From Streptomyces sp. ISL-87 (GTDB lineage: Bacteria; Actinomycetota; Actinomycetes; Streptomycetales; Streptomycetaceae): 64,000 nucleotides of DNA. Numbering within the stretch: the stretch's first letter is position 1; the number at the start of each line of letters is the position of its first letter. Below the pieces are notes generated by a model. That model was not told where the DNA came from, made no database searches, and saw nothing but the letters and a program-made list of their open reading frames with translations. The stretch is taken from positions 62,001 to 126,000 of the forward strand of contig NZ_JAGGOY010000008.1 in assembly GCF_018614095.1 (NCBI RefSeq), in the 5' to 3' direction. Positions 1 to 64,000 of the stretch are shown here, one piece after another. Made by a program: the position numbers and the translations under genes.

Positions 1-1
1 C

Positions 2-178
2 GTCTCGCTCGTCGCGCTCTTCGGACTCGTCCTGTACTTCCTCCTGCGCTCCCACAGCCTCAGCGCAGGCAGCGCGTTCGTCGCCGCCGGATTCGGGTTC
101 TTCCTCGCCTCCACCGGCGCCGCCGGCCCCATCAACGAGATGGCCAACGCCATCGTCGCCGCCATCCCCAACCTGTAG
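2..178 (+). CDS. C-terminal part of a small membrane protein of the integrative element (partial)
   Basis: An open frame enters from the left edge and ends at TAG 176-178, leaving 58 visible residues. Two hydrophobic stretches are separated by a short polar turn, which suggests two membrane helices, followed by a short tail ending IPNL. The stop is 11 bases before the next gene, which has its own GGGAGA ribosome site, so the two are probably cotranscribed. Small membrane proteins between the TraB/FtsK translocase and the replication genes are usual in Streptomyces integrative elements, where some are Spd spread proteins. I cannot name this one. Confidence 0.55.
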   Translation, partial: VSLVALFGLVLYFLLRSHSLSAGSAFVAAGFGFFLASTGAAGPINEMANAIVAAIPNL

Positions 179-189
179 GGAGACAGCAC

Positions 190-462
190 ATGCCCCGGCT
201 CCGAATCCGCCGGACCACCTGGCCCCGCCCGGCCCTGATCCTGACCGACACGCCCCGGCCCACCTGCCCCCGCTGCCAGGGCGAGGGCGGTCGTAGCTAC
301 GACTACGGCGACCACGAGACCGGTGAGTACGCCGGCACCGAATGGGACCCCTGCACCTGCTGGAACGAGGAACAGCACTGGACCGTGCTCCCGCTCCCGC
401 ACCTGCCCCGCCGCCGGACCGCTGCCGACCCCTGGGACACCGGCGACGAGCCCCCGTTCTAA
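190..462 (+). CDS. Small Cys-rich protein of the integrative element
   Basis: The protein has 90 residues. A CPRC knuckle near residue 26 and a later CTC-W group near residue 54 could together bind one zinc ion, resembling a degenerate DnaJ-type or rubredoxin-type knuckle. The N-terminus is basic and the C-terminus is Pro/Arg-rich. The ATG is preceded by GGGAGA at a suitable distance. It sits between a membrane protein and the primase gene on the same strand. No function is known to me; proteins of this size and Cys pattern are common beside replication genes in actinomycete integrative elements. Confidence 0.6.
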   Translation: MPRLRIRRTTWPRPALILTDTPRPTCPRCQGEGGRSYDYGDHETGEYAGTEWDPCTCWNEEQHWTVLPLPHLPRRRTAADPWDTGDEPPF

Positions 463-540
463 GAACGCCGAAGGCGGCCCCCTCACGCCAATGACCGGGG
501 CCGCCCTCATCCAGAACCCACAAGAACTGGAGAGACCAGC

Positions 541-1407
541 ATGACCCAACCCACCGACAATTGGCGAGAGCACCGGCTCCGTCTGCGGACCGCACTCTGG
601 CTCGCTGAGATCGGCCTGCCCGTGCTGCCCTTGCGGGAGGGCAAGCTCCCCGTCGGGAACTGCCCGGCCTGCTCCGGCAGTGCCTGCGGGGACCGGCCGC
701 ACATGAAGGCGGCCGGGCCGTGCCAGTGCCCGGCCCCGTGCCACGGCTGGGCCGCCGCCACCACCGACCGCGGCGTCCTCACCTCCCCGGCCTGGGCCAC
801 CGCCTGGCGCCAGGCCGGAGCCATCGCCTATCACCCCGGCGGCGCCCGCCTCACCGTCGTGGACCTCGACAACCCCGACGCCGTGGCCTGGGCCCACCAG
901 AACCTCCCCGCCACGAAGGCCGTGGCCACGACGCGCGGGGAGCACTGGCTCTACAGGGGCGCCATGCAGTCCACCAACGGGGTCCGGCCCGGCGTCGACA
1001 TCAAGTCCTCCATGTCGTACGCCCGCTGGTACGGCCCCGGCACCGGCCCGATCGTCGCCCTCCCGGACATCGTCCGCGCGCTGGCCGTGAAGGAGTCCGC
1101 GTCCCGCCCCGTGTCCCACGCGATCAGCGTTCCCACGGTGGCCGACGGCGGGCAGTGCCGTCACCGCACCCCCGCCTTCCTGGAACGCGGTATCGCCATG
1201 GCCGAGCAGTCCATCACCGCCGCCCAGAGCGCGATCCACAGCAACGTGTACCGGGTGTTCCTCGCGGTCCTGTCCACCCACGGCCGGTGCGGCTGCCTCA
1301 CCGAAACCCACGTCGAGCGGCTCTTCACCGCCGCGCACGCCAAGGGCGAATCCACCCGGCACTGCACCGCCGCGTGGGCCAACGCGCGCACCGCATTGGG
1401 GCTGTGA
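541..1407 (+). CDS. Bifunctional DNA primase/polymerase (Prim-Pol) of the integrative element
   Basis: The protein has 288 residues and carries an archaeo-eukaryotic-type Prim-Pol domain. Visible motifs are the metal-binding pair D108 and D110 (VVDLD), a catalytic-type His at H135 (GEHW) and a third acidic residue D153 (GVDIKSS). Cysteines at 41, 44, 49, 61, 63 and 67 suggest a zinc-binding insert before the catalytic core. A GGAGAG ribosome site precedes the ATG. Its stop overlaps the next start by one base (TGATG), so primase and ATPase are translationally coupled. In AICEs such a protein serves autonomous replication after excision. Confidence 0.85.
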   Translation: MTQPTDNWREHRLRLRTALWLAEIGLPVLPLREGKLPVGNCPACSGSACGDRPHMKAAGPCQCPAPCHGWAAATTDRGVLTSPAWATAWRQAGAIAYHPGGARLTVVDLDNPDAVAWAHQNLPATKAVATTRGEHWLYRGAMQSTNGVRPGVDIKSSMSYARWYGPGTGPIVALPDIVRALAVKESASRPVSHAISVPTVADGGQCRHRTPAFLERGIAMAEQSITAAQSAIHSNVYRVFLAVLSTHGRCGCLTETHVERLFTAAHAKGESTRHCTAAWANARTALGL

Positions 1408-2879
1408 TGTCCGACGACGAGAAGAGTTCGGGCCGCGAGGTCATCACCGGCTACGCGCAGGACAACTTCCGGTACTTCCGCACCGCCGACGGGACCGTGT
1501 ACGCGCAGAAGAACGGCCACCCCGTCGCGCGCCCGATCCGCTCCCAGGGCACGTCCGGCAGCCACCGCCAGGAGCTCATGGTCGGCCTCTACGAGAACGG
1601 ACACGGCGTGTTCAACGGCACCGCGCTCAAGGAAGCCCTCGACCTCATCGAAGCCCTGGCCCTGACCAAGGACGTTCAGCCCGTACACATCCGCGTCGCG
1701 CCGGGCTTCGACGGCGCGACCTGGCTCGACCTGGGCCGCAACGACGGGCAGTCCGTACGCATCCACCCCACCGGCTGGGACATCCTCACGCCCCAGCCGG
1801 AAGAGGTCTGCTGGCGGCGCACCCAGCTCACCGGAGAACTCCCGCTCCCTGCCAAGGACACCGACGGAAAGGGCATCGACCTGCTCCTGCGGCTGTGCAA
1901 CTTCGCCAACGCCGAGACCGAGTGCCTGGCCGTCGCGTGGCTGATCGGGTGCCTCGGGCCGTCCGTGCCCGTCCCCGCCCCGTTCCTCACCGGCCCCCAG
2001 GGCGCCGGCAAGTCCACCGGCGGAAGGATGCTCGTGCGGATCATCGAGGGCATGAGCGGCGATCTGCGCCGCGCCCCGAAAGACGAAGAGAACCTGATCG
2101 CGGCCGTCGCCGCCGGATGGGTCACCGCCCTCGACAACCTCTCCCACCTCGCCCCGGACCTGTCCGACCTCATGTGCTGCATCGTCACCGGAGCCGAGAC
2201 CATCAAGCGTGCCCTCTACACCGACGGCGACGTCGTCCGTGCCCGCTACCGCCGGCCTCTCCTGCTGACCGGTATCGACGTGGGCGTCATCCGCCCCGAC
2301 CTTGCCGAGCGGCTCCTCCCGCTCCGCCTGGAGCGCCCCACCGTCCGGCGGACGGAGGCGGAGCTGTGGCGGGAGTTCGAAGAGGTCCTGCCGGTCACCC
2401 TGGGGTCCCTGCTCGACCTCACCGTCAAGGTCCGCGCCGCCGAGGCCGACATCCCCACGGATCTGAGGATGGCCGACTTCGCTCACCTGTGCGCGCAGCT
2501 CGATGCTGCGACCGGCCTGGGAGCGCTCGCCGCCTACCGGGCCAGCCTGGATGAACTCAACGACGACGTCATCGAAGGCGACCTGCTCGCCCAAACCGCG
2601 CTGAAGCACGCCGCCACCCTCGAAGCCGGTGAGGGGGCTCGTATGACCTCGGCGGAATGGCTGCACGCCCTCACCCAGCTCTATACCGGAGAGGACTTCC
2701 GCCCCCTGCCCAAGGGGTGGCCCACCACCGGGAAGGTCCTCTCCGACCGTCTCAAGCGACTGCAGCCCACCCTCGCCGCACGGGGAGTCCTCGTCGACTG
2801 GGGCCGTACCAAGACGGCCCGCTACATCGAGATGACCCGACCCACCCCGACCGCGCCAGAGCAGCAGGAAGCGTTCTAG
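1407..2879 (+). CDS. ATPase/helicase-like replication protein coupled to the Prim-Pol
   Basis: The start is the ATG overlapping the primase stop by one base; the frame is open further upstream but that part lies inside the primase gene. The product has 490 residues. The clearest motif is a Walker A loop at residues 196-204 (GPQGAGKST), followed by a Walker B-like segment near residues 239-244 (VTALDN). The arrangement suggests a superfamily 3 or DNA-packaging-like ATPase that works with the primase to open and copy the excised circle. This two-gene layout is typical of Prim-Pol AICEs. The gene is followed by a strong hairpin. Confidence 0.8.
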   Translation: MSDDEKSSGREVITGYAQDNFRYFRTADGTVYAQKNGHPVARPIRSQGTSGSHRQELMVGLYENGHGVFNGTALKEALDLIEALALTKDVQPVHIRVAPGFDGATWLDLGRNDGQSVRIHPTGWDILTPQPEEVCWRRTQLTGELPLPAKDTDGKGIDLLLRLCNFANAETECLAVAWLIGCLGPSVPVPAPFLTGPQGAGKSTGGRMLVRIIEGMSGDLRRAPKDEENLIAAVAAGWVTALDNLSHLAPDLSDLMCCIVTGAETIKRALYTDGDVVRARYRRPLLLTGIDVGVIRPDLAERLLPLRLERPTVRRTEAELWREFEEVLPVTLGSLLDLTVKVRAAEADIPTDLRMADFAHLCAQLDAATGLGALAAYRASLDELNDDVIEGDLLAQTALKHAATLEAGEGARMTSAEWLHALTQLYTGEDFRPLPKGWPTTGKVLSDRLKRLQPTLAARGVLVDWGRTKTARYIEMTRPTPTAPEQQEAF

Positions 2880-2907
2880 CCCAGGGCATCCCGGGCCGCG
2901 GGCACAA

Positions 2908-2951
2908 GCAAGAGGAGCACCCCCGGCCAAGGCGCGGGGTGCTCCTCTTGC
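2908..2951 (+). terminator. Strong hairpin terminator after the replication genes
   Basis: Two perfectly complementary 16-base arms (2908-2923 and 2936-2951) enclose a 12-base loop, 29 bases after the ATPase stop. There is no long T-run, which is usual for Streptomyces terminators. Confidence 0.8.
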
Positions 2952-3049
2952 CTATCCGGCGGCTTGCCGCCGCTGCAAAGGTCGTGCCGCGCAGCGGCCC
3001 CTTCTTCTCGCTTTGGACCTGGCGCACTACGACAGACACCCGCCCTTCT

Positions 3050-3297
3050 TGTCCGAAGGAAAGGGATCCTGCGTCATCCGCGTCACCGGGGGGTCAGAAA
3101 CGATCTATGACCTGCGGTTTCCCCGGTGACGCAGGACGGCCGGAGCTGCGTCACCCCGCGTCACCCGCGTCACCGATGACGGAGACCACCCCGCCCGGTG
3201 ACGCACCCCCCGACAGTCAGCGTCACCGGAAAGCCGCAGGTCAGGCAGCACGAGTGACGCGGGTGACGCGGTGACGCAGAATCCCGCCCTTCGGACA
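3050..3297. repeat. 248-bp imperfect inverted duplication packed with GCGTCACC/GGTGACGC iterons
   Basis: Eleven copies or near copies of GCGTCA(C/T)C or its complement start at 3071, 3080, 3125, 3148, 3158, 3167, 3197, 3220, 3254, 3262 and 3270. The region folds on itself. TGTCCGAAGG at 3050-3059 matches the complement of 3288-3297. The 24-base segment 3109-3132 pairs with 3220-3242 with few differences. The outer iterons also lie in mirror order. The centre of symmetry is near 3174. The region is non-coding, between the replication genes and the excisionase. By position it could be the element's replication origin, a repressor operator array or a plasmid-type partition site; the sequence does not decide between these. 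Confidence 0.8.
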
Positions 3298-3347
3298 GCA
3301 CAACCCACCTGACAACCCAGCACACCGCAAGCCAAGGAGTGGAACTC

Positions 3348-3536
3348 ATGGCCCGCCCCCAGATGCTCAAGCTCGCGGAAGTCCTCACCGAGATCGACAT
3401 GAGCCGTGCCGCCTTCTACCGGCTGCGCGCTCGGGGCAACGCGCCCCGCCTCTTCAAGCTCCCGAACGGTCAGCTCCGTGTCCGGCGGGCCGACCTTGAT
3501 GACTGGCTGGCTGGCTGCGAGGCATCGGCCGCATAG
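3348..3536 (+). CDS. xis: Excisionase (recombination directionality factor), helix-turn-helix
   Basis: The protein has 62 residues from the ATG at 3348, which has AAGGAG eight bases upstream; a GTG at 3339 is in frame but overlaps that ribosome site. The sequence is a MerR/Xis-type winged helix: a helix-turn-helix around MSRAAFYRLRARG and a basic wing ending in RVRRADLDDWL. The small size and position just before the integrase gene identify it as the probable excision factor that bends DNA at the attachment site. Confidence 0.82.
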   Translation: MARPQMLKLAEVLTEIDMSRAAFYRLRARGNAPRLFKLPNGQLRVRRADLDDWLAGCEASAA

Positions 3537-3552
3537 CCAATCCCGGCGTCAC

Positions 3553-3582
3553 GGGCCCCAGCCACCCTGGCTGGGGCCCTTT
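3553..3582 (+). terminator. Hairpin with T-tract between xis and int (terminator or attenuator)
   Basis: Twelve-base arms at 3553-3564 and 3568-3579 enclose a three-base loop and are followed by TTT. The hairpin separates the xis stop from the int start, so int may be transcribed less than xis or only when this site is bypassed. Confidence 0.65.
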
Positions 3583-3600
3583 CCCTTGAACGGAGTCGAC

Positions 3601-5004
3601 TTGTACAGCTACGACGTACGGATCTGGGGCATCCGGACCCGCCAGAGCAAGAGCGCCCCCTACCAACTCCGATGGATCGTGGGTGGCGAGGAGCACCAGG
3701 CCCCGTTCCTGACCAAGACTCTGGCCGATGGTCGACGTGCTCAGCTCATGGAGGCCGTTCGCAAGGGTGAGCAGTTTGACGTGTCGTCCGGGCTGCCGGT
3801 TTCCGAGCTTCGTCAGCTCAAGTCGCCCACCTGGTTCGAGCACGCCAGGGCCTACGCCTGTATGAAGTGGCCGGGCGCTGCGGCCAAGCACCGAGTCGGC
3901 ATCGCTGAGGCGATGACGAACGTGACCATGGCCCTCGTCACGAGCGGAAAGTCGGCTCCCGACCCGAAGGTGCTGCGGCTGGCCTTGCGGTCATGGGCCT
4001 TCCAGATGACGTTGGACCCTCAGGGGAACGCCGTCCCCCGCATGAAGGCCGAACCGCCGCCGGCGCCCGCAGCCCAGGCTCTGGAGTGGATGGCCAGCCA
4101 TTCCCTCCGTGTGTCCGAGGTCGCGGAGGCTGAGAACCTTCGCCGCGCTCTTGCCGCCATCTCCCAGCGTCTCAATGGGAAACGCGCGGCGGACAACACG
4201 ATCCGGCGTAAGCGCGCCGTCCTGAGCAACGCCCTCCGGTACGCCGTCGAATGCGACACCCTGCCCGCGAATCCGCTGCCCAAGGTCGACTGGGACCCTC
4301 CGCAGACCGACGACGAAGTGGACTTCCAGTACGTTCCCGGGCCCGAGCTGACCCGTCGGCTCCTGGACGCCGTCCAGGCCCAGGGCAGCCGCGGCGAGCA
4401 CCTCCACGCGTTCTTCGGGTGCATGTACTACGCCGCGATGCGCCCGTCTGAAGTGGCAGCCCTCGCCAAGGGCGACTGCAAGTTGCCGTCCACGGGCTGG
4501 GGGGAGCTGGTGCTGCGCCGAAGCCGCCCTGAGGTTGGGGCGGGTTGGACGGACGGCGGAACGCCCTACGACGATCGGGGGCTCAAGCGGCGGGCGCGCA
4601 AGGCCAGCCGGTCGGTGCCCGTGCCGCCGGCGCTCGTACAGCTACTCCGGAGCCACCTGGAGCGCGAAGGGATGGCTACCGATGGTCGGCTGTTCCGTGC
4701 GGTGGAAGGCGGCCGGGTCGGCTCCAACGAATACACCCGCGTATGGGACGAAGCGCGGGAGAAGGCGCTGCCCGCAGCGGATGTGAATACGCCGCTCGCA
4801 GAGGTCCCCTACTCCCTGCGGCATGCCGGCGTCTCGCTGTGGATCAAAGCGGGCGTCGACCCGGTGGAAGTGGCCCGCCGGGCCGGCCACAGCGTGGCCG
4901 TCCTCTGGAAGTTCTACGCGAAGATCCTGCGAGGCCAGCAGCAGGTGTCGAACCAGCTCATTGATCAGGCTCTGGCAGAGGATGACACCCCCGCAGGGGC
5001 CTGA
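3601..5004 (+). CDS. int: Tyrosine site-specific integrase of the integrative element
   Basis: The start is taken as TTG 3601, preceded by CGGAG at a spacing of five; TTG 3586 is an in-frame alternative. The product has 467 residues. Catalytic residues of the tyrosine recombinase fold are R281 (AAMRPSEV), R407-H408 (YSLRHAG), H430 (AGHSV) and the nucleophile Y439 (WKFYAKIL). The N-terminal half has the arm- and core-binding regions usual in Streptomyces element integrases. The stop lies 135 bases from the 3' end of tRNA-Ser, placing the attachment site beside the gene as in pSAM2-type elements. All key residues are present, so it is probably active. Confidence 0.93.
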   Translation: MYSYDVRIWGIRTRQSKSAPYQLRWIVGGEEHQAPFLTKTLADGRRAQLMEAVRKGEQFDVSSGLPVSELRQLKSPTWFEHARAYACMKWPGAAAKHRVGIAEAMTNVTMALVTSGKSAPDPKVLRLALRSWAFQMTLDPQGNAVPRMKAEPPPAPAAQALEWMASHSLRVSEVAEAENLRRALAAISQRLNGKRAADNTIRRKRAVLSNALRYAVECDTLPANPLPKVDWDPPQTDDEVDFQYVPGPELTRRLLDAVQAQGSRGEHLHAFFGCMYYAAMRPSEVAALAKGDCKLPSTGWGELVLRRSRPEVGAGWTDGGTPYDDRGLKRRARKASRSVPVPPALVQLLRSHLEREGMATDGRLFRAVEGGRVGSNEYTRVWDEAREKALPAADVNTPLAEVPYSLRHAGVSLWIKAGVDPVEVARRAGHSVAVLWKFYAKILRGQQQVSNQLIDQALAEDDTPAGA

Positions 5005-5081
5005 CTTCCTGGCCACAAGTTGGCCACACGCGCTGGTCAACAGCGTGACAGGGGCGATTCGGGGTGAGACAGGGTGAGCAG

Positions 5082-5116
5082 AGAGGGCGGGCACCCGATA
5101 CGGGTGCCCGCCCTCT
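5082..5116. terminator. Bidirectional hairpin between int and tRNA-Ser
   Basis: Fifteen-base perfect arms (5082-5096 and 5102-5116) enclose a five-base loop. It can end transcription of int from the left and of tRNA-Ser from the right. Confidence 0.75.
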
Positions 5117-5139
5117 GACCTGCCACTTCACTGACCTGG

Positions 5140-5190
5140 CGGTGGGTGTGGGATTTGAACCCACGGTGACATCGCTGCCACGACGGTTTT
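5140..5190. other. Probable attachment site (att) of the integrative element in the 3' half of tRNA-Ser
   Basis: The integrase gene ends beside the 3' end of an intact tRNA gene. AICEs characteristically recombine into the 3' half of a tRNA and restore it. The exact core cannot be set because the second copy (the other element end) lies left of the window; the boundaries given are the anticodon-to-acceptor segment. Confidence 0.5.
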
Positions 5191-5226
5191 CAAGACCGTT
5201 CCCTTAGGCCGCTCGGGCAACCCACC
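5140..5226 (-). tRNA. tRNA-Ser (anticodon UGA)
   Basis: On the minus strand an 87-base class II tRNA can be drawn. The acceptor stem GGTGGGT pairs with ACCCACC, followed by discriminator G. The D arm begins TGCCCGAGCGG, the anticodon loop reads CTTGAAA giving anticodon TGA, a long variable arm follows, and the T loop is GTTCAAATC. CCA is not encoded. The gene is the likely integration target of the neighbouring element. Confidence 0.95.
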
Positions 5227-5296
5227 TGGCCGGTACAGAGTACCGGGCGGCGGGGGTGGGCGGGGCTGGTGTTTTTGTCTGGCGCGCGGGTCGGGG

Positions 5297-6301
5297 TCAG
5301 GCGGTCTGGGCCTTGTCGTAGGCCGCCTTCGCCTCGTTGCCGAAGTACGGGCCGTACATCCGGTTGGGCAGGAAGTTGTAGCCGAAGCTGTTCACCGAGA
5401 CCTGGGTGCCCAGGCCGGTGGTCTCGCTGAAGTCCTGGAGCCAGGGGCCGCCGCTGGAGCCGCCGGTCATGTTGCAGGCCAGGCTGTGGTCCTTGGTCAG
5501 CAGGAAGTCCTTGCCGGTGTTGCCGCTGCAGTAGACGAGCTTGGTGCCGTCGTACGGAGAGGCTGCCGGGAAGCCGAAGGAGTACATCTGCTTGTTGTAG
5601 CCACCGTTGAACAGGATGCCCTGGGCGCCGACGACCTGGCTGAGCTTCTGGCCGTTCAGCGGGGCGACGACGGCGAGGCCGACGTCCATGTTCATGTCCT
5701 CGCTGGCCGCCCACTGGTCGGTCGCGAAGGTTTTGGTCGCCGACCACTGGCCGTAGGGCGCGTTGCCGTTGTTGTACGCGGGGACGAAGACCCAGTTGGT
5801 GTGCCATGCGCCCTGGTACTTCACGCAGTGGCCGGCGGTGATCACCGTGCTGCCGTTGGCGCTGGTGATGGAGTCGCCGGAGCAGGATGCCGTCCGGTCG
5901 CCCATGGTGAAGAAGACCCGGCCGGAGGTCTTCACGATCGCGCCGCCGCCCGTCCAGGCACCGCCCGGCTGCGGGAACGCCGTGGGGGAGGCGGTGGAGG
6001 AGGCCGTGGGGGAGGCGGTGGAGGAGGCCGTGGGGGAGGTTGGGGGGATGGAGGTGGGGCGGGCTGTCGGGGTGGCCGCGGTGCCTGCGGTTCGCGGGGC
6101 CGCCGTGATGTCCAGCGGGGTGGCGTTGCGCATCCGCTCGGCGGTCCAGAAGCCCTGGGTGTGCTGTTGGCTGAACGACGACAGGGGGGCCGGGGTGTCC
6201 GAGGAGGCCGCGGCCGAGGGGGTGGCCCCCATCAGCGCGCCCGCGATCAGGGCACCCGCCGCCAAGAGGCCCGATACTGCTGCTGTGCGATGACGATTCA
6301 C
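5297..6301 (-). CDS. Secreted trypsin-like serine protease
   Basis: The GTG start at 6301 has AAGGAG upstream. The product has 334 residues: a signal peptide (to about residue 32), a Thr/Ser/Pro linker with TASSTASP repeats (about 85-108), and a chymotrypsin-fold domain. The catalytic triad is visible as H158 (ITAGHC), D206 (MNMDVGLA) and S283 (GGSSGGPW). Two Cys pairs could form disulfides. It resembles V8/glutamyl endopeptidase-like extracellular enzymes of Streptomyces; the substrate is unknown. It is a lone gene just outside the integrative element. Confidence 0.85.
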   Translation of the reverse strand: MNRHRTAAVSGLLAAGALIAGALMGATPSAAASSDTPAPLSSFSQQHTQGFWTAERMRNATPLDITAAPRTAGTAATPTARPTSIPPTSPTASSTASPTASSTASPTAFPQPGGAWTGGGAIVKTSGRVFFTMGDRTASCSGDSITSANGSTVITAGHCVKYQGAWHTNWVFVPAYNNGNAPYGQWSATKTFATDQWAASEDMNMDVGLAVVAPLNGQKLSQVVGAQGILFNGGYNKQMYSFGFPAASPYDGTKLVYCSGNTGKDFLLTKDHSLACNMTGGSSGGPWLQDFSETTGLGTQVSVNSFGYNFLPNRMYGPYFGNEAKAAYDKAQTA

Positions 6302-6477
6302 GCATGACTCCTTCTGCCGTGCCCCGACCGGTCGGCCGGCCCGGGGCAGGGTGGGGGTGAAGAGCTGTCGGTGCGGATCGGAGGCAGGTTCCCACGCACG
6401 GCGCGAGATGTCAGGGGACAGTCAGAGCGTTCGGTCGGTTCCGGCCAGCAATTGGCCAACTCCCCTCCCTCCAGCCG

Positions 6478-7560
6478 TCATACGGTAAGCAGCACGCCCG
6501 CGTACGAAACCCCGGCCACCACCACCCACGCCCCGAGGCCCAGCACCGCGGCCCGCCCTCCGGTCCGGGCCAGGGTCGGCAGGTGCACCGCGCTCCCGAG
6601 GCCGAACAGGGCCGCCGCCAGCAGGGCCTCCTGCGCGGTGTGCGCCCACTCCAGCGCTACGTCGGGCAGTACGCCGGTGGCCCGCAGCCCGGCCGCCGCC
6701 AGGAACCCGGCCACGAACAGCGGCACAGGAGCCGGGCGGCGTCCCGAGCTCGTGCGCACGCCGCGCCTGCGGGCCCGTACCGAGAAGGCCACGGCAGCCA
6801 CCAGCGGGGCCAGCAGGGCCACCCGCATCAGCTTGACCAGCACGGCCTCGCCGAGGGCCCCCGGGCCCGCCGTCTGGGCCGTGGCGACGACCTGGCCGAC
6901 ATCGTGGACGCTCGCGCCGACCCAACGCCCGAAGGCCGGGTCGGAGAGCCCCAGCGGCCCCTGGAAGAGGGGGAGCACGGCGATGGCCAGGGTCCCGCAC
7001 AGGGTCACCAGCGCCACGGAGGACGCAACGTCCTCCTCGTCGCTGCCGGACACCTCGCTCACCGCGCCGATCGCCGATGCACCGCAGATCGAATACCCGG
7101 TGGCGATCAACAGGGGCTGGTCTCCCGGCAGTCCGAGCCGGCGTCCCAGCCAGAGGGTGCCGAGGAAGGTGGCCGCGACGACTCCGACCACCATCGCCAC
7201 CGTTGCCCAGCCGAGCCGGAGCACCTGGTCCAGCCCCAGGCCGAGGCCGAGCAGGACGATGCCGAGCCGCATCAGCCGTCGGCCGGCCAGGGAGAGCCCC
7301 GGGCGCGCGGTTCCGCGTACGAAGGTCCGCATGCCGGGGAGATGGGCTACCGCGATACCCAGGACGACCGATGCGGTCAGCATCGGCACCGTCGGCAGCA
7401 GCCGGTGGACGCACCACGCAGTGAAGGCGCCGGCGACCGCCATCCCCAACCCGGGCCAGGAGCTGGATGTTTCACGTGAAACATGGCCGCCCGGGGATGT
7501 TTCACGTGAAACACGGCGCACCCGCACCGACCGGTGGGCCGGGCGGTTCAGCAGGGCCAT
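6478..7560 (-). CDS. UPF0324 (YeiH) family membrane exporter, putative sulfate/sulfite exporter
   Basis: The protein has 360 residues and about ten hydrophobic segments from residue 36 on, with the conserved family stretches ATGYSICGASAIGA and ASVHDVGQVVA. It matches the YeiH/UPF0324 'putative sulfate exporter' family; transport has not been proven for most members. The start ATG overlaps the cysteine dioxygenase stop by one base (TGATG), so the two are coupled, which suggests export of a sulfur oxidation product. The N-terminal 31 residues contain VSRET twice (17-21, 27-31). These are simply two parS sites translated in frame, so this extension is probably dispensable for transport. Confidence 0.8.
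   Translation of the reverse strand: MALLNRPAHRSVRVRRVSRETSPGGHVSRETSSSWPGLGMAVAGAFTAWCVHRLLPTVPMLTASVVLGIAVAHLPGMRTFVRGTARPGLSLAGRRLMRLGIVLLGLGLGLDQVLRLGWATVAMVVGVVAATFLGTLWLGRRLGLPGDQPLLIATGYSICGASAIGAVSEVSGSDEEDVASSVALVTLCGTLAIAVLPLFQGPLGLSDPAFGRWVGASVHDVGQVVATAQTAGPGALGEAVLVKLMRVALLAPLVAAVAFSVRARRRGVRTSSGRRPAPVPLFVAGFLAAAGLRATGVLPDVALEWAHTAQEALLAAALFGLGSAVHLPTLARTGGRAAVLGLGAWVVVAGVSYAGVLLTV
7469..7512. other. parS: Pair of parS sites (ParB-binding centromere)
   Basis: Perfect GTTTCACGTGAAAC palindromes lie at 7469-7482 and 7499-7512, 30 bases centre to centre. This is the known Streptomyces parS sequence bound by ParB near oriC. Both lie within the 5' coding end of the UPF0324 gene. Confidence 0.93.
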
Positions 7561-8114
7561 CAGTCGGTGGGGAGCGTGTAGACGCGACGGACACTGCTGC
7601 CCAGGCGGGCGACGTCGGCGCCGTACACGTGAAGGGAAATTGCCGTCGTACGACAGGAGTTGCGGACTTTGTGGATATCGCCGGGCGGGGCGAACCCGCA
7701 GACGTCACCAGGACCGTTGACCACCTCCTCGGTCGCCACCAGCCGGGCGCCCGCCGCAGCGGTGGCCGGGGCCAGCCGGTAGCGGAGCTCGCTCTCCTCG
7801 CCCTCGTGCACCCCGGCCACGCACCAGGAGACATGGTCGTGGATCGCGGTCTCCTGTCCGGGCAGCCACACGAGCGCCACCACCGAGAAGCTGCCGTCCG
7901 GCTCGGCGTGCAGTATGTGCTGCCGGTACCGGCCCGGGTCCCCCAGTCGCTGCTCGGGAGTGAGCAGATCGGGCGTGCCCAGATGCGGGGCAACGCGCTC
8001 ACCGACCAGGTAGGCGGTCAGGTCGGGGGCGTGACCCCGGTCCACGACCGTGCGGATCTCACTGACGAGGGCGGCCATCCTCGCGGTCGTACGGGCCGGC
8101 GTGGTGGTGGTCAT
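7560..8114 (-). CDS. Cysteine dioxygenase (type I, cupin)
   Basis: The product is a cupin iron enzyme of about 184 residues that oxidises cysteine to cysteine sulfinate. Iron ligands are visible in the AIHDHVSWC stretch (H-x-H) and the later SLHVYGAD His, and PPGDIHKVRN is also conserved. The start is uncertain: ATG 8114 (MTTTTPAR) is used here; ATG 8141 and TTG 8150 are in-frame alternatives and none has a strong ribosome site. Its stop overlaps the start of the UPF0324 exporter, and a LysR gene lies upstream on the same strand. The three genes look like a cysteine-catabolism unit. Confidence 0.85.
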   Translation of the reverse strand: MTTTTPARTTARMAALVSEIRTVVDRGHAPDLTAYLVGERVAPHLGTPDLLTPEQRLGDPGRYRQHILHAEPDGSFSVVALVWLPGQETAIHDHVSWCVAGVHEGEESELRYRLAPATAAAGARLVATEEVVNGPGDVCGFAPPGDIHKVRNSCRTTAISLHVYGADVARLGSSVRRVYTLPTD

Positions 8115-8232
8115 ACGGGCAGCGTCCGGCAGCCCATCCATCACGTCCAACGACAGTTTCTACCCGAAATGCCAAGCCCCGCTTATGGGTTGGGTCCAGC
8201 GCAACCGGTGCGGGCAGCCGTCGGTGCTCCGG

Positions 8233-9138
8233 TCAGCAGCCGATCCGGTTCGACGCCACCCGCTTCAGCTCGTCCAGCACCACGGCCGTCGCCGGGATCC
8301 GCAGATGGTCGCGGTACACGTACGCGGCGATGTGGCGGCGCGCGGCCGGGTGCAGCGCCCGCCCGCACACCCGGCTCAGCGAGAGGGAGGGCAACACCAG
8401 GGCGGGCATCATGGCCACACCGAGGCCCTGTGCGACCAGGCTCTGCACCACCAGGTTGTCATCGGTGGCGAACCGGATGTCAGGGACGAACCCCAGCTCG
8501 GCGCACTCGTGCAGCAGGTTCGCCTGGCAGCGCGGGCAGCCCGCGATCCACCGCTCCTCGGCGAGGTCGGCCAGGTGCACGGCCCGGCGCCGGGCCAGAG
8601 GGTGCCCGGTCGGCAGGAGCACCGTCAGTTGGTCCTCCAGCAGCCTTACCTCCGCGACCTCGTCCGGGATCTCCTCATGCAGCCCGGGGTAGGTGAAGGC
8701 CAGGGTGATGTCGCACTCCCCGCGCTCCAGCCGCCGCAGCGACTCCGGGGGCTCCCCCTCCAGCAGCTCGACCTGTACGCCCGGATGCTCCTTGGCGAGG
8801 CCGCTGAGCGCTTCCGGGACGAGGGTGACGTTGACGCTGGGGAATCCGCAGAGCCGGACCCGGCCGGTGCGCAGTCGCGCGTACGCCTTCAGCTGGGCCT
8901 CGGCGGCGGAGAGGCTGCCCAGGATCGACTCGGCGTGCCGGGCCAGGGACTCTCCGGCCTCGGTGAGCTGCATCTTCCGGCCCACGCGGGTGAACAGCGG
9001 GGTACCGACGGCGCGTTCAAGCGCCTTCATCTGCTGGGTGATCGCGGGCTGGGTGTACCCCAGGACGCGGGCGGCCGCCGAGTAGGACCCCGAGGCGACC
9101 ACCTCGTGGAAAGTCCGTATGTGCCGCGAATCGAACAC
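8233..9138 (-). CDS. LysR family transcriptional regulator
   Basis: GTG 9138 gives the usual family beginning (VFDSRHIRTFHEVV); the open frame extends a few codons further. The product has 301 residues: a winged helix-turn-helix at about 1-60 (GSYSAAARVLGYTQPAITQQMKAL, shown in part) and a periplasmic-binding-like effector domain after about residue 90. A CPRC motif near residue 183 is unusual and could sense a thiol, metal or oxidant. It lies upstream of the cysteine dioxygenase and exporter genes on the same strand, and could regulate them. Confidence 0.85.
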   Translation of the reverse strand: MFDSRHIRTFHEVVASGSYSAAARVLGYTQPAITQQMKALERAVGTPLFTRVGRKMQLTEAGESLARHAESILGSLSAAEAQLKAYARLRTGRVRLCGFPSVNVTLVPEALSGLAKEHPGVQVELLEGEPPESLRRLERGECDITLAFTYPGLHEEIPDEVAEVRLLEDQLTVLLPTGHPLARRRAVHLADLAEERWIAGCPRCQANLLHECAELGFVPDIRFATDDNLVVQSLVAQGLGVAMMPALVLPSLSLSRVCGRALHPAARRHIAAYVYRDHLRIPATAVVLDELKRVASNRIGC

Positions 9139-9162
9139 AACGGAAGCATAAGCGGACGTTGG

Positions 9163-9198
9163 GAGGGGCCGTAGGCACAATCGCGCCCACGGCCCCTC
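9163..9198 (-). terminator. Hairpin downstream of the HtrA gene
   Basis: Ten-base arms GAGGGGCCGT (9163-9172) and ACGGCCCCTC (9189-9198) enclose a 16-base loop, 60 bases beyond the HtrA stop on the minus strand. Confidence 0.55.
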
Positions 9199-9257
9199 GC
9201 CATCAAGCCATCAATTCGCCGAGGCCGGCAGGTCATTGGCCACTGACTGACGAGCTG

Positions 9258-10838
9258 CTACGACTTGTCGCCGGTCCGCGAGCCGAGCGTGATGTCGACC
9301 GTGGTCGGCTTGCCGTCGCGAACGTAGGTCAGCTTCACGACATCGCCCGGCTTGTGCGTCCAGATCTCGCTGATCAGGGTCGGGCCGCTGTCGATCCCCT
9401 TGCCGCCGAACTGGGTGATCACGTCACCGGGCTTGAGGCCCGCCTTGCCGGCCGGGCCGTTCGGGTCGACCAGCTCGTTCGCGGGGGCGCCCTGATCGGA
9501 GATCTTCGCGCCGTCAGCCTTGGACTGGATGTCCACGGAGACCGAGATCACCGGGTAGACCGGCTTGCCCGTCTTGATGAGCGACTCGGCGACGTTCTTC
9601 GCCTGGTTGATCGGGATCGCGAAGCCGAGGCCGATGGAGCCGGCCTGGCCGCCGCCGAAGCCGCCATTGCCGGCCGACTGGATGGCGGAGTTGATGCCGA
9701 TGACCGCGCCGCGGCCGTCGAGCAGCGGGCCGCCGGAGTTGCCGGGGTTGATCGAGGCGTCCGTCTGCAGCGCGCTCATGTACGAGTTCTTGCTCCCGGA
9801 GCCGTCACCGGAGGCCACCGGGCGGTTCTTGGCGCTGACGATGCCGGTCGTGACCGTGTTGGACAGGCCGAACGGCGCACCGATCGCGATGGTCGAGTCG
9901 CCGACCGCGACCTTGTCGGAGTCACCGAGCGGCAGCGGCTTGAGGCCGGAGGGCGGGTTCTTCAGCTTGAGCACGGCCACGTCGTAGCCCTGGGCCCGGC
10001 CGACCACCTCGGCCTCGTACTTCTTGCCGTCGGAGAAGGTCGCGGACAGCTTGCCGCCGTTCGCGGCGGAGGCCACCACGTGGTTGTTGGTGAGGATGTG
10101 GCCCTGCTGGTCGTAGACGAAGCCGGTGCCGGTGCCGCCCTCGCCGTCGCCGGCCGAGGCCTCGATGGTGACGACGCTGGGCAGCGCGCCGGCGGCCAGG
10201 CCCGCGATCGAGCCGGCCTCGCGCTTGATGTCCTTGGGGGTGTTGCCCGCGCTGATCGTGGTCGAGCCGGTGGCGCTGCCGTTGTCGTTGCGCTCGGCGG
10301 CCCAGTAGCCGACCCCGCCGCCGATGCCGCCCGCGAGGAGGGCCGCCGCGAGCACGGCCGCGATCAGGCCGCCCCTGCCCTTCGGCTTCGGCGCCTGGGC
10401 CCCATCGGTCAGGTGCGCGCCCCAGACGGCGCCGCCGTGGCCGCCACCCGCACCGTACGCCGGGACGGCGGGCGGGGGCGGAGGCCAGCCCTCGGCGCCG
10501 TACGCGGCAGCGGCCGGACCGGGGGGAGGGGTCGGGGCCGGGCCCTGAGCCTGATGCGCCGGTGCCTGGCCGTAGGCCGGGGCCGGGGGGATCTGCTGGG
10601 TGTGCCCGGTGCCCGGAGCGGGCGCCGGCGGGATCTGCTGGGTCACCGGCTCAGCGGCGGCAGGCGCGGTCCCCGGCGCGGGCGCCGGCGCAGCGGCCGG
10701 AGCCTGGTCCTGGACCGGAGCCGGGGCCTGGGCCGGGGCCTCGACCGGGTCCGGTGTGGGAGCGGCCACCGGCACGGGGGGTGCGGACGGGGCCGCGGGG
10801 GGTGTCGGGGCCGCGGTGCCCTCGTTCTCGGTGCTCAC
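9258..10838 (-). CDS. HtrA/DegP-like membrane-anchored serine protease with PDZ domain
   Basis: The GTG start at 10838 is preceded by GAGGAGAG. The product has 526 residues. Residues 1-150 are a long Pro/Ala/Gln-rich cytoplasmic tail. One membrane helix lies at about 157-180. An extracellular trypsin-like domain follows with triad H253 (TNNHVV), D286 (GYDVAVL) and S368 (GNSGGP), and a C-terminal PDZ domain at about 430-520. It is a surface protein quality-control protease, as in other actinobacterial HtrA/PepD proteins. The Pro-rich tail is typical of Streptomyces members. It is transcribed divergently from the glycerophosphodiesterase gene. Confidence 0.92.
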   Translation of the reverse strand: MSTENEGTAAPTPPAAPSAPPVPVAAPTPDPVEAPAQAPAPVQDQAPAAAPAPAPGTAPAAAEPVTQQIPPAPAPGTGHTQQIPPAPAYGQAPAHQAQGPAPTPPPGPAAAAYGAEGWPPPPPAVPAYGAGGGHGGAVWGAHLTDGAQAPKPKGRGGLIAAVLAAALLAGGIGGGVGYWAAERNDNGSATGSTTISAGNTPKDIKREAGSIAGLAAGALPSVVTIEASAGDGEGGTGTGFVYDQQGHILTNNHVVASAANGGKLSATFSDGKKYEAEVVGRAQGYDVAVLKLKNPPSGLKPLPLGDSDKVAVGDSTIAIGAPFGLSNTVTTGIVSAKNRPVASGDGSGSKNSYMSALQTDASINPGNSGGPLLDGRGAVIGINSAIQSAGNGGFGGGQAGSIGLGFAIPINQAKNVAESLIKTGKPVYPVISVSVDIQSKADGAKISDQGAPANELVDPNGPAGKAGLKPGDVITQFGGKGIDSGPTLISEIWTHKPGDVVKLTYVRDGKPTTVDITLGSRTGDKS

Positions 10839-11074
10839 AGCGCTCTCTCCTCGTCACACACACGGCTTCTGAAAATCTGGCGTTACTGGCGATACCGGTC
10901 CGACTGAACGTTCGACATGCCGCACAAGTTCCTGGGCAAAGCCTTTCCCATGACCCGTCAGAGCACTGTAAGCCGGACCTGTGCGTCTCCCCCCATCCTT
11001 TATCCCCGGCATTTCGGACGCATCCCCAGGGTCCTCCCCGACGCCCGGCGCCTGCTCGGTGGCACCATGACCCG

Positions 11075-11875
11075 GTGACCCTCGCAATGCCGCGCCCCAT
11101 CCAAGTCGTCGCCCACCGCGGCGCCTCGGAGGATGCCCCCGAGCACACCCTGGCCGCTTACCGCAAGGCCATCGAGGACGGCGCCGACGCCCTCGAATGC
11201 GATGTCCGGCTCACGGCGGACGGCCATCTGGTCCTGGTCCACGACCGCCGGGTGAACCGCACGTCCAACGGGCGCGGCGCCGTGTCCGCCCTGGAGCTGG
11301 CCGATCTCGCGGCGCTCGACTTCGGCTCCTGGAAGGACCTCGAGGAGTCCCCCGACTGGGACTCGGACCCCGAGCGCACCTCCGTGCTCACCCTGGAGCG
11401 CCTGCTGGAGCTGGTCTCCGACGCCGGGCGCCCGGTGCAGCTCGCGATCGAGACGAAGCACCCCACCCGCTGGGCCGGACAGGTGGAGGAGCGGCTCCTC
11501 TTCCTCCTCAAGCGCTTCGGCGTGGACGCCCCGCCCCCCGAGGGCCCGCATCCGGTCCGGGTCATGAGCTTCTCGGCGCGCTCCCTGCACCGGATCCGGG
11601 CGGCCGCCCCGACGGTCCCGACCGTGTACCTGATGCAGTTCATCTCGCCCCGGATGCGGGACGGCCGGCTGCCCGCCGGAGTGGAGATCGCCGGGCCCGG
11701 GATCCGGATCGTCCGCAACCACCCCGGCTACATCCGCAAGCTCCAGGCCGCGGGGTACTCCGTACACGTGTGGACCGTAAATGAGCCAGAAGACGTTCAG
11801 CTCTGCGCTGATCTGGGCGTGGAAGCGATCATCACAAACAGGCCGCGAAAGGTTCTGTCACAACTAGGGCGCTGA
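11075..11875 (+). CDS. Glycerophosphodiester phosphodiesterase
   Basis: A TIM-barrel enzyme of the GDPD family with the N-terminal signature AHRGASEDAPEHT and the metal site LECDVRLTADG, followed by LVHDRRVNRTSNG and a C-terminal VHVWTVN motif. It hydrolyses glycerophosphodiesters to glycerol-3-phosphate and an alcohol. No signal peptide is seen, so it is cytoplasmic. GTG 11075 gives 266 residues; ATG 11087 is an alternative four codons in. Upstream is a 236-base divergent promoter region shared with htrA. Confidence 0.9.
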   Translation: MTLAMPRPIQVVAHRGASEDAPEHTLAAYRKAIEDGADALECDVRLTADGHLVLVHDRRVNRTSNGRGAVSALELADLAALDFGSWKDLEESPDWDSDPERTSVLTLERLLELVSDAGRPVQLAIETKHPTRWAGQVEERLLFLLKRFGVDAPPPEGPHPVRVMSFSARSLHRIRAAAPTVPTVYLMQFISPRMRDGRLPAGVEIAGPGIRIVRNHPGYIRKLQAAGYSVHVWTVNEPEDVQLCADLGVEAIITNRPRKVLSQLGR

Positions 11876-12047
11876 CGTCCCGTTTTGCGCACCCGTCACC
11901 CACGACCCCCGCGTGACAGGGTGTGCCCCGGCGCATCCGCTCCGCATTCGTTGGTCATGAATGCGTCAGAGGGCTCCACTTCGGCGGTTTCCGGTCCAGG
12001 CCATTGGGGCATCCAGACCATGGCGTGGGGCTAAGGAGGTTCCGGGG

Positions 12048-12563
12048 GTGGCGTTGGTGGTGGCACAGGAAGTGCCCACGTCGTCGTGCATGGGCGTGTC
12101 CCATGGTCCAGCGGGCGTGGGCGAGGCGAGACACCGCATGCGTGAGCAATTGCGTATCAGCGGGGTGCCCGAATCGGTCGTGGACGACGCCGTACTGATC
12201 CTTTCCGAACTGCTCAGCAATGCCTGCCGACACGGCCGGCCGCTGGGCGCGCGGGAGATCGGGGACGGGGAGATACGCGCCGCATGGCGCGTCGACAAAG
12301 CGGGGCGGCTGACGGTCGAGGTCACGGACGGGGGCGGGCCCACCCGTCCGGTTCCAGCCACGCCCTCGGTCACCGCGCACGGCGGCCGGGGGCTGAACAT
12401 CATCAGCGCACTGGCCCAGGACTGGGGTGTCCGGGACGGAGCGGCAGGCGAGGTCACCGTGTGGGTGATTGTCGCGTGTGGGCCCCGGCACGAGGATTTC
12501 GCTACGCGCGTTGCGCCACCGGCGATCGACTTCAGCACGGCCTTCGACGATCTGGATCCCTGA
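12048..12563 (+). CDS. RsbW-like ATP-binding regulatory protein (anti-sigma factor/serine kinase family)
   Basis: GTG 12048 is chosen because AAGGAGG lies nine bases upstream (12033-12039). The product has 171 residues with a GHKL ATPase fold: the N-box [15 protein letters not shown], the G1 region EVTDGGGP and the G2 region HGGRGLNII. Streptomyces has many such stand-alone kinases that bind sigma factors or anti-anti-sigma factors; the partner cannot be read from the sequence. No anti-anti-sigma gene is adjacent. Confidence 0.85.
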
Positions 12564-12581
12564 CAGCAGTACTGGCGCAGT

Positions 12582-12665
12582 ACGACAGCAGCACGACAGC
12601 AGCACGACAGAAGTACCGGTCATCCGCACGACAGCAGTACGACAGAAGTACCGGTCATCCGCACG
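12582..12665. repeat. Tandem repeats after the RsbW-like gene
   Basis: A 27-base unit beginning ACGACAGAAGTACCGGTCAT occurs at 12604-12630 and 12639-12665 (period 35). It is surrounded by ACGACAGCAG units at 12582, 12593 and 12629. The array is non-coding and lies 19 bases after a stop codon. It is too short, and lacks unique spacers, to be a CRISPR array. Confidence 0.85.
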
Positions 12666-12789
12666 GGCGGCCGTCCGGGAGCGCACGCCGACCGTGCTCC
12701 CGGCCGCACCCCACCGGTTCCGGCGGTACGAACGGCTAGGCTCGCGCCCAGACACAACGCCGTACCGCCGCAACCGGGAGACACTCACG

Positions 12790-13764
12790 ATGGCCAAGAA
12801 GCGCCCCGCAGCGAAGACTGCAAAGCCGCAGCTCAACAACGGTGAGATCCCGGTGGTAGGCGCCCGCGAGCCCTGCCCCTGCGGATCCGGGCGCCGCTAC
12901 AAGGCCTGCCACGGCGCAGCCGCGGCGCACGCCGTCACCGAGCACGTGCAGCGCCCGTTCGAGGGTCTGCCCGGCGAGTGCGACTGGGTGGCGCTGCGCG
13001 AGCTCGTCCCCGCGGCCACCGTGCCGCTCACCCTCAAGGGCGGCCTGCCCGAGGGCGTCCCGTCCGTCACGCTGGTGACCGTACTGCCGATGGCCTGGCC
13101 GGCGCTGCGCCGTGAGGACGGTTCCGTCCTCCTCGGCCTGCAGAACGACTCGACCACCGGGGACCTCGCCCGGGACATGGCCGACACCCTGGAGCGCGCG
13201 CTCGTGGCGGACCCGGGGACCCCGGTTCCGGCCCGCCGGGTTCCCGCCGAAGGGACGCGACTTCAGGATCTCCTGGACACGGACGGCGTTTTCGAGCCGG
13301 TTGTACACAGCGGCTTCGAATTCTGGATTCCGGAATCGGAGAGTGCCCAGAACGCCTCTCCGGAGACCGCCGCCTCGCTGGAACGCGCCAACGCTGCCGC
13401 CATCCCCACCGTCAAGCTGGCCGGCGTCGACGCCGCCTACTGGTGCGAGACCCCGGACAAGAACCACCTGCGCTGGGTCATGCCGCACGCCGAGGAAAAG
13501 CTGCTCGACGCCCTCGCACGGCTGCACGCCGCAGGCACGTCCTCCCTTGGCGAAGGCACCAAGCTCGTCGGTTCCTTCCGCGCCCACGGCCTGATGGTCC
13601 CGGTCTGGGATCTGCCCACCGGGGTCTCGGCCGATGACGTCGAGAAGCCCGCCGCGGAGTTCGCCGAGCGCCTGCTCGCGGCCCTCGCGACGGACGCCCC
13701 GCTGACCACCGAGGAGCGCCGGGCACGGGGCGGGCTCACCAACCGCCAGGTCACCCTCAGCTGA
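12790..13764 (+). CDS. DUF5926 family protein with N-terminal SEC-C zinc motif
   Basis: The ATG at 12790 begins MAKKRPAAK. The product has 324 residues. The N-terminus is Lys-rich, then a SEC-C-type zinc site reads [16 protein letters not shown] (residues 28-43), as found at the end of SecA and in several translation-associated proteins. The remainder matches, from memory, the actinobacterial DUF5926 family. The function is unknown. A basic tail and SEC-C motif suggest ribosome or nucleic-acid contact, but that is inference. Confidence 0.8.
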
Positions 13765-13839
13765 CCGCCGCACACGCGCGGGAGCGGTGACTGGGGTCAC
13801 AACTCCCGCTAATCGCCTGCAAATCGGTGTCTGAATATC

Positions 13840-13925
13840 AGAGATCGAATTTGCGAACAGGCGATCTCTTGTTACGGTTCTTGTAGCCCGGTCGCTGGTG
13901 CATCCCCCGTCGCCAGCGACCGGGC
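13840..13925. terminator. Two successive hairpins between convergent genes
   Basis: A first stem pairs 13840-13847 with 13862-13869. A second pairs 13886-13898 with 13913-13925 (13 perfect bases, 14-base loop). The second is a good bidirectional terminator for the DUF5926 gene and the minus-strand gene at 13945. The first lies in unusually AT-rich sequence for this genome and may be an operator or part of a small RNA. Confidence 0.6.
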
Positions 13926-13944
13926 CCTTCCATTTCCGCGATGT

Positions 13945-14538
13945 TCAACCATCGCCCGGTGCCGGTGAGTTGCTCCCGGACCGCAGCAGCAGCTCCCCTT
14001 CATCATCCGGAACTGCAAACTCCGCAACGGCCGAGTAGGTGTCCGGCGCCCCCGCCGAGGCCTCCCGCGGCGTCTCGCACAGCCCCGGCTCGTCGCCCGC
14101 GCCGACCGTGCACTGGATCTGCACCGTCCGCCCGGCCGGTCCCATCACCGTCAGTACGGCGTCCAGCGCCCGGCCACTGGTGTTCCGGTAGTAGCTGCGC
14201 CCCCAGGTCTGGCCCTCGGCCACCAGGACACAGGTCTGCGCCTCCACACCGTGCGGCGAGGAGAGTTCGGGGCCGCACCGGGAATCGGTACGGGGCTGCT
14301 CGGGCGGGCCCGGCTGCGCGGGCTGGGTGGCGGGCGTGGCAGCGGGCTTGGAGGATCCCACTTGGTTCGGCGTATGCGATGAGTCCGCGTCCGCGGGGCC
14401 GGACAGACCCAGAGTGGAGAGCAACCCGCCTTTTCCGTCGTCCTGACCGGCGAAATCCGGTCCGGCGATCGCTCCTGCGAGCGGAAGCGACAAGATGATC
14501 AGCACACCGGCGCCGATACCGATCAAGCGGAGATTCAT
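13945..14538 (-). CDS. Secreted or membrane-anchored protein of unknown function
   Basis: The product has 197 residues with an N-terminal hydrophobic helix (about 5-26) that is a signal peptide or anchor. A Pro/Ala/Thr-rich linker (about 55-80) follows, then a small globular domain with four cysteines, probably two disulfides. I do not recognise the family. The start is ATG 14538. It stands between the DUF5926 gene (convergent) and the Prim-Pol-like gene (same strand). Confidence 0.7.
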   Translation of the reverse strand: MNLRLIGIGAGVLIILSLPLAGAIAGPDFAGQDDGKGGLLSTLGLSGPADADSSHTPNQVGSSKPAATPATQPAQPGPPEQPRTDSRCGPELSSPHGVEAQTCVLVAEGQTWGRSYYRNTSGRALDAVLTVMGPAGRTVQIQCTVGAGDEPGLCETPREASAGAPDTYSAVAEFAVPDDEGELLLRSGSNSPAPGDG

Positions 14539-14641
14539 TCGCCGAAGATAGCGACGCGGGAATGGGGCACGGAGATCCCCGCGCCCAATTCCCTTGGAAA
14601 CTCGTCAAGCTGGCACCCGTACGAGTGATGCGCCAGTGCTC

Positions 14642-14704
14642 CAGTACGTCCGTACACCGCTCAGGACGCGTAGGTCAGTACGTCCGTACGCCGCTCAGTA
14701 CGCG
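14642..14704. repeat. 29-bp direct repeat covering the stop codon of the Prim-Pol-like gene
   Basis: Copies at 14642-14670 and 14676-14704 differ at two positions. The copy at 14676-14704 includes the last codons and stop of the minus-strand gene, so the gene's end has been duplicated just downstream of itself. Confidence 0.85.
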
Positions 14705-15516
14705 AGCCGGCTGCCGCCGCCGGGCGCCCCGCTGCTCGCCTCCACCAGCGCGTCGACGACCGCCTCGACCTCGGGCAGCCATGGAATTCCGGCCCCACCC
14801 GGTTCCCGCTCCCAGCGCACTTGGCCGCCGCCGGACGCCGCGGAGGGCGGCAGCAACAGGTAGCCGCCCTCGCCGTGGAAGCGCAGCGACGAGGGCACCT
14901 GGGCCTTGGCGTAAAGGAGTTCGCCGAGCCGCTCCAGCGAATACGGCGCCACCAGCAGCGACCACCGGGTCGGCGTCGCCACGATCGGACCGAGCCGCAT
15001 GCCCTGAGCGTCCAGCCGTACGACGGCACGCGCGGCCGCCTTGGCCGGCAGGCTCACCGCGCACGGGGCGGCCCCGCCGGTGGCCAGCAGTACGGGGGCG
15101 GACGGCCGCCTGGCCCACCACCAGGCCACCATCCGGGCGTCGGTGGTGGCGGCGAGCAGCCCCGGGTCGAAGGGGTGCGCGCCGGGTACGACGCAGTCGG
15201 GGTCGGGGCAGGCGCACCGCACGCCGTCCGCGGCGGCGCCCTTACCCGGGCCCTTACCCGCGCCCTTGGCCGCGCGTTTGGCCGTACCCGTACCCGTACC
15301 CGCGCCGCCCGCCCGGCCCACGCCGGGCAGGACCGGCCAGTGCCAGACGGTGGCGCAGGTGAGTGCGGTGTCGAGGAGAGTCGGAGTGAGTGTCGAAGTG
15401 CGAGTCGGAATGCCGCCCTGCGCCGAAGGGGAGCCCGAAGCAGGGGCAGAGGCCGAGCGCAGGGAGTGCAAGCGATTGCGGAGCCGCTGGAGACGCCTTC
15501 CGAGGATCTCGCGCAT
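14695..15516 (-). CDS. Bifunctional DNA primase/polymerase N-terminal domain protein (chromosomal)
   Basis: ATG 15516 is chosen (MREILGRRLQRL) because GGAAAGGAA lies upstream; earlier in-frame starts exist. The product has 273 residues. After a Ser/Thr and basic linker comes a domain resembling the Prim-Pol N-terminal fold: a Cys pair CACPDPDCVVPGAHPFDPG, then WWWARRPSAPVLLATG and PTRWSLLVAP. The acidic metal residues seen in the integrative-element primase are not evident, so it may be inactive in synthesis. Such stand-alone proteins recur in Streptomyces chromosomes without a known role. Confidence 0.7.
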   Translation of the reverse strand: MREILGRRLQRLRNRLHSLRSASAPASGSPSAQGGIPTRTSTLTPTLLDTALTCATVWHWPVLPGVGRAGGAGTGTGTAKRAAKGAGKGPGKGAAADGVRCACPDPDCVVPGAHPFDPGLLAATTDARMVAWWWARRPSAPVLLATGGAAPCAVSLPAKAAARAVVRLDAQGMRLGPIVATPTRWSLLVAPYSLERLGELLYAKAQVPSSLRFHGEGGYLLLPPSAASGGGQVRWEREPGGAGIPWLPEVEAVVDALVEASSGAPGGGSRLAY

Positions 15517-16039
15517 GAGCGCTCGTTCCTTTCCGTTGAACGCCGAGGGCCACATCACACCACGTAAGCGGTGTTTCACCACACGTACACGTTTCGCGTC
15601 ATTGTCCGCCTGAAGCAGGTTCACACGGTTCGTGCAGTTTTCTTACGGGTCCATAAAACGTCCGGCGGGGGCGGAGAGCGACCCGCACCGGTGCCGAGAC
15701 CGGGTGCCGCCGCTAAGGACGACGGTCCGGGCCGGGCGGTTCCGGCGGGTGCCGGAGAGCGCCAACTGGCCCTGGGCACCATCGATTACGTACCCGGACC
15801 CACTTCGAAGCCGTTCCAGTCGATCGCAAAAACCGCCCGCATCCGGCGTTTTCCGGCCAAGTTCTAGCCTTGGCTCGACAGTGAGTTGCCGTCCCATGGA
15901 CACCAGGATTCCCACCTGGGCAATGCTGGACATCGCTCCTCGTGTGCGTGTAGATGTGGATTCATTGATGGCGGCGCAGCACGATCTGGGGGTTTGCGAT
16001 GCTATATGGCGAATCGCACCAGGTGGATAGGCGGACGCC
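15517..16039. other. 523-base divergent intergenic region
   Basis: This lies between the Prim-Pol-like gene (minus) and the PP2C gene (plus). It must hold both promoters. I see no strong hairpin, tRNA or known operator. A 44-codon frame (15896-16030) lacks a ribosome site and I do not call it. Confidence 0.6.
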
Positions 16040-17497
16040 ATGAGCGCCCCGCATCTGCCGAAAGTGGCTGGAATCGATCCAGCGGTTACCGCGTCACCCC
16101 ACACTGCGGCGCCCACGCCCGCACGTACCGCTCCCGCACAGCCTCCGCCACCCGCCGCCAGCAGCCTCATCCAGGACCGGCTGGCAGGCATGGTCTCCGA
16201 CCTCACCACCCTCCACGAGCTGACCGAGCGGCTCGCCCGCGCCTGCGACCTCGAATCCTCGCTCCAGGAATTCCTGCGTGCCGGAGCCGCCCTCGTCGGC
16301 GCCCGCCGCGGCCTGGTCGTCCTGGAGCCCTCCGACGGGCTCGGCCCCACCACCACGATCGGCCTGGGCCTCGGCCGCGCCGACCTCGGCCACATCGAGA
16401 CCGTGCCGCGCAGCGCCACCTCCTACGGCCGCATCCTCGACGGCCTCCCGGACGCCCAGGGCGGCTCCGAGGTGCTCCCCGAACCCGGTGCGGCCCCCGG
16501 CACCGGCGGCTATGGCGCTCCCGTCGACCCCCGCCACCGCGAGGTCGCCGCCCGCCTCGGCTACGCCGCCAGCTACGCGCTGCCGCTTACCGCCGAGGCC
16601 ACCGGCCGGCTCGGCGCGGCCGTCTGGCTCTACGACGAGCAGGCCGAGCCGAACGAGCGCCAGCGCGACCTCGCCGGGCTCTACGTCCGGCACGCCGCCG
16701 AACACCTGGCCCGGATGGTCGAGGTGGAGCGCGCCCGGTCCAGCCTGGCCACCGTCGCCGAGGAACTGCTGCCCAGCCGGCTCCCCCGGATCGCCGGGGT
16801 CCAGCTCGCCGCCCGGCACCACACCGGCCCGCGCGGCGGCGGCGACTGGTACGACGCACTGCCGCTGCCCGAAGGCGCGATGGGCCTGGCCGTCGGCTCC
16901 GTCACCGGCTCCGGGCCGAGCGCCGTCGCCGCGATGGGGCGGCTGCGGGCCTCCCTGCGCGCGTACGCCGTCATGGAGGGCGAGGACCCGGTCGCGGTCC
17001 TGTCCGACCTGGAGCTGCTGCTGCGGCTCACCGAGCCCGCCCGCTCGGCCACCGCACTCTTCGCCTACTGCGAACCGGCCGCCCGCAAGATCATCCTGGC
17101 CGGGGCCGGGCACACCCCGCCGCTGCTCATCGGCGAGCACCGCACCGAATACGTGGAGACCTCGCTCTCCGCGCCGCTGGGGATGCTGGCCTGCTGGGAA
17201 GCGCCGAGCGTGGAGATCGAACCCGCGCCCGGAGAAACGGTGCTGCTGTACACGGACGGGCTGCTGCGGCGTACCGGCGACCCCATGGACCGGGCCTACG
17301 CCCGGCTGCACGCGGCGGCCGCGGGGGTCCCCCGTACCGCCCGCGACGATCCGGCCGCCCTCTGCGACCACATTCTGCGGACCGTGCTGCGGGACACCGA
17401 CGACAACGCCTCCTCCGCCGTACGGGCGGCGGGCGCGGACGCGGGCGCGGGCGCGGACGCGGAGGACATCGTCCTGCTCGCTGCCCGATTTGACTGA
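16040..17497 (+). CDS. PP2C-type serine/threonine phosphatase (SpoIIE/RsbU family) with GAF-like sensor
   Basis: The product has 485 residues. A Pro/Ala-rich start is followed by a GAF-like domain (about 55-230) and a SpoIIE phosphatase domain (about 240-485). The metal-binding motif GGGDWYDAL is clear. The usual second motif (DxxGHG) is replaced by SVTGSGPSA, but GAGHTPPLL and VLLYTDGLL are conserved. Such proteins dephosphorylate anti-anti-sigma factors in partner-switching cascades; the RsbW-like kinases in this window are plausible but unproven partners. The loss of the Asp and His in the second motif could lower activity. Confidence 0.85.
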   Translation: MSAPHLPKVAGIDPAVTASPHTAAPTPARTAPAQPPPPAASSLIQDRLAGMVSDLTTLHELTERLARACDLESSLQEFLRAGAALVGARRGLVVLEPSDGLGPTTTIGLGLGRADLGHIETVPRSATSYGRILDGLPDAQGGSEVLPEPGAAPGTGGYGAPVDPRHREVAARLGYAASYALPLTAEATGRLGAAVWLYDEQAEPNERQRDLAGLYVRHAAEHLARMVEVERARSSLATVAEELLPSRLPRIAGVQLAARHHTGPRGGGDWYDALPLPEGAMGLAVGSVTGSGPSAVAAMGRLRASLRAYAVMEGEDPVAVLSDLELLLRLTEPARSATALFAYCEPAARKIILAGAGHTPPLLIGEHRTEYVETSLSAPLGMLACWEAPSVEIEPAPGETVLLYTDGLLRRTGDPMDRAYARLHAAAAGVPRTARDDPAALCDHILRTVLRDTDDNASSAVRAAGADAGAGADAEDIVLLAARFD

Positions 17498-17600
17498 TAT
17501 GTCACACAGCGATAGGTCACACGCCCCTTCGACTGTCTTCCCCTCGCACATACGATGGATGAGGTCCGTACCCGGTCCGTGTCGTATCTGAGGAGCAGAC

Positions 17601-19067
17601 GTGGCTGACGAGCTCACCCCGGAGACCCCGGAAGAAGAGCAGCCCAAGAAGAAGCACAAGCAGCGCAAGAACGGGCTGTACCCGGGCGTCAGCGATGAAC
17701 TCGCCGAGAACATGCGCACCGGCTGGGCCGACACCGAGCTGCACGGGCTGGAGCCGATCGCCCAGGCCGCGCACACCGCCGCCCGCCGCGCCGCGCTGTC
17801 CGCGCGCTTCCCCGGTGAGCGCCTGGTCGTCCCCGCGGGCCGCCTCAAGACCCGCTCGAACGACACCGAGTACCCCTTCCGCGCGTCGACCGAGTACGCG
17901 TACCTCACCGGCGACCAGACCGAGAACGGCGTCCTGGTCCTGGAGCCCGCGGGCGAGAGCGGCCACACCGCCACCATTTACCTGCTGCCCCGCTCCAACC
18001 GCGAGAACGGCGAGTTCTGGCTGTCCGGCCAGGGCGAGCTGTGGGTCGGCCGCCGCCACTCCCTCGCCGAGGCCGAGCAGGTCCTGGGCCTGCCCGCCAA
18101 GGACGTGCGCGAGCTCGCCGAGGCGCTCACCGAGGCCACCGGCCCGGTTCGCGCCGTCCGCGGCCACGACTCCCTCATCGAGAAGGCGCTGGCCGACAAG
18201 GTCACCGCCGAGCGCGACGAGGACCTGCGCGTCTACCTCTCCGAGGCCCGCGCGGTGAAGGACGAGTTCGAGATCGGCGAGCTGCAGAAGGCCGTGGACT
18301 CCACCGTCCGCGGCTTCGAGGACGTCGTGAAGGTCCTCGACAAGGCCGAGGCCACGTCCGAGCGTTACATCGAGGGCACCTTCTTCCTGCGCGCCCGCGT
18401 CGAGGGCAACGACGTCGGCTACGGCTCCATCTGCGCCGCCGGCCCGCACGCCTGCACCCTGCACTGGGTCCGCAACGACGGCGACGTCCGCTCCGGGGAC
18501 CTGCTGCTGCTCGACGCCGGCGTGGAGACCCACTCCCTCTACACCGCCGACGTCACGCGCACGCTGCCGATCAACGGCACGTACACCGACATCCAGCGCA
18601 AGATCTACGACGCGGTCTACGAGTCCCAGGAAGCCGGCATCGCCGCCGTGAAGCCGGGTGCGAAGTTCCGCGACTTCCACGACGCCTCGCAGCACGTGCT
18701 GGCCGAGAAGCTCGTCGAGTGGGGCCTGTTGGAGGGCCCCGTCGAGCGCGTCCTGGAGCTGGGCCTTCAGCGCCGCTGGACCCTGCACGGCACCGGCCAC
18801 ATGCTCGGCATGGACGTCCACGACTGCGCCGCCGCGCGTGTCGAGGCGTACGTGGACGGCACGCTGGAGCCGGGCATGTGCCTGACCGTCGAGCCCGGGC
18901 TGTACTTCCAGGCCGACGACCTGACCGTGCCCGAGGAGTACCGGGGCATCGGCGTCCGGATCGAGGACGACATCCTGGTCACCGAGGACGGCAACCGGAA
19001 CCTGTCGGCCGGGCTGCCCCGCACCTCGGTCGAGGTCGAGGCGTGGATGGCGCGGCTCAAGGGCTGA
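17601..19067 (+). CDS. pepP: Xaa-Pro aminopeptidase (M24B, aminopeptidase P)
   Basis: GTG 17601 follows GAGGAG. The product has 488 residues. It has a Lys-rich N-terminal extension, an N-terminal creatinase-like domain, then the pita-bread catalytic domain with five metal ligands: Asp in LLLLDAGVE, Asp in YTADVTRT, His in HGTGHMLGMDVHD, Glu in TVEPGLYF and Glu in GVRIEDD. It removes N-terminal residues preceding proline in the cytoplasm. Its last codons and stop are tandemly repeated three times with an 18-base period (19061-19107). Confidence 0.93.
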   Translation: MADELTPETPEEEQPKKKHKQRKNGLYPGVSDELAENMRTGWADTELHGLEPIAQAAHTAARRAALSARFPGERLVVPAGRLKTRSNDTEYPFRASTEYAYLTGDQTENGVLVLEPAGESGHTATIYLLPRSNRENGEFWLSGQGELWVGRRHSLAEAEQVLGLPAKDVRELAEALTEATGPVRAVRGHDSLIEKALADKVTAERDEDLRVYLSEARAVKDEFEIGELQKAVDSTVRGFEDVVKVLDKAEATSERYIEGTFFLRARVEGNDVGYGSICAAGPHACTLHWVRNDGDVRSGDLLLLDAGVETHSLYTADVTRTLPINGTYTDIQRKIYDAVYESQEAGIAAVKPGAKFRDFHDASQHVLAEKLVEWGLLEGPVERVLELGLQRRWTLHGTGHMLGMDVHDCAAARVEAYVDGTLEPGMCLTVEPGLYFQADDLTVPEEYRGIGVRIEDDILVTEDGNRNLSAGLPRTSVEVEAWMARLKG

Positions 19068-19111
19068 CCTGGCCTGAAGGGCTGACCTGGCCTCAAGGGC
19101 TGACCTGCCAC
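19058..19111. repeat. Threefold 18-bp tandem repeat over the pepP stop codon
   Basis: The unit AAGGGCTGACCTGGCCTG encodes the last two residues, Lys-Gly, plus the stop. It occurs three times in succession with the last copy slightly diverged. All copies are in the same frame, so each carries a stop. Confidence 0.88.
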
Positions 19112-19137
19112 GCCTGGCACACCTGACACACGGATGG

Positions 19138-19167
19138 TGGGCGGGATCCCGTAGGGGGTCCCGCCCA
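19138..19167. terminator. Bidirectional hairpin between pepP and the RsbW-like gene
   Basis: Thirteen-base arms with one mismatch (19138-19150 and 19155-19167) enclose a four-base loop between two convergent genes. Confidence 0.75.
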
Positions 19168-19176
19168 TCGGCGTAT

Positions 19177-19659
19177 CTACGACACCTTCAGCAGCGCGCC
19201 CTCGCGCCACTTGAGGATCTTGTCGAAGCTGACCACCGCACCCCGGCCCGGCCGGTTGCGGATGCGGACGTGGTCGGCCAGCTCGGTGATCAGCCACAGC
19301 CCCCGGCCATGCTCCCTCTCCGAGGGGCCGGCCGGCTCGGGTCTGCGCCCGGACACCGCCGAGGGCGGGAATCCCGGGCCCGAGTCGGTCACCTCGATCC
19401 GGCAGCAGTCCCCGTCCAGGTATGCCGTGACGCGGTACGCCGCGCATGCCTCCGATACGGGTTCCCCGCCGGAGTCGGCGTCGGCCGCCGGCCCGCCGTG
19501 CTCCACCGCGTTCGCACATGCCTCGCTCAGCGCCACCGACAGTTCGAAGGAGATGTCCGGGTCCACCCCCGCGGTCTCCATCGTCCCCAGTAGCAGCCGC
19601 CTGGCGAGCGGCACGCTCGCGGCTTCGCGCCTCAAGTGGAGAGACCACCAGATGCTCAT
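19177..19659 (-). CDS. RsbW-like ATP-binding regulatory protein
   Basis: The product has 160 residues with a GHKL kinase fold: N-box LSVALSEACANAVEHGG, G1 box IEVTDSGPGF and G2 box EHGRGLWLI. It is closer to the canonical RsbW/SpoIIAB type than the gene at 12048 because all three boxes are well kept. It probably acts as an anti-sigma factor or serine kinase in a partner-switching pathway. The PP2C gene lies two genes away and could belong to the same pathway. Confidence 0.87.
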   Translation of the reverse strand: MSIWWSLHLRREAASVPLARRLLLGTMETAGVDPDISFELSVALSEACANAVEHGGPAADADSGGEPVSEACAAYRVTAYLDGDCCRIEVTDSGPGFPPSAVSGRRPEPAGPSEREHGRGLWLITELADHVRIRNRPGRGAVVSFDKILKWREGALLKVS

Positions 19660-19868
19660 ACCGTTACCTATTGCCGCCCGTGGTCGGCCGTAAGCGCCCG
19701 ACGGCCGTCAGAGCCCTCATTCGGCCGATGTGACACTCCCGCGGGCCGGTGTATGCGGACGGAACGGCCGGATCGCTCAGGCCCGGCTCGGAACCGGCTC
19801 GGGGACGGATGGGACCTTCCGGACCTGCCGTATGGCGGCTGCGAGCGCAGTGCGATGATGGCCCGGCC

Positions 19869-20720
19869 ATGACTGCCCCCCGTACGACGCATGCCGGAGC
19901 AGGCCTCCGGATGATCCGGGCCGCGGTGTTCACCGCGGTCTGCGTCGTGCTGTCCGCGGCCGGGCACGCCCTGGCGTCCTGCGCCACCGTGCCCTGGTGG
20001 GTACTTGGCCTCGGCTTCCTCGGGGTCCTCGCGATCACCGCCCCGCTAGCGGGACGGCGGCGCTCGCTGCCCGGCATCGCCGCGGGGCTCGCGGCCGGCC
20101 AACTCGGGCTGCACACGCTGTTCGGCCTCGGCCAGCACAGCGCCGCGGCCGCCTCGGCCACGGCGGGGGCTGCGGGTTCGGCGGGTTCCGCGGGGGCCGT
20201 CTCCTCCGACACCTCGCTCGCGGCGCTCGCCGCCCGGCTGGTGTGCGGGGGCAACTCCGTACCGCTCAGCCCCGCAGACGCCCGGCAGATCCTGGAGACC
20301 GCCGGGCTGGACCCGGCCGCCATGGCCGGACAGGCCGCCGCCCAGGGCCACATGGCCCACGCCCACATGGCGCAGGCCGCCGCCGGGGAACCCGCGATCG
20401 GCCTGTTCAGCCCGGCCATGCTGCTCGGTCACCTACTGGCCGCGCTCGCCGCCGGCTGGCTGCTCGGACGGGGCGACGCCGCCCTGTTCCGGCTGGTCGA
20501 GCTGTCCCGGCTGTCCGCCGAAGCCCACCCCGTACGTCCGCTGCGCGCCGCGCTGGCCTTCGTACGGGCGCTGGCGTCCGGGCTCGCGGGCGCGCCGGCC
20601 CGTACTCCGCGGGCACCCCGGACCGCCCCCGCCCCGGCCGCGTCGACCGGCCGCGTGGCACTCCAGCACACGGTGATCCGGCGCGGGCCGCCCACGGCGG
20701 CGCTCACCCTCGCAGCCTGA
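19869..20720 (+). CDS. Integral membrane protein at the head of the copper gene cluster
   Basis: ATG 19869 is the first start with a sensible N-terminus. The product has 283 residues with about four hydrophobic helices (about 15-37, 42-60, 64-85 and 178-197) and a His/Met-rich segment (about 159-168, HMAHAHMAQ) that could bind copper. The C-terminus is basic and Pro/Ala-rich. I know no defined family. It is cotranscribed with YcnI, Sco, ECuC and CopCD, so a role in copper handling is likely by context. Confidence 0.7.
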   Translation: MTAPRTTHAGAGLRMIRAAVFTAVCVVLSAAGHALASCATVPWWVLGLGFLGVLAITAPLAGRRRSLPGIAAGLAAGQLGLHTLFGLGQHSAAAASATAGAAGSAGSAGAVSSDTSLAALAARLVCGGNSVPLSPADARQILETAGLDPAAMAGQAAAQGHMAHAHMAQAAAGEPAIGLFSPAMLLGHLLAALAAGWLLGRGDAALFRLVELSRLSAEAHPVRPLRAALAFVRALASGLAGAPARTPRAPRTAPAPAASTGRVALQHTVIRRGPPTAALTLAA

Positions 20721-20830
20721 CGCGGCACCCCACTCCCCGGGACATCCAGCGGGAGCACCGGTGCCGCGGAATCCGCGCGCGCCTGTGTGCGGAGCCACCG
20801 TCACCCCTGCTTCCCTGGAGTGTTCCTGCC

Positions 20831-21556
20831 ATGAAGACCTCTCGCGTCTCCTTCGCCGCCGCCCTCGCCGCCGGTACCGTCCTCGTCCTCTCCGGTCCTG
20901 CCTTCGCCCATGTCGGCGTGCAGCCCGGCGAGGCGGCCAAGGGCGGCTACGCGGTGATCAACTTCAAGGTCCCGAACGAGCGTGACGGCGCGTCGACCAC
21001 CCAGCTGGAGGTCAACTTCCCGGTCGACCAGCCGCTCACGTCCGTCATGCCGCAGGACATCCCCGGCTGGACCGTGAACGTCGAGAAGACCAAGCTCGAC
21101 AAGCCGCTCACCGTGCACGGCAAGCAGATCAACGAGGCCGTCACCAAGGTGACCTGGAGCGGCGGCAAGATCGAGCCGGGCAAGTTCCAGCAGTTCCCGG
21201 TCTCCGTCGGCAAGCTGCCCGAGAACGCGGACCAGATGGTCTTCAAGGCGATCCAGACGTACGACAACAACGAGGTCGTCCGCTGGATCGAGGAGGCCAA
21301 GGAAGGCGCCGCGGAACCGCAGAACCCGGCGCCCGTCCTGAAGCTGACCGCCGCCAAGGGCAGCGACAAGCACGACGGCGGCGACAAGAAGACCGACGAG
21401 GCCAAGAACGCCGACAAGGGTCACAAGGACGGCAGCCAGGACAAGGCCGCCAAGGGCGGCTCCGACACGACCGCGCGCGCCCTCGGCATCGCGGGCATCG
21501 TGATCGGGCTCGGCGGTGTCGCCTTCGGCGTCGCCTCGCGTCGCCGCGCCTCCTGA
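20831..21556 (+). CDS. YcnI family copper-associated protein (DUF1775)
   Basis: The product has 241 residues. A signal peptide ends in PAFA, leaving His at the mature N-terminus (HVGVQPGE); in the YcnI family this His, with conserved Trp, binds Cu(II). A beta-rich DUF1775 domain spans about 27-170. A Lys/Asp-rich linker with repeated KG and KDG units follows, then a C-terminal membrane helix (about 217-235) and a basic end. It is anchored outside the cell and probably collects or passes copper to Sco/ECuC. Confidence 0.88.
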   Translation: MKTSRVSFAAALAAGTVLVLSGPAFAHVGVQPGEAAKGGYAVINFKVPNERDGASTTQLEVNFPVDQPLTSVMPQDIPGWTVNVEKTKLDKPLTVHGKQINEAVTKVTWSGGKIEPGKFQQFPVSVGKLPENADQMVFKAIQTYDNNEVVRWIEEAKEGAAEPQNPAPVLKLTAAKGSDKHDGGDKKTDEAKNADKGHKDGSQDKAAKGGSDTTARALGIAGIVIGLGGVAFGVASRRRAS

Positions 21557-21610
21557 CGCACCCCACTTGTAGAACATCCTCAGCATCCCCGATCCCAGGG
21601 ACATCTCTCC

Positions 21611-22261
21611 ATGCGCACCACACGTGTGACGGTCGCCGCCCTCGCGGCGGCGGCCGTCCTCACTCTCACCGCCTGCGGCGGCGAAACGCCCAAGTCCGAC
21701 TCGGTCACCCAGATCACCGGCCAGTCGAAGGCCGGGGCCGCGACCGTGCTCGACCGCCCCTTCAGCAAGCCGGGTCTCGTCCTGACGGACACCACCGGCA
21801 AGCCGTGGAACCTGCGCGAGCAGACCAAGGGCAAGCCGACGCTCATCTACTTCGGCTACACCAACTGCCCCGACGTGTGCCCCCTGACGATGAGCAACAT
21901 CGCCGTCGCCAAGAAGGCACTGCCCAAGGCCGACCAGGACAAGCTCCAGGTCGTCTTCGTCACCACCGACCCCGAACGGGACACTCCCGAGTCCCTCGGC
22001 TCGTGGCTCAAGGCCCAGGACCCGTCCTTCATCGGACTGACCGGGGACTTCGCCACCATCCAGGCCGGCGCGCGCAGCCTCGGCATCGGTATCGAGCCCG
22101 CGAGGAAGGAGGCCGACGGCAGCGTCGTCTCCATGCACGGCGCTCAGGTCATCGCGTTCTCGCCCAAGACCGAGGAGGGCTACCTCCTCTACGGCGAGAG
22201 CACCACCGTCGATGACTACACCAAGGACCTGCCGAAGATCGTCAAGGGAGAGAACCCGTGA
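21611..22261 (+). CDS. sco: SCO1/SenC family copper metallochaperone lipoprotein
   Basis: The product has 216 residues with a lipoprotein signal (LTLTACGG, acylated Cys at 22), then a thioredoxin fold. The copper-binding CPDVC pair is present (TNCPDVCPLT), as is the later His in SMHGAQV. It delivers copper to cytochrome c oxidase and, in S. lividans, to the developmental copper oxidase GlxA. Its TGA overlaps the GTG of the next gene by four bases, so the two are coupled. Confidence 0.93.
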   Translation: MRTTRVTVAALAAAAVLTLTACGGETPKSDSVTQITGQSKAGAATVLDRPFSKPGLVLTDTTGKPWNLREQTKGKPTLIYFGYTNCPDVCPLTMSNIAVAKKALPKADQDKLQVVFVTTDPERDTPESLGSWLKAQDPSFIGLTGDFATIQAGARSLGIGIEPARKEADGSVVSMHGAQVIAFSPKTEEGYLLYGESTTVDDYTKDLPKIVKGENP

Positions 22262-22803
22262 ACCGCCGCACCACCACCCGCACCCTCGCCGCCGCCCTCT
22301 CCCTGACGGCAGCGCTCGCCATATCCGGCTGTTCCTCCGGCTCGGACTCCGGCTCGGACTCCGGCTCGAAGGCCGGCTCGGACTCCGGCTCGAAGGCCGA
22401 CGCCGCCAAGCCCTCGATGACGGTCAGCGGCGCCTTCATGCCCGAGCCCGTCAACGACAAGATGGCCGGCGCGTTCATGGTCATCAAGAACAACTCCAAG
22501 ACCGCGGACAAGCTCACGGCAGTCACCAGCCCGCTCTCGGACGATCTGCAGATCCACGAGACCAAGAATCAGAAGATGCAGCAGGTCTCCTCCATGGACG
22601 TGCCGGCCAACGGCGAGCTCAGGCTGGAGCGCGGCGGCAACCACGTCATGTTCATGGGGCTCAAGAACACCCCGAAGGTGGGCGACAAGGTCACCGTCGA
22701 GCTGCGCTTCGAGAAGGCCGACCCCGTCAAGGTCGAGCTGGACGTCAAGGAGCGGACGTACAACACGACGGCCGCGACACCCACCAATGGCACCGCCCAC
22801 TGA
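22258..22803 (+). CDS. ecuC: PCu(A)C-type extracellular copper chaperone lipoprotein
   Basis: The product has 181 residues starting at GTG 22258 inside the sco stop. The lipobox is AISGC (Cys 25), followed by a Ser/Gly/Asp repeat linker. The fold has the copper motif of PCu(A)C proteins: H-x10-M (IHETKNQKM region) and the HVMFMGL stretch. In S. lividans the equivalent ECuC passes Cu(I) to Sco. The tight coupling to sco fits that transfer. Confidence 0.9.
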   Translation: MNRRTTTRTLAAALSLTAALAISGCSSGSDSGSDSGSKAGSDSGSKADAAKPSMTVSGAFMPEPVNDKMAGAFMVIKNNSKTADKLTAVTSPLSDDLQIHETKNQKMQQVSSMDVPANGELRLERGGNHVMFMGLKNTPKVGDKVTVELRFEKADPVKVELDVKERTYNTTAATPTNGTAH

Positions 22804-22825
22804 CGGACCGAGGGACTGACACGCC

Positions 22826-24841
22826 ATGACGGCCACCGCCCCCGCCCCATCCACGGCCCGCTTCCGGACCGCGGCACTTCTGCCACGGCTCGCGCTGGTC
22901 CTCGCGGCCCTGCTGGCGACGCTGTTCACCGCGGCCGCCCCGGCCACGGCACACGCCGCACTGACCGCGAGCGACCCCAAGGACGGGGCGGTGGTCGCCA
23001 CGGCCCCCGCCCAGGTCACCCTCTCCTTCTCGGAGCAGGTCGCCATGGGCGGAGACTCCATCCGCGTCATGGACCCGCAGGGCAAACGCGTGGACACCGG
23101 CGAACTGCGCGACATGTGCAGCGGATCGACGATTCGCTACGGCACCGCCCTGCACAGCGGACTGCCCAACGGCACCTACACCGTCGCCTGGCAGGCCGTG
23201 TCCGCCGACAGCCACCCGGTCTCCGGCGCCTTCACCTTTTCCATCGGCGCCCCCTCGGCCACCAGCGTCACCCTGCTCACCCGGCAGGCGGGCGGCGGGC
23301 CCGTCGGTGTCGCGTACGACATCGCCCGCTACGCCGCCTACGCGGGCTTCACCGTCCTCATCGGCGGCGCCGCCTTCGTCCTGCTCTGCTGGCGCCGCGG
23401 CGCGGCCGAGCGGTCCCTGCAGAAGCTCGTCGTGCGCGGCTGGGTCACCCTCACCGCCGCCACCCTCGCGATGCTGGTGCTGCGCAACCCGTACACCGGC
23501 TCCGGGAACTTCGCCGACGTATTCGACCTCGACGGACTGAGGGCCGTCCTGGAGACGAAGACCGGCGCCTCCCTGGTATCCCGGCTGCTGCTGCTCGGCG
23601 CGGCCGCGTTGTTCATCGCCGTCCTCTTCGGGGCCTACGCGCGGCGGCAGAACGGCTCCGGGGCGGCGGGAACGGGAGACGCGGGAGCTGGGGACGCGCG
23701 AGCTGCGGGCGCTGGAAAGGGGGACGCTGGGACGGAGAACGCTGGGACGGAGAACGCGAAGGACACGAGCGACCTCGTCTTCGGCCTCGGTATCGGCGGA
23801 ACCGTCGTCGCCGGTGGCATCGCCGCCACCTGGGCCCTCTCCGAGCACGCCTCCACCGGTATCCAGCCCGGCATCGCCATGCCCGCCGACATCCTGCACC
23901 TGCTGGCCGTCGCCACCTGGCTGGGCGGCCTCGCGGCGCTGCTCGTCGCCCTCCACAAGGTCCCCGGGATCGAGCGCGATGCCATCCGGCGCTTCTCCAG
24001 GGTCGCCTTCATCAGCGTCCTGGTGCTCGCGGTCACCGGCGTGTACCAGGCTTGGCGCCAGATCGGCACCTGGTCCGCCCTCACCGGCACGCCCTACGGA
24101 CAGATCCTGCTCATCAAGGTCGGCCTCGTCGCCGTCCTCGTCGGCATCGCCTATCTCTCCCGGAAATGGACCGGCCGCCTCGTCGAAGCCCCCACCGTGC
24201 AGACGGCCAAGGTCGTCGGGCAGCGCGATGTTTCACGTGAAACATCGCCCGTCACCGTCCCCGAGGACCCCAAGCGGGCAGCCCAGCTCGCGCGTCAGCG
24301 CGCCGCCCGCGAGAACGCGCGCGAGAAGCAGGTCCGCGACGCCGACCCGGACCGGGCGGGCCTGCGCCGGTCCGTGCTCGCCGAGGCCGGGGTCGCCGTC
24401 GTCCTGCTCGCCATCACCACCATCCTGACGAGCACCGAGCCCGGCCGCGCCGCGGAACTGGAGGCCGGGAGCGGGTCCTCCGCCACCGCCGTGCCCGACC
24501 GCGCCGTCAAGATCACGCTTCCCTTCGACACCGGCGGCCAGAACGGCAAGGGATCCGTCCGCCTCGAACTCGACCCGGGCCGGGTCGGCGCCAACGACCT
24601 CCACCTCTGGGCGGACACCCCCGACGGCCAGCCCCTCGAACTCCCCGAAGTCAAGATCGCTTTCACTCTCCCCGCGAAGGACATCGGCCCCCTGCCGGTC
24701 GTCCCCGACCGGGCCGCGACCGGCCATTGGAGCGCCTCCGGCGTCCAGCTGCCGCTCGCCGGCGAATGGCGCATCGACGTGACGGTCCGCACGTCCGACA
24801 TCGACCAGACGACCGTCCAGAAAACTGTCAAGATCGGCTGA
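22826..24841 (+). CDS. CopC-CopD fusion copper transport protein (YcnJ-like)
   Basis: The product has 671 residues. A signal peptide ends in ATAHA and the mature start HAALTASDPKDG carries the CopC Cu(II) ligand; the second CopC region reads DSHPVSGAFTFSIG. About eight membrane helices of CopD follow (about 165-460). An intracellular Arg-rich loop contains an in-frame parS site (VSRET, 469-473). A last helix and a C-terminal beta domain resembling YtkA (about 560-671) complete the protein. It imports or buffers copper. Its stop overlaps the dtpA start by one base. Confidence 0.9.
   Translation: MTATAPAPSTARFRTAALLPRLALVLAALLATLFTAAAPATAHAALTASDPKDGAVVATAPAQVTLSFSEQVAMGGDSIRVMDPQGKRVDTGELRDMCSGSTIRYGTALHSGLPNGTYTVAWQAVSADSHPVSGAFTFSIGAPSATSVTLLTRQAGGGPVGVAYDIARYAAYAGFTVLIGGAAFVLLCWRRGAAERSLQKLVVRGWVTLTAATLAMLVLRNPYTGSGNFADVFDLDGLRAVLETKTGASLVSRLLLLGAAALFIAVLFGAYARRQNGSGAAGTGDAGAGDARAAGAGKGDAGTENAGTENAKDTSDLVFGLGIGGTVVAGGIAATWALSEHASTGIQPGIAMPADILHLLAVATWLGGLAALLVALHKVPGIERDAIRRFSRVAFISVLVLAVTGVYQAWRQIGTWSALTGTPYGQILLIKVGLVAVLVGIAYLSRKWTGRLVEAPTVQTAKVVGQRDVSRETSPVTVPEDPKRAAQLARQRAARENAREKQVRDADPDRAGLRRSVLAEAGVAVVLLAITTILTSTEPGRAAELEAGSGSSATAVPDRAVKITLPFDTGGQNGKGSVRLELDPGRVGANDLHLWADTPDGQPLELPEVKIAFTLPAKDIGPLPVVPDRAATGHWSASGVQLPLAGEWRIDVTVRTSDIDQTTVQKTVKIG
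24230..24243. other. parS: parS site inside the copCD gene
   Basis: A perfect GTTTCACGTGAAAC lies within coding sequence for a cytoplasmic loop, read as VSRET. It is a single site, unlike the paired ones elsewhere. Confidence 0.93.
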
Positions 24842-26136
24842 TGAGCGTGACTGAGAGCAACTCCGACATCGAGATCTCCCGGCGCCGGCTGCTGGGCACC
24901 GTCGGCGCAGCGGGCGCCGCCGGGCTCGCCCTCGGCGCCACCGGCGGCGCGCTCGCGCACTCCGCGTTCGCCGACTCCCCGGCCGGCTCCACCGCCGGCG
25001 CCGCCTCAGGAACCACCGGAACCCTCGTCTCCCTCGGCGCCACCCAGGTCGCCTTCGAGGGGGACCACCAGGCCGGCATCACCACCCCGATGCAGGCCAA
25101 GGGCCACCTCATCGCCTTCGACCTCGCCCCCGGCGCCGGCCGCACAGAGGCCGCCGCCCTGCTGCGCCGCTGGTCCGACACCGCCCGCCGGCTCATGGCG
25201 GGCGAGACCGCGCCGACCGCGGACACCGGTATCGCCCTCGACGCCGGGCCGTCCTCCCTCACCGTCACCTTCGGCTTCGGCCACTCCTTCTTCGAGCGGG
25301 CCGGACTCACCGCCCGCCGCCCGGCCGCCCTCGATCCGCTGCCTGACTTCTCCGCCGACCGGCTCGACCTCCAGCGCAGCAACGGCGACCTGTGGGTCCA
25401 GATCGGCGCCAACGACGGACTCGTCGCCTTCCACGCCCTGCGCGCCCTCCAGAAGGACGCCGGGGAAGCCGCCCGGGTCCGCTGGCAGATGAACGGCTTC
25501 AACCGCTCACCCGGTGCCACCGGTGCCCCGATGACCACCCGCAACCTGATGGGCCAGGTCGACGGCACCAACAACCCGAAGCCCTCGCAGCCCGACTTCG
25601 ACAAGCGGGTCTTCGTCCCCGCCGCCGGACCCGGGCCCGCGGAACACGCCTGGATGGCCGGGGGCTCGTACGCCGTCGTCCGCCGCATCCGCATGCTGCT
25701 CGACGACTGGGACAAGCAGTCCACCGCCCAGCAGGAGCAGGTCATCGGCCGCACGAAGGCCACCGGGGCGCCCCTGACCGGCGGCACCGAGTCCACCAAG
25801 ATGGACTTCGCCAAGATGGGGGATGACGGCAAGCCCGTGATCCCGTCCAATGCCCACGCCCGGATCTCGTCCCCCGGGCAGAACGGCGGGGCCGCCATGC
25901 TCCGGCGCCCCTTCTCCTTCCACGACGGGATATCCGCCGACGGGATCCCCGACGCCGGACTCCTCTTCATCTGCTGGCAGGCCGATCCGCTGCGCGGCTT
26001 CGTCCCCGTCCAGCGCAAGCTCGACCGCGGCGATGCGCTGTCCGCGTTCGTCCGGCACGAGTCCAGCGGCCTGTACGCCGTCCCGGCCGCGCCGCGCGCC
26101 GGGGAGTACGTGGGGCAGCGGCTGCTCGAAGGGTGA
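24841..26136 (+). CDS. dtpA: DyP-type heme peroxidase, Tat-exported
   Basis: ATG 24841 is chosen; its A is the last base of the copCD stop. The product has 431 residues with a twin-arginine signal SRRRLLG (14-20) and a hydrophobic stretch. The DyP fold carries the GxxDG motif (GQVDGTNNP) and the proximal heme His in NAHARISSPG. In S. lividans DtpA is reported as needed for maturation of the copper enzyme GlxA and for aerial growth, with Sco and ECuC encoded alongside, exactly as here. An EfeB-like iron role is the alternative, but no EfeU/EfeO genes are present. Confidence 0.92.
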   Translation: MSVTESNSDIEISRRRLLGTVGAAGAAGLALGATGGALAHSAFADSPAGSTAGAASGTTGTLVSLGATQVAFEGDHQAGITTPMQAKGHLIAFDLAPGAGRTEAAALLRRWSDTARRLMAGETAPTADTGIALDAGPSSLTVTFGFGHSFFERAGLTARRPAALDPLPDFSADRLDLQRSNGDLWVQIGANDGLVAFHALRALQKDAGEAARVRWQMNGFNRSPGATGAPMTTRNLMGQVDGTNNPKPSQPDFDKRVFVPAAGPGPAEHAWMAGGSYAVVRRIRMLLDDWDKQSTAQQEQVIGRTKATGAPLTGGTESTKMDFAKMGDDGKPVIPSNAHARISSPGQNGGAAMLRRPFSFHDGISADGIPDAGLLFICWQADPLRGFVPVQRKLDRGDALSAFVRHESSGLYAVPAAPRAGEYVGQRLLEG

Positions 26137-26179
26137 ACAAACCGGTCGGAGGCGGGTGACCCGGCATTAGGCTGATCAC

Positions 26180-27115
26180 ATGTCGGCCACCCGTTTCACC
26201 TATCTCGGTCCCGAGGGCACTTTCACCGAAGCCGCCCTCCGCACCCTGCCGGAAGCCGCCACCCGGGAGCTCGTCCCGATGGTGTCGGTCCCGGCCGCCC
26301 TGGACGCCGTACGCAACGGGGAGGCCGCGGCCGCGCTGGTGCCGATCGAGAACTCGGTGGAGGGCGGGGTCACCGCCACCCTCGACGAGCTGGCCTCCGG
26401 CGAACCGCTCATGATCTACCGCGAGGTGCTGCTCCCCATCGCCTTCGCGTTGCTGGTGCGGCCCGGAACCAAGCTGTCGGACGTCAAGACCGTCACCGGG
26501 CACCCGGTCGCCCAGCCGCAGGTACGCAACTGGCTGCGGGCGAATCTGCCCGACGCGGTGTGGGAGTCGGCCGCCTCCAACGCCGACGGCGCCCGGCTGG
26601 TCCAGGAGGGCCGGTTCGACGCCGCCTTCGCGGGCGAGTTCGCCGCCGCCACGTACGGGCTGGAGCCGCTGGTCACCGAGATCCACGATGCGGAGAACGC
26701 CGAGACCCGGTTCGTGCTCGTCGGGCGTCCCGCCCGGCCGGCCGCCCCCACCGGCGCCGACAAGACCTCCGTCGTGCTGTGGCTCGGCGACGACCACCCC
26801 GGCGCACTGCTGGAGCTGCTCCAGGAATTCGCCGTGCGCGGGGTCAACCTGATGCTGATCCAGTCCCGGCCGACCGGCGAGGGCATCGGCAACTACTGCT
26901 TCGCCGTCGACGCCGAGGGCCACATCTCCGACCGCCGGGTGAGCGAGGCCCTGATGGGTCTCAAGCGGACCTGTCCGCAGGTCCGCTTCCTCGGCTCCTA
27001 CCCGAGGGCGGGTGTGGCTGTGGGTGACGTACGCGCCTCCCGGCCCGGCACCTCGGACGGCGATTTCACGGCAGCGTCCGACTGGCTGTCGCGCTGCCTC
27101 GACGGCCGGGCGTAG
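26180..27115 (+). CDS. pheA: Prephenate dehydratase
   Basis: The product has 311 residues. It converts prephenate to phenylpyruvate in phenylalanine synthesis. The dehydratase domain (about 1-180) starts YLGPEGTFTEAAL and has PIENSVEGGV and the catalytic TRF motif (ETRFVLVG). The C-terminal ACT domain (about 190-275) binds phenylalanine; the usual ESRP motif reads QSRPTGEGIGNY. It is a single-function enzyme without a chorismate mutase domain, as in other Streptomyces. Confidence 0.95.
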   Translation: MSATRFTYLGPEGTFTEAALRTLPEAATRELVPMVSVPAALDAVRNGEAAAALVPIENSVEGGVTATLDELASGEPLMIYREVLLPIAFALLVRPGTKLSDVKTVTGHPVAQPQVRNWLRANLPDAVWESAASNADGARLVQEGRFDAAFAGEFAAATYGLEPLVTEIHDAENAETRFVLVGRPARPAAPTGADKTSVVLWLGDDHPGALLELLQEFAVRGVNLMLIQSRPTGEGIGNYCFAVDAEGHISDRRVSEALMGLKRTCPQVRFLGSYPRAGVAVGDVRASRPGTSDGDFTAASDWLSRCLDGRA

Positions 27116-27125
27116 GGCTTCTCCA

Positions 27126-27546
27126 CTGTCCACAGAGTTATCCACAGGCCGAGATGGGGACCTGGGGACAAGTCGACAGAGCGGCACGACAAGGTCGACA
27201 AATCGGTCGGCGAGCCTAGGTTTCGCGCTGGGGAGCGGGGGGTGAACGGCGTCACCCCCGTATCACCGGGCAACTCTTTGGGGCGAGGCATTCCCACCCG
27301 AATGAGTGTGTGAGGGCGGTTTGAACCCCGATTCACCCCGACCCTGCGCCGGGTGCGAATGATCTATTCACGTGTCCACAGATGCCGCACACAGCCTGTG
27401 GATAAGCTGGTTCGGCGGGGAATTCCTGTGGACAAGGATGAGCCTCCGGTCCTGCTCAGGGGCCGCCTGCCCTGTTGTGCCCCATTTCGGGGAATCAGCC
27501 GCTTTTATTGACCTGCCCAGAAGGGTCGCTTCCGGCCAGTGGACAA
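27126..27546. other. Cluster of six DnaA boxes in the 520-base pheA-serS intergenic region
   Basis: Perfect or one-mismatch 9-mers lie at 27126-27134 (CTGTCCACA), 27138-27146 (TTATCCACA), 27372-27380 (GTGTCCACA), 27397-27405 (complement of TTATCCACA), 27427-27435 (complement of TTGTCCACA) and 27538-27546 (one mismatch). The left three point one way and the right three the other. This gene-free stretch (27116-27635) also carries the serS promoter; I see no other structure in it. Clusters of DnaA boxes outside oriC are known in Streptomyces and can affect initiation timing. Confidence 0.8.
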
Positions 27547-27635
27547 GAGTTTTCTATTCGCCTCAATTGGGGCATAGCGACACACAGCGTAATATCGGTG
27601 TGATCCCCTGAAGCCCGGCCCGGTAGCCTGGAGGG

Positions 27636-28913
27636 GTGATTGACCTCCGGCTGCTCCGTGAAGACCCTGACCGTGTCCGTGCCTCGCAGCGCGCCCGTGG
27701 AGAGGACGTCGGGCTCGTCGACGCATTGCTCTCCGCCGATGAGCGCCGCAGGTCCTCCGGCATGCGCTTTGACGAACTGCGCAATGAGCAGAAGTCGCTC
27801 GGCAAGCTCATCCCGAAGGCCTCCCCGGAGGAGCGGGCCGAACTGCTGAAGAAGGCCGAGCAGCTCAAGGCGGACGTCAAGGCCGCCGAGGCCGAGCAGA
27901 ACGAGGCGGACGAGGCTGCCAAGCAGCTCCTCCTCCAGCTCGGCAACATCGTCCACACGGACGTCCCGGTCGGCGGCGAAGAGGACTTCACCGTCCTCGA
28001 GACGCACGGCACGATCCGCGACTTCGCCGCCGAGGGCTTCGAGCCCAAGGACCACCTGGAGCTCGGCGAGTCGCTGGGCGCCATCGACGTCGAGCGCGGC
28101 GCCAAAGTGTCCGGCTCCCGGTTCTACTACCTGACCGGTGTGGGCGCGCTGCTGGAGCTGGCGCTGGTCAACGCGGCGATCGCGCAGGCCACCGAGGCCG
28201 GTTTCATCCCGATGCTGACCCCGGCGCTGGTCCGCCCGCGGGCCATGGAAGGCACGGGCTTCCTCGGCCAGGCCGCGGAGAACGTGTACCACCTGGAGAA
28301 GGACGACTACTACCTGGTCGGCACCTCCGAGGTCCCGCTCGCCGCGTACCACATGGACGAGATCATCGACGCCGACAAGCTGCCGCTGCGGTACGCCGGC
28401 TTCTCGCCATGCTTCCGCCGCGAGGCCGGTACGTACGGCAAGGACACCCGCGGCATCTTCCGCGTCCACCAGTTCGACAAGGTCGAGATGTTCTCGTACG
28501 TCGCGCCGGAGGAGGCCGAGGCCGAGCACCAGCGGCTCCTGGAGTGGGAGAAGCAGTGGCTGACCAGCCTGGAGCTTCCCTTCCAGGTGATCGACGTCGC
28601 CACCGGTGACCTGGGTGCCTCCGCCTCGCGCAAGTTCGACTGCGAGGCGTGGATCCCGACCCAGGGCAAGTACCGCGAGCTGACCTCGGCCTCGAACTGC
28701 GACGGGTTCCAGGCCCGCCGCCTGTCGATCCGCTACCGCGACGGCAAGAAGACCCAGCCGCTGTCGACGCTGAACGGCACCCTGTGCGCCGTCCCGCGCA
28801 CGATCGTCGCGATCCTCGAGAACCACCAGCAGGCCGACGGTTCGGTGCGCGTGCCCTTGGCGCTCCGGCCCTTCCTCGGTGGTCGCGAGGTCCTGGAGCC
28901 GATCACCAAGTGA
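27636..28913 (+). CDS. serS: Seryl-tRNA synthetase
   Basis: The product has 425 residues from GTG 27636, with GGAG just upstream. The N-terminal coiled-coil arm (about 1-110) binds the long variable arm of tRNA-Ser. The class II catalytic core follows with motif 2 ([21 protein letters not shown], shown in part) and motif 3 ([20 protein letters not shown], in part). It charges serine onto tRNA-Ser, including the tRNA-Ser(UGA) at the left of this window. The following gene starts within its stop codon (GTGA). Confidence 0.96.
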
Positions 28914-29722
28914 GCCCGGTTCCGTTCCCGTACAAGCTCGTCGCGACCGATCTCGACGGCACGCTGCTGCGTGGCGACGACACCGTCTCGGAACGCACCC
29001 GTGAAGCGCTCGTCGCGGCCACCGCGGCGGGCGCGGCGCACATCATCGTCACCGGCCGGGCCGTGCCCTGGACTCGGCGCGTGCTGGACGATCTTGACTA
29101 CAAGGGGATCGCGGTCTGCGGGCAGGGTGCCCAGGTCTACGACGCGGGTGCCCACCGGCTGCTGACCTCGGTGACGCTGGACCGGCAGCTGGCCGCGCTG
29201 GCGCTGTCCAAGCTGGAGGCCGAGGTCGGGCCGCTGGCACTGGCGGCCAGCCGGGACGGAGTGGACGGCGAGGTGTTGTTCGGGCCCGGCTACCAGGTGC
29301 AGGGCGGCCTTCCGGCGCTCTACCTGGAGGACACCGCCGCGGTGTGGAGTGCTCCGCTCAACAAGCTGTACATCCAGCACCCGACGCTGGACGACGACGC
29401 GCTGGTCCAGGTGGCCCGGCAGACCGTGGGCAGCCTGGTGGACATCGTGATGGCCGGCCCCGGCATCGTGGAGATCCTTCCGCTGGGGCTGACCAAGGCC
29501 ACCGGTCTGTCGCTGGCCGCGCGCAGGCTGGGTGTGAAGGCGGCGGAGACCATCGCCTTCGGCGACATGCCCAACGACATACCGATGTTCGGCTGGGCGG
29601 CGCACGGAGTGGCGATGGCCAACGCCCATCCGGAGCTGAAGGCCGTGGCCGACGAGGTGACGGCCTCCAACCAGGAGGACGGCATCGCGGTGGTGCTGGA
29701 GCGTCTGCTGAGCGCCGCCTGA
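28910..29722 (+). CDS. HAD superfamily Cof-type phosphatase
   Basis: GTG 28910 overlaps the serS stop by four bases. The product has 270 residues with HAD motif [12 protein letters not shown], motif II VTGR, and the Lys and C-terminal motif [12 protein letters not shown]. The Cof subfamily acts on small phosphates such as sugar phosphates and FMN-like compounds; the substrate is unknown. Coupling to serS is conserved in Streptomyces as I recall. Confidence 0.9.
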
Positions 29723-29751
29723 CCGCTCCGCTCACGCACGGGAACACGAGG

Positions 29752-29812
29752 AAGGTCCGGGACAGCCCGCGCCGCGAGGCGCGCTCGAAGTAGCTGTCCC
29801 GGACCTTTTATT
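29752..29812 (+). terminator. Long hairpin with T-run after the HAD gene
   Basis: Perfect 15-base arms at 29752-29766 and 29793-29807, followed by TTTATT, make a textbook intrinsic terminator. The 26-base loop holds its own GC-rich hairpin. Confidence 0.9.
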
Positions 29813-29884
29813 GCTCCCCGCACGACTCACTCTGCCCCGGCCGAACGCCCTGTACCAGCGAATTTCCCCGGCGCTCCTGACGAT

Positions 29885-29921
29885 GTTTCACGTGAAACAC
29901 GGCTCATGTTTCACGTGAAAC
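29885..29921. other. parS: Pair of parS sites
   Basis: Perfect GTTTCACGTGAAAC copies lie at 29885-29898 and 29908-29921, 23 bases centre to centre, the closest pair in the window. The second encodes the last five residues (VSRET) of the rhomboid-like protein. Confidence 0.93.
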
Positions 29922-30551
29922 AGGGTTCGGCTGCGGGTGCCGCGTGAGCGGCCAGGCGAGCAGGCCGACGGCGAGCGAGATGGCGTGGCCGAGGTCGGTG
30001 AAGGTGCCGCCGGTGGCGAGCGGGAGCCCGAAGAAGGCGACGGCTCCGGCGAGATAGATCCATCTCCAGGGGCCGGGGAGCCGGTAGGCGAGGACTCCGA
30101 CGGCTGCGGCGAGACCGTAGCTGACGCCGATGTCGACGACATGGACCATGCTGCGCGGCGCGCGGTGGTCCTGGATGGCCGTCAGGACGACCTTCTGAGT
30201 GACCAGGGTGGCCGTGATGTGCGCGGTCGCGACGATCACCAGCCAGCGCAGGGTGCCGAGCCACCGCTCGACGGGTGCGTGGAAGAGCTCGAAGAGCACG
30301 GCGTACAGGGCGAGCGAGGCCGGGTTCTCGATCCAGAAGGCGCTGGAGAGCAGGGCCCTGATGGGGTGTCTGGTGAGCTCGTGGATGTTGCTGCTGTTGC
30401 GGTGGAGCAGGACGTGCTCGACGCGGTCGGGCGCGATCACGACGATGACGCTGGTGATGGCGATGATCAGCAGCCAGACGTGCGTGCCGGGCGCGGACCG
30501 TATCCAGGACCGCAGTGGCCTGGCCGGCTCGGGCCCCGGGTGCTCGATCAT
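29904..30551 (-). CDS. Rhomboid-like membrane protein
   Basis: The product has 215 residues with about six membrane helices. The overall plan follows rhomboids, with an amphipathic RALLSSAFWIENP loop after helix 1 and GHAISLAVGLL in the last helix, where the catalytic His would lie. The usual GxSG is not evident: the corresponding helix reads GVSYGLAAAVG. It may therefore be a non-proteolytic homologue. The final VSRET is a parS site in frame, placed just before the stop. Confidence 0.7.
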   Translation of the reverse strand: MIEHPGPEPARPLRSWIRSAPGTHVWLLIIAITSVIVVIAPDRVEHVLLHRNSSNIHELTRHPIRALLSSAFWIENPASLALYAVLFELFHAPVERWLGTLRWLVIVATAHITATLVTQKVVLTAIQDHRAPRSMVHVVDIGVSYGLAAAVGVLAYRLPGPWRWIYLAGAVAFFGLPLATGGTFTDLGHAISLAVGLLAWPLTRHPQPNPVSRET

Positions 30552-30635
30552 GCACCGATGATGACCCGCGAAGCTGTGCCCCGCCTGGCCGGTGGGCCGG
30601 GCGGGGCACAGTCCTCGGAGGCGCTGCGGCAGCGC

Positions 30636-31355
30636 CTACTCCTCGCCCGCGAGGGTGAGACGGCGCAGCTTCTGGCCGGCGTAGACGGTGGCGCCGACAG
30701 TGACCGCGATGAGCAGGACGGCGGCGGTGGGCAGGCCGACGCTGGCGTCGACGTAGCCTTCGCCGGCGACCTTCTCCGCGAGGGACAGGGCCCACTGCTG
30801 GACGCTGAGGGTCTTGGCGCCGGAGACCAGGCTGCCGAAGAGCGACTCCCAGATCAGGGCGTAGACGAGACCGAAGACGACCGCATGCCGGCTGACGGTG
30901 CCGATCAGCAGGAACAGCGCGCTGTAGGCGATCGAGGCGACGAGGGCGGCGACGGTGTAGGCCACGGCGATCTGCTGGCCGTTGCCGTTGAGGATGAAGC
31001 CGGCGATCAGGGTGGGGATCGCGGAGAAGGCCATGGTGACGGCGATCGCGACGGTCAGTTTGGTCATGATGATCGTCGGGCGCTTCACCGGCTTGGAGAG
31101 CAGGTAGACGATCGAGCCGTCGTCGATCTCGGGGCCGATGGCGCCGGTTCCGGCGATGACGCCGACCAGCGGGACCATGGTGGCCAGGGCGAACCCGCCG
31201 AGCAGGTCGGCGGCGACCTTGTCGTCCACGCCGGTGAAGGCGCGGACGGCAATGGAGATGACGATCAGCAGGGCGGGCAGCGCGAAGAGGATCAGCGCGC
31301 GGCGGCGGCCGAGCAGGGCCCGGTAGGTGAGCCGGGCGACGGTGGGGTTGTACAT
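30636..31355 (-). CDS. ABC transporter permease (second cassette)
   Basis: The product has 239 residues with six hydrophobic helices and the ABC-2/NosY-like pattern, including GPEIDDGSIVYLLSKPVKR near residue 74. It lies 14 bases after the ATPase gene at 31370, so the two form one exporter. It is the last gene of a four-gene operon of two ATPase-permease pairs. The substrate is unknown. Confidence 0.85.
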   Translation of the reverse strand: MYNPTVARLTYRALLGRRRALILFALPALLIVISIAVRAFTGVDDKVAADLLGGFALATMVPLVGVIAGTGAIGPEIDDGSIVYLLSKPVKRPTIIMTKLTVAIAVTMAFSAIPTLIAGFILNGNGQQIAVAYTVAALVASIAYSALFLLIGTVSRHAVVFGLVYALIWESLFGSLVSGAKTLSVQQWALSLAEKVAGEGYVDASVGLPTAAVLLIAVTVGATVYAGQKLRRLTLAGEE

Positions 31356-31369
31356 GGGTGCCAGCTCCT

Positions 31370-32281
31370 TCAGGCCGCGACGAGGTAGGAGAAGACCGAC
31401 TCGAGGGACTCGTCGGAGGGCGAGACCGTCATCAGCCGGATGCCGTGCGCACGGGCGACCCGCGGCAGCAGCTCGGTGAAGCGCCCGAAGTCGACGGCCT
31501 GGATGCGCAGGGCGCCTTCCTTGAGGTCGACCTCGATGCCGGCGGTGGACGGGTCGGCGATCAGGGCCGCGGCAAGGGCCCGGTCGTCGGAGGTGCGGAC
31601 GAGATAGCGGTGTGGGCGGTCCGTCATCAGACGGCGGATCTTGCGGAAGTCGCCGGAGGCGGCGTGCCGGCCGGCGACCACCACCTCGATGTGGGAGGCG
31701 AGCTGCTCGACCTCCTCCAGGATGTGGGAGGAGAACAGGACGGTGCGGCCTTCGTCGCCCATCCGCCGCAGCAGGTCCATGAGCTGCATGCGCTGGCGCG
31801 GGTCCATGCCGTTGAACGGCTCGTCGAGGAGCAGTACGGACGGGTCGTGGACGAGGGCGGAGGCCATCTTCACGCGCTGGCGCATGCCCTTGGAGTACGT
31901 GGAGATCTTGCGGTCCTGGGCGTACTCCATCTCGACGGTGGCGAGCGCCCGCTGGGCGTCCGCGTCGTCGAGCCCGTGGAGTTCGGCGTTGGCGACGACG
32001 AACTCGCGGCCGGTGAGGAAGTCGTACATGGCCTCGCGCTCGGGCACGACGCCGATCTGCTTGTAGACCTGCTTGTTGCGCCAGATCGGCGTGCCGTCGA
32101 GGGTGACGGTGCCCGTGGACGGGGCGAGGAAGCCGCCCATCATGTTGATGAGGGTGGACTTGCCCGCGCCGTTGGGGCCCAGCAGTCCGGTGACGCCGGG
32201 GCCGATGCGCATGGTCACGTCGTTGACGGCGACGACGTTCCCGAACCAGCGGGAGGTGTGGTCGATGTCGATGATGGTCAC
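31370..32281 (-). CDS. ABC transporter ATP-binding protein (second cassette)
   Basis: GTG 32281 is chosen because it overlaps the preceding stop (GTGA). The product has 303 residues with Walker A GPNGAGKST, the signature read as YSKGMRQRVKMA and Walker B VLLLDEPFNGMD. A C-terminal regulatory extension of about 80 residues is present. It works with the permease at 30636. The ATPase at 33155 shares the same general design, which suggests an ancient duplication of the cassette. Confidence 0.88.
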   Translation of the reverse strand: MTIIDIDHTSRWFGNVVAVNDVTMRIGPGVTGLLGPNGAGKSTLINMMGGFLAPSTGTVTLDGTPIWRNKQVYKQIGVVPEREAMYDFLTGREFVVANAELHGLDDADAQRALATVEMEYAQDRKISTYSKGMRQRVKMASALVHDPSVLLLDEPFNGMDPRQRMQLMDLLRRMGDEGRTVLFSSHILEEVEQLASHIEVVVAGRHAASGDFRKIRRLMTDRPHRYLVRTSDDRALAAALIADPSTAGIEVDLKEGALRIQAVDFGRFTELLPRVARAHGIRLMTVSPSDESLESVFSYLVAA

Positions 32282-33165
32282 AGCCCGGCCTTCCGGTAGC
32301 GGGCCATCAGGGCGGCGTAGGAGCCGGCGATGAGGCCGAGGATGACGAGCAGGTAGACGAAGCCGACAGCGGCCGAGGGGCCCTCCTGGCCGGGGAAGCC
32401 GGAGGAACCGCCGAGGAAGGAGGCCTGGAAGCCGTCGATCAGGCTGACGGGGGAGAACAGGCCCATCCACTCGATGGCTCCGGTGGAGCCGGTGGAGTAG
32501 GCCACGGCCTGCACGGTGGAGACGGCACCGTAGGGGATGAGCAGCAGCGCGATGACGGCGGCGACGCCGAATCCGCGGCGCGGGGTGAGCGCGGCCATGA
32601 CCAGGCCGAGGCCGGCGAAGAGCAGCGACAGCAGCAGTACTGACACCAGTCCCTGCCCGAATCCCTTGGTCTGGTCGCTGAAGTCGAACTTCGCCAGCAG
32701 CGAGCCGATGTACATGATCAGCAGCGGGGTGGCGGTGAGGATGAACAGGGCCGAGGCCATCGCCGCGTACTTGGCCACCACGTAGTCGACGCGCTCGATG
32801 GGCCGCGAGAAGTAGAGCGGCACGGTCTTGAAGCGCAGGTCGCGGGAGACCGACTGGGGCGCCTGGGACGCGAGGTAGAGGCCGATGACCACCTGGGTGG
32901 TCAGGGCGTACGTCGTGTACTTGATCGGCAGGTCGGTGGAGCCGGGAACCGCGATGGCGACCGCGACGAGGATCAGCGCGGGGACGCACATCACCGCGAA
33001 GAGGATCATCGGGAGGACCTTGGACTTGGCGGAGCGGCCGAGTCCGTAGGCGCCGCGCAGGGACTGCGAGAACAGCGACTTGCGGGCGTAGGCGCGGCCG
33101 AGCCGGGTGCCTTCGTAGGACCGGTAGCCGATGTTGTGGATCTGGGTCGAGGTGTCAGGCGCCAT
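32278..33165 (-). CDS. ABC transporter permease (first cassette)
   Basis: The product has 295 residues, ABC-2 type with about six helices. It starts inside the end of the ATPase at 33155 (11-base overlap) and ends inside the start of the next ATPase (4-base overlap), so translation is coupled along the operon. SRDLRFKTVPLYFSRPIER is the conserved cytoplasmic stretch. Confidence 0.87.
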   Translation of the reverse strand: MAPDTSTQIHNIGYRSYEGTRLGRAYARKSLFSQSLRGAYGLGRSAKSKVLPMILFAVMCVPALILVAVAIAVPGSTDLPIKYTTYALTTQVVIGLYLASQAPQSVSRDLRFKTVPLYFSRPIERVDYVVAKYAAMASALFILTATPLLIMYIGSLLAKFDFSDQTKGFGQGLVSVLLLSLLFAGLGLVMAALTPRRGFGVAAVIALLLIPYGAVSTVQAVAYSTGSTGAIEWMGLFSPVSLIDGFQASFLGGSSGFPGQEGPSAAVGFVYLLVILGLIAGSYAALMARYRKAGL

Positions 33166-34126
33166 CGGAACCGGCTCCCTTCTGCTGGTCGTTGTCGCGG
33201 AAGACCTCCGCGATGTGGTGGCGGCGCTGCTCCATGCGGACCAGGCCGAGGCCGAGGTCTGCGACGGTGTCGCGGATCCGGTCGTACGTCTCGTCTCCGG
33301 TGGCTTCGACCAGGAGGATGTGGCCGGCTCCGGGCAGGCCCTGCTCCTCGCCCGCGTGCAGGGTGATCCCCGTCTCGGTGAGTGCCTTGCGCAGGGCGGC
33401 GGTGCCGTCCGGGTGGACGTCGGAGTCGGTGACCTCGACCGCGAGGGTCGTGGTGGTCTGCGTGAAATCGCTGGTGGAGCTGGAGCGCAGCAGCTTGCCG
33501 CCGTCGACGACCACGACGTGGTCGCAGGTCCGCTCCAGCTCTCCGAGGAGGTGGGAGGTGACCAGGACCGAGATCCCGAAGTCGGTGTAGACGCGGCGGA
33601 TCAGGCCGAGCATCTCGTCGCGGCCGACGGGGTCGAGGCCGTTGGTGGGCTCGTCGAGGAGCACCAGCTGGGGGTCGTGTACGAGGGCCTGGGCCAGCTT
33701 GACGCGCTGCTTCATGCCGGTGGAGTAGCCGCCGATGGGGCGGTAGCGCTCCTCGTACAGGCCCACGTGGCGCAGGGTGTCGGCGGTCCGCTCGCGGGCG
33801 GCGGTCGGCGGGAGGCCGGACATGCGCGCCATGTGTACGACGAACTCGGTGGCCGAGACGTCGGGTGGCAGGCAGTCGTGCTCGGGCATGTAGCCGACGC
33901 GTTCACGGATGGCGCTGCCATGGGTGGCGACGTCCAGTCCGAGCACGGCGGCGCGGCCCTCGGTGGCGGGGGACAGTCCAAGCAGGATCTTGATCAGCGT
34001 GGACTTGCCGGCTCCGTTGGCGCCCACGAGCCCGGTAACGCCGGGCCCGATGTCCATGGAGAGCCGGTCGAGGGCGGTCACTCGGGGGTACCGCTTGCTC
34101 AGGCTTTCGGTCGCGATGACAGTCAC
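33155..34126 (-). CDS. ABC transporter ATP-binding protein (first cassette)
   Basis: The product has 323 residues from GTG 34126. Walker A reads GANGAGKST, the signature YSTGMKQRVKLA and Walker B VLLDEPTNGLD. It is the first gene of the double exporter operon (34126-30636). The C-terminal 100 residues are an extra domain. The substrate is unknown; export of a lipid, peptide or drug is typical for this class. Confidence 0.88.
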   Translation of the reverse strand: MTVIATESLSKRYPRVTALDRLSMDIGPGVTGLVGANGAGKSTLIKILLGLSPATEGRAAVLGLDVATHGSAIRERVGYMPEHDCLPPDVSATEFVVHMARMSGLPPTAARERTADTLRHVGLYEERYRPIGGYSTGMKQRVKLAQALVHDPQLVLLDEPTNGLDPVGRDEMLGLIRRVYTDFGISVLVTSHLLGELERTCDHVVVVDGGKLLRSSSTSDFTQTTTTLAVEVTDSDVHPDGTAALRKALTETGITLHAGEEQGLPGAGHILLVEATGDETYDRIRDTVADLGLGLVRMEQRRHHIAEVFRDNDQQKGAGSDGA

Positions 34127-34238
34127 GGCTTCGACGTTAGTGGCGCCGGCCGCGCGGATCGTCAGACCTGGAGCGGGATCCTTTCTCCGCCTTCAGGACT
34201 ACGGACCCTGCCGGAAGGCTGATGCGGACCGGACAACT

Positions 34239-34247
34239 TTGTCCACA
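34239..34247 (+). other. DnaA box
   Basis: A perfect TTGTCCACA (the preferred Streptomyces form) lies in the 215-base divergent region between the ABC operon and the M24-like gene. Confidence 0.6.
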
Positions 34248-34341
34248 GGTCGTGCACGGGCCTTGACGTGATCTCCAGTCATTGTCACATTCATCAGTGT
34301 CAAGTTACGGGCGCGTACGGCTATAGGGACGGACGGCTGGC

Positions 34342-35211
34342 ATGACTGGGGACACCAAGCAACGCACCGCTCAACACCCCCCGCACCTCTCCGCCGACCT
34401 GCGCGGGTTCAGGGAGGTCCAGCGCCTCTCCTACGAGTGCGCGGAGGCCGTCGCGGCACAGCTGCGGCCCGGTGTGACCGAGCGCGAGGCCGCGCGGATG
34501 CAGCGCGAATGGCTGCGGGAGCGCGGGGTGCGGGACTGGTTCCACCTCCCCTTCGCGTGGTTCGGGGACCGCACCGCGTTCGCGAACTTCAAGATCCCCC
34601 TGCAGTTCTTCCCGACCAACCGGAAGCTGGAGCCGGGGATGCCGTTCATCCTCGACATGGCCCCGGTCTACAAGGGGTACGCGGCCGACATCGGATACTC
34701 GGGCAGCCTCGGCCTGAACCCGGTGCAGGACCGGCTGATGTCGGATCTGCGGCCCCACCGCGAGCTGATCCTGGAGCAGGTGCGCGAGCGCCGCCCGCTG
34801 CGCGAGATCTACGAGAACGTCGAGCGGCTGATGACCCGGCAGGGCTACGCGAACCGGCACCGCGCCTACCCCTTCGGCGTCATCGCGCACAAGATAGACC
34901 GGGTCAAGGAGCGGCGCTGGTCACCGACCGCGTTCGGCTTCGGCACCCAGTCGCTAAAGGGGCTGGCGAGCGACGCCCTGCACGGGCACCGTGAGGGCTG
35001 GTCCCCGCTGTGGAGCCCGTACCACTTCTCCGACCACCCGCCGCAGCCCGGCCTGTGGGCGGTGGAGCCGCATCTGGGCTTCCGGGGCACCGGCGCGAAG
35101 TTCGAGGAGATCCTGGTCGTCACCGACTCCCGGGACCCCGAGGAGAGCGCGTTCTGGCTGGACGACGATCTGCCGCACGTGCGGCGCTGGGCTGAGGAGA
35201 AGGCGGCATGA
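34342..35211 (+). CDS. M24 (aminopeptidase P/creatinase-like) family protein
   Basis: The product has 289 residues with a pita-bread fold. Candidate metal ligands are Asp in PFILDMAPVY, Asp in GYAADIGYSG, His in FGVIAHKIDRV, Glu in WAVEPHLGF and Glu in AKFEEILVV, so it may be an active metal enzyme. It lacks the N-terminal domain of aminopeptidase P. Its stop overlaps the start of the hydrolase-SDR fusion (ATGA), so the two act in one pathway. The substrate is unknown. Confidence 0.82.
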   Translation: MTGDTKQRTAQHPPHLSADLRGFREVQRLSYECAEAVAAQLRPGVTEREAARMQREWLRERGVRDWFHLPFAWFGDRTAFANFKIPLQFFPTNRKLEPGMPFILDMAPVYKGYAADIGYSGSLGLNPVQDRLMSDLRPHRELILEQVRERRPLREIYENVERLMTRQGYANRHRAYPFGVIAHKIDRVKERRWSPTAFGFGTQSLKGLASDALHGHREGWSPLWSPYHFSDHPPQPGLWAVEPHLGFRGTGAKFEEILVVTDSRDPEESAFWLDDDLPHVRRWAEEKAA

Positions 35212-36998
35212 GCGGGATGGGCGCGACAGGACTGGCGGGACTCGCGGGGGCGCGCGAGCGCTGGGTGAGCACCGGCGGGATCGAGCTGTGCGTCGTCGAG
35301 CTCGGCGAGGCGGACCGCCCGACCGTGCTGCTGGTGCACGGCTACCCGGACAGCAAGGAGGTCTGGTCGGAGGTCGCCGAGCGGCTGGCGACGCGCTTCC
35401 ATGTGGTGCTGTACGACGTACGCGGCCACGGGCGCTCCACGGCTCCGGTGCCGCTGCGGGGCGGGTTCACCCTGGAGAAGCTGACCGATGACTTCCTGGC
35501 CGTGGCGGACGCGGTCAGCCCGGACCGGCCGGTACACCTGGTCGGCCACGACTGGGGCTCGGTACAGGGCTGGGAGTTCGCGACGGTCGCCCGTACGGAG
35601 GGCCGGATCGCGTCCTTCACCTCCATGTCGGGGCCCTCCCTCGACCACTTCGGGCACTGGATCAAGAAGCGGATGGCGCGGCCCACCCCGCGCCGGGCCG
35701 CGCAGCTGCTGAACCAGGGCGCGAAGTCCTGGTACGTCTACATGCTGCACACGCCCGTGCTGCCGGAGCTCGCCTGGCGAGGTCCGCTCGGCAAGCGGTG
35801 GCCCAAGATCCTCCAGCGCCTGGAGAAGATCCCGGCCGGCTCCTACCCGACGGCCTCGCTGCCTTCGGACGCCGCGCACGGGGCCTGGCTCTACCGCGAC
35901 AACGTACGGTCCCGGTTGCGCCGGCCGCGCGCCGACGCGTACGCGCACGCACCCGTCCAGCTGATCACCCCGACCGGGGACGCCTTCCTGTCCGAGCGGC
36001 TCTACGACGAGCTGGAGCTGTGGGCTCCGGATCTGGTACGCCGCACCCTGCCGGCCAAGCACTGGGTGCCCCGGACCCGGCCCGACCAGCTGGCCGCGTG
36101 GATCGCCGAGTTCGTCACGGCCCGGGAGGAGCCCGCCATCCGGGCGCCCGAGCAGAGGGCCCCGGGGAAGTACGCCGACCGGTTCGGCGGCCAGCTGGTG
36201 CTGGTCACCGGCGCCGCCAGCGGCATCGGGCGGGCCACCGCGTTCGCCTTCGCCGAGGCCGGGGCCCGGGTGGTGTGCGTGGACCGGGACGCCGAAGGCG
36301 CGGCGCGCACCGCCGACATGGCCCGCCTCATCGGGGCCTCCGAGGCGTGGGGCGAGTGCGTCGACGTCAGCGACGAGCAGGCGATGGAGAAGCTCGCGGC
36401 GAAGGTCGCCACCGAGTACGGGATCGTGGACGTCCTGGTCAACAACGCCGGAATCGGGCTGTCGGGGCCGTTCCTGGAGACCACATCCGAGGACTGGAAG
36501 AAGGTCCTCGACGTCAATCTGTGGGGCGTCATCCACGGCTGCCGAATCTTCGGGAAGCAGATGGCCGAGCGCGGCCAGGGCGGGCACATCGTCAACACCG
36601 CCTCCGCCGCGGCCTACCTGCCCTCGAAGACCCTGCCCGCCTACAGCACCTCCAAGGCCGCGGTGCTGATGCTGTCGGAGTGCCTGCGCGCCGAGCTCGC
36701 GTCGAAGTCGATCGGGGTCTCCGCGATCTGCCCCGGCATCGTCAACACCAACATCACCGCCACGTCCCGGTTCGCCGGGGTGGACGAGGCCGAGGAGAAG
36801 CGCCGCCAGGAGCGCTCCTCGCGGCTGTACGGGCTGCGCAACTTCCCGCCGGAGAAGGTCGCCGACGCGATCCTGCTGGCCGTGGTGAAGAACCAGGCCG
36901 TGGTGCCGGTGACGCCCGAGTCCAAGGGCGCGCTGTGGATGTCCCGCTTCGCGCCGGGCACCTTGCGGCGGTTCGCGAAGCTGGAGCCCAAGCTGTGA
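35208..36998 (+). CDS. Alpha/beta hydrolase - short-chain dehydrogenase fusion (EphD-like)
   Basis: The product has 596 residues in two domains. Residues about 20-310 are an alpha/beta hydrolase of the epoxide hydrolase type with nucleophile Asp in GHDWGSVQG. Residues about 325-590 are a short-chain dehydrogenase with TGAASGIG, NNAGIG and the Ser-Tyr-Lys catalytic set (NTASAAAYLPSKTLPAYSTSK, in part). The same order occurs in mycobacterial EphD. It presumably hydrolyses and oxidises or reduces a lipid-like substrate. Confidence 0.9.
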   Translation: MSGMGATGLAGLAGARERWVSTGGIELCVVELGEADRPTVLLVHGYPDSKEVWSEVAERLATRFHVVLYDVRGHGRSTAPVPLRGGFTLEKLTDDFLAVADAVSPDRPVHLVGHDWGSVQGWEFATVARTEGRIASFTSMSGPSLDHFGHWIKKRMARPTPRRAAQLLNQGAKSWYVYMLHTPVLPELAWRGPLGKRWPKILQRLEKIPAGSYPTASLPSDAAHGAWLYRDNVRSRLRRPRADAYAHAPVQLITPTGDAFLSERLYDELELWAPDLVRRTLPAKHWVPRTRPDQLAAWIAEFVTAREEPAIRAPEQRAPGKYADRFGGQLVLVTGAASGIGRATAFAFAEAGARVVCVDRDAEGAARTADMARLIGASEAWGECVDVSDEQAMEKLAAKVATEYGIVDVLVNNAGIGLSGPFLETTSEDWKKVLDVNLWGVIHGCRIFGKQMAERGQGGHIVNTASAAAYLPSKTLPAYSTSKAAVLMLSECLRAELASKSIGVSAICPGIVNTNITATSRFAGVDEAEEKRRQERSSRLYGLRNFPPEKVADAILLAVVKNQAVVPVTPESKGALWMSRFAPGTLRRFAKLEPKL

Positions 36999-37291
36999 GC
37001 GGGGCGGCGGAGGCGGGCGGGGCGGCGGATCCGGCGGCGGTGGCGGCCGGGGCGGGCGGGGCGGGCGGGCGCGGCCCGCGCGGGACCTCGTACGCGATCA
37101 GCCCGCGCCGGGTGGCCTCCGAGGGGCTGCCGCCCGCGCGGAGAGAGCTCGGCACGGCCATACCCCGCTACTTCCCGCGGTCGTACCATCCCTCGCAGGA
37201 GGGCTCGCTGCGCACGGCGCTCGAGTTCCTGGCGGCTTCACCTGCCGCCCGGGCCGCGGCGGGCGCGGTCGGCCGAGCCGCCATGTCGTAG
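36995..37291 (+). pseudogene. Probable C-terminal remnant of a metal-dependent hydrolase (PF10118-like)
   Basis: The frame starts at GTG 36995 inside the preceding stop and gives 98 residues. The first 30 are low-complexity Gly/Ala. The rest (ELGTAIPRYFPRSYHPSQEG, then LEFLAASPAARAA) resembles, from memory, the C-terminal end of the predicted metal-dependent hydrolases found beside EphD-type genes in actinomycetes. The catalytic metal-binding region expected before it (about 200 residues) is missing. I infer an in-frame internal deletion that kept the coupled start. It may still be translated. Confidence 0.5.
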
Positions 37292-37301
37292 GGAGCCGGG
37301 A

Positions 37302-38216
37302 TTGTCCGATCAGGCGGTAGCCGAGTACCGGATCGAGGATCTGGCCCACCACAGCGGGGCGACGGTGCGCACGATCCGGGCGTACCAGGACCGCGGTCTG
37401 CTGCCGAAGCCGGAGCGGCGGGGCCGTTCCAACGTCTACCGGGACACGCATCTCGCGCGGCTGCGCCAGATCGCGGACCTGCTGGACCGGGGCTACACCC
37501 TGGCCTCCATCAAAGAATTGCTGGAGGCCTGGGACGCCGGGCGCGGGCTGGGCGGCGTACTGGGACTGGTCGCCGAGGTGCACGGACCGTGGACCGACGA
37601 GGAGGCGGCCCGGATCAGCCGGGCCGAGCTCAACGAACGGTTCGGCGGAAAGCCTGACGACGACGCGGTGGGCGAGGCGTGCGAACTGGGAGTGCTGGAG
37701 CGGATCCCGGGGCGCCCGGACGATTTCCTGGTGCCCTCCCCGCAGGAACTGGCGGTGGCGGCCGAGCTGTACGCCGCCGGGGTGCCGCTGTCGGCGATCA
37801 CGGGACATCTGCGGGAGCTGCGCGGGCAGGTGGAGCACATCGCCTCGCGGTTCCTGGAGTTCACCACCGAGCACGTCTTCGCCCGCTACCTCGGGCAGGT
37901 GCCGCCGACGGACGCGGACGCGGCGGAGGCGGCGACGATGGTGCGCAGGCTGCGGCCGCTGGCGCAGCAGACGGTGGACGCGGAGCTGGCCCGGGCGATG
38001 CGGCTTTTCGCGACCCGGCATCTCCAGCGGCACCTGGGGGCCGCCGGATCCCCGCAGCCGTCCGGTCCGTCGCCGGTGGCGCTGCCGGCCGAGACGGTGC
38101 GGGCGGTGCAGGAACTCGTAGGCCCCGACCATGTGGCGGAGTTCGTCCGGGCCGCGACGGAGCGGGAGCTTCAGGCCCGGACGATGAACGATCTGGCGAG
38201 CCGGGGCGGTCGGTAG
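37302..38216 (+). CDS. MerR family transcriptional regulator
   Basis: TTG 37302 follows TAGGGAG. The product has 304 residues with an N-terminal MerR winged helix (YRIEDLAHHSGATVRTIRAY, then RGRSNVYRDTHLARLRQIADL, in part) and a long helical C-terminal region without the Cys pattern of metal sensors. It lies ten bases after the truncated hydrolase and on the same strand as the EphD-like gene, so it probably regulates that operon. Confidence 0.85.
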   Translation: MSDQAVAEYRIEDLAHHSGATVRTIRAYQDRGLLPKPERRGRSNVYRDTHLARLRQIADLLDRGYTLASIKELLEAWDAGRGLGGVLGLVAEVHGPWTDEEAARISRAELNERFGGKPDDDAVGEACELGVLERIPGRPDDFLVPSPQELAVAAELYAAGVPLSAITGHLRELRGQVEHIASRFLEFTTEHVFARYLGQVPPTDADAAEAATMVRRLRPLAQQTVDAELARAMRLFATRHLQRHLGAAGSPQPSGPSPVALPAETVRAVQELVGPDHVAEFVRAATERELQARTMNDLASRGGR

Positions 38217-38227
38217 CGCTCGTTCAG

Positions 38228-38307
38228 TAGTCCACAGGGCGGATCATGCGTTTGCCGTCAAAACCCGCCCAAACGGCTGTGGACAAGTCGGGGGTGCCTG
38301 TGGGCAA
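38228..38307. other. Three DnaA boxes between convergent genes
   Basis: TAGTCCACA at 38228-38236 (one mismatch), the complement of TTGTCCACA at 38278-38286 (perfect) and TGTGGGCAA at 38299-38307 (one mismatch) lie in the 104-base gap between the MerR gene and the aquaporin gene, where no promoter is needed. Confidence 0.65.
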
Positions 38308-38320
38308 CGCCGGGGAAATC

Positions 38321-39151
38321 TCAGCCAATGGGCTCGTACGCCTCCTTGGTGCGGGGTATTTCGGCCACCGCATCGGTGCCGATTTCAGCCTCGGCCACGG
38401 TCGCGGCATGGTGCGCGGCCGCCGCGCCCTTGCCGGTATTGCCGGTATTGCCGGGCTTGCCGGGCTTGCCGGTCTTGCCGTACAGGAGGCCGGCGAGGAC
38501 CAGCCCGAGGGCGCCGCCCACCAGCTGGGCCGCGACGAACCCGGGCAGCGACTGCGGGGCGATCCCGGTGAAGGAGTCGCTGAAGGCGCGCCCGATGGTG
38601 CCGGCCGGGTTGGCGAAGGAACCCGAGGAGGTGAACCAGATCGCGGCGGCGATGTACGCGGCGACCGCGGCCGGGATCAGCCTCGGGCGGCCGATGCGGC
38701 CGAGCCCCTGGATGACCAGGACGAGCCCGGCCGTGGCGACGACCTCGCCGACGAGCAGGTGGCCCCCGTCGCGGACCTGGGTGGCGAAGGTGCCCGGGGT
38801 GCGGCCGAACATGGCCTCGGCGAGGACGGCGCCGCCGATGGCGCCGGCGGTCTGGGCGGCCGTGTAGACGAGGGCCTCCCGGCCGCCGAGCCCGTCGCCG
38901 CCGGAGCGGCGGCCCCACCAGGAGGTGAGGGTGACGACCGGGTTGAGGTGGGCCCCGGACAGGGGCCCGAAGAGGGTGATGATCAGCCCGAGGCCGATCG
39001 CCGATGCGAGCGAGTTGGCGACGAGGGCGACTCCGGTGTCGCGGCTGAGGGCCGCGGCCTGGATTCCGGATCCGATCACCACCACGAGAAGGCCGGCGGT
39101 GCCGATGAGTTCGGCGGCCGCGCGGCGCGGCAAGGATGCGTGGAACGTCAT
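38321..39151 (-). CDS. Aquaporin/MIP family channel
   Basis: ATG 39151 follows GGGGGGAAT. The product has 276 residues with six helices and the two NPA-type half-helices, SGAHLNPVV and GSFANPAGT. It conducts water, glycerol or small neutral solutes; the second motif is canonical. After the last helix the C-terminal tail holds six Gly-X-Y triplets (GKT GKP GKP GNT GNT GKG), produced by a 9-base repeat at about 38426-38480. This collagen-like tail is unusual for a channel. Confidence 0.87.
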   Translation of the reverse strand: MTFHASLPRRAAAELIGTAGLLVVVIGSGIQAAALSRDTGVALVANSLASAIGLGLIITLFGPLSGAHLNPVVTLTSWWGRRSGGDGLGGREALVYTAAQTAGAIGGAVLAEAMFGRTPGTFATQVRDGGHLLVGEVVATAGLVLVIQGLGRIGRPRLIPAAVAAYIAAAIWFTSSGSFANPAGTIGRAFSDSFTGIAPQSLPGFVAAQLVGGALGLVLAGLLYGKTGKPGKPGNTGNTGKGAAAAHHAATVAEAEIGTDAVAEIPRTKEAYEPIG

Positions 39152-39283
39152 GGATTCCCCCCCTGGGCAGCAGTTCAGTGGAAAATGTATTCCGTATCTT
39201 GGAAGTGCGATAGAGGGGTCCATTCCTTGGCGACGGGGGAAAAATCCCTGCCCGAACCCCGTCCGACCCGGCACGCTGGGGCC

Positions 39284-39823
39284 ATGGACGACAGACACAC
39301 CGTGAAGGTGTCCAAATACGTCTCGAAACACCTGCGGCATCAGCCGGAACGCATCGGACTGGTGCTCGATCAACAGGGCTGGGTGGAGATCGACGACCTG
39401 CTGCGCGCGGCCGCCGCCCACGGGTTCCCCTTCAGCCGCGCCGAGCTCGACCACGTCGTGGCGGCCAACGACAAGCAGCGCTTCGCCGTCGACGGCACCC
39501 GCATCCGGGCCAGCCAGGGGCACACCGTCCCGGTGGATCTCGGCCTGCCGGAGGCCGAACCGCCCGCGTACCTGTACCACGGCACCGTCGCCGCCGCCCT
39601 GGACGCGATCCGCACCGAGGGGCTGCGCCCGATGGCCCGCCACCACGTGCACCTGTCCCCCGACCGGGAGACCGCGACCCGGGTGGGCGCGCGGCGCGGC
39701 CGGCCGGTCGTGCTCAGCGTGGACTCGGGGGCGATGCGCGCGGCCGGGCACGTCTTCCGGATCAGTGCCAACGGGGTGTGGCTGGTGGATGCCGTACCGC
39801 CGCAATTCCTGCGGTTCTCCTAG
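39284..39823 (+). CDS. kptA: RNA 2'-phosphotransferase (KptA/Tpt1)
   Basis: The product has 179 residues. It transfers a 2'-phosphate from RNA to NAD+. Family features are VSKYVSKHLRHQPERIGL at the N-terminus with the catalytic Arg, DKQRFAV, YLYHGT and HHVHLSPDRETATRVGARRG (in part) with the other catalytic His and Arg. Its natural substrate in bacteria without tRNA splicing is unclear; it is kept in many Streptomyces. Confidence 0.93.
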   Translation: MDDRHTVKVSKYVSKHLRHQPERIGLVLDQQGWVEIDDLLRAAAAHGFPFSRAELDHVVAANDKQRFAVDGTRIRASQGHTVPVDLGLPEAEPPAYLYHGTVAAALDAIRTEGLRPMARHHVHLSPDRETATRVGARRGRPVVLSVDSGAMRAAGHVFRISANGVWLVDAVPPQFLRFS

Positions 39824-39956
39824 CGCATACCAGCACGAAGGAATTCACGGGAAGATTGTCAGATCATCCACCTACCCTGTTCCTCACTCCGGGATCCGTG
39901 AGGGGGGTACCTCGCGATCGCCGAACAATCCATGCGAGCACGCGAGGTGACGCCCC

Positions 39957-41912
39957 ATGACGTCCACGTCCCCGAACCCGTCCCCGAACCCGTCACCGAA
40001 CCCGTCCCCGAACACATCCCCGAACACATCCCCGGACACATCCCCGGCCGAGACTTCCCCGGCCGGGACATCCGAGACCAACAGCTTCCAGGTCGATCTG
40101 CGCGGCCTGGTGGACCTGCTCTCCCACCACCTCTACTCCAGCCCGCGTGTCTACGTCCGCGAGCTGCTGCAGAACGCCGTCGACGCCGTCACCGCCCGGC
40201 ACGCGCACGAGCCCGGCGCGCAGATCCGCATCCGCCTGTCGGCCTCCGGCGGCCGGGTCTCCATCGAGGACTCCGGCATCGGCCTGACCGCCGCCGAGGC
40301 CCACTCCCTCCTCGCCACCATCGGCCGTAGCTCCAAGCGCGGCGGCGACCGTGACATGGAAGTACGCGGGCTTGAGACCACCCGCCAGGAATTCCTCGGG
40401 CAGTTCGGCATCGGCCTGCTCGCCTGCTTCGTCGTGGCCCGCCAGATCCGGGTGATCACCCGCTCTGCCCGCGATCCGCAGGCCGCGCCCGTCGAATGGC
40501 TGGCCACGGACGACGGCTCCTACACCGTCCGCGAACTGCCCCACGAAGCCCGCCCCGAGCCCGGCACCACCGTCTTCCTGGAAGCCCGTCCGGGCGCCGA
40601 GGAGTGGACCGTCCCGGCCAAGGTCGAGCAGCTGGCCCGCGACTACGGCTCCCTGCTCCCGTACGACATCACCTTCGACGACGGCGAAGGCGGCGCCCCG
40701 CGCCCCGTCACCGACCGGCCCGCCGTATGGGACCGCCCCTACCCCAACCCGGCCGCCCGCCGCGTCGCGCTCGCCGGGCACTGCGCGCAGCTCTTCGGCT
40801 TCACCCCGCTCGACAGCATCGACCTCGACCTGCCGGTCGCCGGGGTACGCGGAGTGGCGTACGTCCTGCCCGAGCCGACCAGCCCCGCCCACCGGGCCGG
40901 ACACCGCGTCCACCTCAAGGGCATGCTGCTGACCGACCAGGCCGACAACCTGCTGCCCGACTGGGCGTTCTTCGTCCGTGCCGTCCTCGACACCGACACC
41001 CTGCGGCCCACCGCCTCCCGCGAGAACCTGTACGACGACGAGACCCTGGCCGCCGTACGGGAGGCCCTGGGCGCCCGCGTCCGGAGCTGGCTCACCGAGC
41101 TGGCCGCGAGCGAACCGGAGCGCCTGGACGCCTTCCTGAGCGTCCACCACCTCGGCGTGAAGTCGCTGGCCCGGCACGACGCCGAGCTGCTCGGCCTGAT
41201 GCTGCCGTGGCTGCCGTTCGAGACCAGCGACGGCTCGATGAGCCTGGAGGAGTTCGCGGCCGCCCACACCGAGATCCACTTCACCCGCACCGTCGAGGAG
41301 TTCCGCCAGATCGCCCCGATCGCGGCGGCCCACGGCCTCGGCGTCATCAACGCCGGCTACACCTACGACGCCGACCTGCTCGCCCTGCTGCCCACGGTAC
41401 GGCCGGACCTCAAGGTCGCCGAGCTGGACGCCGGGGCCGTCACCGAACGGCTCGACCCCGTCCCGAGCTCCGCCGAACTGGCCCTCGCCGCCTTCCTGTC
41501 CACCGCTCGCACCCGCCTGGAGCCCCAGGGCTGCGATGTGGTGCTGCGCGCCTTCCAGCCCGTCTCGGTCCCGGCGCTCTACCTGGACGACCGCCAGGCC
41601 CGGCAGGAGCGCGACCGGAGCGCCGCGCTGGAGAGCGCCGACTCCCTGTGGAGCGGCATCCTCGGCGCCCTGCGCGGCTCGGCGCCCCGGGCCCGGCTGG
41701 TCCTCAACCACAACAACCCGCTGATCCGGCGGATCGCGACGCTGCCCGACGAGACCCTCACCGGCACCGCCGTCGAATCGCTGTACGGGCAGGCGCTGCT
41801 GATGTCCCAGCGGCCGCTGCGCCCCGCCGACTCCACCCTGCTCAACCGGGCTTTCCTCGGTCTCCTGGAATGGGCGACCCACCCCGCCGACACCCAGGAG
41901 GACCAGAAGTGA
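39957..41912 (+). CDS. HSP90-like ATPase with Pro-Asn-rich N-terminal repeats
   Basis: The product has 651 residues. Residues 1-40 are SPNP/SPNT repeats from a 12-base DNA repeat. The GHKL ATPase domain has the N-box YVRELLQNAVDAV (about 64), G1 EDSGIGL and G2 GQFGIGLLA (about 148). The middle domain keeps the HSP90 catalytic Arg region PTASREN (about 355). The C-terminal third is diverged from HtpG. It is coupled by GTGA to a TPR gene, as HSP90 is to TPR cochaperones in eukaryotes. The client is unknown. Confidence 0.88.
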   Translation: MTSTSPNPSPNPSPNPSPNTSPNTSPDTSPAETSPAGTSETNSFQVDLRGLVDLLSHHLYSSPRVYVRELLQNAVDAVTARHAHEPGAQIRIRLSASGGRVSIEDSGIGLTAAEAHSLLATIGRSSKRGGDRDMEVRGLETTRQEFLGQFGIGLLACFVVARQIRVITRSARDPQAAPVEWLATDDGSYTVRELPHEARPEPGTTVFLEARPGAEEWTVPAKVEQLARDYGSLLPYDITFDDGEGGAPRPVTDRPAVWDRPYPNPAARRVALAGHCAQLFGFTPLDSIDLDLPVAGVRGVAYVLPEPTSPAHRAGHRVHLKGMLLTDQADNLLPDWAFFVRAVLDTDTLRPTASRENLYDDETLAAVREALGARVRSWLTELAASEPERLDAFLSVHHLGVKSLARHDAELLGLMLPWLPFETSDGSMSLEEFAAAHTEIHFTRTVEEFRQIAPIAAAHGLGVINAGYTYDADLLALLPTVRPDLKVAELDAGAVTERLDPVPSSAELALAAFLSTARTRLEPQGCDVVLRAFQPVSVPALYLDDRQARQERDRSAALESADSLWSGILGALRGSAPRARLVLNHNNPLIRRIATLPDETLTGTAVESLYGQALLMSQRPLRPADSTLLNRAFLGLLEWATHPADTQEDQK

Positions 41913-44900
41913 CGACGCTGACGCGCGAGGAGATCCAGCGGGGCCTGGCCGAGAACCGCCAGTCGCCGGGCGGGACCGCCCGCAACGCCCACGCGGAGGC
42001 ACTGTCCGCGGCCGCCGAGGCGAGCGGCGACCGCGAGCTGTTCCGCGCGGCACTGGACAACCTGATCAACGCCTACCTGTACAGCGCCGAGTCCACGAAG
42101 ATGCTGGTGCCCTTCGCCCGGCTGCTCCAGGAGTACGACAAGGATCCCGGCGCCTTCTCCAAGTGGGATGCCCATTCGCTGTTCTGGCAGTTCAAGGGGT
42201 GGCCACGGCCATCAACAAGTCCCCCGAGGTCCCGCTGGAGTCCGCCACCGGCTGGCTGGAGGAGATGGAGCGCCGCTACCGGATCGCGGGGTACAGCGAG
42301 CGGCCCGTGCGCGAGTCCGAGCTGTGGTTCGCCGACTCGATCGGCGACGACGAGCGGGCCGAGCGGGCGTACGCGCGGTGGCAGGCCGCCGACCGCGACG
42401 ACATGAGCGACTGCCACGCCTGCGAGCTCAACGGCCAGGGCCACTACGCGATGCTGCGCGGCGACGACGCACGGGCTCTGGAGGTGTGGCAGCCGGTGCT
42501 GGCGGGCGACAAGACCTGCGCCGAGGAGCCCCACCGGGTGCTGGCCATCGCGCTGCTGCCACTGCTGCGGCTCGGCCGCCTCGACGAGGCCCGTACACAG
42601 CACCTGCGCGGCTACCGCCTGGCCCGGGGCAAGGAGAGCCTGCTGCCCTCGATCGGCAAGCACATCGAGTTCTGCGCGCTCACCGGCAACGAGCCGCGCG
42701 GACTGGAGATCCTGGCCGAGCATGCCGCCCATGTGGGCCCGCTCGCCAATGTCGACGACCAGCTGGCGTTCCACGGCGGGATCCTCGTACTGCTGCGCCG
42801 GCTCAAGGAGCTGGGCCACGGGCAGAGCCCCGCCGTCCCCTACGAGGGCATCGCGCGCACCGTGTCGGAGCTGTACGAGGTGCTGCGCGCGGGCGCGCTC
42901 GACATCGCCCGGCGCTTCGATGCCCGCAACGGCACCACCCGGGTCTCGGACCGGCTCCTCGACCGGATCGGTCAAGCGCCGCTGGCCGATGTGCTGCCGT
43001 TGGGGGTGCGCAGTACGGCCCTGCCGATGGCGGCTCCGGCCGCGCCCGTGGCCGCGCCCGTGGCCGCGCCGGCCGGGGCGGACTTCGCCGAGCTGGTGGA
43101 GCGGGCCCGGGCGGCGCGTGACCTGGGGCATCCGGGCGCGGACGCGCTCTGGGCTGAGGTGGCCGTACGGGTGGAGGCGCGCCCGGAGGGTGAGGTGGAC
43201 CCGCTGGTGTCCGCCGATGTGGCGGACCACCGGGCCCTGGCGGCCGCGCGGGGCGGGGCCGCGGACGCGGCGGAGCTGCTGGCGGCGGCCCGCGACGACT
43301 ACCAGGCGCTGGGGCAGGCCGAACGCGCCGCGCTGGCGGAGCTGCGGCTGGCGAGCGCGGCCGCGCAGTCCGGGGCCGAGCCGGGGGAGATCCGGGAGTT
43401 GCTGGGGGTGGCCTTGCGGGCCGCCGAGGCGCTGGACGCGGGAGAACCGCTGCGGACCCGCCGGATCGCCCTCGCGGAACTGTCCGCGATCCGCCTGGAA
43501 TCGTACCTCCGCTCGGTCGAGGCCGTACGCGAGCCCGAATGCGGCGACGGGCACGGCCATGGGCACGGCCACGCCGACGACCACGAGCGGGGCCACGGGC
43601 ACGGGGAACTGTCGGCCGACCTCACCGCCTTCGTCTCCGCGTACGGGGAGACGTTGCCGGACCTGGTGGCGGAGGCCGAGGAAATGCTGGGCCGCGTGGC
43701 CCTGTCGCAGGGCGACCCCGAGCGGGCCACGCCGCTGCTGGCATCGGCGGCCGCGCGGGGTGTCGCGGCGGGCCGGCCGTGGCAGGCGGTGGATCCGCTG
43801 GTGCTGCGGGCCGGTGTGCTGCTGTCGCTGGGCCGCCCCGAGGAGGCGGAGGAGGCGGCGCGTTCCGGGCTGGAGCATGCCGCGGAGGTGACGGACGCCG
43901 AGCAGCAGGGCGTCGTACGGCTCACCCTGGCGGACATCCTGCTGCGGCGGGCGGGAGCTGCGGGGGAGGCGGCGGCCGAGGCGGCGGAGGAAGCGGCCCA
44001 GCACGCGCTGACGGCGGCGCACTGGTTCGACCAGGCCGGTCTCACCACCGACAGCGGGTCGCAGGCCCGGCTGCTGTTGGCGCGGGCGTACGCGCGGCTG
44101 AGCCGGAACGCCGACGCTGCGGAGGTGATCCAGTCGACGCTGTCCGATCTGCTGGAACACGGCGAGCAGCAGGCCGTGTCCGTCCGGGAGTTCCTCGGTG
44201 ATCTGCTGCGGGAGCTGAACGAACCGCGTGCGGCCGCGGAGCAGTATCTGCTGGCGGCGGAGGCGGTGAAGGGATGGGAGGATCCGCGTCCGCAGGCGAG
44301 CTTCGCGCAGTCGGCCGCGGACCAGCTGTCCGAGGCGAGGCTGACGCAGGAAGCCGTCGCGGCGTACGAGCGGTCCCTGGAGCTGCACCGGGTAACGGGG
44401 GACGCGCCGGTCTCCGAGGCACGGATCCTGCGCTCCCTGGCCTGGCTGGCACTGCGTGAGGAAGTCACCAACGCCACGGTGGCACGGGCGCGGGCCCTGA
44501 TGGACGAAGCGACCGCGGTACTGGAGGCTGCGCTGGCGGGGACCCCGGAAGCCCCGGAGCTGCGGTCCGAGCTCGCCCAGACCTGGCACCAACTGGCCCA
44601 GGTACTCGACCGGCGGGTCAACGTACACGAGCAGGCTGCCTACGAGGACGGCAGCGACGGAGACGGAGACGAGGACGAGGACGAGGACGGGAACGGGGAC
44701 GAGGACGGGGGCGTGGCCGCCGGCGGTGGCTCCGGCCCCGCCGAGTCGCTGAGCGAGGCGGAGATCGAGGCGCTTCGGCTGGAGGAGGTCCTGCTGTGGG
44801 ACCGGGCAGCCGGTGTCTACGCCGACCTCGGCCCGGCGCATCTGCAGGACCGGTTCCAGTGCCTGAACAACGCCGCCTGGACCGAGCAGGAGCTGGGCCG

Positions 44901-45024
44901 CGCCGAGGTGGGCGCCGCCCGGATCTCGGCGCTGGTCGATGAGATCCGGGCGTGGCCCGAGGATGCCGTTCCGGACTGGGTGCTGCCCCGCGCGGAGCGG
45001 ATCATCGAGAACCTGACCGCCTGA
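41909..45024 (+). pseudogene. Large TPR-type protein partner of the HSP90-like ATPase; reading frame interrupted near 42196
   Basis: GTG 41909 overlaps the HSP90-like stop. Its frame encodes about 95 residues up to HSLFWQFK, then runs into Arg/Pro-rich nonsense. The protein-like sequence continues at once in the -1 frame (VATAINKSPEVPLES) and runs open to 45024. One missing base at 42194-42199 explains it: restoring it would give about 1038 residues. The body is helical repeats rich in Ala, Leu and Glu, with a His-rich stretch (about 43546-43605) and an acidic Asp/Glu/Gly run (about 44650-44712). It may be a true mutation, a sequencing error or programmed frameshifting. Confidence 0.75.
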
Positions 45025-45032
45025 CGCGGCTT

Positions 45033-45058
45033 CCCCCGCCGCCGTGCGGCGGTGGGGG
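45033..45058. terminator. Bidirectional hairpin between the TPR gene and the LLM oxidoreductase
   Basis: Eleven-base arms with one G-T pair (45033-45043 and 45048-45058) enclose a four-base loop. It touches the end of the minus-strand gene. Confidence 0.7.
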
Positions 45059-45952
45059 TCAGCCCAGCTGGGCGAGCGCCTCGGTGGCGATCTTCTCGAA
45101 AACGGTCTCGTCGGCGGCGAAGTCGGAGTCCGGGACGGGCGCGTGGATCACAAGCTCGGTGAAGCCGAGCTCGCGGTGCCGCCCCGCGAAGTCGACGAAC
45201 GCGTCCACGGACTCCAGCAGCGTGTTGCGCTCCGGCGTGAAGCCGGTCAGCATGATCTTCTCCATGGGCTCGATATCCCGTCCGATCTCCACGAACGCCT
45301 TCTCAAGCCGGCCGAGCTGGCCGCGCAGGGCCTCCAGCGACTGCTCGGGCGTGCCCTCCTCGAACAGCTTCGGATCCCCGGTCGTCACCCAGGCCTGGCC
45401 GTGCCGGGCAGCGAGCTTGAGCCCGCGCGGCCCGGTCGCGGCGACCGCGAACGGCAGCCGCGGCTGCTGCGCGCAGCCGGGGATGTTGCGGGCCTCCTCG
45501 GCGGAGTAGAACGTGCCGTAGTGGCTCACGGCGCCTTCGGTCAGCAGCCGGTCCAGCAGCGGCACGAACTCGGCGAAGCGGTCGGCGCGCTCGCGCGGGG
45601 TCCACGGCTCCTGGCCCAGAGTGGTCGCGTCGAAGCCGTTGCCGCCCGCGCCGATGCCGAGGGTGATGCGCCCGCCGGAGATGTCGTCCAAGGTGATGAG
45701 CTCCTTGGCGAGGGTCACCGGGTGCCGGAAGTTCGGCGAAGTCACGAGGGTGCCCAAACGCATACGCTGTGTCACCGTCGCCGCGGCGGTGAGCGTGGGG
45801 ATCGCGCCGAACCACGGCCCGTCCCGGAACGACCGCCACGACAGGTGGTCGTACGTGTACGCGGCGTGGAATCCGAGTTCTTCGGCCCGCCGCCAGATCT
45901 TCTGTCCTTCGCCCCACCGGTGGATGGGGAGGATCACCGTGCTCAGACGCAT
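45059..45952 (-). CDS. LLM-class F420-dependent oxidoreductase
   Basis: The product has 297 residues in a luciferase-like TIM barrel. Family motifs are AEELGFHAAYTYDHL, WFGAIPTLTAAATVTQRMRL, and GRITLGIGAGGNGFDATTLG for the cofactor site. It uses coenzyme F420, common in actinomycetes; the substrate is unknown. A 5' fragment of a close paralogue lies at 48657-48872 on the same strand. Confidence 0.88.
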   Translation of the reverse strand: MRLSTVILPIHRWGEGQKIWRRAEELGFHAAYTYDHLSWRSFRDGPWFGAIPTLTAAATVTQRMRLGTLVTSPNFRHPVTLAKELITLDDISGGRITLGIGAGGNGFDATTLGQEPWTPRERADRFAEFVPLLDRLLTEGAVSHYGTFYSAEEARNIPGCAQQPRLPFAVAATGPRGLKLAARHGQAWVTTGDPKLFEEGTPEQSLEALRGQLGRLEKAFVEIGRDIEPMEKIMLTGFTPERNTLLESVDAFVDFAGRHRELGFTELVIHAPVPDSDFAADETVFEKIATEALAQLG

Positions 45953-46052
45953 GCCTCAGACGATACGCGGGCTTCCCGCTGCCACGGATGTGCCGGCGAA
46001 CAGATTCAGGAAGCCACGCCGGCGTCGCGATGGAGGCCGCTACCGTGGCCCC

Positions 46053-46364
46053 ATGCGCACGCTGGGTAAGGCCGAACTCGAGGCCATGATCGAAGAGGCG
46101 ACTGTCGACGCCTACAACGAGGACGAGCAGCTGACCGGTCTGTTCACCATGCTCGAGGAGTACCTCGACGTGCCCTTCAGCACCGCGGTTCTCGGCATCG
46201 AGGTAACCGTGCGCGGCATCGACCTCACGCTGGACGGCCGGATCGTCGCCGTGTGCTCTCGCGGCGGCATCCGGCAGTCGATCGGACTCCTGGAGCTGCC
46301 GTTGCCCACCCCGGCCCCTGAGGGCGCGGAGTGGATCGAGGCATACCGTCACTGGGCCGGTTGA
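46053..46364 (+). CDS. Small acidic protein, possibly CcbP-type calcium-binding
   Basis: The product has 103 residues from ATG 46053. It is acidic (EAMIEEATVDAYNEDEQ) with a compact alpha/beta look: a helical start, then TVRGIDLTLDGRIVAVCSRGG beta segments (in part). From memory it resembles small proteins annotated as calcium-binding (CcbP family) in Streptomyces, but I see no EF-hand, so this is only a suggestion. Confidence 0.6.
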   Translation: MRTLGKAELEAMIEEATVDAYNEDEQLTGLFTMLEEYLDVPFSTAVLGIEVTVRGIDLTLDGRIVAVCSRGGIRQSIGLLELPLPTPAPEGAEWIEAYRHWAG

Positions 46365-46416
46365 GGCCGGGCACCTCACACTTCACACGGAGCCGGCTTG
46401 TAGGGAAAGGCTGAAC

Positions 46417-47622
46417 GTGGCTAACGCCGCACAGGGCACGCATCAGGGCGCCGGAGGGCCGTCGCTGACCGACCTCATCGAGCGCAGTGCCGAGTTGAAA
46501 GGGCAGCTGGTCGCCTTCGCGCAGAGCGCCCGCTTCGACCGGTGGTTGACGCCCCTCCTGCTGGAGGCCGCAGGGCCTGAGCGGCAGTTGGACGAGGGCG
46601 CGGCGATCCGGATCGTCGATCGCTTCACCTTGCGGTACCGCCTGCCGGACGGTTCGACCGTGGTGGACCGGTTCGTCGCTGGACGGAGGGACTTGACCGC
46701 GGTCGACCGGGAGATGCTGCTCGGCTGGCGTGACCCGGTCGAGGGCATCTTCGAGATCCAGCGCAAGGAAGGTGATGCCGTCGTTCTGCTGAACCTGGTC
46801 GACGACCTGGAGTACCGCACGTACTCGAATGTCGGGCGGGCGGCGTTCCGTGGAGTGTCCAAGGGAGGGTTCCTTCACACCTGCCTGGTACCCGTTCACT
46901 CGGCCGGCGGGGCGTGGCTGGTATCCGGGGCGATGTCGAGCTACCCCAGGTCCAGCGCCACCGAGATCGCCCGGGCGGCGCTCGAACTGGCCACCAGCCA
47001 ACCCGAACTCGTCTTCCGCAACCCCGAGAAGATCGAGCAGGGATGGCAGCGGATGCGGGAGGACCGGGCCGCGTTCGTCGAGTTCTGCGGCGGCGACGAA
47101 CTGGTCCTTCCCCCCGCCGAAGCCGAAGACCTCTTCAACGCCTACTACCGCCACCGCCAGGAGGCCGCCGTCGCCGCACATCCCGGCCGTGCCCGGGGCC
47201 GACGGCTCCCCGGCCTGGACCTGCCCTTCTTCGAACTGCCGCGAGAACTGGCGGACTCGGACACCATCGGCGTCATCTACGATCAGGTCGACGGGCTCAA
47301 CTTCTACGCGGACTACGGGATGCTGCGGGACCTCTTCGCGGACCCGGCCCTCGCGGGTCGCGGGCAGCACCAGGACCTGTTGCGCACGTACTTGCGCGAG
47401 GAGTCGATCGAGCCACTACCGATCCGCCGACTGGCCACCGCCCACCCGGAGACAGCCGACGTGGTGTTCCGGAAGCTGCTGCGGAAGCCAGGATTCACCT
47501 GGAGCGAGCATGGTGAGGCGCTGCTGCGCCGCCGCAAGCCCTGGTACTACGAGAACAAGCGCCGCCCTGGCGTCTCCGTGATCGGCGACCGCCTGAGTGC
47601 GCTCGCCGCCGGCCGTCGGTAG
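46417..47622 (+). CDS. Conserved protein of unknown function
   Basis: The product has 401 residues from GTG 46417 (GAAAGG upstream). There is no signal peptide or membrane segment. It is a soluble alpha/beta protein with a DGSTVVDRFVAGRRDL segment, a central FLHTCLVPVHSAGGAWLVSG stretch and the end YYENKRRPGVSVIGDR. I do not recognise the fold. It lies between the small acidic protein and a toxin-antitoxin-like pair, in a region that shows signs of gene gain and loss. Confidence 0.7.
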   Translation: MANAAQGTHQGAGGPSLTDLIERSAELKGQLVAFAQSARFDRWLTPLLLEAAGPERQLDEGAAIRIVDRFTLRYRLPDGSTVVDRFVAGRRDLTAVDREMLLGWRDPVEGIFEIQRKEGDAVVLLNLVDDLEYRTYSNVGRAAFRGVSKGGFLHTCLVPVHSAGGAWLVSGAMSSYPRSSATEIARAALELATSQPELVFRNPEKIEQGWQRMREDRAAFVEFCGGDELVLPPAEAEDLFNAYYRHRQEAAVAAHPGRARGRRLPGLDLPFFELPRELADSDTIGVIYDQVDGLNFYADYGMLRDLFADPALAGRGQHQDLLRTYLREESIEPLPIRRLATAHPETADVVFRKLLRKPGFTWSEHGEALLRRRKPWYYENKRRPGVSVIGDRLSALAAGRR

Positions 47623-47750
47623 CCACCGTTCACGAGGGCACGGCGGCTGCCGCGCAAGCCCGACCACCGTTGAATGAACCGCAGCCTCCGGAGCGGTGGC
47701 TTGCGGGGCGGCTGACCGAGCCGACCGCACTCACCTACGGTCCGAGCGCG

Positions 47751-47790
47751 GCCATCGCGGGCCATCGCGGGCCATCGCGGGCTGTCGCGG
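47751..47790. repeat. Four 10-bp tandem repeats
   Basis: GCCATCGCGG is repeated three times exactly and once with two changes, in the 285-base gap before the antitoxin gene. No function is apparent. Confidence 0.85.
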
Positions 47791-47907
47791 TCCTCGAAGC
47801 GCTCAGGGCCGAACTCGACCCCACCCTCGGGGCGGCTCTCAACCGGCGACCGAGCATTCGCACTCGGAGCGCCAGCGGGTTAACACATCATGTAGCACAC
47901 TTCCCGT

Positions 47908-48189
47908 ATGGACACGCCCCGCCCTGGCAAGACTCGAGTCACCAGCGTCTCCCTGCGCGCCGAGACCTTGGAGGCGATTCGCGCACGCGCCGGCAAGCAG
48001 GGCGTCTCCTCCTATATCGAGGAGGCCGTACAGCGGCAGCTCCAGCGCGAAGCCATCGTCGAGTACATCGCTTCCGCCGAAGCGGAGCACGGCCCTGTCG
48101 ACCCGGCCGAGGTGTCGGCCAAGGCCGAGCGCATCCGCGCCCACCACGCTGCCCACCACGGCGACTCCGCTCCAACGGACGCTGCATGA
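47908..48189 (+). CDS. Antitoxin of a VapBC-type pair (ribbon-helix-helix-like)
   Basis: The product has 93 residues. The N-terminal part (TRVTSVSLRAETLEAIRARA, then SSYIEEAVQRQL) fits a ribbon-helix-helix DNA-binding fold. The C-terminal part is acidic and helical, as expected for toxin neutralisation. Its TGA overlaps the ATG of the PIN-domain frame (ATGA). Such antitoxins repress their own promoter. Confidence 0.8.
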   Translation: MDTPRPGKTRVTSVSLRAETLEAIRARAGKQGVSSYIEEAVQRQLQREAIVEYIASAEAEHGPVDPAEVSAKAERIRAHHAAHHGDSAPTDAA

Positions 48190-48579
48190 GCGGGACTCTC
48201 GTTCTCGACAGCGAGGCCCTCTCCAAGCTCTCCCGCCGGAACCGCGACATGACCGTGTGGCTGGACGTCGCCCGCAGCCTGGACCTGCTCGTCGTGACGA
48301 GCGCGGCCACGCTGGTTGGAAGCACGCGACCCTAAGGTGCCGCAGGCGGCGTTCGACCATGCCGTTTCCCTGACCAAGGTGCGCCCCGTCACGGAGGAGA
48401 TCGCACGTGCGGCTAGCAGACTGCTCGCCGCCGAAGGCCTGCACGGCCACAAGTACGCCATCGACGCGATGCTCGCGGCTACGGCTCATTTGGAGCACGG
48501 TGACGTCACTGTCATCACGAGCGACACCGATGGCCTGCGCCGACTGTGCCACCCTCGCATCGCCGTCGAGCCGATCTGA
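48186..48579 (+). pseudogene. VapC-like PIN-domain toxin, split by a one-base insertion
   Basis: The frame from ATG 48186 reads TLVLDSEALSKLSRRNRDMT and on to SAATLVG, then stops at 48335. The -2/+1 frame from 48316 continues the PIN domain (EARDPKVPQAAFDHAV to YAIDAMLAATAHL and VITSDTDGL). Removing one G from GTTGGAA at 48315-48320 restores SAATLVEARDP. The break falls exactly before the second catalytic acidic residue (LVE); the others are Asp in VLDSE, Asp in YAIDAM and Asp in TSDTD. The toxin is thus probably inactive unless this is a sequencing error. Confidence 0.8.
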
Positions 48580-48656
48580 GCGCCCACGTCGGCCCTTCCT
48601 CCGCCCTTGCCGCGTTTCCGCAGGTCAGCGTGTGATGGGTGAACGAGGCTAACTGA

Positions 48657-48872
48657 GGTGACCAGCGTGCCCAGGCGCAGACGCTCGGTGGCGGCGGCCG
48701 CGGCGGTCAGGGTCGGCAGCGCGCCGAACCACGGGCCGTCGCGGAAGGTCCGCCAGGACAGGTGGTCGTAGGTGTAGGCGGTGTGGAACCCGAGCCGCTC
48801 GGCCCGCAGCCACTGATCGCGGCCGCCCTCGTGCCAGGGACGTACCGGGAGGATCACAGTGCTCAGACGCAG
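48657..48872 (-). pseudogene. 5' fragment of a second LLM-class F420-dependent oxidoreductase
   Basis: Read on the minus strand, 72 codons (LRLSTVILPVRPWHEGG to RLRLGTLVTS) align without gaps to the start of the intact gene at 45059-45952. The initiator is CTG instead of ATG. Homology stops abruptly near 48657; the frame runs on into unrelated sequence that overlaps the toxin gene. The rest of the gene (about 225 codons) is lost. Insertion or deletion linked with the toxin-antitoxin pair could have removed it. Confidence 0.8.
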
Positions 48873-48890
48873 AGGGCAGTGGCCGACGAT

Positions 48891-48936
48891 GTTTCACGTG
48901 AAACACGCCTCTCTCAGGCCATGTTTCACGTGAAAC
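48891..48936. other. parS: Pair of parS sites
   Basis: Perfect GTTTCACGTGAAAC copies lie at 48891-48904 and 48923-48936, 32 bases centre to centre, in the gap between the oxidoreductase fragment and the HAD gene. Confidence 0.93.
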
Positions 48937-48987
48937 ATGACCTCGTCGGCCTGATCTTCCCGGCTGTGGTCCGGACGGATTGGACCC

Positions 48988-49872
48988 ATGGGCGAAGATG
49001 GAGCCGTGACCTCGGCTCCCCAGCGCCCGGACGGGCCAACCCCCACTCCCCGGCTCATCGCCACCGACCTCGACGGCACCCTGCTCCGCGATGACAAATC
49101 CGTGTCGCCCCGCACCGTCGCCGCGCTCGCCGCCGCGGAGGAGGCCGGGATCGAGGTCTTCTTCGTCACAGGCCGCCCCGCCCGCTGGATGGATGTGGTC
49201 GCGGACCACGTCCACGGCCACGGCCTGGCGATCTGCGCGAACGGCGCCGCGGTTGTCGATCTGCATGCGGGCCGGGAATTCGTGGAGGTCAGGGCACTGT
49301 CCCGGGACACCGCGCTGACCGTCGTCGATGCGCTTCGGGCCGCCGCCCCCGGAACGTCCTTCGCCGTCGAGCGGACCACCGGGATCAACTATGAGCCGGA
49401 GTACCCGCCCTTCTTCCTGGATCCGGGCGCCACGGTCGCCACCGTCGAGAAGCTGCTGCACGAGGAGCCCGCGGGCAGCTCCGCACCGGTGCTCAAGCTG
49501 CTCGCGCACCACGCCGAGCTGTCCCCGGACGAGTTCCTCGCGCTGGCCCGCTCCGCCGCAGGCGGGTACGCCTCCATCACCCGGTCCAGCCCGACCGCCC
49601 TGCTGGAGATCAGTGGGCTCGGGGTGTCCAAGGCCAGCACCCTGGCGCTGTGCTGCGCCGAGCGCGGTATCTCCCCGGCCGAGGTCGTCGCCTTCGGGGA
49701 CATGCCGAACGACGTGGAGATGCTCAGCTGGGCGGGCACCTCGTATGCGATGGGCAACGCCCACCCGGATGTGATCGCTGCCGCCTCCGGCCGTACGGTC
49801 GCCAACAACGAGGACGGCGTCGCCCTCGTCATCGAACGCATCCTCGCCGAACGGGCCGCGCAGGCGCAGTAG
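48988..49872 (+). CDS. HAD superfamily Cof-type phosphatase
   Basis: The product has 294 residues with HAD motif [14 protein letters not shown], motif II VTGRPARWM and the C-terminal [12 protein letters not shown]. It is a paralogue of the gene at 28910 and shares the FGDMPND core. ATG 48988 is used; GTG 49006 (VTSAPQRP) is an in-frame alternative. The substrate is unknown. It converges on cydDC. Confidence 0.88.
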   Translation: MGEDGAVTSAPQRPDGPTPTPRLIATDLDGTLLRDDKSVSPRTVAALAAAEEAGIEVFFVTGRPARWMDVVADHVHGHGLAICANGAAVVDLHAGREFVEVRALSRDTALTVVDALRAAAPGTSFAVERTTGINYEPEYPPFFLDPGATVATVEKLLHEEPAGSSAPVLKLLAHHAELSPDEFLALARSAAGGYASITRSSPTALLEISGLGVSKASTLALCCAERGISPAEVVAFGDMPNDVEMLSWAGTSYAMGNAHPDVIAAASGRTVANNEDGVALVIERILAERAAQAQ

Positions 49873-49897
49873 CGCCAAGGGGCCGGAGACCCCCTAG

Positions 49898-52800
49898 CTA
49901 GTGCCGAAAGTCAGCCAATGTGCCGTCCGCCTCGCGTTCGCGCTCCAGCAGCCGCCTCAGCGGGCCCTCCACAACGGCCAGCTCCTCGTAGGCACCGCGC
50001 TGTACGACCACTCCGCGATCCAGCACCAGCACCTCGTCCACCCCCTCCAGACCGGCCAGCCGGTGCGTGATCAGCACAGTGGTACGGCCCTCTGTGGCGG
50101 CCAGCAGGTCGGCGGTCAGGGCGTCCGCGGTGGCCAGGTCCAGGTGCTCGGCCGGCTCGTCCAGGACGAGGACGGGGAAGTCGGCGAGCAGCGCCCGGGC
50201 CAGGGCCAGGCGCTGGCGCTGCCCTCCGGAGATCCGCTCACCGTGCTCGCCGACCAGGGTGTCCAGCCCGTCGGGCAGGCTGTCGGCCCACTCCAGCAGC
50301 CGGGCCGCGGCCAGTGCGTCCCGCAGCTGTTCCTCGCTCGCCCCGGTCCGGGCGAGGCGCAGGTTCTCCCGTACCGAGCTGTCGAAGATGTGCGCGTCTT
50401 GGGCACACAGGCCCACGAAGCGGCGTACGCCGTCGCTGTCGAGGCTGCGCGCGTCGGTCCCGCCCAGGGTGTACGAGCCCTCGCGCTGGTCCAGGAACCG
50501 CAGCAGGACCTGCGCCAGCGTGGTCTTGCCGGAGCCCGAGGGCCCGACGACGGCGATGCGCCGGCCGGCCTCCAGGGTCAGGTCCAGCCCGTGCAGCGCG
50601 TCGTCCTCCTGACCGGGATGACGGGCGGCGAGGCCGGTCAGCCGCAGCGGGAAGGGCGAGCCTGGGACCCCGCTCGCGTGCTCCGGCTCGGCGACGGGTA
50701 CCGGCGCGTCGATGACCTCGTAGATCCGCTCGGCGCTGCGGCGCACCCGCTGGCGGTACTGGACCGCCAGCGGGAGCCCGTTGACCGCCTCGAAGGCGGC
50801 GAGCGGGGTCAGCACCACCACCGCCATGGCCACCCCGGCCAGCCGGCCGCCGGCCACGGCGCTCGCCCCCGGGGCCGCGGCGACCACGACGGTCAGTCCG
50901 CACACCAGGGCGGCGAGTCCGCTGCCGAGCCCGGTGGCGGCGGCGCCGCGCGCGGCGATGGCGGTCAGGGTCCGGTCGCTCTCCTTAGCGGAGGCCTTCC
51001 GGCCGCCCAGCGCACCGGCGACGGCCAGTTCGGCGGTCCCGGTCAGCAGATCGGCCACCCGCGTGGCGAGCTCACCCCGGGCAGGGGCCAGTCGGCGCTC
51101 CGCGCGGCGGGCGCAGGCCCCGCTGACCAGCGGCACCCCCACACCGGCGGCGAGCAGCCCGACGGCGAGGGTGGCCCCGGCCTCGGGCAGCAGCCAGGCG
51201 GTGAAGGCGACCGAGCCGGATCCGACGAGCAGCGCCGTACCGACCGGCAGCAACCAGCGCAGCCAGTAGTCCTGGAGGGCGTCGGCATCGGCCACCAGCC
51301 GGGCCAGCAGATCGCCGCGCCGCTGGTGGCGCAGCCCGGCCGGGGCGATCCGCTCCAGCCGCCGGAACACGGAGACCCGCACTTCGGCGAGCATCCGCAA
51401 CACGGCGTCGTGCGACACGAGCCGCTCGGCGTACCGGAAGACGGCCCGCCCGATCCCGAAGGTCCTGGTGGCGGTGACGGCCATCATCAGATAGAGCACC
51501 GGCGGCTGCTCGGAGGCCCGCGAGATCAGCCACCCGGACACGGCCATCAGCCCGACACTGCACCCCACGGCCAATGCCCCGAGCAACAGTCCCCACCGGA
51601 ACCGCCCCTGCCAGGCCCTGGCCACAGCCCGCACCCGCCGAAGCGGGTCCCCCGTACCCGCGTCGGTCCGGGCAGCCCCGTCGGCCTTCTCCGGCGCGGT
51701 TCCGAGAATCCACTCCCCGGGATCGCCGGAGCCCGTGCCCAGCCTCGCCGATGTGTGAGGCGCGGGGTCCGGGGCGGAGCCGGAGGGGGTCCGGGGCGCA
51801 GCCCCGGTTTCGGGGAGGGGCAGGGTGGGGGAAAGCCCCGCAGGGTCCGCCCCCACGGCCACCACCCGGTCCGCGACAGCGAGCAACGCCGGCCGATGCA
51901 CGACCAGCAGTACGGTCCGCCCGACGGCAAGCCGCCGGACCGCGTCCACGACGCCCGCCTCGGTCTCCCCGTCCAACGCCGCCGTCGGCTCGTCCAGCAA
52001 CAGCACCGGCCGGTCCGCCAGGAACGCCCGCGCCAGGGCCAGCCGCTGCCGCTGCCCGGCGGACAGCCCGACCCCGCCCTCGCCCAGCAGCGTGTCAACG
52101 CCCCGGGGAAGCGCGGCCACGAACTCCCAGGCCCCGGCGTCCCGCAACGCGGCGGCAACCTCGCCGTCCGACGCCTCGGGCCTGGCCAGCCGGACATTCC
52201 CGGCGATCGTCCCCGCGAACACGTGCGGCCGCTGCGGCACCCACGCGATCCGCTCCCGCCACCGCTCCAGCGACAGCTCGGCCAGGTCCACACCCCCGAT
52301 CCGCACCCGCCCCGCGGTCGGTGTCACAAACCCCAGCAGCACCTGAAGCAGCGTGGACTTGCCCACCCCGCTCGGCCCGGTGAGCGCCACGCACTCCCCG
52401 GGTTCGACCGTCAGCGACACCGGTCCGGGGGAATCCCCGCCCCGGCCCTCGTACCGCACGGCAACCCCGCCGATGTCGATCCGCAGGGGCGCCCAGGCCG
52501 GCAGGACGGCGGAACCGCCCCCCTGGGCAAGCGGAGTCTCCAGTACCGCGAAGATCTCCTCCGCGGCCGCCAGCCCTTCCGCCGCCGCGTGGTACTGCGC
52601 CCCGACCTGCCGCAGCGGCAGGTACGCCTCGGGCGCCAGAATCAGGATGACCAGTCCGGTGTAGAGGTCCAGTTCCCCGTGGACGAGCCGCATGCCGATG
52701 GTCACGGCCACCAGCGCCACCGACAGCGTCGCCAGCAGTTCCAGTGCGAAGGACGACAGGAACGCGATGCGCAGCGTCCGCATCGTGGCCTGCCGGTAGT

Positions 52801-53494
52801 CATCGGTGATCTTGCGGATCGACTCGGCCTGCGCCTTGGCCCGCCCGAACACCTTCAGTGTCGGCAGTCCGGCCACCACATCCAGGAAGTGCCCCGACAG
52901 CCGGGACAGCAGCCGCCACTGGCGGTCCATCCGGGACTGGGTGGCCATCCCGATCAGCACCATGAACAGCGGAATCAGCGGCAGCGTGACCACGATGATG
53001 GCCGCCGACACCCAGTCCTCGGTGACGATCCGGGCCAGCACCGCCACCGGCACGACCACCGCCAGCCCCAACTGGGGCAGGTAGCGGGAGAAGTAGTCGT
53101 CGAGCGCGTCCACCCCCCGGGTGGCCAGCGCCACCAGGGATCCAGTCCGCTGGCCGCTCAGCCAGCCGGGCCCCAAGTCCGCGGCCCGGTCGAGCAGCCG
53201 GCCTCGCAGCTCCGACTTGACCGCCGCGCCGGCCCGGTGCGCGGCCAGCTCGGTCGTCCACGCCACCAGACCGCGCCCCACCGCCACCAGGGCAAGCAAC
53301 AGCAGCGGTGTCCGGAGCGCTGCCCCGTCCAGGCCCTCCTCGAAGGCGCCGACCACGATCTCGGCGATGAGCATCGCCTGACCGACGACCAGCCCTGCCC
53401 CGGCAAGCCCGAGGGCTACCACTGCCGCCAGGAAGAGGCGGGTGGATCGGGCGTACCGAAGCAGGCGCGGGTCGATCGGTTTCACGTGAAACAT
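49898..53494 (-). CDS. cydDC: Fused thiol-exporter ABC transporter CydD-CydC
   Basis: The product has 1198 residues with two complete ABC transporter halves in one chain: membrane domain, ATPase (Walker A GPSGVGKST near 371, signature LSAGQRQRLALA), membrane domain, ATPase (GPSGSGKTT near 983, signature ISGGQRQRLALA). The two subunits are separate in E. coli; fusion is usual in Streptomyces. It exports cysteine/glutathione-type thiols needed to assemble cytochrome bd. The ATG at 53494 is part of a parS site: the first codons encode MFHVK. Confidence 0.93.
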   Translation of the reverse strand: MFHVKPIDPRLLRYARSTRLFLAAVVALGLAGAGLVVGQAMLIAEIVVGAFEEGLDGAALRTPLLLLALVAVGRGLVAWTTELAAHRAGAAVKSELRGRLLDRAADLGPGWLSGQRTGSLVALATRGVDALDDYFSRYLPQLGLAVVVPVAVLARIVTEDWVSAAIIVVTLPLIPLFMVLIGMATQSRMDRQWRLLSRLSGHFLDVVAGLPTLKVFGRAKAQAESIRKITDDYRQATMRTLRIAFLSSFALELLATLSVALVAVTIGMRLVHGELDLYTGLVILILAPEAYLPLRQVGAQYHAAAEGLAAAEEIFAVLETPLAQGGGSAVLPAWAPLRIDIGGVAVRYEGRGGDSPGPVSLTVEPGECVALTGPSGVGKSTLLQVLLGFVTPTAGRVRIGGVDLAELSLERWRERIAWVPQRPHVFAGTIAGNVRLARPEASDGEVAAALRDAGAWEFVAALPRGVDTLLGEGGVGLSAGQRQRLALARAFLADRPVLLLDEPTAALDGETEAGVVDAVRRLAVGRTVLLVVHRPALLAVADRVVAVGADPAGLSPTLPLPETGAAPRTPSGSAPDPAPHTSARLGTGSGDPGEWILGTAPEKADGAARTDAGTGDPLRRVRAVARAWQGRFRWGLLLGALAVGCSVGLMAVSGWLISRASEQPPVLYLMMAVTATRTFGIGRAVFRYAERLVSHDAVLRMLAEVRVSVFRRLERIAPAGLRHQRRGDLLARLVADADALQDYWLRWLLPVGTALLVGSGSVAFTAWLLPEAGATLAVGLLAAGVGVPLVSGACARRAERRLAPARGELATRVADLLTGTAELAVAGALGGRKASAKESDRTLTAIAARGAAATGLGSGLAALVCGLTVVVAAAPGASAVAGGRLAGVAMAVVVLTPLAAFEAVNGLPLAVQYRQRVRRSAERIYEVIDAPVPVAEPEHASGVPGSPFPLRLTGLAARHPGQEDDALHGLDLTLEAGRRIAVVGPSGSGKTTLAQVLLRFLDQREGSYTLGGTDARSLDSDGVRRFVGLCAQDAHIFDSSVRENLRLARTGASEEQLRDALAAARLLEWADSLPDGLDTLVGEHGERISGGQRQRLALARALLADFPVLVLDEPAEHLDLATADALTADLLAATEGRTTVLITHRLAGLEGVDEVLVLDRGVVVQRGAYEELAVVEGPLRRLLEREREADGTLADFRH
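53479..53492. other. parS: parS site overlapping the cydDC start codon
   Basis: GTTTCACGTGAAAC is perfect and shares its last base with the cydDC initiator ATG (minus strand). ParB bound here would cover the translation start region of the gene in DNA, and could affect transcription entering from cydB. Confidence 0.93.
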
Positions 53495-53543
53495 CCCCCA
53501 AGGCAGGGTCAGACAGGTGAGCGGGGCAGAGCCTCAGACGGAA

Positions 53544-54545
53544 TCAGTGCGCATCAGCGATGTGCTGCGTCCCGATCCGCTTACGGAACACCCAGTACGT
53601 CCAGGCCTGGTAGAGCAGGACGACCGGGGTCGCCACCGCCGCGCACCAGGTCATGATCTTCAGGGTGTACGGGCTGGACGAGGCGTTGGTGACCGTGAGG
53701 TTCCAGGCGTCGTTCAGCGACGACGGCATCACGTTCGGGAAGAGCGTCAGGAACAGCATCGCGACCGCGGCTGCGATGGTGACTCCGGACAGGGCGAACG
53801 ACCAGCCCTCACGGCCCGCCAGGTTGAACCCGAGGGCTCCGACTAGCGCCAGCACCGCGACCGCCATGGCGATCAGGCTCCAGAGGTCACCGCGGGATAC
53901 CTGGGTCCAGCTCAGGAAGACGAGCGCCAGCACGGCGGTGACCACACCCAGCCGGGTCGCCAGTGCGCGCGAGCGGTCGCGGATGTCACCGACCGTCTTG
54001 AGCGAGGTGAAGACCGCGCCGTGGAAGGTGAACAGGGTGAGGGTGACCAGGCCGCCCAGGATCGAGTAGACGTTGAGCAGGTCGAGGAGAGTGCCGACGT
54101 ACTCCTTGTTCTCGTCGATCTTCACGCCGCGCGTGATGTTGGCGAATGCCACGCCCCACATGAACGCGGGGATCAGCGAGGTCCAGAAGATCGCGTGTTC
54201 CCAGTTGGTCTGCCACTTGTCCTCGGGCCGCTTGTGCCGGTACTCGAAGGCGACACCGCGGATGATGAGGCAGACCAGGATGAGCAGCAGCGGCAGGTAG
54301 AAGCCGGAGAAGAGGGTGGCGTACCACTCGGGGAAGGCGGCGAAGGTCGCACCGCCCGCCGTGAGCAGCCAGACCTCGTTGCCGTCCCACACGGGCCCGA
54401 TCGTATTGATCAGGACCCGCTTCTCGGTGCGATCGCGGGCGAGCAGCTTGGTCAGGACGCCGACTCCGAAATCGAAGCCTTCGAGGAAGAAGTAGCCGGT
54501 CCACAGGACGGCGATGAGCACGAACCAGACGTCGTGAAGTTGCAT
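53544..54545 (-). CDS. cydB: Cytochrome bd oxidase subunit II
   Basis: The product has 333 residues with about nine helices. It begins MQLHDVWFVLIAVLWTGYFF and has the typical FEGFDFGVG and GPVWDGNEVWLL stretches. With CydA it forms the high-affinity quinol oxidase used at low oxygen. It lies 18 bases after cydA and 49 bases before cydDC, all in one Rex-controlled operon. Confidence 0.95.
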   Translation of the reverse strand: MQLHDVWFVLIAVLWTGYFFLEGFDFGVGVLTKLLARDRTEKRVLINTIGPVWDGNEVWLLTAGGATFAAFPEWYATLFSGFYLPLLLILVCLIIRGVAFEYRHKRPEDKWQTNWEHAIFWTSLIPAFMWGVAFANITRGVKIDENKEYVGTLLDLLNVYSILGGLVTLTLFTFHGAVFTSLKTVGDIRDRSRALATRLGVVTAVLALVFLSWTQVSRGDLWSLIAMAVAVLALVGALGFNLAGREGWSFALSGVTIAAAVAMLFLTLFPNVMPSSLNDAWNLTVTNASSSPYTLKIMTWCAAVATPVVLLYQAWTYWVFRKRIGTQHIADAH

Positions 54546-54563
54546 GGTGTGGTCTCCTCAGCC

Positions 54564-56069
54564 TCAGTACGAGAAGGCCATCGGCCGGTCGGAGTGATTG
54601 TCGTCCCCGCCGATCTTGGTGGGCGGGTTGAGGTCGGCCTCGGTGAGCTCGGGCGGGCCGGCCTTGACGTACTTGGTCAGGAGCCTGACCTCGATCACGG
54701 CGAGCACGGCGTAGAGCGCGGTGAAGACGAGCATCGAGGTGAGCACCTCGCCCTGCGAGACACTCGGCGAGACCGCGTCCCGGGTTCGCAGGACTCCGTA
54801 GACGACCCACGGCTGGCGGCCCATCTCTGTGAAGATCCAGCCCCACGAGTTGGCGATCAGCGGGAAGCCGAGCGTCCAGATCGCGGTGAGCCAGTACAGG
54901 CGGGTCAGCCGGGGGCTCAGGGCCGACCGGAACAGGACCAGATGCGGCCGCTCGTCCTCACCGGTCCGCAGGGCCGGTGGCAGCAGGAACTTCCGCCGTG
55001 TCAGCCACAGCCCGATGGCTCCGATGGTGAAGGAGGCCATGCCGAAGCCGATCATCCAGCGGAAGCCCCAGTAGGAGACGGGGATCGCCGGCCGGTAGTC
55101 CCCGGGCCCGAACGTCTCCTGCTCGAACCTGTTGACGTCGTTGATGCCGGGGACGTAGGAGTCGAAGGTGTTGTCGGCCAGGAAGGACAGCAGGCCGGGC
55201 ACCTCTATGGCGACCTTGTTGTGGCCCTTGTCCACGTCGCCGTAGGCGAAGACCGAGAAGGGCGCGCCCTCCTCCCCGTCCCACAGCGCCTCGGCGGCGG
55301 CCATCTTCATCGGCTGCTGCTTGTACATGATCTTGGCGAGAGTGTCTCCGCTGATCGCGGTGAGCAGGCCGCCGATGACCACGGCGATCAGGCCCAGCCG
55401 CAGCGAGGTGCGCATCACCGGGATGTGGTTCTTGCGCAGCAGGTGGTAGGCGGCGATGCCGACCATGAACGCGCCACCGGTCAGCAGAGCCGCGGTCAGG
55501 GTGTGGAACACCTGGGCGAGGGCGGTGTTCTGGGTGAGCACGTGCCAGAAGTCGGTCAGCTCGGCGCGTCCCGTCTCCTTGTTGATGCGATACCCGACCG
55601 GGTGCTGCATCCAGGAGTTCGCCGCGAGGATGAAGTACGCGGAGAGGATGGTTCCGATCGAGACCATCCAGATGCAGGCCAGGTGGATCTTCTTCGGCAG
55701 CTTGTCCCAGCCGAAGATCCACAGCCCGATGAAGGTGGATTCGAAGAAGAAGGCGATGAGCGCCTCGAACGCGAGGGGCGCCCCGAAGATGTCACCGACG
55801 AATCGCGAGTAGTCGGACCAGTTCATGCCGAACTGGAACTCCTGGACGATGCCGGTGACGACACCCATCGCGATATTGATCAGGAAGAGCTTGCCCCAGA
55901 ACTTCGTGGCCTTGAGGTACTTCTCCTTCTCGGTCCTCACCCATGCGGTCTGCAAGATCGCAACGAGCGCGGCGAGCGAGATCGTCAGGGGGACGAAGAG
56001 GAAGTGATAGACGGTGGTAATACCGAACTGCCATCGCGCCAGAGTTTCTGGCGCCAGAGCTTGGTCCAC
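54564..56069 (-). CDS. cydA: Cytochrome bd oxidase subunit I
   Basis: The product has 501 residues from GTG 56069. It binds the three hemes: His in ARWQFGITTVYHFLFVPLTI (in part) and His/Met ligands around the fourth and fifth helices. The GRQPW motif (TEMGRQPWVVYG) is present and the Q-loop is of the short type. It oxidises menaquinol and reduces oxygen to water. It is the first gene of the operon and has the Rex operator upstream. Confidence 0.96.
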   Translation of the reverse strand: MDQALAPETLARWQFGITTVYHFLFVPLTISLAALVAILQTAWVRTEKEKYLKATKFWGKLFLINIAMGVVTGIVQEFQFGMNWSDYSRFVGDIFGAPLAFEALIAFFFESTFIGLWIFGWDKLPKKIHLACIWMVSIGTILSAYFILAANSWMQHPVGYRINKETGRAELTDFWHVLTQNTALAQVFHTLTAALLTGGAFMVGIAAYHLLRKNHIPVMRTSLRLGLIAVVIGGLLTAISGDTLAKIMYKQQPMKMAAAEALWDGEEGAPFSVFAYGDVDKGHNKVAIEVPGLLSFLADNTFDSYVPGINDVNRFEQETFGPGDYRPAIPVSYWGFRWMIGFGMASFTIGAIGLWLTRRKFLLPPALRTGEDERPHLVLFRSALSPRLTRLYWLTAIWTLGFPLIANSWGWIFTEMGRQPWVVYGVLRTRDAVSPSVSQGEVLTSMLVFTALYAVLAVIEVRLLTKYVKAGPPELTEADLNPPTKIGGDDNHSDRPMAFSY

Positions 56070-56153
56070 GTCGTCGTCTCCTTCGGGTCGCCGTGGTCAG
56101 AGCCGCAGTTTGCCTGTTTGCGTCCCACTCAATCCGGGACGAAACTGACACGC

Positions 56154-56172
56154 TTGTGAACGCGTTCACATT
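56154..56172. promoter_or_regulatory. Rex operator (ROP) upstream of cydA
   Basis: TTGTGAACGCGTTCACATT holds a perfect 16-base palindrome (56155-56170) and matches the S. coelicolor Rex consensus TTGTGAA-N4-TTCACAA at all but one position. A further TTCACAA half-site follows at 56171-56177. Rex represses cydABCD when NAD+ is high and releases at high NADH, that is at low oxygen; cyd is its classical target in Streptomyces. Confidence 0.93.
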
Positions 56173-56234
56173 CACAAGCATTATGGCGCACGGCTGTTTG
56201 GATCTTTTGGGCGGGGGTCCCCCTAGCCAACTTC

Positions 56235-56251
56235 TTCAACAGATTGTTGAA
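56235..56251. promoter_or_regulatory. Inverted repeat at the start of the cyclophilin-like gene
   Basis: TTCAACA-GAT-TGTTGAA is a perfect 7+7 inverted repeat ending on the A of ATG 56251. Its position suggests an operator for a dimeric repressor. It matches no site I know for certain. Confidence 0.5.
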
Positions 56252-56259
56252 TGCGGCTC

Positions 56260-56628
56260 ATGCAGATTCGAATCTCCTGGCCCGCCGGCCAGCTCACCGC
56301 AACCCTCGACGAGACACCGACCAGTAAGGCCCTGGCCGACGCCCTCCCCATCTCCGCCTCGGCGAACACCTGGGGCGAGGAGGTCTACTTCGACACCGGC
56401 CTCTCCGTGGCGCTGGAGCACGACGCCCGGCAGGTCGTCGAACCGGGCACGGTCGCGTTCTGGACCGAGGGCGACTCGCTCGCGCTCCCCTACGGCCCGA
56501 CGCCCATCTCGCGCGAAGGCGAGAGCCGCCTGGCGAGCCCGTGCAACGTGCTCGGCTCGTTCGACGGCGACCCCCGCCTCCTGTCCACCCTCCGCGACGG
56601 CGATCCCGTCCGCGTGGAACTGGTGTAA
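56260..56628 (+). CDS. Cyclophilin-like fold protein
   Basis: The product has 122 residues from ATG 56260 (MQIRISW); ATG 56251 adds three. Neither has a ribosome site, so it may be leaderless or weakly translated. The sequence SANTWGEEVYFDTG and GTVAFWTEGDSLALPYGPTP fits the small bacterial cyclophilin-like family (PF04126). These have the fold but not the prolyl isomerase active site; function is unknown. It is transcribed away from cydA. Confidence 0.75.
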   Translation: MQIRISWPAGQLTATLDETPTSKALADALPISASANTWGEEVYFDTGLSVALEHDARQVVEPGTVAFWTEGDSLALPYGPTPISREGESRLASPCNVLGSFDGDPRLLSTLRDGDPVRVELV

Positions 56629-56631
56629 CCG

Positions 56632-56673
56632 CTACTCCTTGAACAGGAGCTCCTTGAACTAGAGCTCCTTGAA
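56632..56673. repeat. Threefold 15-bp repeat over the hisC stop codon
   Basis: Read on the minus strand, the units TTCAAGGAGCTCTAG, TTCAAGGAGCTCCTG and TTCAAGGAGTAG follow one another. The first encodes the last residues FKEL plus stop; the next two repeat the same codons in frame beyond the stop. Confidence 0.9.
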
Positions 56674-57741
56674 GAAGGCCTCCGCCGTGTGCAGGAAGAG
56701 GTCGTTCGCCTCGGTCTCACCGATCGTGACCCGCAGGCCCTCGCCCGCGAAGGGCCGGACCACCACACCGGCCTTCTCGCAGGCCGCCGCGAACTCGGCG
56801 GTCCGCTCCCCCAGCCGCATCCAGACGAAGTTCGCCTGCGTCTCCGGGACCACCGTCCAGCCCTGGGCGAGGAGCGTCGCGTGAACCCGGGCGCGCTCGC
56901 ACACCAGCGAGCCGACGCGGCCCATCAGCTCGTCCTCGGCACGCAGCGAGGCGACCGCCGCGTCCTGCGCCAGCTGGCTGACTCCGAAGGGCACCGCCGT
57001 CTTGCGCAGCGCCGCGGCCACCGGCTCGTGCGCCACCGCGAAGCCGACCCGCAGGCCGGCCAGCCCGTACGCCTTGGAGAAGGTGCGCAGCACGCAGACG
57101 TTCGGGCGGTTGCGGTAGAGCTCGATGCCGTCCGGCACATCAGTGTCGCGGACGAACTCGCGGTAGGCCTCGTCCAGCACCACCAGGACGTCCGACGGCA
57201 CCCGGTCCAGGAACCGCTCCAGCTCGGCGCGGCGCACCGCGGTGCCAGTGGGGTTGTTGGGGTTGCAGACGAAGATCAGCCGGGTCCGCTCGGTGATCGC
57301 GGCGGCCATCGCGTCCAGATCGTGCACATCCCCGTCGGTCAGCGGGACCTGCACCGACGTCGCACCCGAGATCTGCGTGATGATCGGGTAAGCCTCAAAA
57401 GACCGCCAGGCGTAGATGACCTCGTCGCCCGGACCGGCCGTCGACTGGATCAGCGACTGGGCCACACCCACCGAGCCGGTGCCGGTGGCAATGTGCTCGA
57501 CCGGCACCCCGAACCGCTCGGCGAGCTCGTTCACCAGGCCGGTGCAGGCCATGTCGGGGTAGCGGTTGAAGCGGCCCGCCGCCGCGATCGCCGTCTCCAG
57601 CACCCCCGCCAGCGGCGGGTAGGGGTTCTCATTCGAGGACAACTTGAAGGCCAGGGCCCCGCCCGCAGCCGCGGGCTTGCCCGGCTTGTAGGTGGGGATG
57701 CCGTCCAGCTCGGCGCGCAGCTTCGGGCTCTTCTCGCTCAC
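56659..57741 (-). CDS. hisC: Histidinol-phosphate/aromatic aminotransferase
   Basis: The product has 360 residues, a class II-type PLP aminotransferase. The PLP lysine is K223 ([13 protein letters not shown]). Also visible are NENPYPP (36-43), CNPNNPTGT (159-167) and the distal RVTIGE region for phosphate binding. A second hisC lies in the his operon of Streptomyces, so this copy may serve phenylalanine synthesis; pheA in this window supplies phenylpyruvate, but that is inference. Confidence 0.9.
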
Positions 57742-58103
57742 CGCAGGTCCTCCTCGACCGTCCCGTCCGACGTCGCCGTCGACTCAATACTGCTCACCTT
57801 ATGAGGATTCCGCCGTTCCGAGAATGGAGGGCGCCAGGAATGCGGGGGAGCGCACGCATATATGCGCGCGCCGGTGGCCCGCGCCGTGGCGCGCATCCCT
57901 CGTGCAGGTGAGTTGAGAACGACCGCCGAACACCTCGTTTTGGCATGCCCGGACCCGCCGACAAGCGCCCCGATCACCCTGGGGTTCAAATGCCCTTTGT
58001 TTCCAAGGTCATTGGGGGTGGCGAACCATGCAGAATCGTGCCTGTCAACGCCTGCATATGCATCCGGACCACCCACCCCCCCGAGCCCTACTATCGGCTC
58101 GCC
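57742..58103. other. 362-base divergent region between hisC and the LacI regulator
   Basis: It carries both promoters. A near-palindrome of alternating purine-pyrimidine (GCGCACGCATATATGCGCGC, 57849-57868) and the palindrome TGCATATGCA (58051-58060) are present and could be LacI-family operators. No gene is supported here. Confidence 0.5.
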
Positions 58104-59219
58104 ATGACAGCAGCAGGGAAGCATCAGGTGAGCCGGACCGAGACCACCCGGCGTGCCGCCGGCCGACAGGGCAGGGCAGGCATCAGGGACGTGGCCGCCG
58201 CAGCGGGCGTCTCGATCACAACCGTCTCCGACGCGCTCAATGGCAAGGGGCGACTGCCGGACGCCACCCGCCGCCACGTTCGCGAGGTCGCCGACAGACT
58301 GGGCTACCGCCCGTCCGCAGCGGCCCGCACCCTCCGTACCGGCAAGTCGGGCCTCATCGGCCTGACCGTGACCACGTACGGGGATGAACCTTTCACCTTC
58401 ACCGAATTCGCGTACTTCGCCGAGATGGCCAGGGCTGCCACCTCCGCGGCACTCGCCCGCGGCTACGCCCTCGTCATCCTCCCCGCCACCTCCCGACACG
58501 ACGTCTGGTCCAACGTGGCCCTGGACGGCACCGTCGTCATCGATCCCTCCGACCACGATCCCGTCGTCACCGAACTGGTCCGCCAAGGCCTGCCCGTGGT
58601 CTCCGACGGCCGCCCGGCCGGATCCCTCCCCGTCACCGCCTGGGTCGACAACGACCACGAGGCCGCCGTACTCAACCTGCTCGACCACCTCGCCGCCGCC
58701 GGGGCCCGCCGTATCGGGCTGCTGACCGGCACCACGACCGACACCTACACCCGGCTCTCCACCACCGCCTACCTCAACTGGTGCGAGCGCGTCGGCCAGG
58801 ACCCCGTCTACGAGTCCTACCCCGCCCACGATCCCTGCGCGGGCGCCGTCGCGGCCGACCGGCTGCTCGCCCGCCCCGACCGGCCCGATGCCGTCTACGG
58901 GCTCTTCGACCCCAACGGCACCGACCTGCTCGCCGCGGCGCGCCGCTACGGCCTGCGCGTTCCCGAAGACCTGCTGCTGGTGTGCTGCAGCGAGTCCACT
59001 GTGTACGCCAACACCGAACCGCCCATCACCACCCTCTCCCTCAAACCGCGCCGCATCGGCACCGCCGTGGTGCAGCTGCTGATCGACGCCATCGAGGGAG
59101 TCGACACCGGACGCCCCGTCGAACAGGTCGTCCCGACCGAGTTGATCATCCGTACCTCCTCCCAGCGCAGGCAGCCCCGTACCACCGTCAGCCCGCCCCG
59201 TTCCCCGGCACAGGACTGA
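58104..59219 (+). CDS. LacI family transcriptional regulator
   Basis: ATG 58104 gives 371 residues. The helix-turn-helix is IRDVAAAAGVSITTVSDALN and the hinge is YRPSAAARTLRTGKSGLIG. The effector domain is the periplasmic-binding type, but the usual sugar residues are not clear. A C-terminal tail of about 25 Pro/Ser/Arg-rich residues is extra. It may control its own gene and the divergent hisC through the palindromes between them. Confidence 0.87.
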   Translation: MTAAGKHQVSRTETTRRAAGRQGRAGIRDVAAAAGVSITTVSDALNGKGRLPDATRRHVREVADRLGYRPSAAARTLRTGKSGLIGLTVTTYGDEPFTFTEFAYFAEMARAATSAALARGYALVILPATSRHDVWSNVALDGTVVIDPSDHDPVVTELVRQGLPVVSDGRPAGSLPVTAWVDNDHEAAVLNLLDHLAAAGARRIGLLTGTTTDTYTRLSTTAYLNWCERVGQDPVYESYPAHDPCAGAVAADRLLARPDRPDAVYGLFDPNGTDLLAAARRYGLRVPEDLLLVCCSESTVYANTEPPITTLSLKPRRIGTAVVQLLIDAIEGVDTGRPVEQVVPTELIIRTSSQRRQPRTTVSPPRSPAQD

Positions 59220-59237
59220 CCGCCGCAAACGGCACAC

Positions 59238-59260
59238 CGGCGGGGCCGAAAGCCCCGCCG
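59238..59260 (+). terminator. Hairpin after the LacI gene
   Basis: Nine-base arms (59238-59246 and 59252-59260) enclose a CGAAA loop, 18 bases past the stop. Confidence 0.72.
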
Positions 59261-59418
59261 AGGATTTCCGCAACACCGATATCGGGAGAAAACGGCAGGA
59301 AGGAAAGGCTCCGGAAAGGATTCACCACCCCTGGTGCGTCACAGAGCGCGAGCCGCATTCCTATGATGGGCGCACGACATCACGGACCCTCCGCCCCGGA
59401 GGTCAGGAGGGTCCGCAG

Positions 59419-60741
59419 GTGTACGGCAGCGCGACGGTGGTGGAGGGGTCGATGACTCAGGGGGCCGGTCAGGGACCCGCGATGCGGACGGACACGCTGC
59501 GGGACTTCCGGGTTCCGGTCACCGAACCCGCCCTGTACACCGTGTCCGCCGGCCTGGACGGCGAGGCGCCCGTGTACGGCGAGTACCCGGCGTACTACGA
59601 CGAGGGCGGCGCCTCGGTGCCCCCGCGGCCCGCCTACGCGCCGGAGTCCGGCGTACACGCCGTGCAGCCCGTCGTATACGCCGCGGAGCAGCCCGTCATG
59701 AACGCCGTGGACGCCACCACAGGTGCCACAGGTGCCACAGGTGCCACAGGTGCCGCCGACGGCGCCGAGGCCACAGGCGCCTCGGACCCGGAGGACGACC
59801 TCGACGAGGGCTACACCCCCACGCAACGCGACCTGCCCGTCATCGGGCGTGGCGCACTGGGCGGACCGGGTGACACCGTCCAGGTCCAGTACGTGCCGCA
59901 GGAGACCGCGGCCGCGGGCCCGGGGCCGCTCTACGTCGTCGGAGACGTACACGGATACCTGGACGAGCTCGTCGCCGAACTCCACGCCCAGAACCTGATC
60001 GACGCCGACCGCCGCTGGTCGGCCGGCAACGCCCGGCTCTGGTTCCTCGGCGACTTCACCGACCGCGGCCCCGACGGCATCGGCGTCATCGACCTCGTCA
60101 TGCGGCTGTCCGCCGAGGCCGCCGCCGCCGGCGGCTACTGCAAGGCCCTCATGGGCAACCACGAGCTGCTCCTGATCGGCGCCAAGCGCTTCGGCGACAC
60201 CCCCGTGAACTCCGGCGCCGGCACCGCCACCTTCCAAGCCGCCTGGCTCCTCAACGGCGGCCAGCGCACCGACATGGAGCGCCTGGAGGACGTACACCTG
60301 CAGTGGATGTCGCGGCTCGACGCGGCCGTGCTGGAGGACGGGCACCTGCTGCTGCACTCCGACACCACGGCCTACCTCGACTACGGCGACTCCGTCGAGG
60401 ACGTCAACGACACCATCCACGAGCTGCTCAACCGCAACGACGCCGACATCACCTGGGACCTGTTCCGCAAGTTCACCAAGCGGTTCGCCTTCCGCGACGA
60501 GGAGACCGGCCCGCAGGCCGTCAGGGAACTCCTCGACACCTACGGCGGCAGCCGCGTCGTGCACGGGCACAGCCCCATCCCGTACCTGCTGGGCGAGGTG
60601 GGCGAGGACGGCGAGGAGCCCCGCGGCCCGGAGGCGGTGGATGGCCCCCACGTGTACGCGCAGGGGCTGGCCATCGCCATGGACGGCGGCGTGACCATGG
60701 CGGGCAAGCTGCTCGTCGTGCAACTCCCCTTGAACGACTGA
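59419..60741 (+). CDS. Calcineurin-like metallophosphoesterase (Ser/Thr phosphatase type)
   Basis: GTG 59419 is chosen because AGGAGG lies at 59404-59409; ATG 59452 is an alternative. The product has 440 residues. The first 150 are a disordered Ala/Pro/Tyr-rich region with a TGATGATGA repeat from four copies of a 9-base unit (59719-59754). The catalytic domain has GDVHGY, GDFTDRG, GNHE, LLHSD and the late HGHS motif, the full two-metal set of PPP-type enzymes. It resembles ApaH/PrpA-like phosphatases; the substrate is unknown. Confidence 0.88.
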   Translation: MYGSATVVEGSMTQGAGQGPAMRTDTLRDFRVPVTEPALYTVSAGLDGEAPVYGEYPAYYDEGGASVPPRPAYAPESGVHAVQPVVYAAEQPVMNAVDATTGATGATGATGAADGAEATGASDPEDDLDEGYTPTQRDLPVIGRGALGGPGDTVQVQYVPQETAAAGPGPLYVVGDVHGYLDELVAELHAQNLIDADRRWSAGNARLWFLGDFTDRGPDGIGVIDLVMRLSAEAAAAGGYCKALMGNHELLLIGAKRFGDTPVNSGAGTATFQAAWLLNGGQRTDMERLEDVHLQWMSRLDAAVLEDGHLLLHSDTTAYLDYGDSVEDVNDTIHELLNRNDADITWDLFRKFTKRFAFRDEETGPQAVRELLDTYGGSRVVHGHSPIPYLLGEVGEDGEEPRGPEAVDGPHVYAQGLAIAMDGGVTMAGKLLVVQLPLND

Positions 60742-60751
60742 GAGTCACCGG

Positions 60752-60776
60752 CAGGGGTATTTCCAGAAAGCCCCTG
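60752..60776 (+). terminator. Hairpin after the metallophosphoesterase gene
   Basis: CAGGGG and CCCCTG enclose TTTC-CA-GAAA, giving a ten-pair stem with a small internal loop, ten bases past the stop. Confidence 0.55.
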
Positions 60777-60894
60777 TCACCTCAGGGCATGGTCGCTCTA
60801 CCATCGCTCTATCCGTAGCAGGCTCTCCTCCGTTTGTGCCGGCGACCCGTTCTACGCGGGCATACCGGCTTCTACGGAGCATCGGGGGATGCAC

Positions 60895-61704
60895 ATGACC
60901 AGCGCTCCGCACCTGCTGTCCGAAGACCGACCGGAGTTTGATCGGCTCCTCGACGAGGCGCTGCGCACCGCGCACGAACGGCCCGAGCTCGCCACCCTCG
61001 GCGAACGCCTGAACGCCGAACAGCTGCGCACCATGGCCATGGGGGCCCGTGCGCTGCTGACCGCCGCGGCCGCGGCCGAGTACGACCACTACGTGAAGGT
61101 CCGCGAGGACCTGCGCGACGAGGCCCTGTCGAGCCCCCGGACGACGGGGGAGGAGGACGCCGGACAAGGCGTCGGCGGAGGTGCGGGCGTCAGCGCCGTG
61201 GTCGCCGTCCTCGCACCGGTCCTGGCGGGCACCGCCATGCTGATCTTCCTGCTGGTGGGCTACAGCCTGAAGATGGTCGAACCCGAACCCGCCTTCGCCG
61301 GCACGATGCTGACGGCGGGTTGGCTCTTCGGCGCGCTCACCGTGGCGGCGCTGCTCTTCGCGGTGATCGGGCTGCTGGTCACGGCCGTCCGCAACAGCGC
61401 GACCGAGGTGGGCGCGGAGGAGACGGTGTCGATACCCGACGAGCTCTCGCGCGCCAGGGAGGCCTGGCGCAACGCCCTGCTGGAGCGCGGGATCATGCCG
61501 TTCCTGCGGGACGCGCTGGCCGATCCGAGCGCGGGCCCGGGTTACCCGGTCCCCCGCCACCCGGGCGGCCGGATCCCGGACCTGGGTTACACCGCACCGG
61601 ACTTCACCAGTCCGGGGTCCCCGTCACAGGGACCCCGGCCCGGCTACTCATCCCCGGACTTCACCAGCCCGGACTTCGGCGGCCCGGAGCACGGACCGCA
61701 GTAG
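60895..61704 (+). CDS. Transmembrane protein with repeated C-terminal tail
   Basis: ATG 60895 has GGGGG at a suitable distance; ATG 60889 is two codons earlier. The product has 269 residues: a helical acidic N-terminal domain (about 1-75), two membrane helices (about 100-125 and 138-162), an intracellular helical part and a tail with repeated PDFTSP units. It looks like a conserved Streptomyces membrane protein. I cannot assign a function. Confidence 0.75.
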   Translation: MTSAPHLLSEDRPEFDRLLDEALRTAHERPELATLGERLNAEQLRTMAMGARALLTAAAAAEYDHYVKVREDLRDEALSSPRTTGEEDAGQGVGGGAGVSAVVAVLAPVLAGTAMLIFLLVGYSLKMVEPEPAFAGTMLTAGWLFGALTVAALLFAVIGLLVTAVRNSATEVGAEETVSIPDELSRAREAWRNALLERGIMPFLRDALADPSAGPGYPVPRHPGGRIPDLGYTAPDFTSPGSPSQGPRPGYSSPDFTSPDFGGPEHGPQ

Positions 61705-61711
61705 GGGGCGC

Positions 61712-61734
61712 CGCAGGGGGCGAGGCCCCCTGCG
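61712..61734. terminator. Bidirectional hairpin between convergent genes
   Basis: Ten perfect pairs (61712-61721 with 61725-61734) around a GAG loop separate the membrane protein gene and the collagen-like gene. Confidence 0.8.
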
Positions 61735-61745
61735 AGGGAGATGCC

Positions 61746-62426
61746 CTAGTGACGCATGCCGACCGCGGGGTTGGGGCTAGGCAGGAGCTGGACCCAGGCC
61801 TCGTCCCAGACGAAGGTCTGACCGGCGATGTCACCGTGGGTCTGGAAGACCTGGCCGTCGGTGGTCAGCACCTTGATGTACGCGTCGTTACCCTGCGCCT
61901 CGATGGAGATGCCGCAGGCACGGCCGACCGGGAAGTTCGGGTTGTCGTCCGGGTCGCTGATGTTCTGCCAGACCGGCACGCCGCCGAGGGCGGCGGCCCG
62001 CCCCGCGTAGGCGACCCCGCCCGTGAGCGCGGCGTGGAAGTCCTCGCTCGCCGAGGGCGCGTAGCTGTCGATGTCGTTGCACGGACCGGCGGGTCCGGGC
62101 GGTCCGGGCCGGCCCGGCTCACCCGGGTCACCCTTCGGCCCGCGCGGGCCCACCAGGCAGTCGTGCCCGCCCGCCGGCGCCGCGGCACCCGCCGTCCGGC
62201 CCTCCTCCTCCTCCTCATCCTTGTCGGGCCTGTTGTGCGACGGCTTGCAGTGGTCCCCGCCGCCCGACACCTTCGCCGTCCCCCCGGCAGGGCCGGTGGC
62301 GGCGGCGGCCGGAACCACCATGGCCGCCAGCACCATCGCGGCGGAGGCGAGGGCGCCTCCGGCCAGCCGGCCTGCTCGTCGTGGGACCGGCCCCAGGATT
62401 GATCGGGCTCTAGCCTCAGCACTCAT
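61746..62426 (-). CDS. Secreted collagen-like protein
   Basis: The product has 226 residues. A signal peptide (to about 43) precedes a low-complexity acidic linker (DKDEEEEEG). Then come eight Gly-X-Y triplets (GPRGPKGDPGEPGRPGPPGP and on, about 93-116) able to form a short collagen-like triple helix. A C-terminal globular domain of about 105 residues could be the trimerising head. Similar short collagen-like proteins are found on actinomycete surfaces. The role is unknown. Confidence 0.82.
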   Translation of the reverse strand: MSAEARARSILGPVPRRAGRLAGGALASAAMVLAAMVVPAAAATGPAGGTAKVSGGGDHCKPSHNRPDKDEEEEEGRTAGAAAPAGGHDCLVGPRGPKGDPGEPGRPGPPGPAGPCNDIDSYAPSASEDFHAALTGGVAYAGRAAALGGVPVWQNISDPDDNPNFPVGRACGISIEAQGNDAYIKVLTTDGQVFQTHGDIAGQTFVWDEAWVQLLPSPNPAVGMRH

Positions 62427-62597
62427 CTACCGCTCCTTGCGAACACGGGATCGAATGACTTTGCGGAATCCGGACAAAAGCCCGAAGCCCGCCCACCATC
62501 CTGTAGACCCCGCGCCACCGCGCCGGTGCGGCGCGCCCGGGCTGTCAGCGGAACGGCCCATCACGGACGGCCAGATGGCCGTGTCCACTACGCCACT

Positions 62598-62651
62598 GAG
62601 GGCGGTGGGGCCTCGATGTTTCACGTGAAACATCGAGGCCCCACCGCCCTC
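62598..62651. other. parS: 54-bp perfect palindrome with a parS site at its centre
   Basis: Arms 62598-62624 and 62625-62651 are exactly complementary without a loop. The centre is GTTTCACGTGAAAC (62618-62631). The palindrome lies eight bases past the aldo/keto reductase stop on the minus strand, so in RNA it would form a 27-pair hairpin, probably that gene's terminator. The same DNA should also bind ParB. Confidence 0.93.
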
Positions 62652-62658
62652 CTACGGT

Positions 62659-63714
62659 CTAGCCGGCCGCCCGGTCGTCCAGCGGGCGCCGCCGCTGCGC
62701 GAGGTCCGTCAGGGCCGGGGGCATCCAGGCCCCGTCCGGGTGGTAGAGGTTCCTGCCGGGCGGCACGATCTCGTCGATCCGGTCCAGCGCAGCATCGTCG
62801 AGGACCAGCCCGGCGCCCTTGACCAGAGACTCCATCTGCTCCATGGTCCGCGGCCCGATGATCACCGAGGTGACGGCGGGGTGTGCCGCGGCGAAGGCGA
62901 CGGCCAGCACAGGCAAGGTGCAGCCGATGGAATCGGCAAGCTCCACCAGCTGCTCGACCGCCTCCAGCTTCGCGACGTTCCCCGGGATCGCCGGGTCGAA
63001 GCGCGCCGGCGTGAGTGCTGCCCGGCCCGAGGTCATGTCGATGGGCCCGCCGAGCCGGTACTTGCCGCTCAGGAACCCGGACGCGAGCGGGCTCCAGGTC
63101 AGCACCCCCATCCCGTACCGCCGGGCGACCGGCAGCACATCGGCCTCGATCCCGCGCGCGAGGATCGAGTAGGGCGGCTGCTCGGTGCGGAACCGCGGCA
63201 GCGCCCTCCGCTCGGCGACCTGGTGGGCCTCGACGAGCTCCTCGGCCGGGAAGGTCGAGCACCCGAAGGCCCGGATCTTCCCGGCCCGCACCAGATCGCC
63301 GAGGACGGACAGGGTCTCCTCGACGTCCGTCGAGTGGTCCGGCCGGTGCACCTGGTAGAGGTCGATCCAGTCGGTGTCCAGCCGCCGCAGGCTGTCCTCC
63401 ACCGCCCGTACGATCCACCGTCGCGAATTCCCGCTGCGGTTACGCCCCTCCCCCATCTGGAAGTGCACCTTGGTGGCGAGCACGACATCGTCGCGCCGCC
63501 CCTTGAGCGCCTTCCCGACGATCACCTCGGACTCCCCGGCGGAGTACATGTCCGCGGTGTCGACGAAGTTGATGCCCTGATCGAGCGCAGCGTGGATGAT
63601 CCGCGCACACTCCTCGTGGTCCGGGTTCCCCACCGCCCCGAACATCATCGTGCCGAGGCAGTGAGCACTCACCTCTATGCCGGTCCCACCCAGAATTCGG
63701 TATCGCATGGTCAT
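62659..63714 (-). CDS. Aldo/keto reductase
   Basis: ATG 63714 (MTMRYRILGGTG) is used; ATG 63708 is two codons in. The product has 351 residues in a TIM barrel. The catalytic set is visible: Asp and Tyr in NFVDTADMYSAGESE, Lys in VLATKVHFQM and His in YQVHRPD. The C-terminal NADPH site includes SVIIGPRTMEQMES. It reduces an unknown aldehyde or ketone and is closest to the YajO/Tas-like group. Confidence 0.9.
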   Translation of the reverse strand: MTMRYRILGGTGIEVSAHCLGTMMFGAVGNPDHEECARIIHAALDQGINFVDTADMYSAGESEVIVGKALKGRRDDVVLATKVHFQMGEGRNRSGNSRRWIVRAVEDSLRRLDTDWIDLYQVHRPDHSTDVEETLSVLGDLVRAGKIRAFGCSTFPAEELVEAHQVAERRALPRFRTEQPPYSILARGIEADVLPVARRYGMGVLTWSPLASGFLSGKYRLGGPIDMTSGRAALTPARFDPAIPGNVAKLEAVEQLVELADSIGCTLPVLAVAFAAAHPAVTSVIIGPRTMEQMESLVKGAGLVLDDAALDRIDEIVPPGRNLYHPDGAWMPPALTDLAQRRRPLDDRAAG

Positions 63715-63836
63715 GAACCCGCACCCTAGGAGTTGGAGCACACTCCAGCGCAAGAGGCGAGTGAGCTGGAGAACCAGGTGCATGATGGCCCCGGCCGGGT
63801 GGCAGCAGCCCGGATCAGAGCCGTTGGGGGCGACGT

Positions 63837-64000
63837 ATGCCAAGTGCCGACATACCGGGGGGATTCCCGTACGCGCCGTGGCCTCCCGTGCCCCCGCGGC
63901 GAAATCGCCGATGGCTCGTCATCGGCATCGTCGTGGGGCTGGCAGTGGCGCTGGCGGGTGTCATCCTGGTCCCTCTGGCCCTTGTTGCGATGCTGCTCGT
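63837..64000 (+). CDS. N-terminal part of a membrane protein (partial)
   Basis: ATG 63837 follows GGGGG. The visible 54 residues have a Pro-rich start, an Arg-rich motif (PPRRNRRW) and then a long hydrophobic segment (LVIGIVVGLAVALAGVILVP, in part). It runs off the right edge. No family can be given. Confidence 0.6.
   Translation, partial: MPSADIPGGFPYAPWPPVPPRRNRRWLVIGIVVGLAVALAGVILVPLALVAMLL

Follow-up and report, generated by a model that had tools for sequence, protein, structure and literature searches.

The window analysed here (C145:62001-126000 of genome G000, Streptomyces sp. ISL-87, 64 kb in all) has at its left edge the right part of one integrated Streptomyces element (Table 1). 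This element has the features of an AICE, namely an integrase, direct att repeats at a tRNA gene and its own Prim-Pol with an ATPase partner, the primase and the ATPase being encoded by two separate genes (541-1407 and 1407-2879) and not forming one polypeptide. As the repeat at 5139-5198 recurs at C145:53594 (L003:7595-7652; 60-column match, 96.7% identity), the length of the element can be estimated at about 13.5 kb. A protein encoded upstream (L003:13345-15438) resembles the FtsK/SpoIIIE family PF01580 slightly below the cut-off (E 8e-5, 22.6 bits, cut-off 24), and a gene with GntR and NUDIX domains (L003:7735-8691) is located immediately inside the left att repeat. The original prediction had placed a block of iterons between the Prim-Pol/ATPase genes and xis, and this is indeed where it lies: the ATPase gene ends at 2879, the array occupies 3050-3297 and xis starts at 3348.

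Table 1. Features of the element in the window (window coordinates) and the basis of each assignment
Feature	Position	Strand	Basis
Prim-Pol primase/polymerase	541..1407	+	PF09250 E 5e-10, above cut-off; match in 80/80 relatives
ATPase, second gene of the replication pair, proposed origin-binding helicase	1407..2879	+	Walker A GPQGAGKST by eye
ATPase C-terminal domain, predicted winged helix, proposed iteron reader	2565..2876	+	AlphaFold2, covariation, wing insertion
Hairpin behind the ATPase gene, possibly a terminator or an accessory part of the origin	2908..2951	.	Inverted-repeat scan; arms conserved
Candidate replication origin, dyad-symmetric array of 11 GCGTCA[C/T] units	3050..3297	.	At least 6 units in 79/80 relatives and 60/60 further loci
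Left arm of the inverted duplication	3050..3173	+	Aligned globally with the reverse-complemented right arm
Outer end TGTCCGAAGG, family motif TTnTCCnAAG	3050..3059	+	Left-end motif in 73/80 and 46/60 loci
Units 1-2 (GCGTCATC, GCGTCACC)	3071..3087	+	Slots kept in 81/81 and 70/81 loci, window included
Inner inverted element, left copy, holding most of TGACCTGC	3109..3132	+	TGACCTGC in 47/80 and 25/60 loci
Unit 3	3125..3132	-	Slot kept in 79/81
Units 4-6, tandem at 9-10 bp	3148..3174	+	Slots kept in 77/81, 74/81 and 72/81
Right arm of the inverted duplication	3174..3297	-	Same global alignment
Unit 7	3197..3204	-	Slot kept in 67/81
Unit 8	3220..3227	+	Slot kept in 69/81
Inner inverted element, right copy (GCAGGTCA)	3220..3243	-	GCAGGTCA in 63/80 and 43/60 loci
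Units 9-11, tandem at 8-9 bp	3253..3277	-	Slots kept in 62/81, 68/81 and 81/81
Outer end CCTTCGGACA, commonest reverse-strand form TGTCCGAGG	3288..3297	-	Right-end motif in 72/80 and 48/60
xis (HTH_17), outside the origin module	3348..3536	+	Domain match; in 15/80 relatives
Tyrosine integrase, outside the origin module	3601..5004	+	PF00589; match in 20/80 relatives, some weak
tRNA-Ser	5137-5226		tRNA scan
att repeat inside the tRNA-Ser gene	5139..5198	.	Partner about 13.5 kb upstream, outside the window

Within the array, GCGTCACC is found on the + strand at 3080-3087, 3148-3155, 3158-3165, 3167-3174 and 3220-3227 and on the - strand at 3125-3132, 3197-3204, 3262-3269 and 3270-3277, and two units are variants, GCGTCATC from 3071 (+) and GCGTCACT at 3253-3260 (-). 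The eleven-unit block that had been predicted is confirmed by its density: the 248 bp carry 11 units, against at most two in any other 248-base window of the 64 kb (step of 5 bases, 3000-3400 left out), and 2000 dinucleotide shuffles of 3050-3297 never gave more than three. Mean AT content reaches its maximum, 0.51, near 3045-3070, and there is no clear AT-rich unwinding element. A scan for sigma-70 promoters over 2850-3400 found none, and the five hits of an Rfam scan are at chance level, all far under the gathering scores. A DnaA role of the outer ends was considered and rejected: TTGTCCGAA at 3049 agrees at 7 of 9 positions with the Streptomyces DnaA box, but the forms found in the family end in TAAG, GAAG or GAGG and not in ACA. 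Elsewhere in the same genome, a short tandem run of GTGACGC (G000:C92:44660-44717; L133:5161-5218) sits between two open frames resembling, by eye, glutaredoxin and a NUDIX protein. Five element proteins were compared and have no match in the 10.5 kb around this run, which is either a chance look-alike or a remnant.

The mirror symmetry originally ascribed to the units holds in part: four pairs (8 of the 11 units) are positional partners, and the units at 3158, 3167 and 3253 have none, so that the centre of the array is not symmetric. The further claim that the two halves are diverged inverted copies is borne out. The left half aligned with the reverse-complemented right half scores 44.5 (2000 shuffles: mean 1.2, maximum 18.5), and the score is still 18.0 when all units are masked, a value reached by none of 5000 shuffles; the inverted duplication is therefore real and no mere by-product of the units. 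Likewise, the ends said to match (3050-3059 and 3288-3297) form a perfect 10-bp inverted repeat, and the match of the inner 23/24-mer holds with a small gap. In the relatives described below, the symmetry that remains after masking the units and removing the outer 10 bp is weaker (median z 1.9), and 23 of the 105 testable loci (of 141) exceed all 100 shuffles in this masked test. As inverted repeats must, the block folds as a single strand to one large hairpin (z -9.7), and a cruciform is possible at this place. The stretch between the ATPase gene and the block also folds (2880-3045, z -4.2), and it contains conserved hairpins, one at 2908-2951 and others, smaller, as far as 3000, which may serve as a terminator or as an auxiliary element. 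In the hairpin arms (2908-3000), the sequence itself is conserved over the 81 loci, beyond pairing and more than a terminator seems to need.

A scan with the ATPase yielded 336 relatives, of which the best 80 (85-92% identity) were kept and searched for matches to the element proteins (tblastn, E 1e-3). At least six GCGTCA units are present in 79 of these 80 (median 12), for the most part with the placement and direction that they have in the window; with the window included, the slots at 3071 and 3272 are present in 81 of 81 loci and the least kept window slot in 62. The sole exception, L005, is the closest ATPase relative of the 80 and has a degenerate array with three intact units, the layout being kept. 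All of 60 further loci, from other genomes, carry 6 to 16 units at that place, and a locus on a viral contig (L132, 88%), left out of the counts, also has the array. The lack of the repeat in close relatives, which would have refuted the original prediction, is therefore not what the loci show, although the closest of them has it in degenerate form.

Arrays are also found on free plasmids. Among 28 plasmid records that encode a relative of the ATPase, eight Streptomyces plasmids were inspected (four as whole records), and all eight have arrays. Three plasmids, with an ATPase 68-69% identical, have 11-12 exact GCGTCACC units following the ATPase gene, and in three others (58-60%) a similarly arranged array consists of 9-12 GCGTCCCC units. 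The last two (35-36%), one of which is pFP11, have 9-10 GCGTCCC units, located several hundred bp farther downstream of the gene. The element's Prim-Pol has matches in five of the eight plasmid stretches, and several of the inspected plasmids have an annotated 'recombinase family protein' of the serine type. One plasmid bears, on the opposite strand, a second, partial ATPase-like stretch (L086:3221-3901; 33%).

In a distant set of 35 chromosomal loci (ATPase 26-42% identical), a 7-mer present at least eight times in 300 bp was sought up to 2 kb downstream. Such a 7-mer occurs in eight loci, one of these arrays being probably coding. Two distant arrays are strikingly mirror-symmetric, that of L118 (ACCGTCCA, >>><<<>>><<<) and that of L114 (GCGTCACC, <<<<<<>>>>>>, about 1 kb downstream). 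By the 7-mer measure, the 27 other loci, including nearly all the phylum-level ones, have no array, 4 of the 35 having fewer than 130 bases downstream. The GAGGGGC repeats of L109, located 545-1440 bases behind the ATPase match and mostly in one orientation, were discarded as an array, being probably repetitive coding sequence.

The base that follows GCGTCA is either C or T, and the units of one locus tend to agree (variance of the allele between loci 0.072; 2000 permutations: mean 0.020, maximum 0.033). A locus was assigned the T allele when T is present in at least 0.6 of its units, and this allele was compared with the proteins in a first set of 81 loci, in 60 held-out loci and in the pooled 141 (140 for the Prim-Pol tree), using shuffles and Mantel tests that leave relatedness among loci in the statistics. 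In the first set, the ATPase tree needs 4 allele changes (minimum of the shuffles 9) and the Prim-Pol tree 12 (mean of the shuffles 12.3). The corresponding numbers are 11 (minimum 20, 141 loci) and 21 (minimum 21, 140 loci) for the pooled loci, and 8 (mean 12.0, equal to the minimum of 200 shuffles) and 9 (mean 11.2, minimum 7) for the held-out ones. Within the ATPase, the segment most strongly correlated with the allele is residues 396-490 (r 0.315, with 300 permutations reaching at most 0.136, 81 loci); this segment gives a modest z of 2.3 in the 60 held-out loci, where it is the only one clearly above 0, and a z of 3.9 in all 141. None of the other protein segments tested covaries positively with the allele. 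In the pooled 141 loci, negative values occur for other segments, the lowest being z -3.2 for the spacer 3228-3252, and we cannot explain them. The third codon positions of residues 396-490 give r 0.187 (permutation maximum 0.176) and those of residues 321-395 give 0.156 (maximum 0.165), and the values for noncoding DNA nearer the array are 0.063 (maximum 0.213) and, at 2960-3045, 0.162 (maximum 0.246); linkage therefore explains part, probably not all, of the covariation. A C/T code of two residues (431 and 474), chosen on the first set, was abandoned, as it holds only partly in the held-out loci, where T-type loci make up 7/13 of the L/L loci against 6/47 of the others (p 0.004, relatedness ignored).

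As part of the covariation with the ATPase may be linkage, the array might be an origin read mainly by the Prim-Pol or by a host protein. This appears unlikely, since the allele changes on the Prim-Pol tree look random or nearly so and since the unit changes within the family, which argues for a reader encoded by the element. The Prim-Pol is also less conserved than the adjoining ATPase (63-81% against 84-92%). With this lower conservation and a tree that does not follow the iteron allele, it looks, as far as sequences can tell, as if it had been exchanged separately.

A Pfam scan of the window ATPase returns no family, and its profile has no match among solved structures at E <= 1. A VapE match below the cut-off (E 0.02-0.05) in 3 of the 7 relatives scanned makes the protein possibly of a VapE/SF3-like kind. 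The model of the full-length ATPase is poor (pLDDT 49), whereas the C-terminal domain modelled alone with AlphaFold2 has a mean pLDDT of 84 and the winged helix order H-E-H-H-E-E. Among the structural matches of this model are the RepE-iteron complex (Z 6.0) and the origin-binding domain of P4 (Z 5.5), a likeness at the level of a common fold because many other winged-helix proteins score alike or higher (unrelated winged-helix rows up to 7.1), and a Foldseek search with the model gives nothing at E <= 0.001. The two GCGTCCCC plasmids that were aligned have the same recognition helix as the window (KGWPTTGKVLSDRLKRLQPTLAARG), and in their wing there is an insertion with extra basic residues. 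The ATPase probably reads the units via its C-terminal winged helix; we infer that the invariant GCGTC would be recognised by the recognition helix and the varying 3' end by the wing. The unit allele would in that case set the match of an initiator with its own origin.

The genes that accompany the array differ widely. The Prim-Pol has a match in all of the best 80 relatives, Xis in 15 and Int in 20, and 60 have neither Xis nor Int; Tra ranges from no match (29 loci) through 20-40% identity (33 loci) up to 97%, the missing matches of Xis, Int and Tra being partly a length effect because some loci are short contigs. None of these three proteins has a match in the eight plasmid stretches (E 1e-3). 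The array goes neither with Xis/Int, as an arm-site array would, nor with Tra, as a clt would. Over the 81 loci, column conservation is 0.94 at 3278-3297, 0.59 at 3298-3310 and 0.43 at 3311-3343; since it drops past 3297, the replication module appears to stop where the dyad ends on its right side.

These data bear on three other roles. Repression of xis/int had been one of the functions proposed originally, and the array could more generally be an operator or arm-site array to which Xis, Int or a repressor binds, controlling xis/int or excision. It does lie directly upstream of xis, its right end being 50 bp before the start of this gene. Such a main role is nevertheless very improbable, as 60 of the 80 loci lack both an Xis and an Int match and yet, one exception aside, the array is kept, as its conservation ends at 3297, before xis, and as arrays are present on plasmid stretches that match neither protein; a side effect of the array on xis transcription may exist. 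Partition, the other function suggested at the outset, finds no support: a parS-like centromere would suit the ParA gene annotated near the array on all eight plasmids (the next gene behind it in six) but is very unlikely, since the unit allele covaries with the replication ATPase. Equally remote is a transfer site (clt) read by an FtsK-like Tra, for although Streptomyces clt sites are likewise short repeats, with TGACACC units reported in that of pWTY27 (PMC3583192), the array is kept where Tra is unmatched or only distantly similar.

By contrast with these roles, replication of the excised circle, the remaining function of the original prediction, is well supported by an array that tracks the Prim-Pol and the ATPase amid differing Int, Xis and Tra and that also occurs on free plasmids. 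The array has the features of an iteron origin, i.e., short repeats in noncoding DNA beside rep genes, and a related rep gene is associated with an array on autonomous plasmids. From these comparisons of sequences, we consider it probable (about 80%) that the segment is the replication origin of the excised element, with the ATPase as the reader of its units. Its functioning could be pictured in the following way. After excision of the element, the ATPase would bind the units in both arms. The dyad would hold it in opposite orientations, so that two helicase rings would be loaded in opposite directions, as the arrangement of the arms suggests. The two rings would then open the DNA, and the Prim-Pol would prime bidirectional theta replication.

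By analogy, such an origin would belong to a known kind: its closest counterparts would be the iteron origins of pWTY27 and pFP11, and it would work like those of P4 alpha and pRN1. The origin of phage P4 has iterons, other than those of the element. In pWTY27, repA, repB (a predicted Prim-Pol gene) and a 300-bp iteron segment are each reported to be needed; RepA binds the segment, in which both strands carry iterons and a long inverted repeat is present, and replication is taken as bidirectional (PMC3583192). This plasmid resembles the element in having a Prim-Pol (RepB), a second Rep and, next to them, noncoding iterons in both orientations together with a long inverted repeat, but its unit is GTGGGAAC (PMC3583192). 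In the same report, the rep/iteron loci of pFP1 and pFP11 are described as bound by their own Rep proteins (PMC3583192). pFP11 encodes a protein 36% identical to the ATPase, with GCGTCCC units behind its gene, and its RepA is reported to bind the iterons (PMC3583192); it differs by this unit and by the position of its array, several hundred bp more distant downstream and preceded by another annotated gene.

AICEs with a Prim-Pol gene and then a SCO4618-like one have been described, with SLP1 as the model; the module of SLP1 (SCO4617/SCO4618) likewise consists of a Prim-Pol gene and a second replication gene behind it (PMC3218068). In this SLP1-type text, 'iteron' and 'ori' are absent as words (PMC3218068); a clone of SLP1 rep/imp is mentioned elsewhere (PMC3212956), and a search by terms in a further article gave no passage on AICE origins (PMC9513070). 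The ORF904 protein of pRN1 is comparable in combining Prim-Pol, SF3 helicase and a C-terminal winged helix, with a stem-loop (inverted-repeat) origin just downstream of its gene; for pRN1, the authors evoke 'not yet identified sequence motifs' (PMC4234260). It differs in that these domains form one polypeptide and that its origin is devoid of iterons (PMC4234260). The alpha protein of phage P4 also joins primase, helicase and a C-terminal winged-helix origin binder, but its primase is of bacterial type and it is again a single polypeptide (PMC4234260). The original remark that no published AICE iteron has this sequence fits our search of the open-access literature, with few subscription papers covered, in which its closest relatives were those of plasmid origins (pFP11 and pWTY27). 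An AICE origin of this sort, a conserved dyad plan and a link between unit and winged helix were not found in the open-access literature, and no origin named for this ATPase was found in the literature searched.

A broader proposal, to which we would give rather less than even odds, is that the dyad-symmetric iteron origin is the general origin of actinobacterial split Prim-Pol/helicase replicons, linking the P4-kind iteron origins with the stem-loop origin of pRN1. Each subfamily would have its own unit (GCGTCAC, GCGTCAT, GCGTCCCC, ACCGTCCA and others), coded by the wing of the helicase. Wing and unit would set the incompatibility of co-resident elements, and integration and transfer modules would be exchanged freely at the edge of the array. 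The analysis provides a specific hypothesis for origin recognition by initiators of this class, a 248-bp piece that is directly clonable, and a computational route to such origins together with a marked module boundary.

With the genome of the window included, the ATPase is present (E 1e-20) in 157 of 392 Streptomyces genomes, 109 of 293 in the order and 17 of 396 in the phylum; given how frequent the ATPase is in Streptomyces, few mobile-element origins of the genus may be more common than this one. Among the matches listed, ATPase identities are bimodal, being either at least 81% or at most 45%, and members at 58-69% are found only in the plasmid collection.
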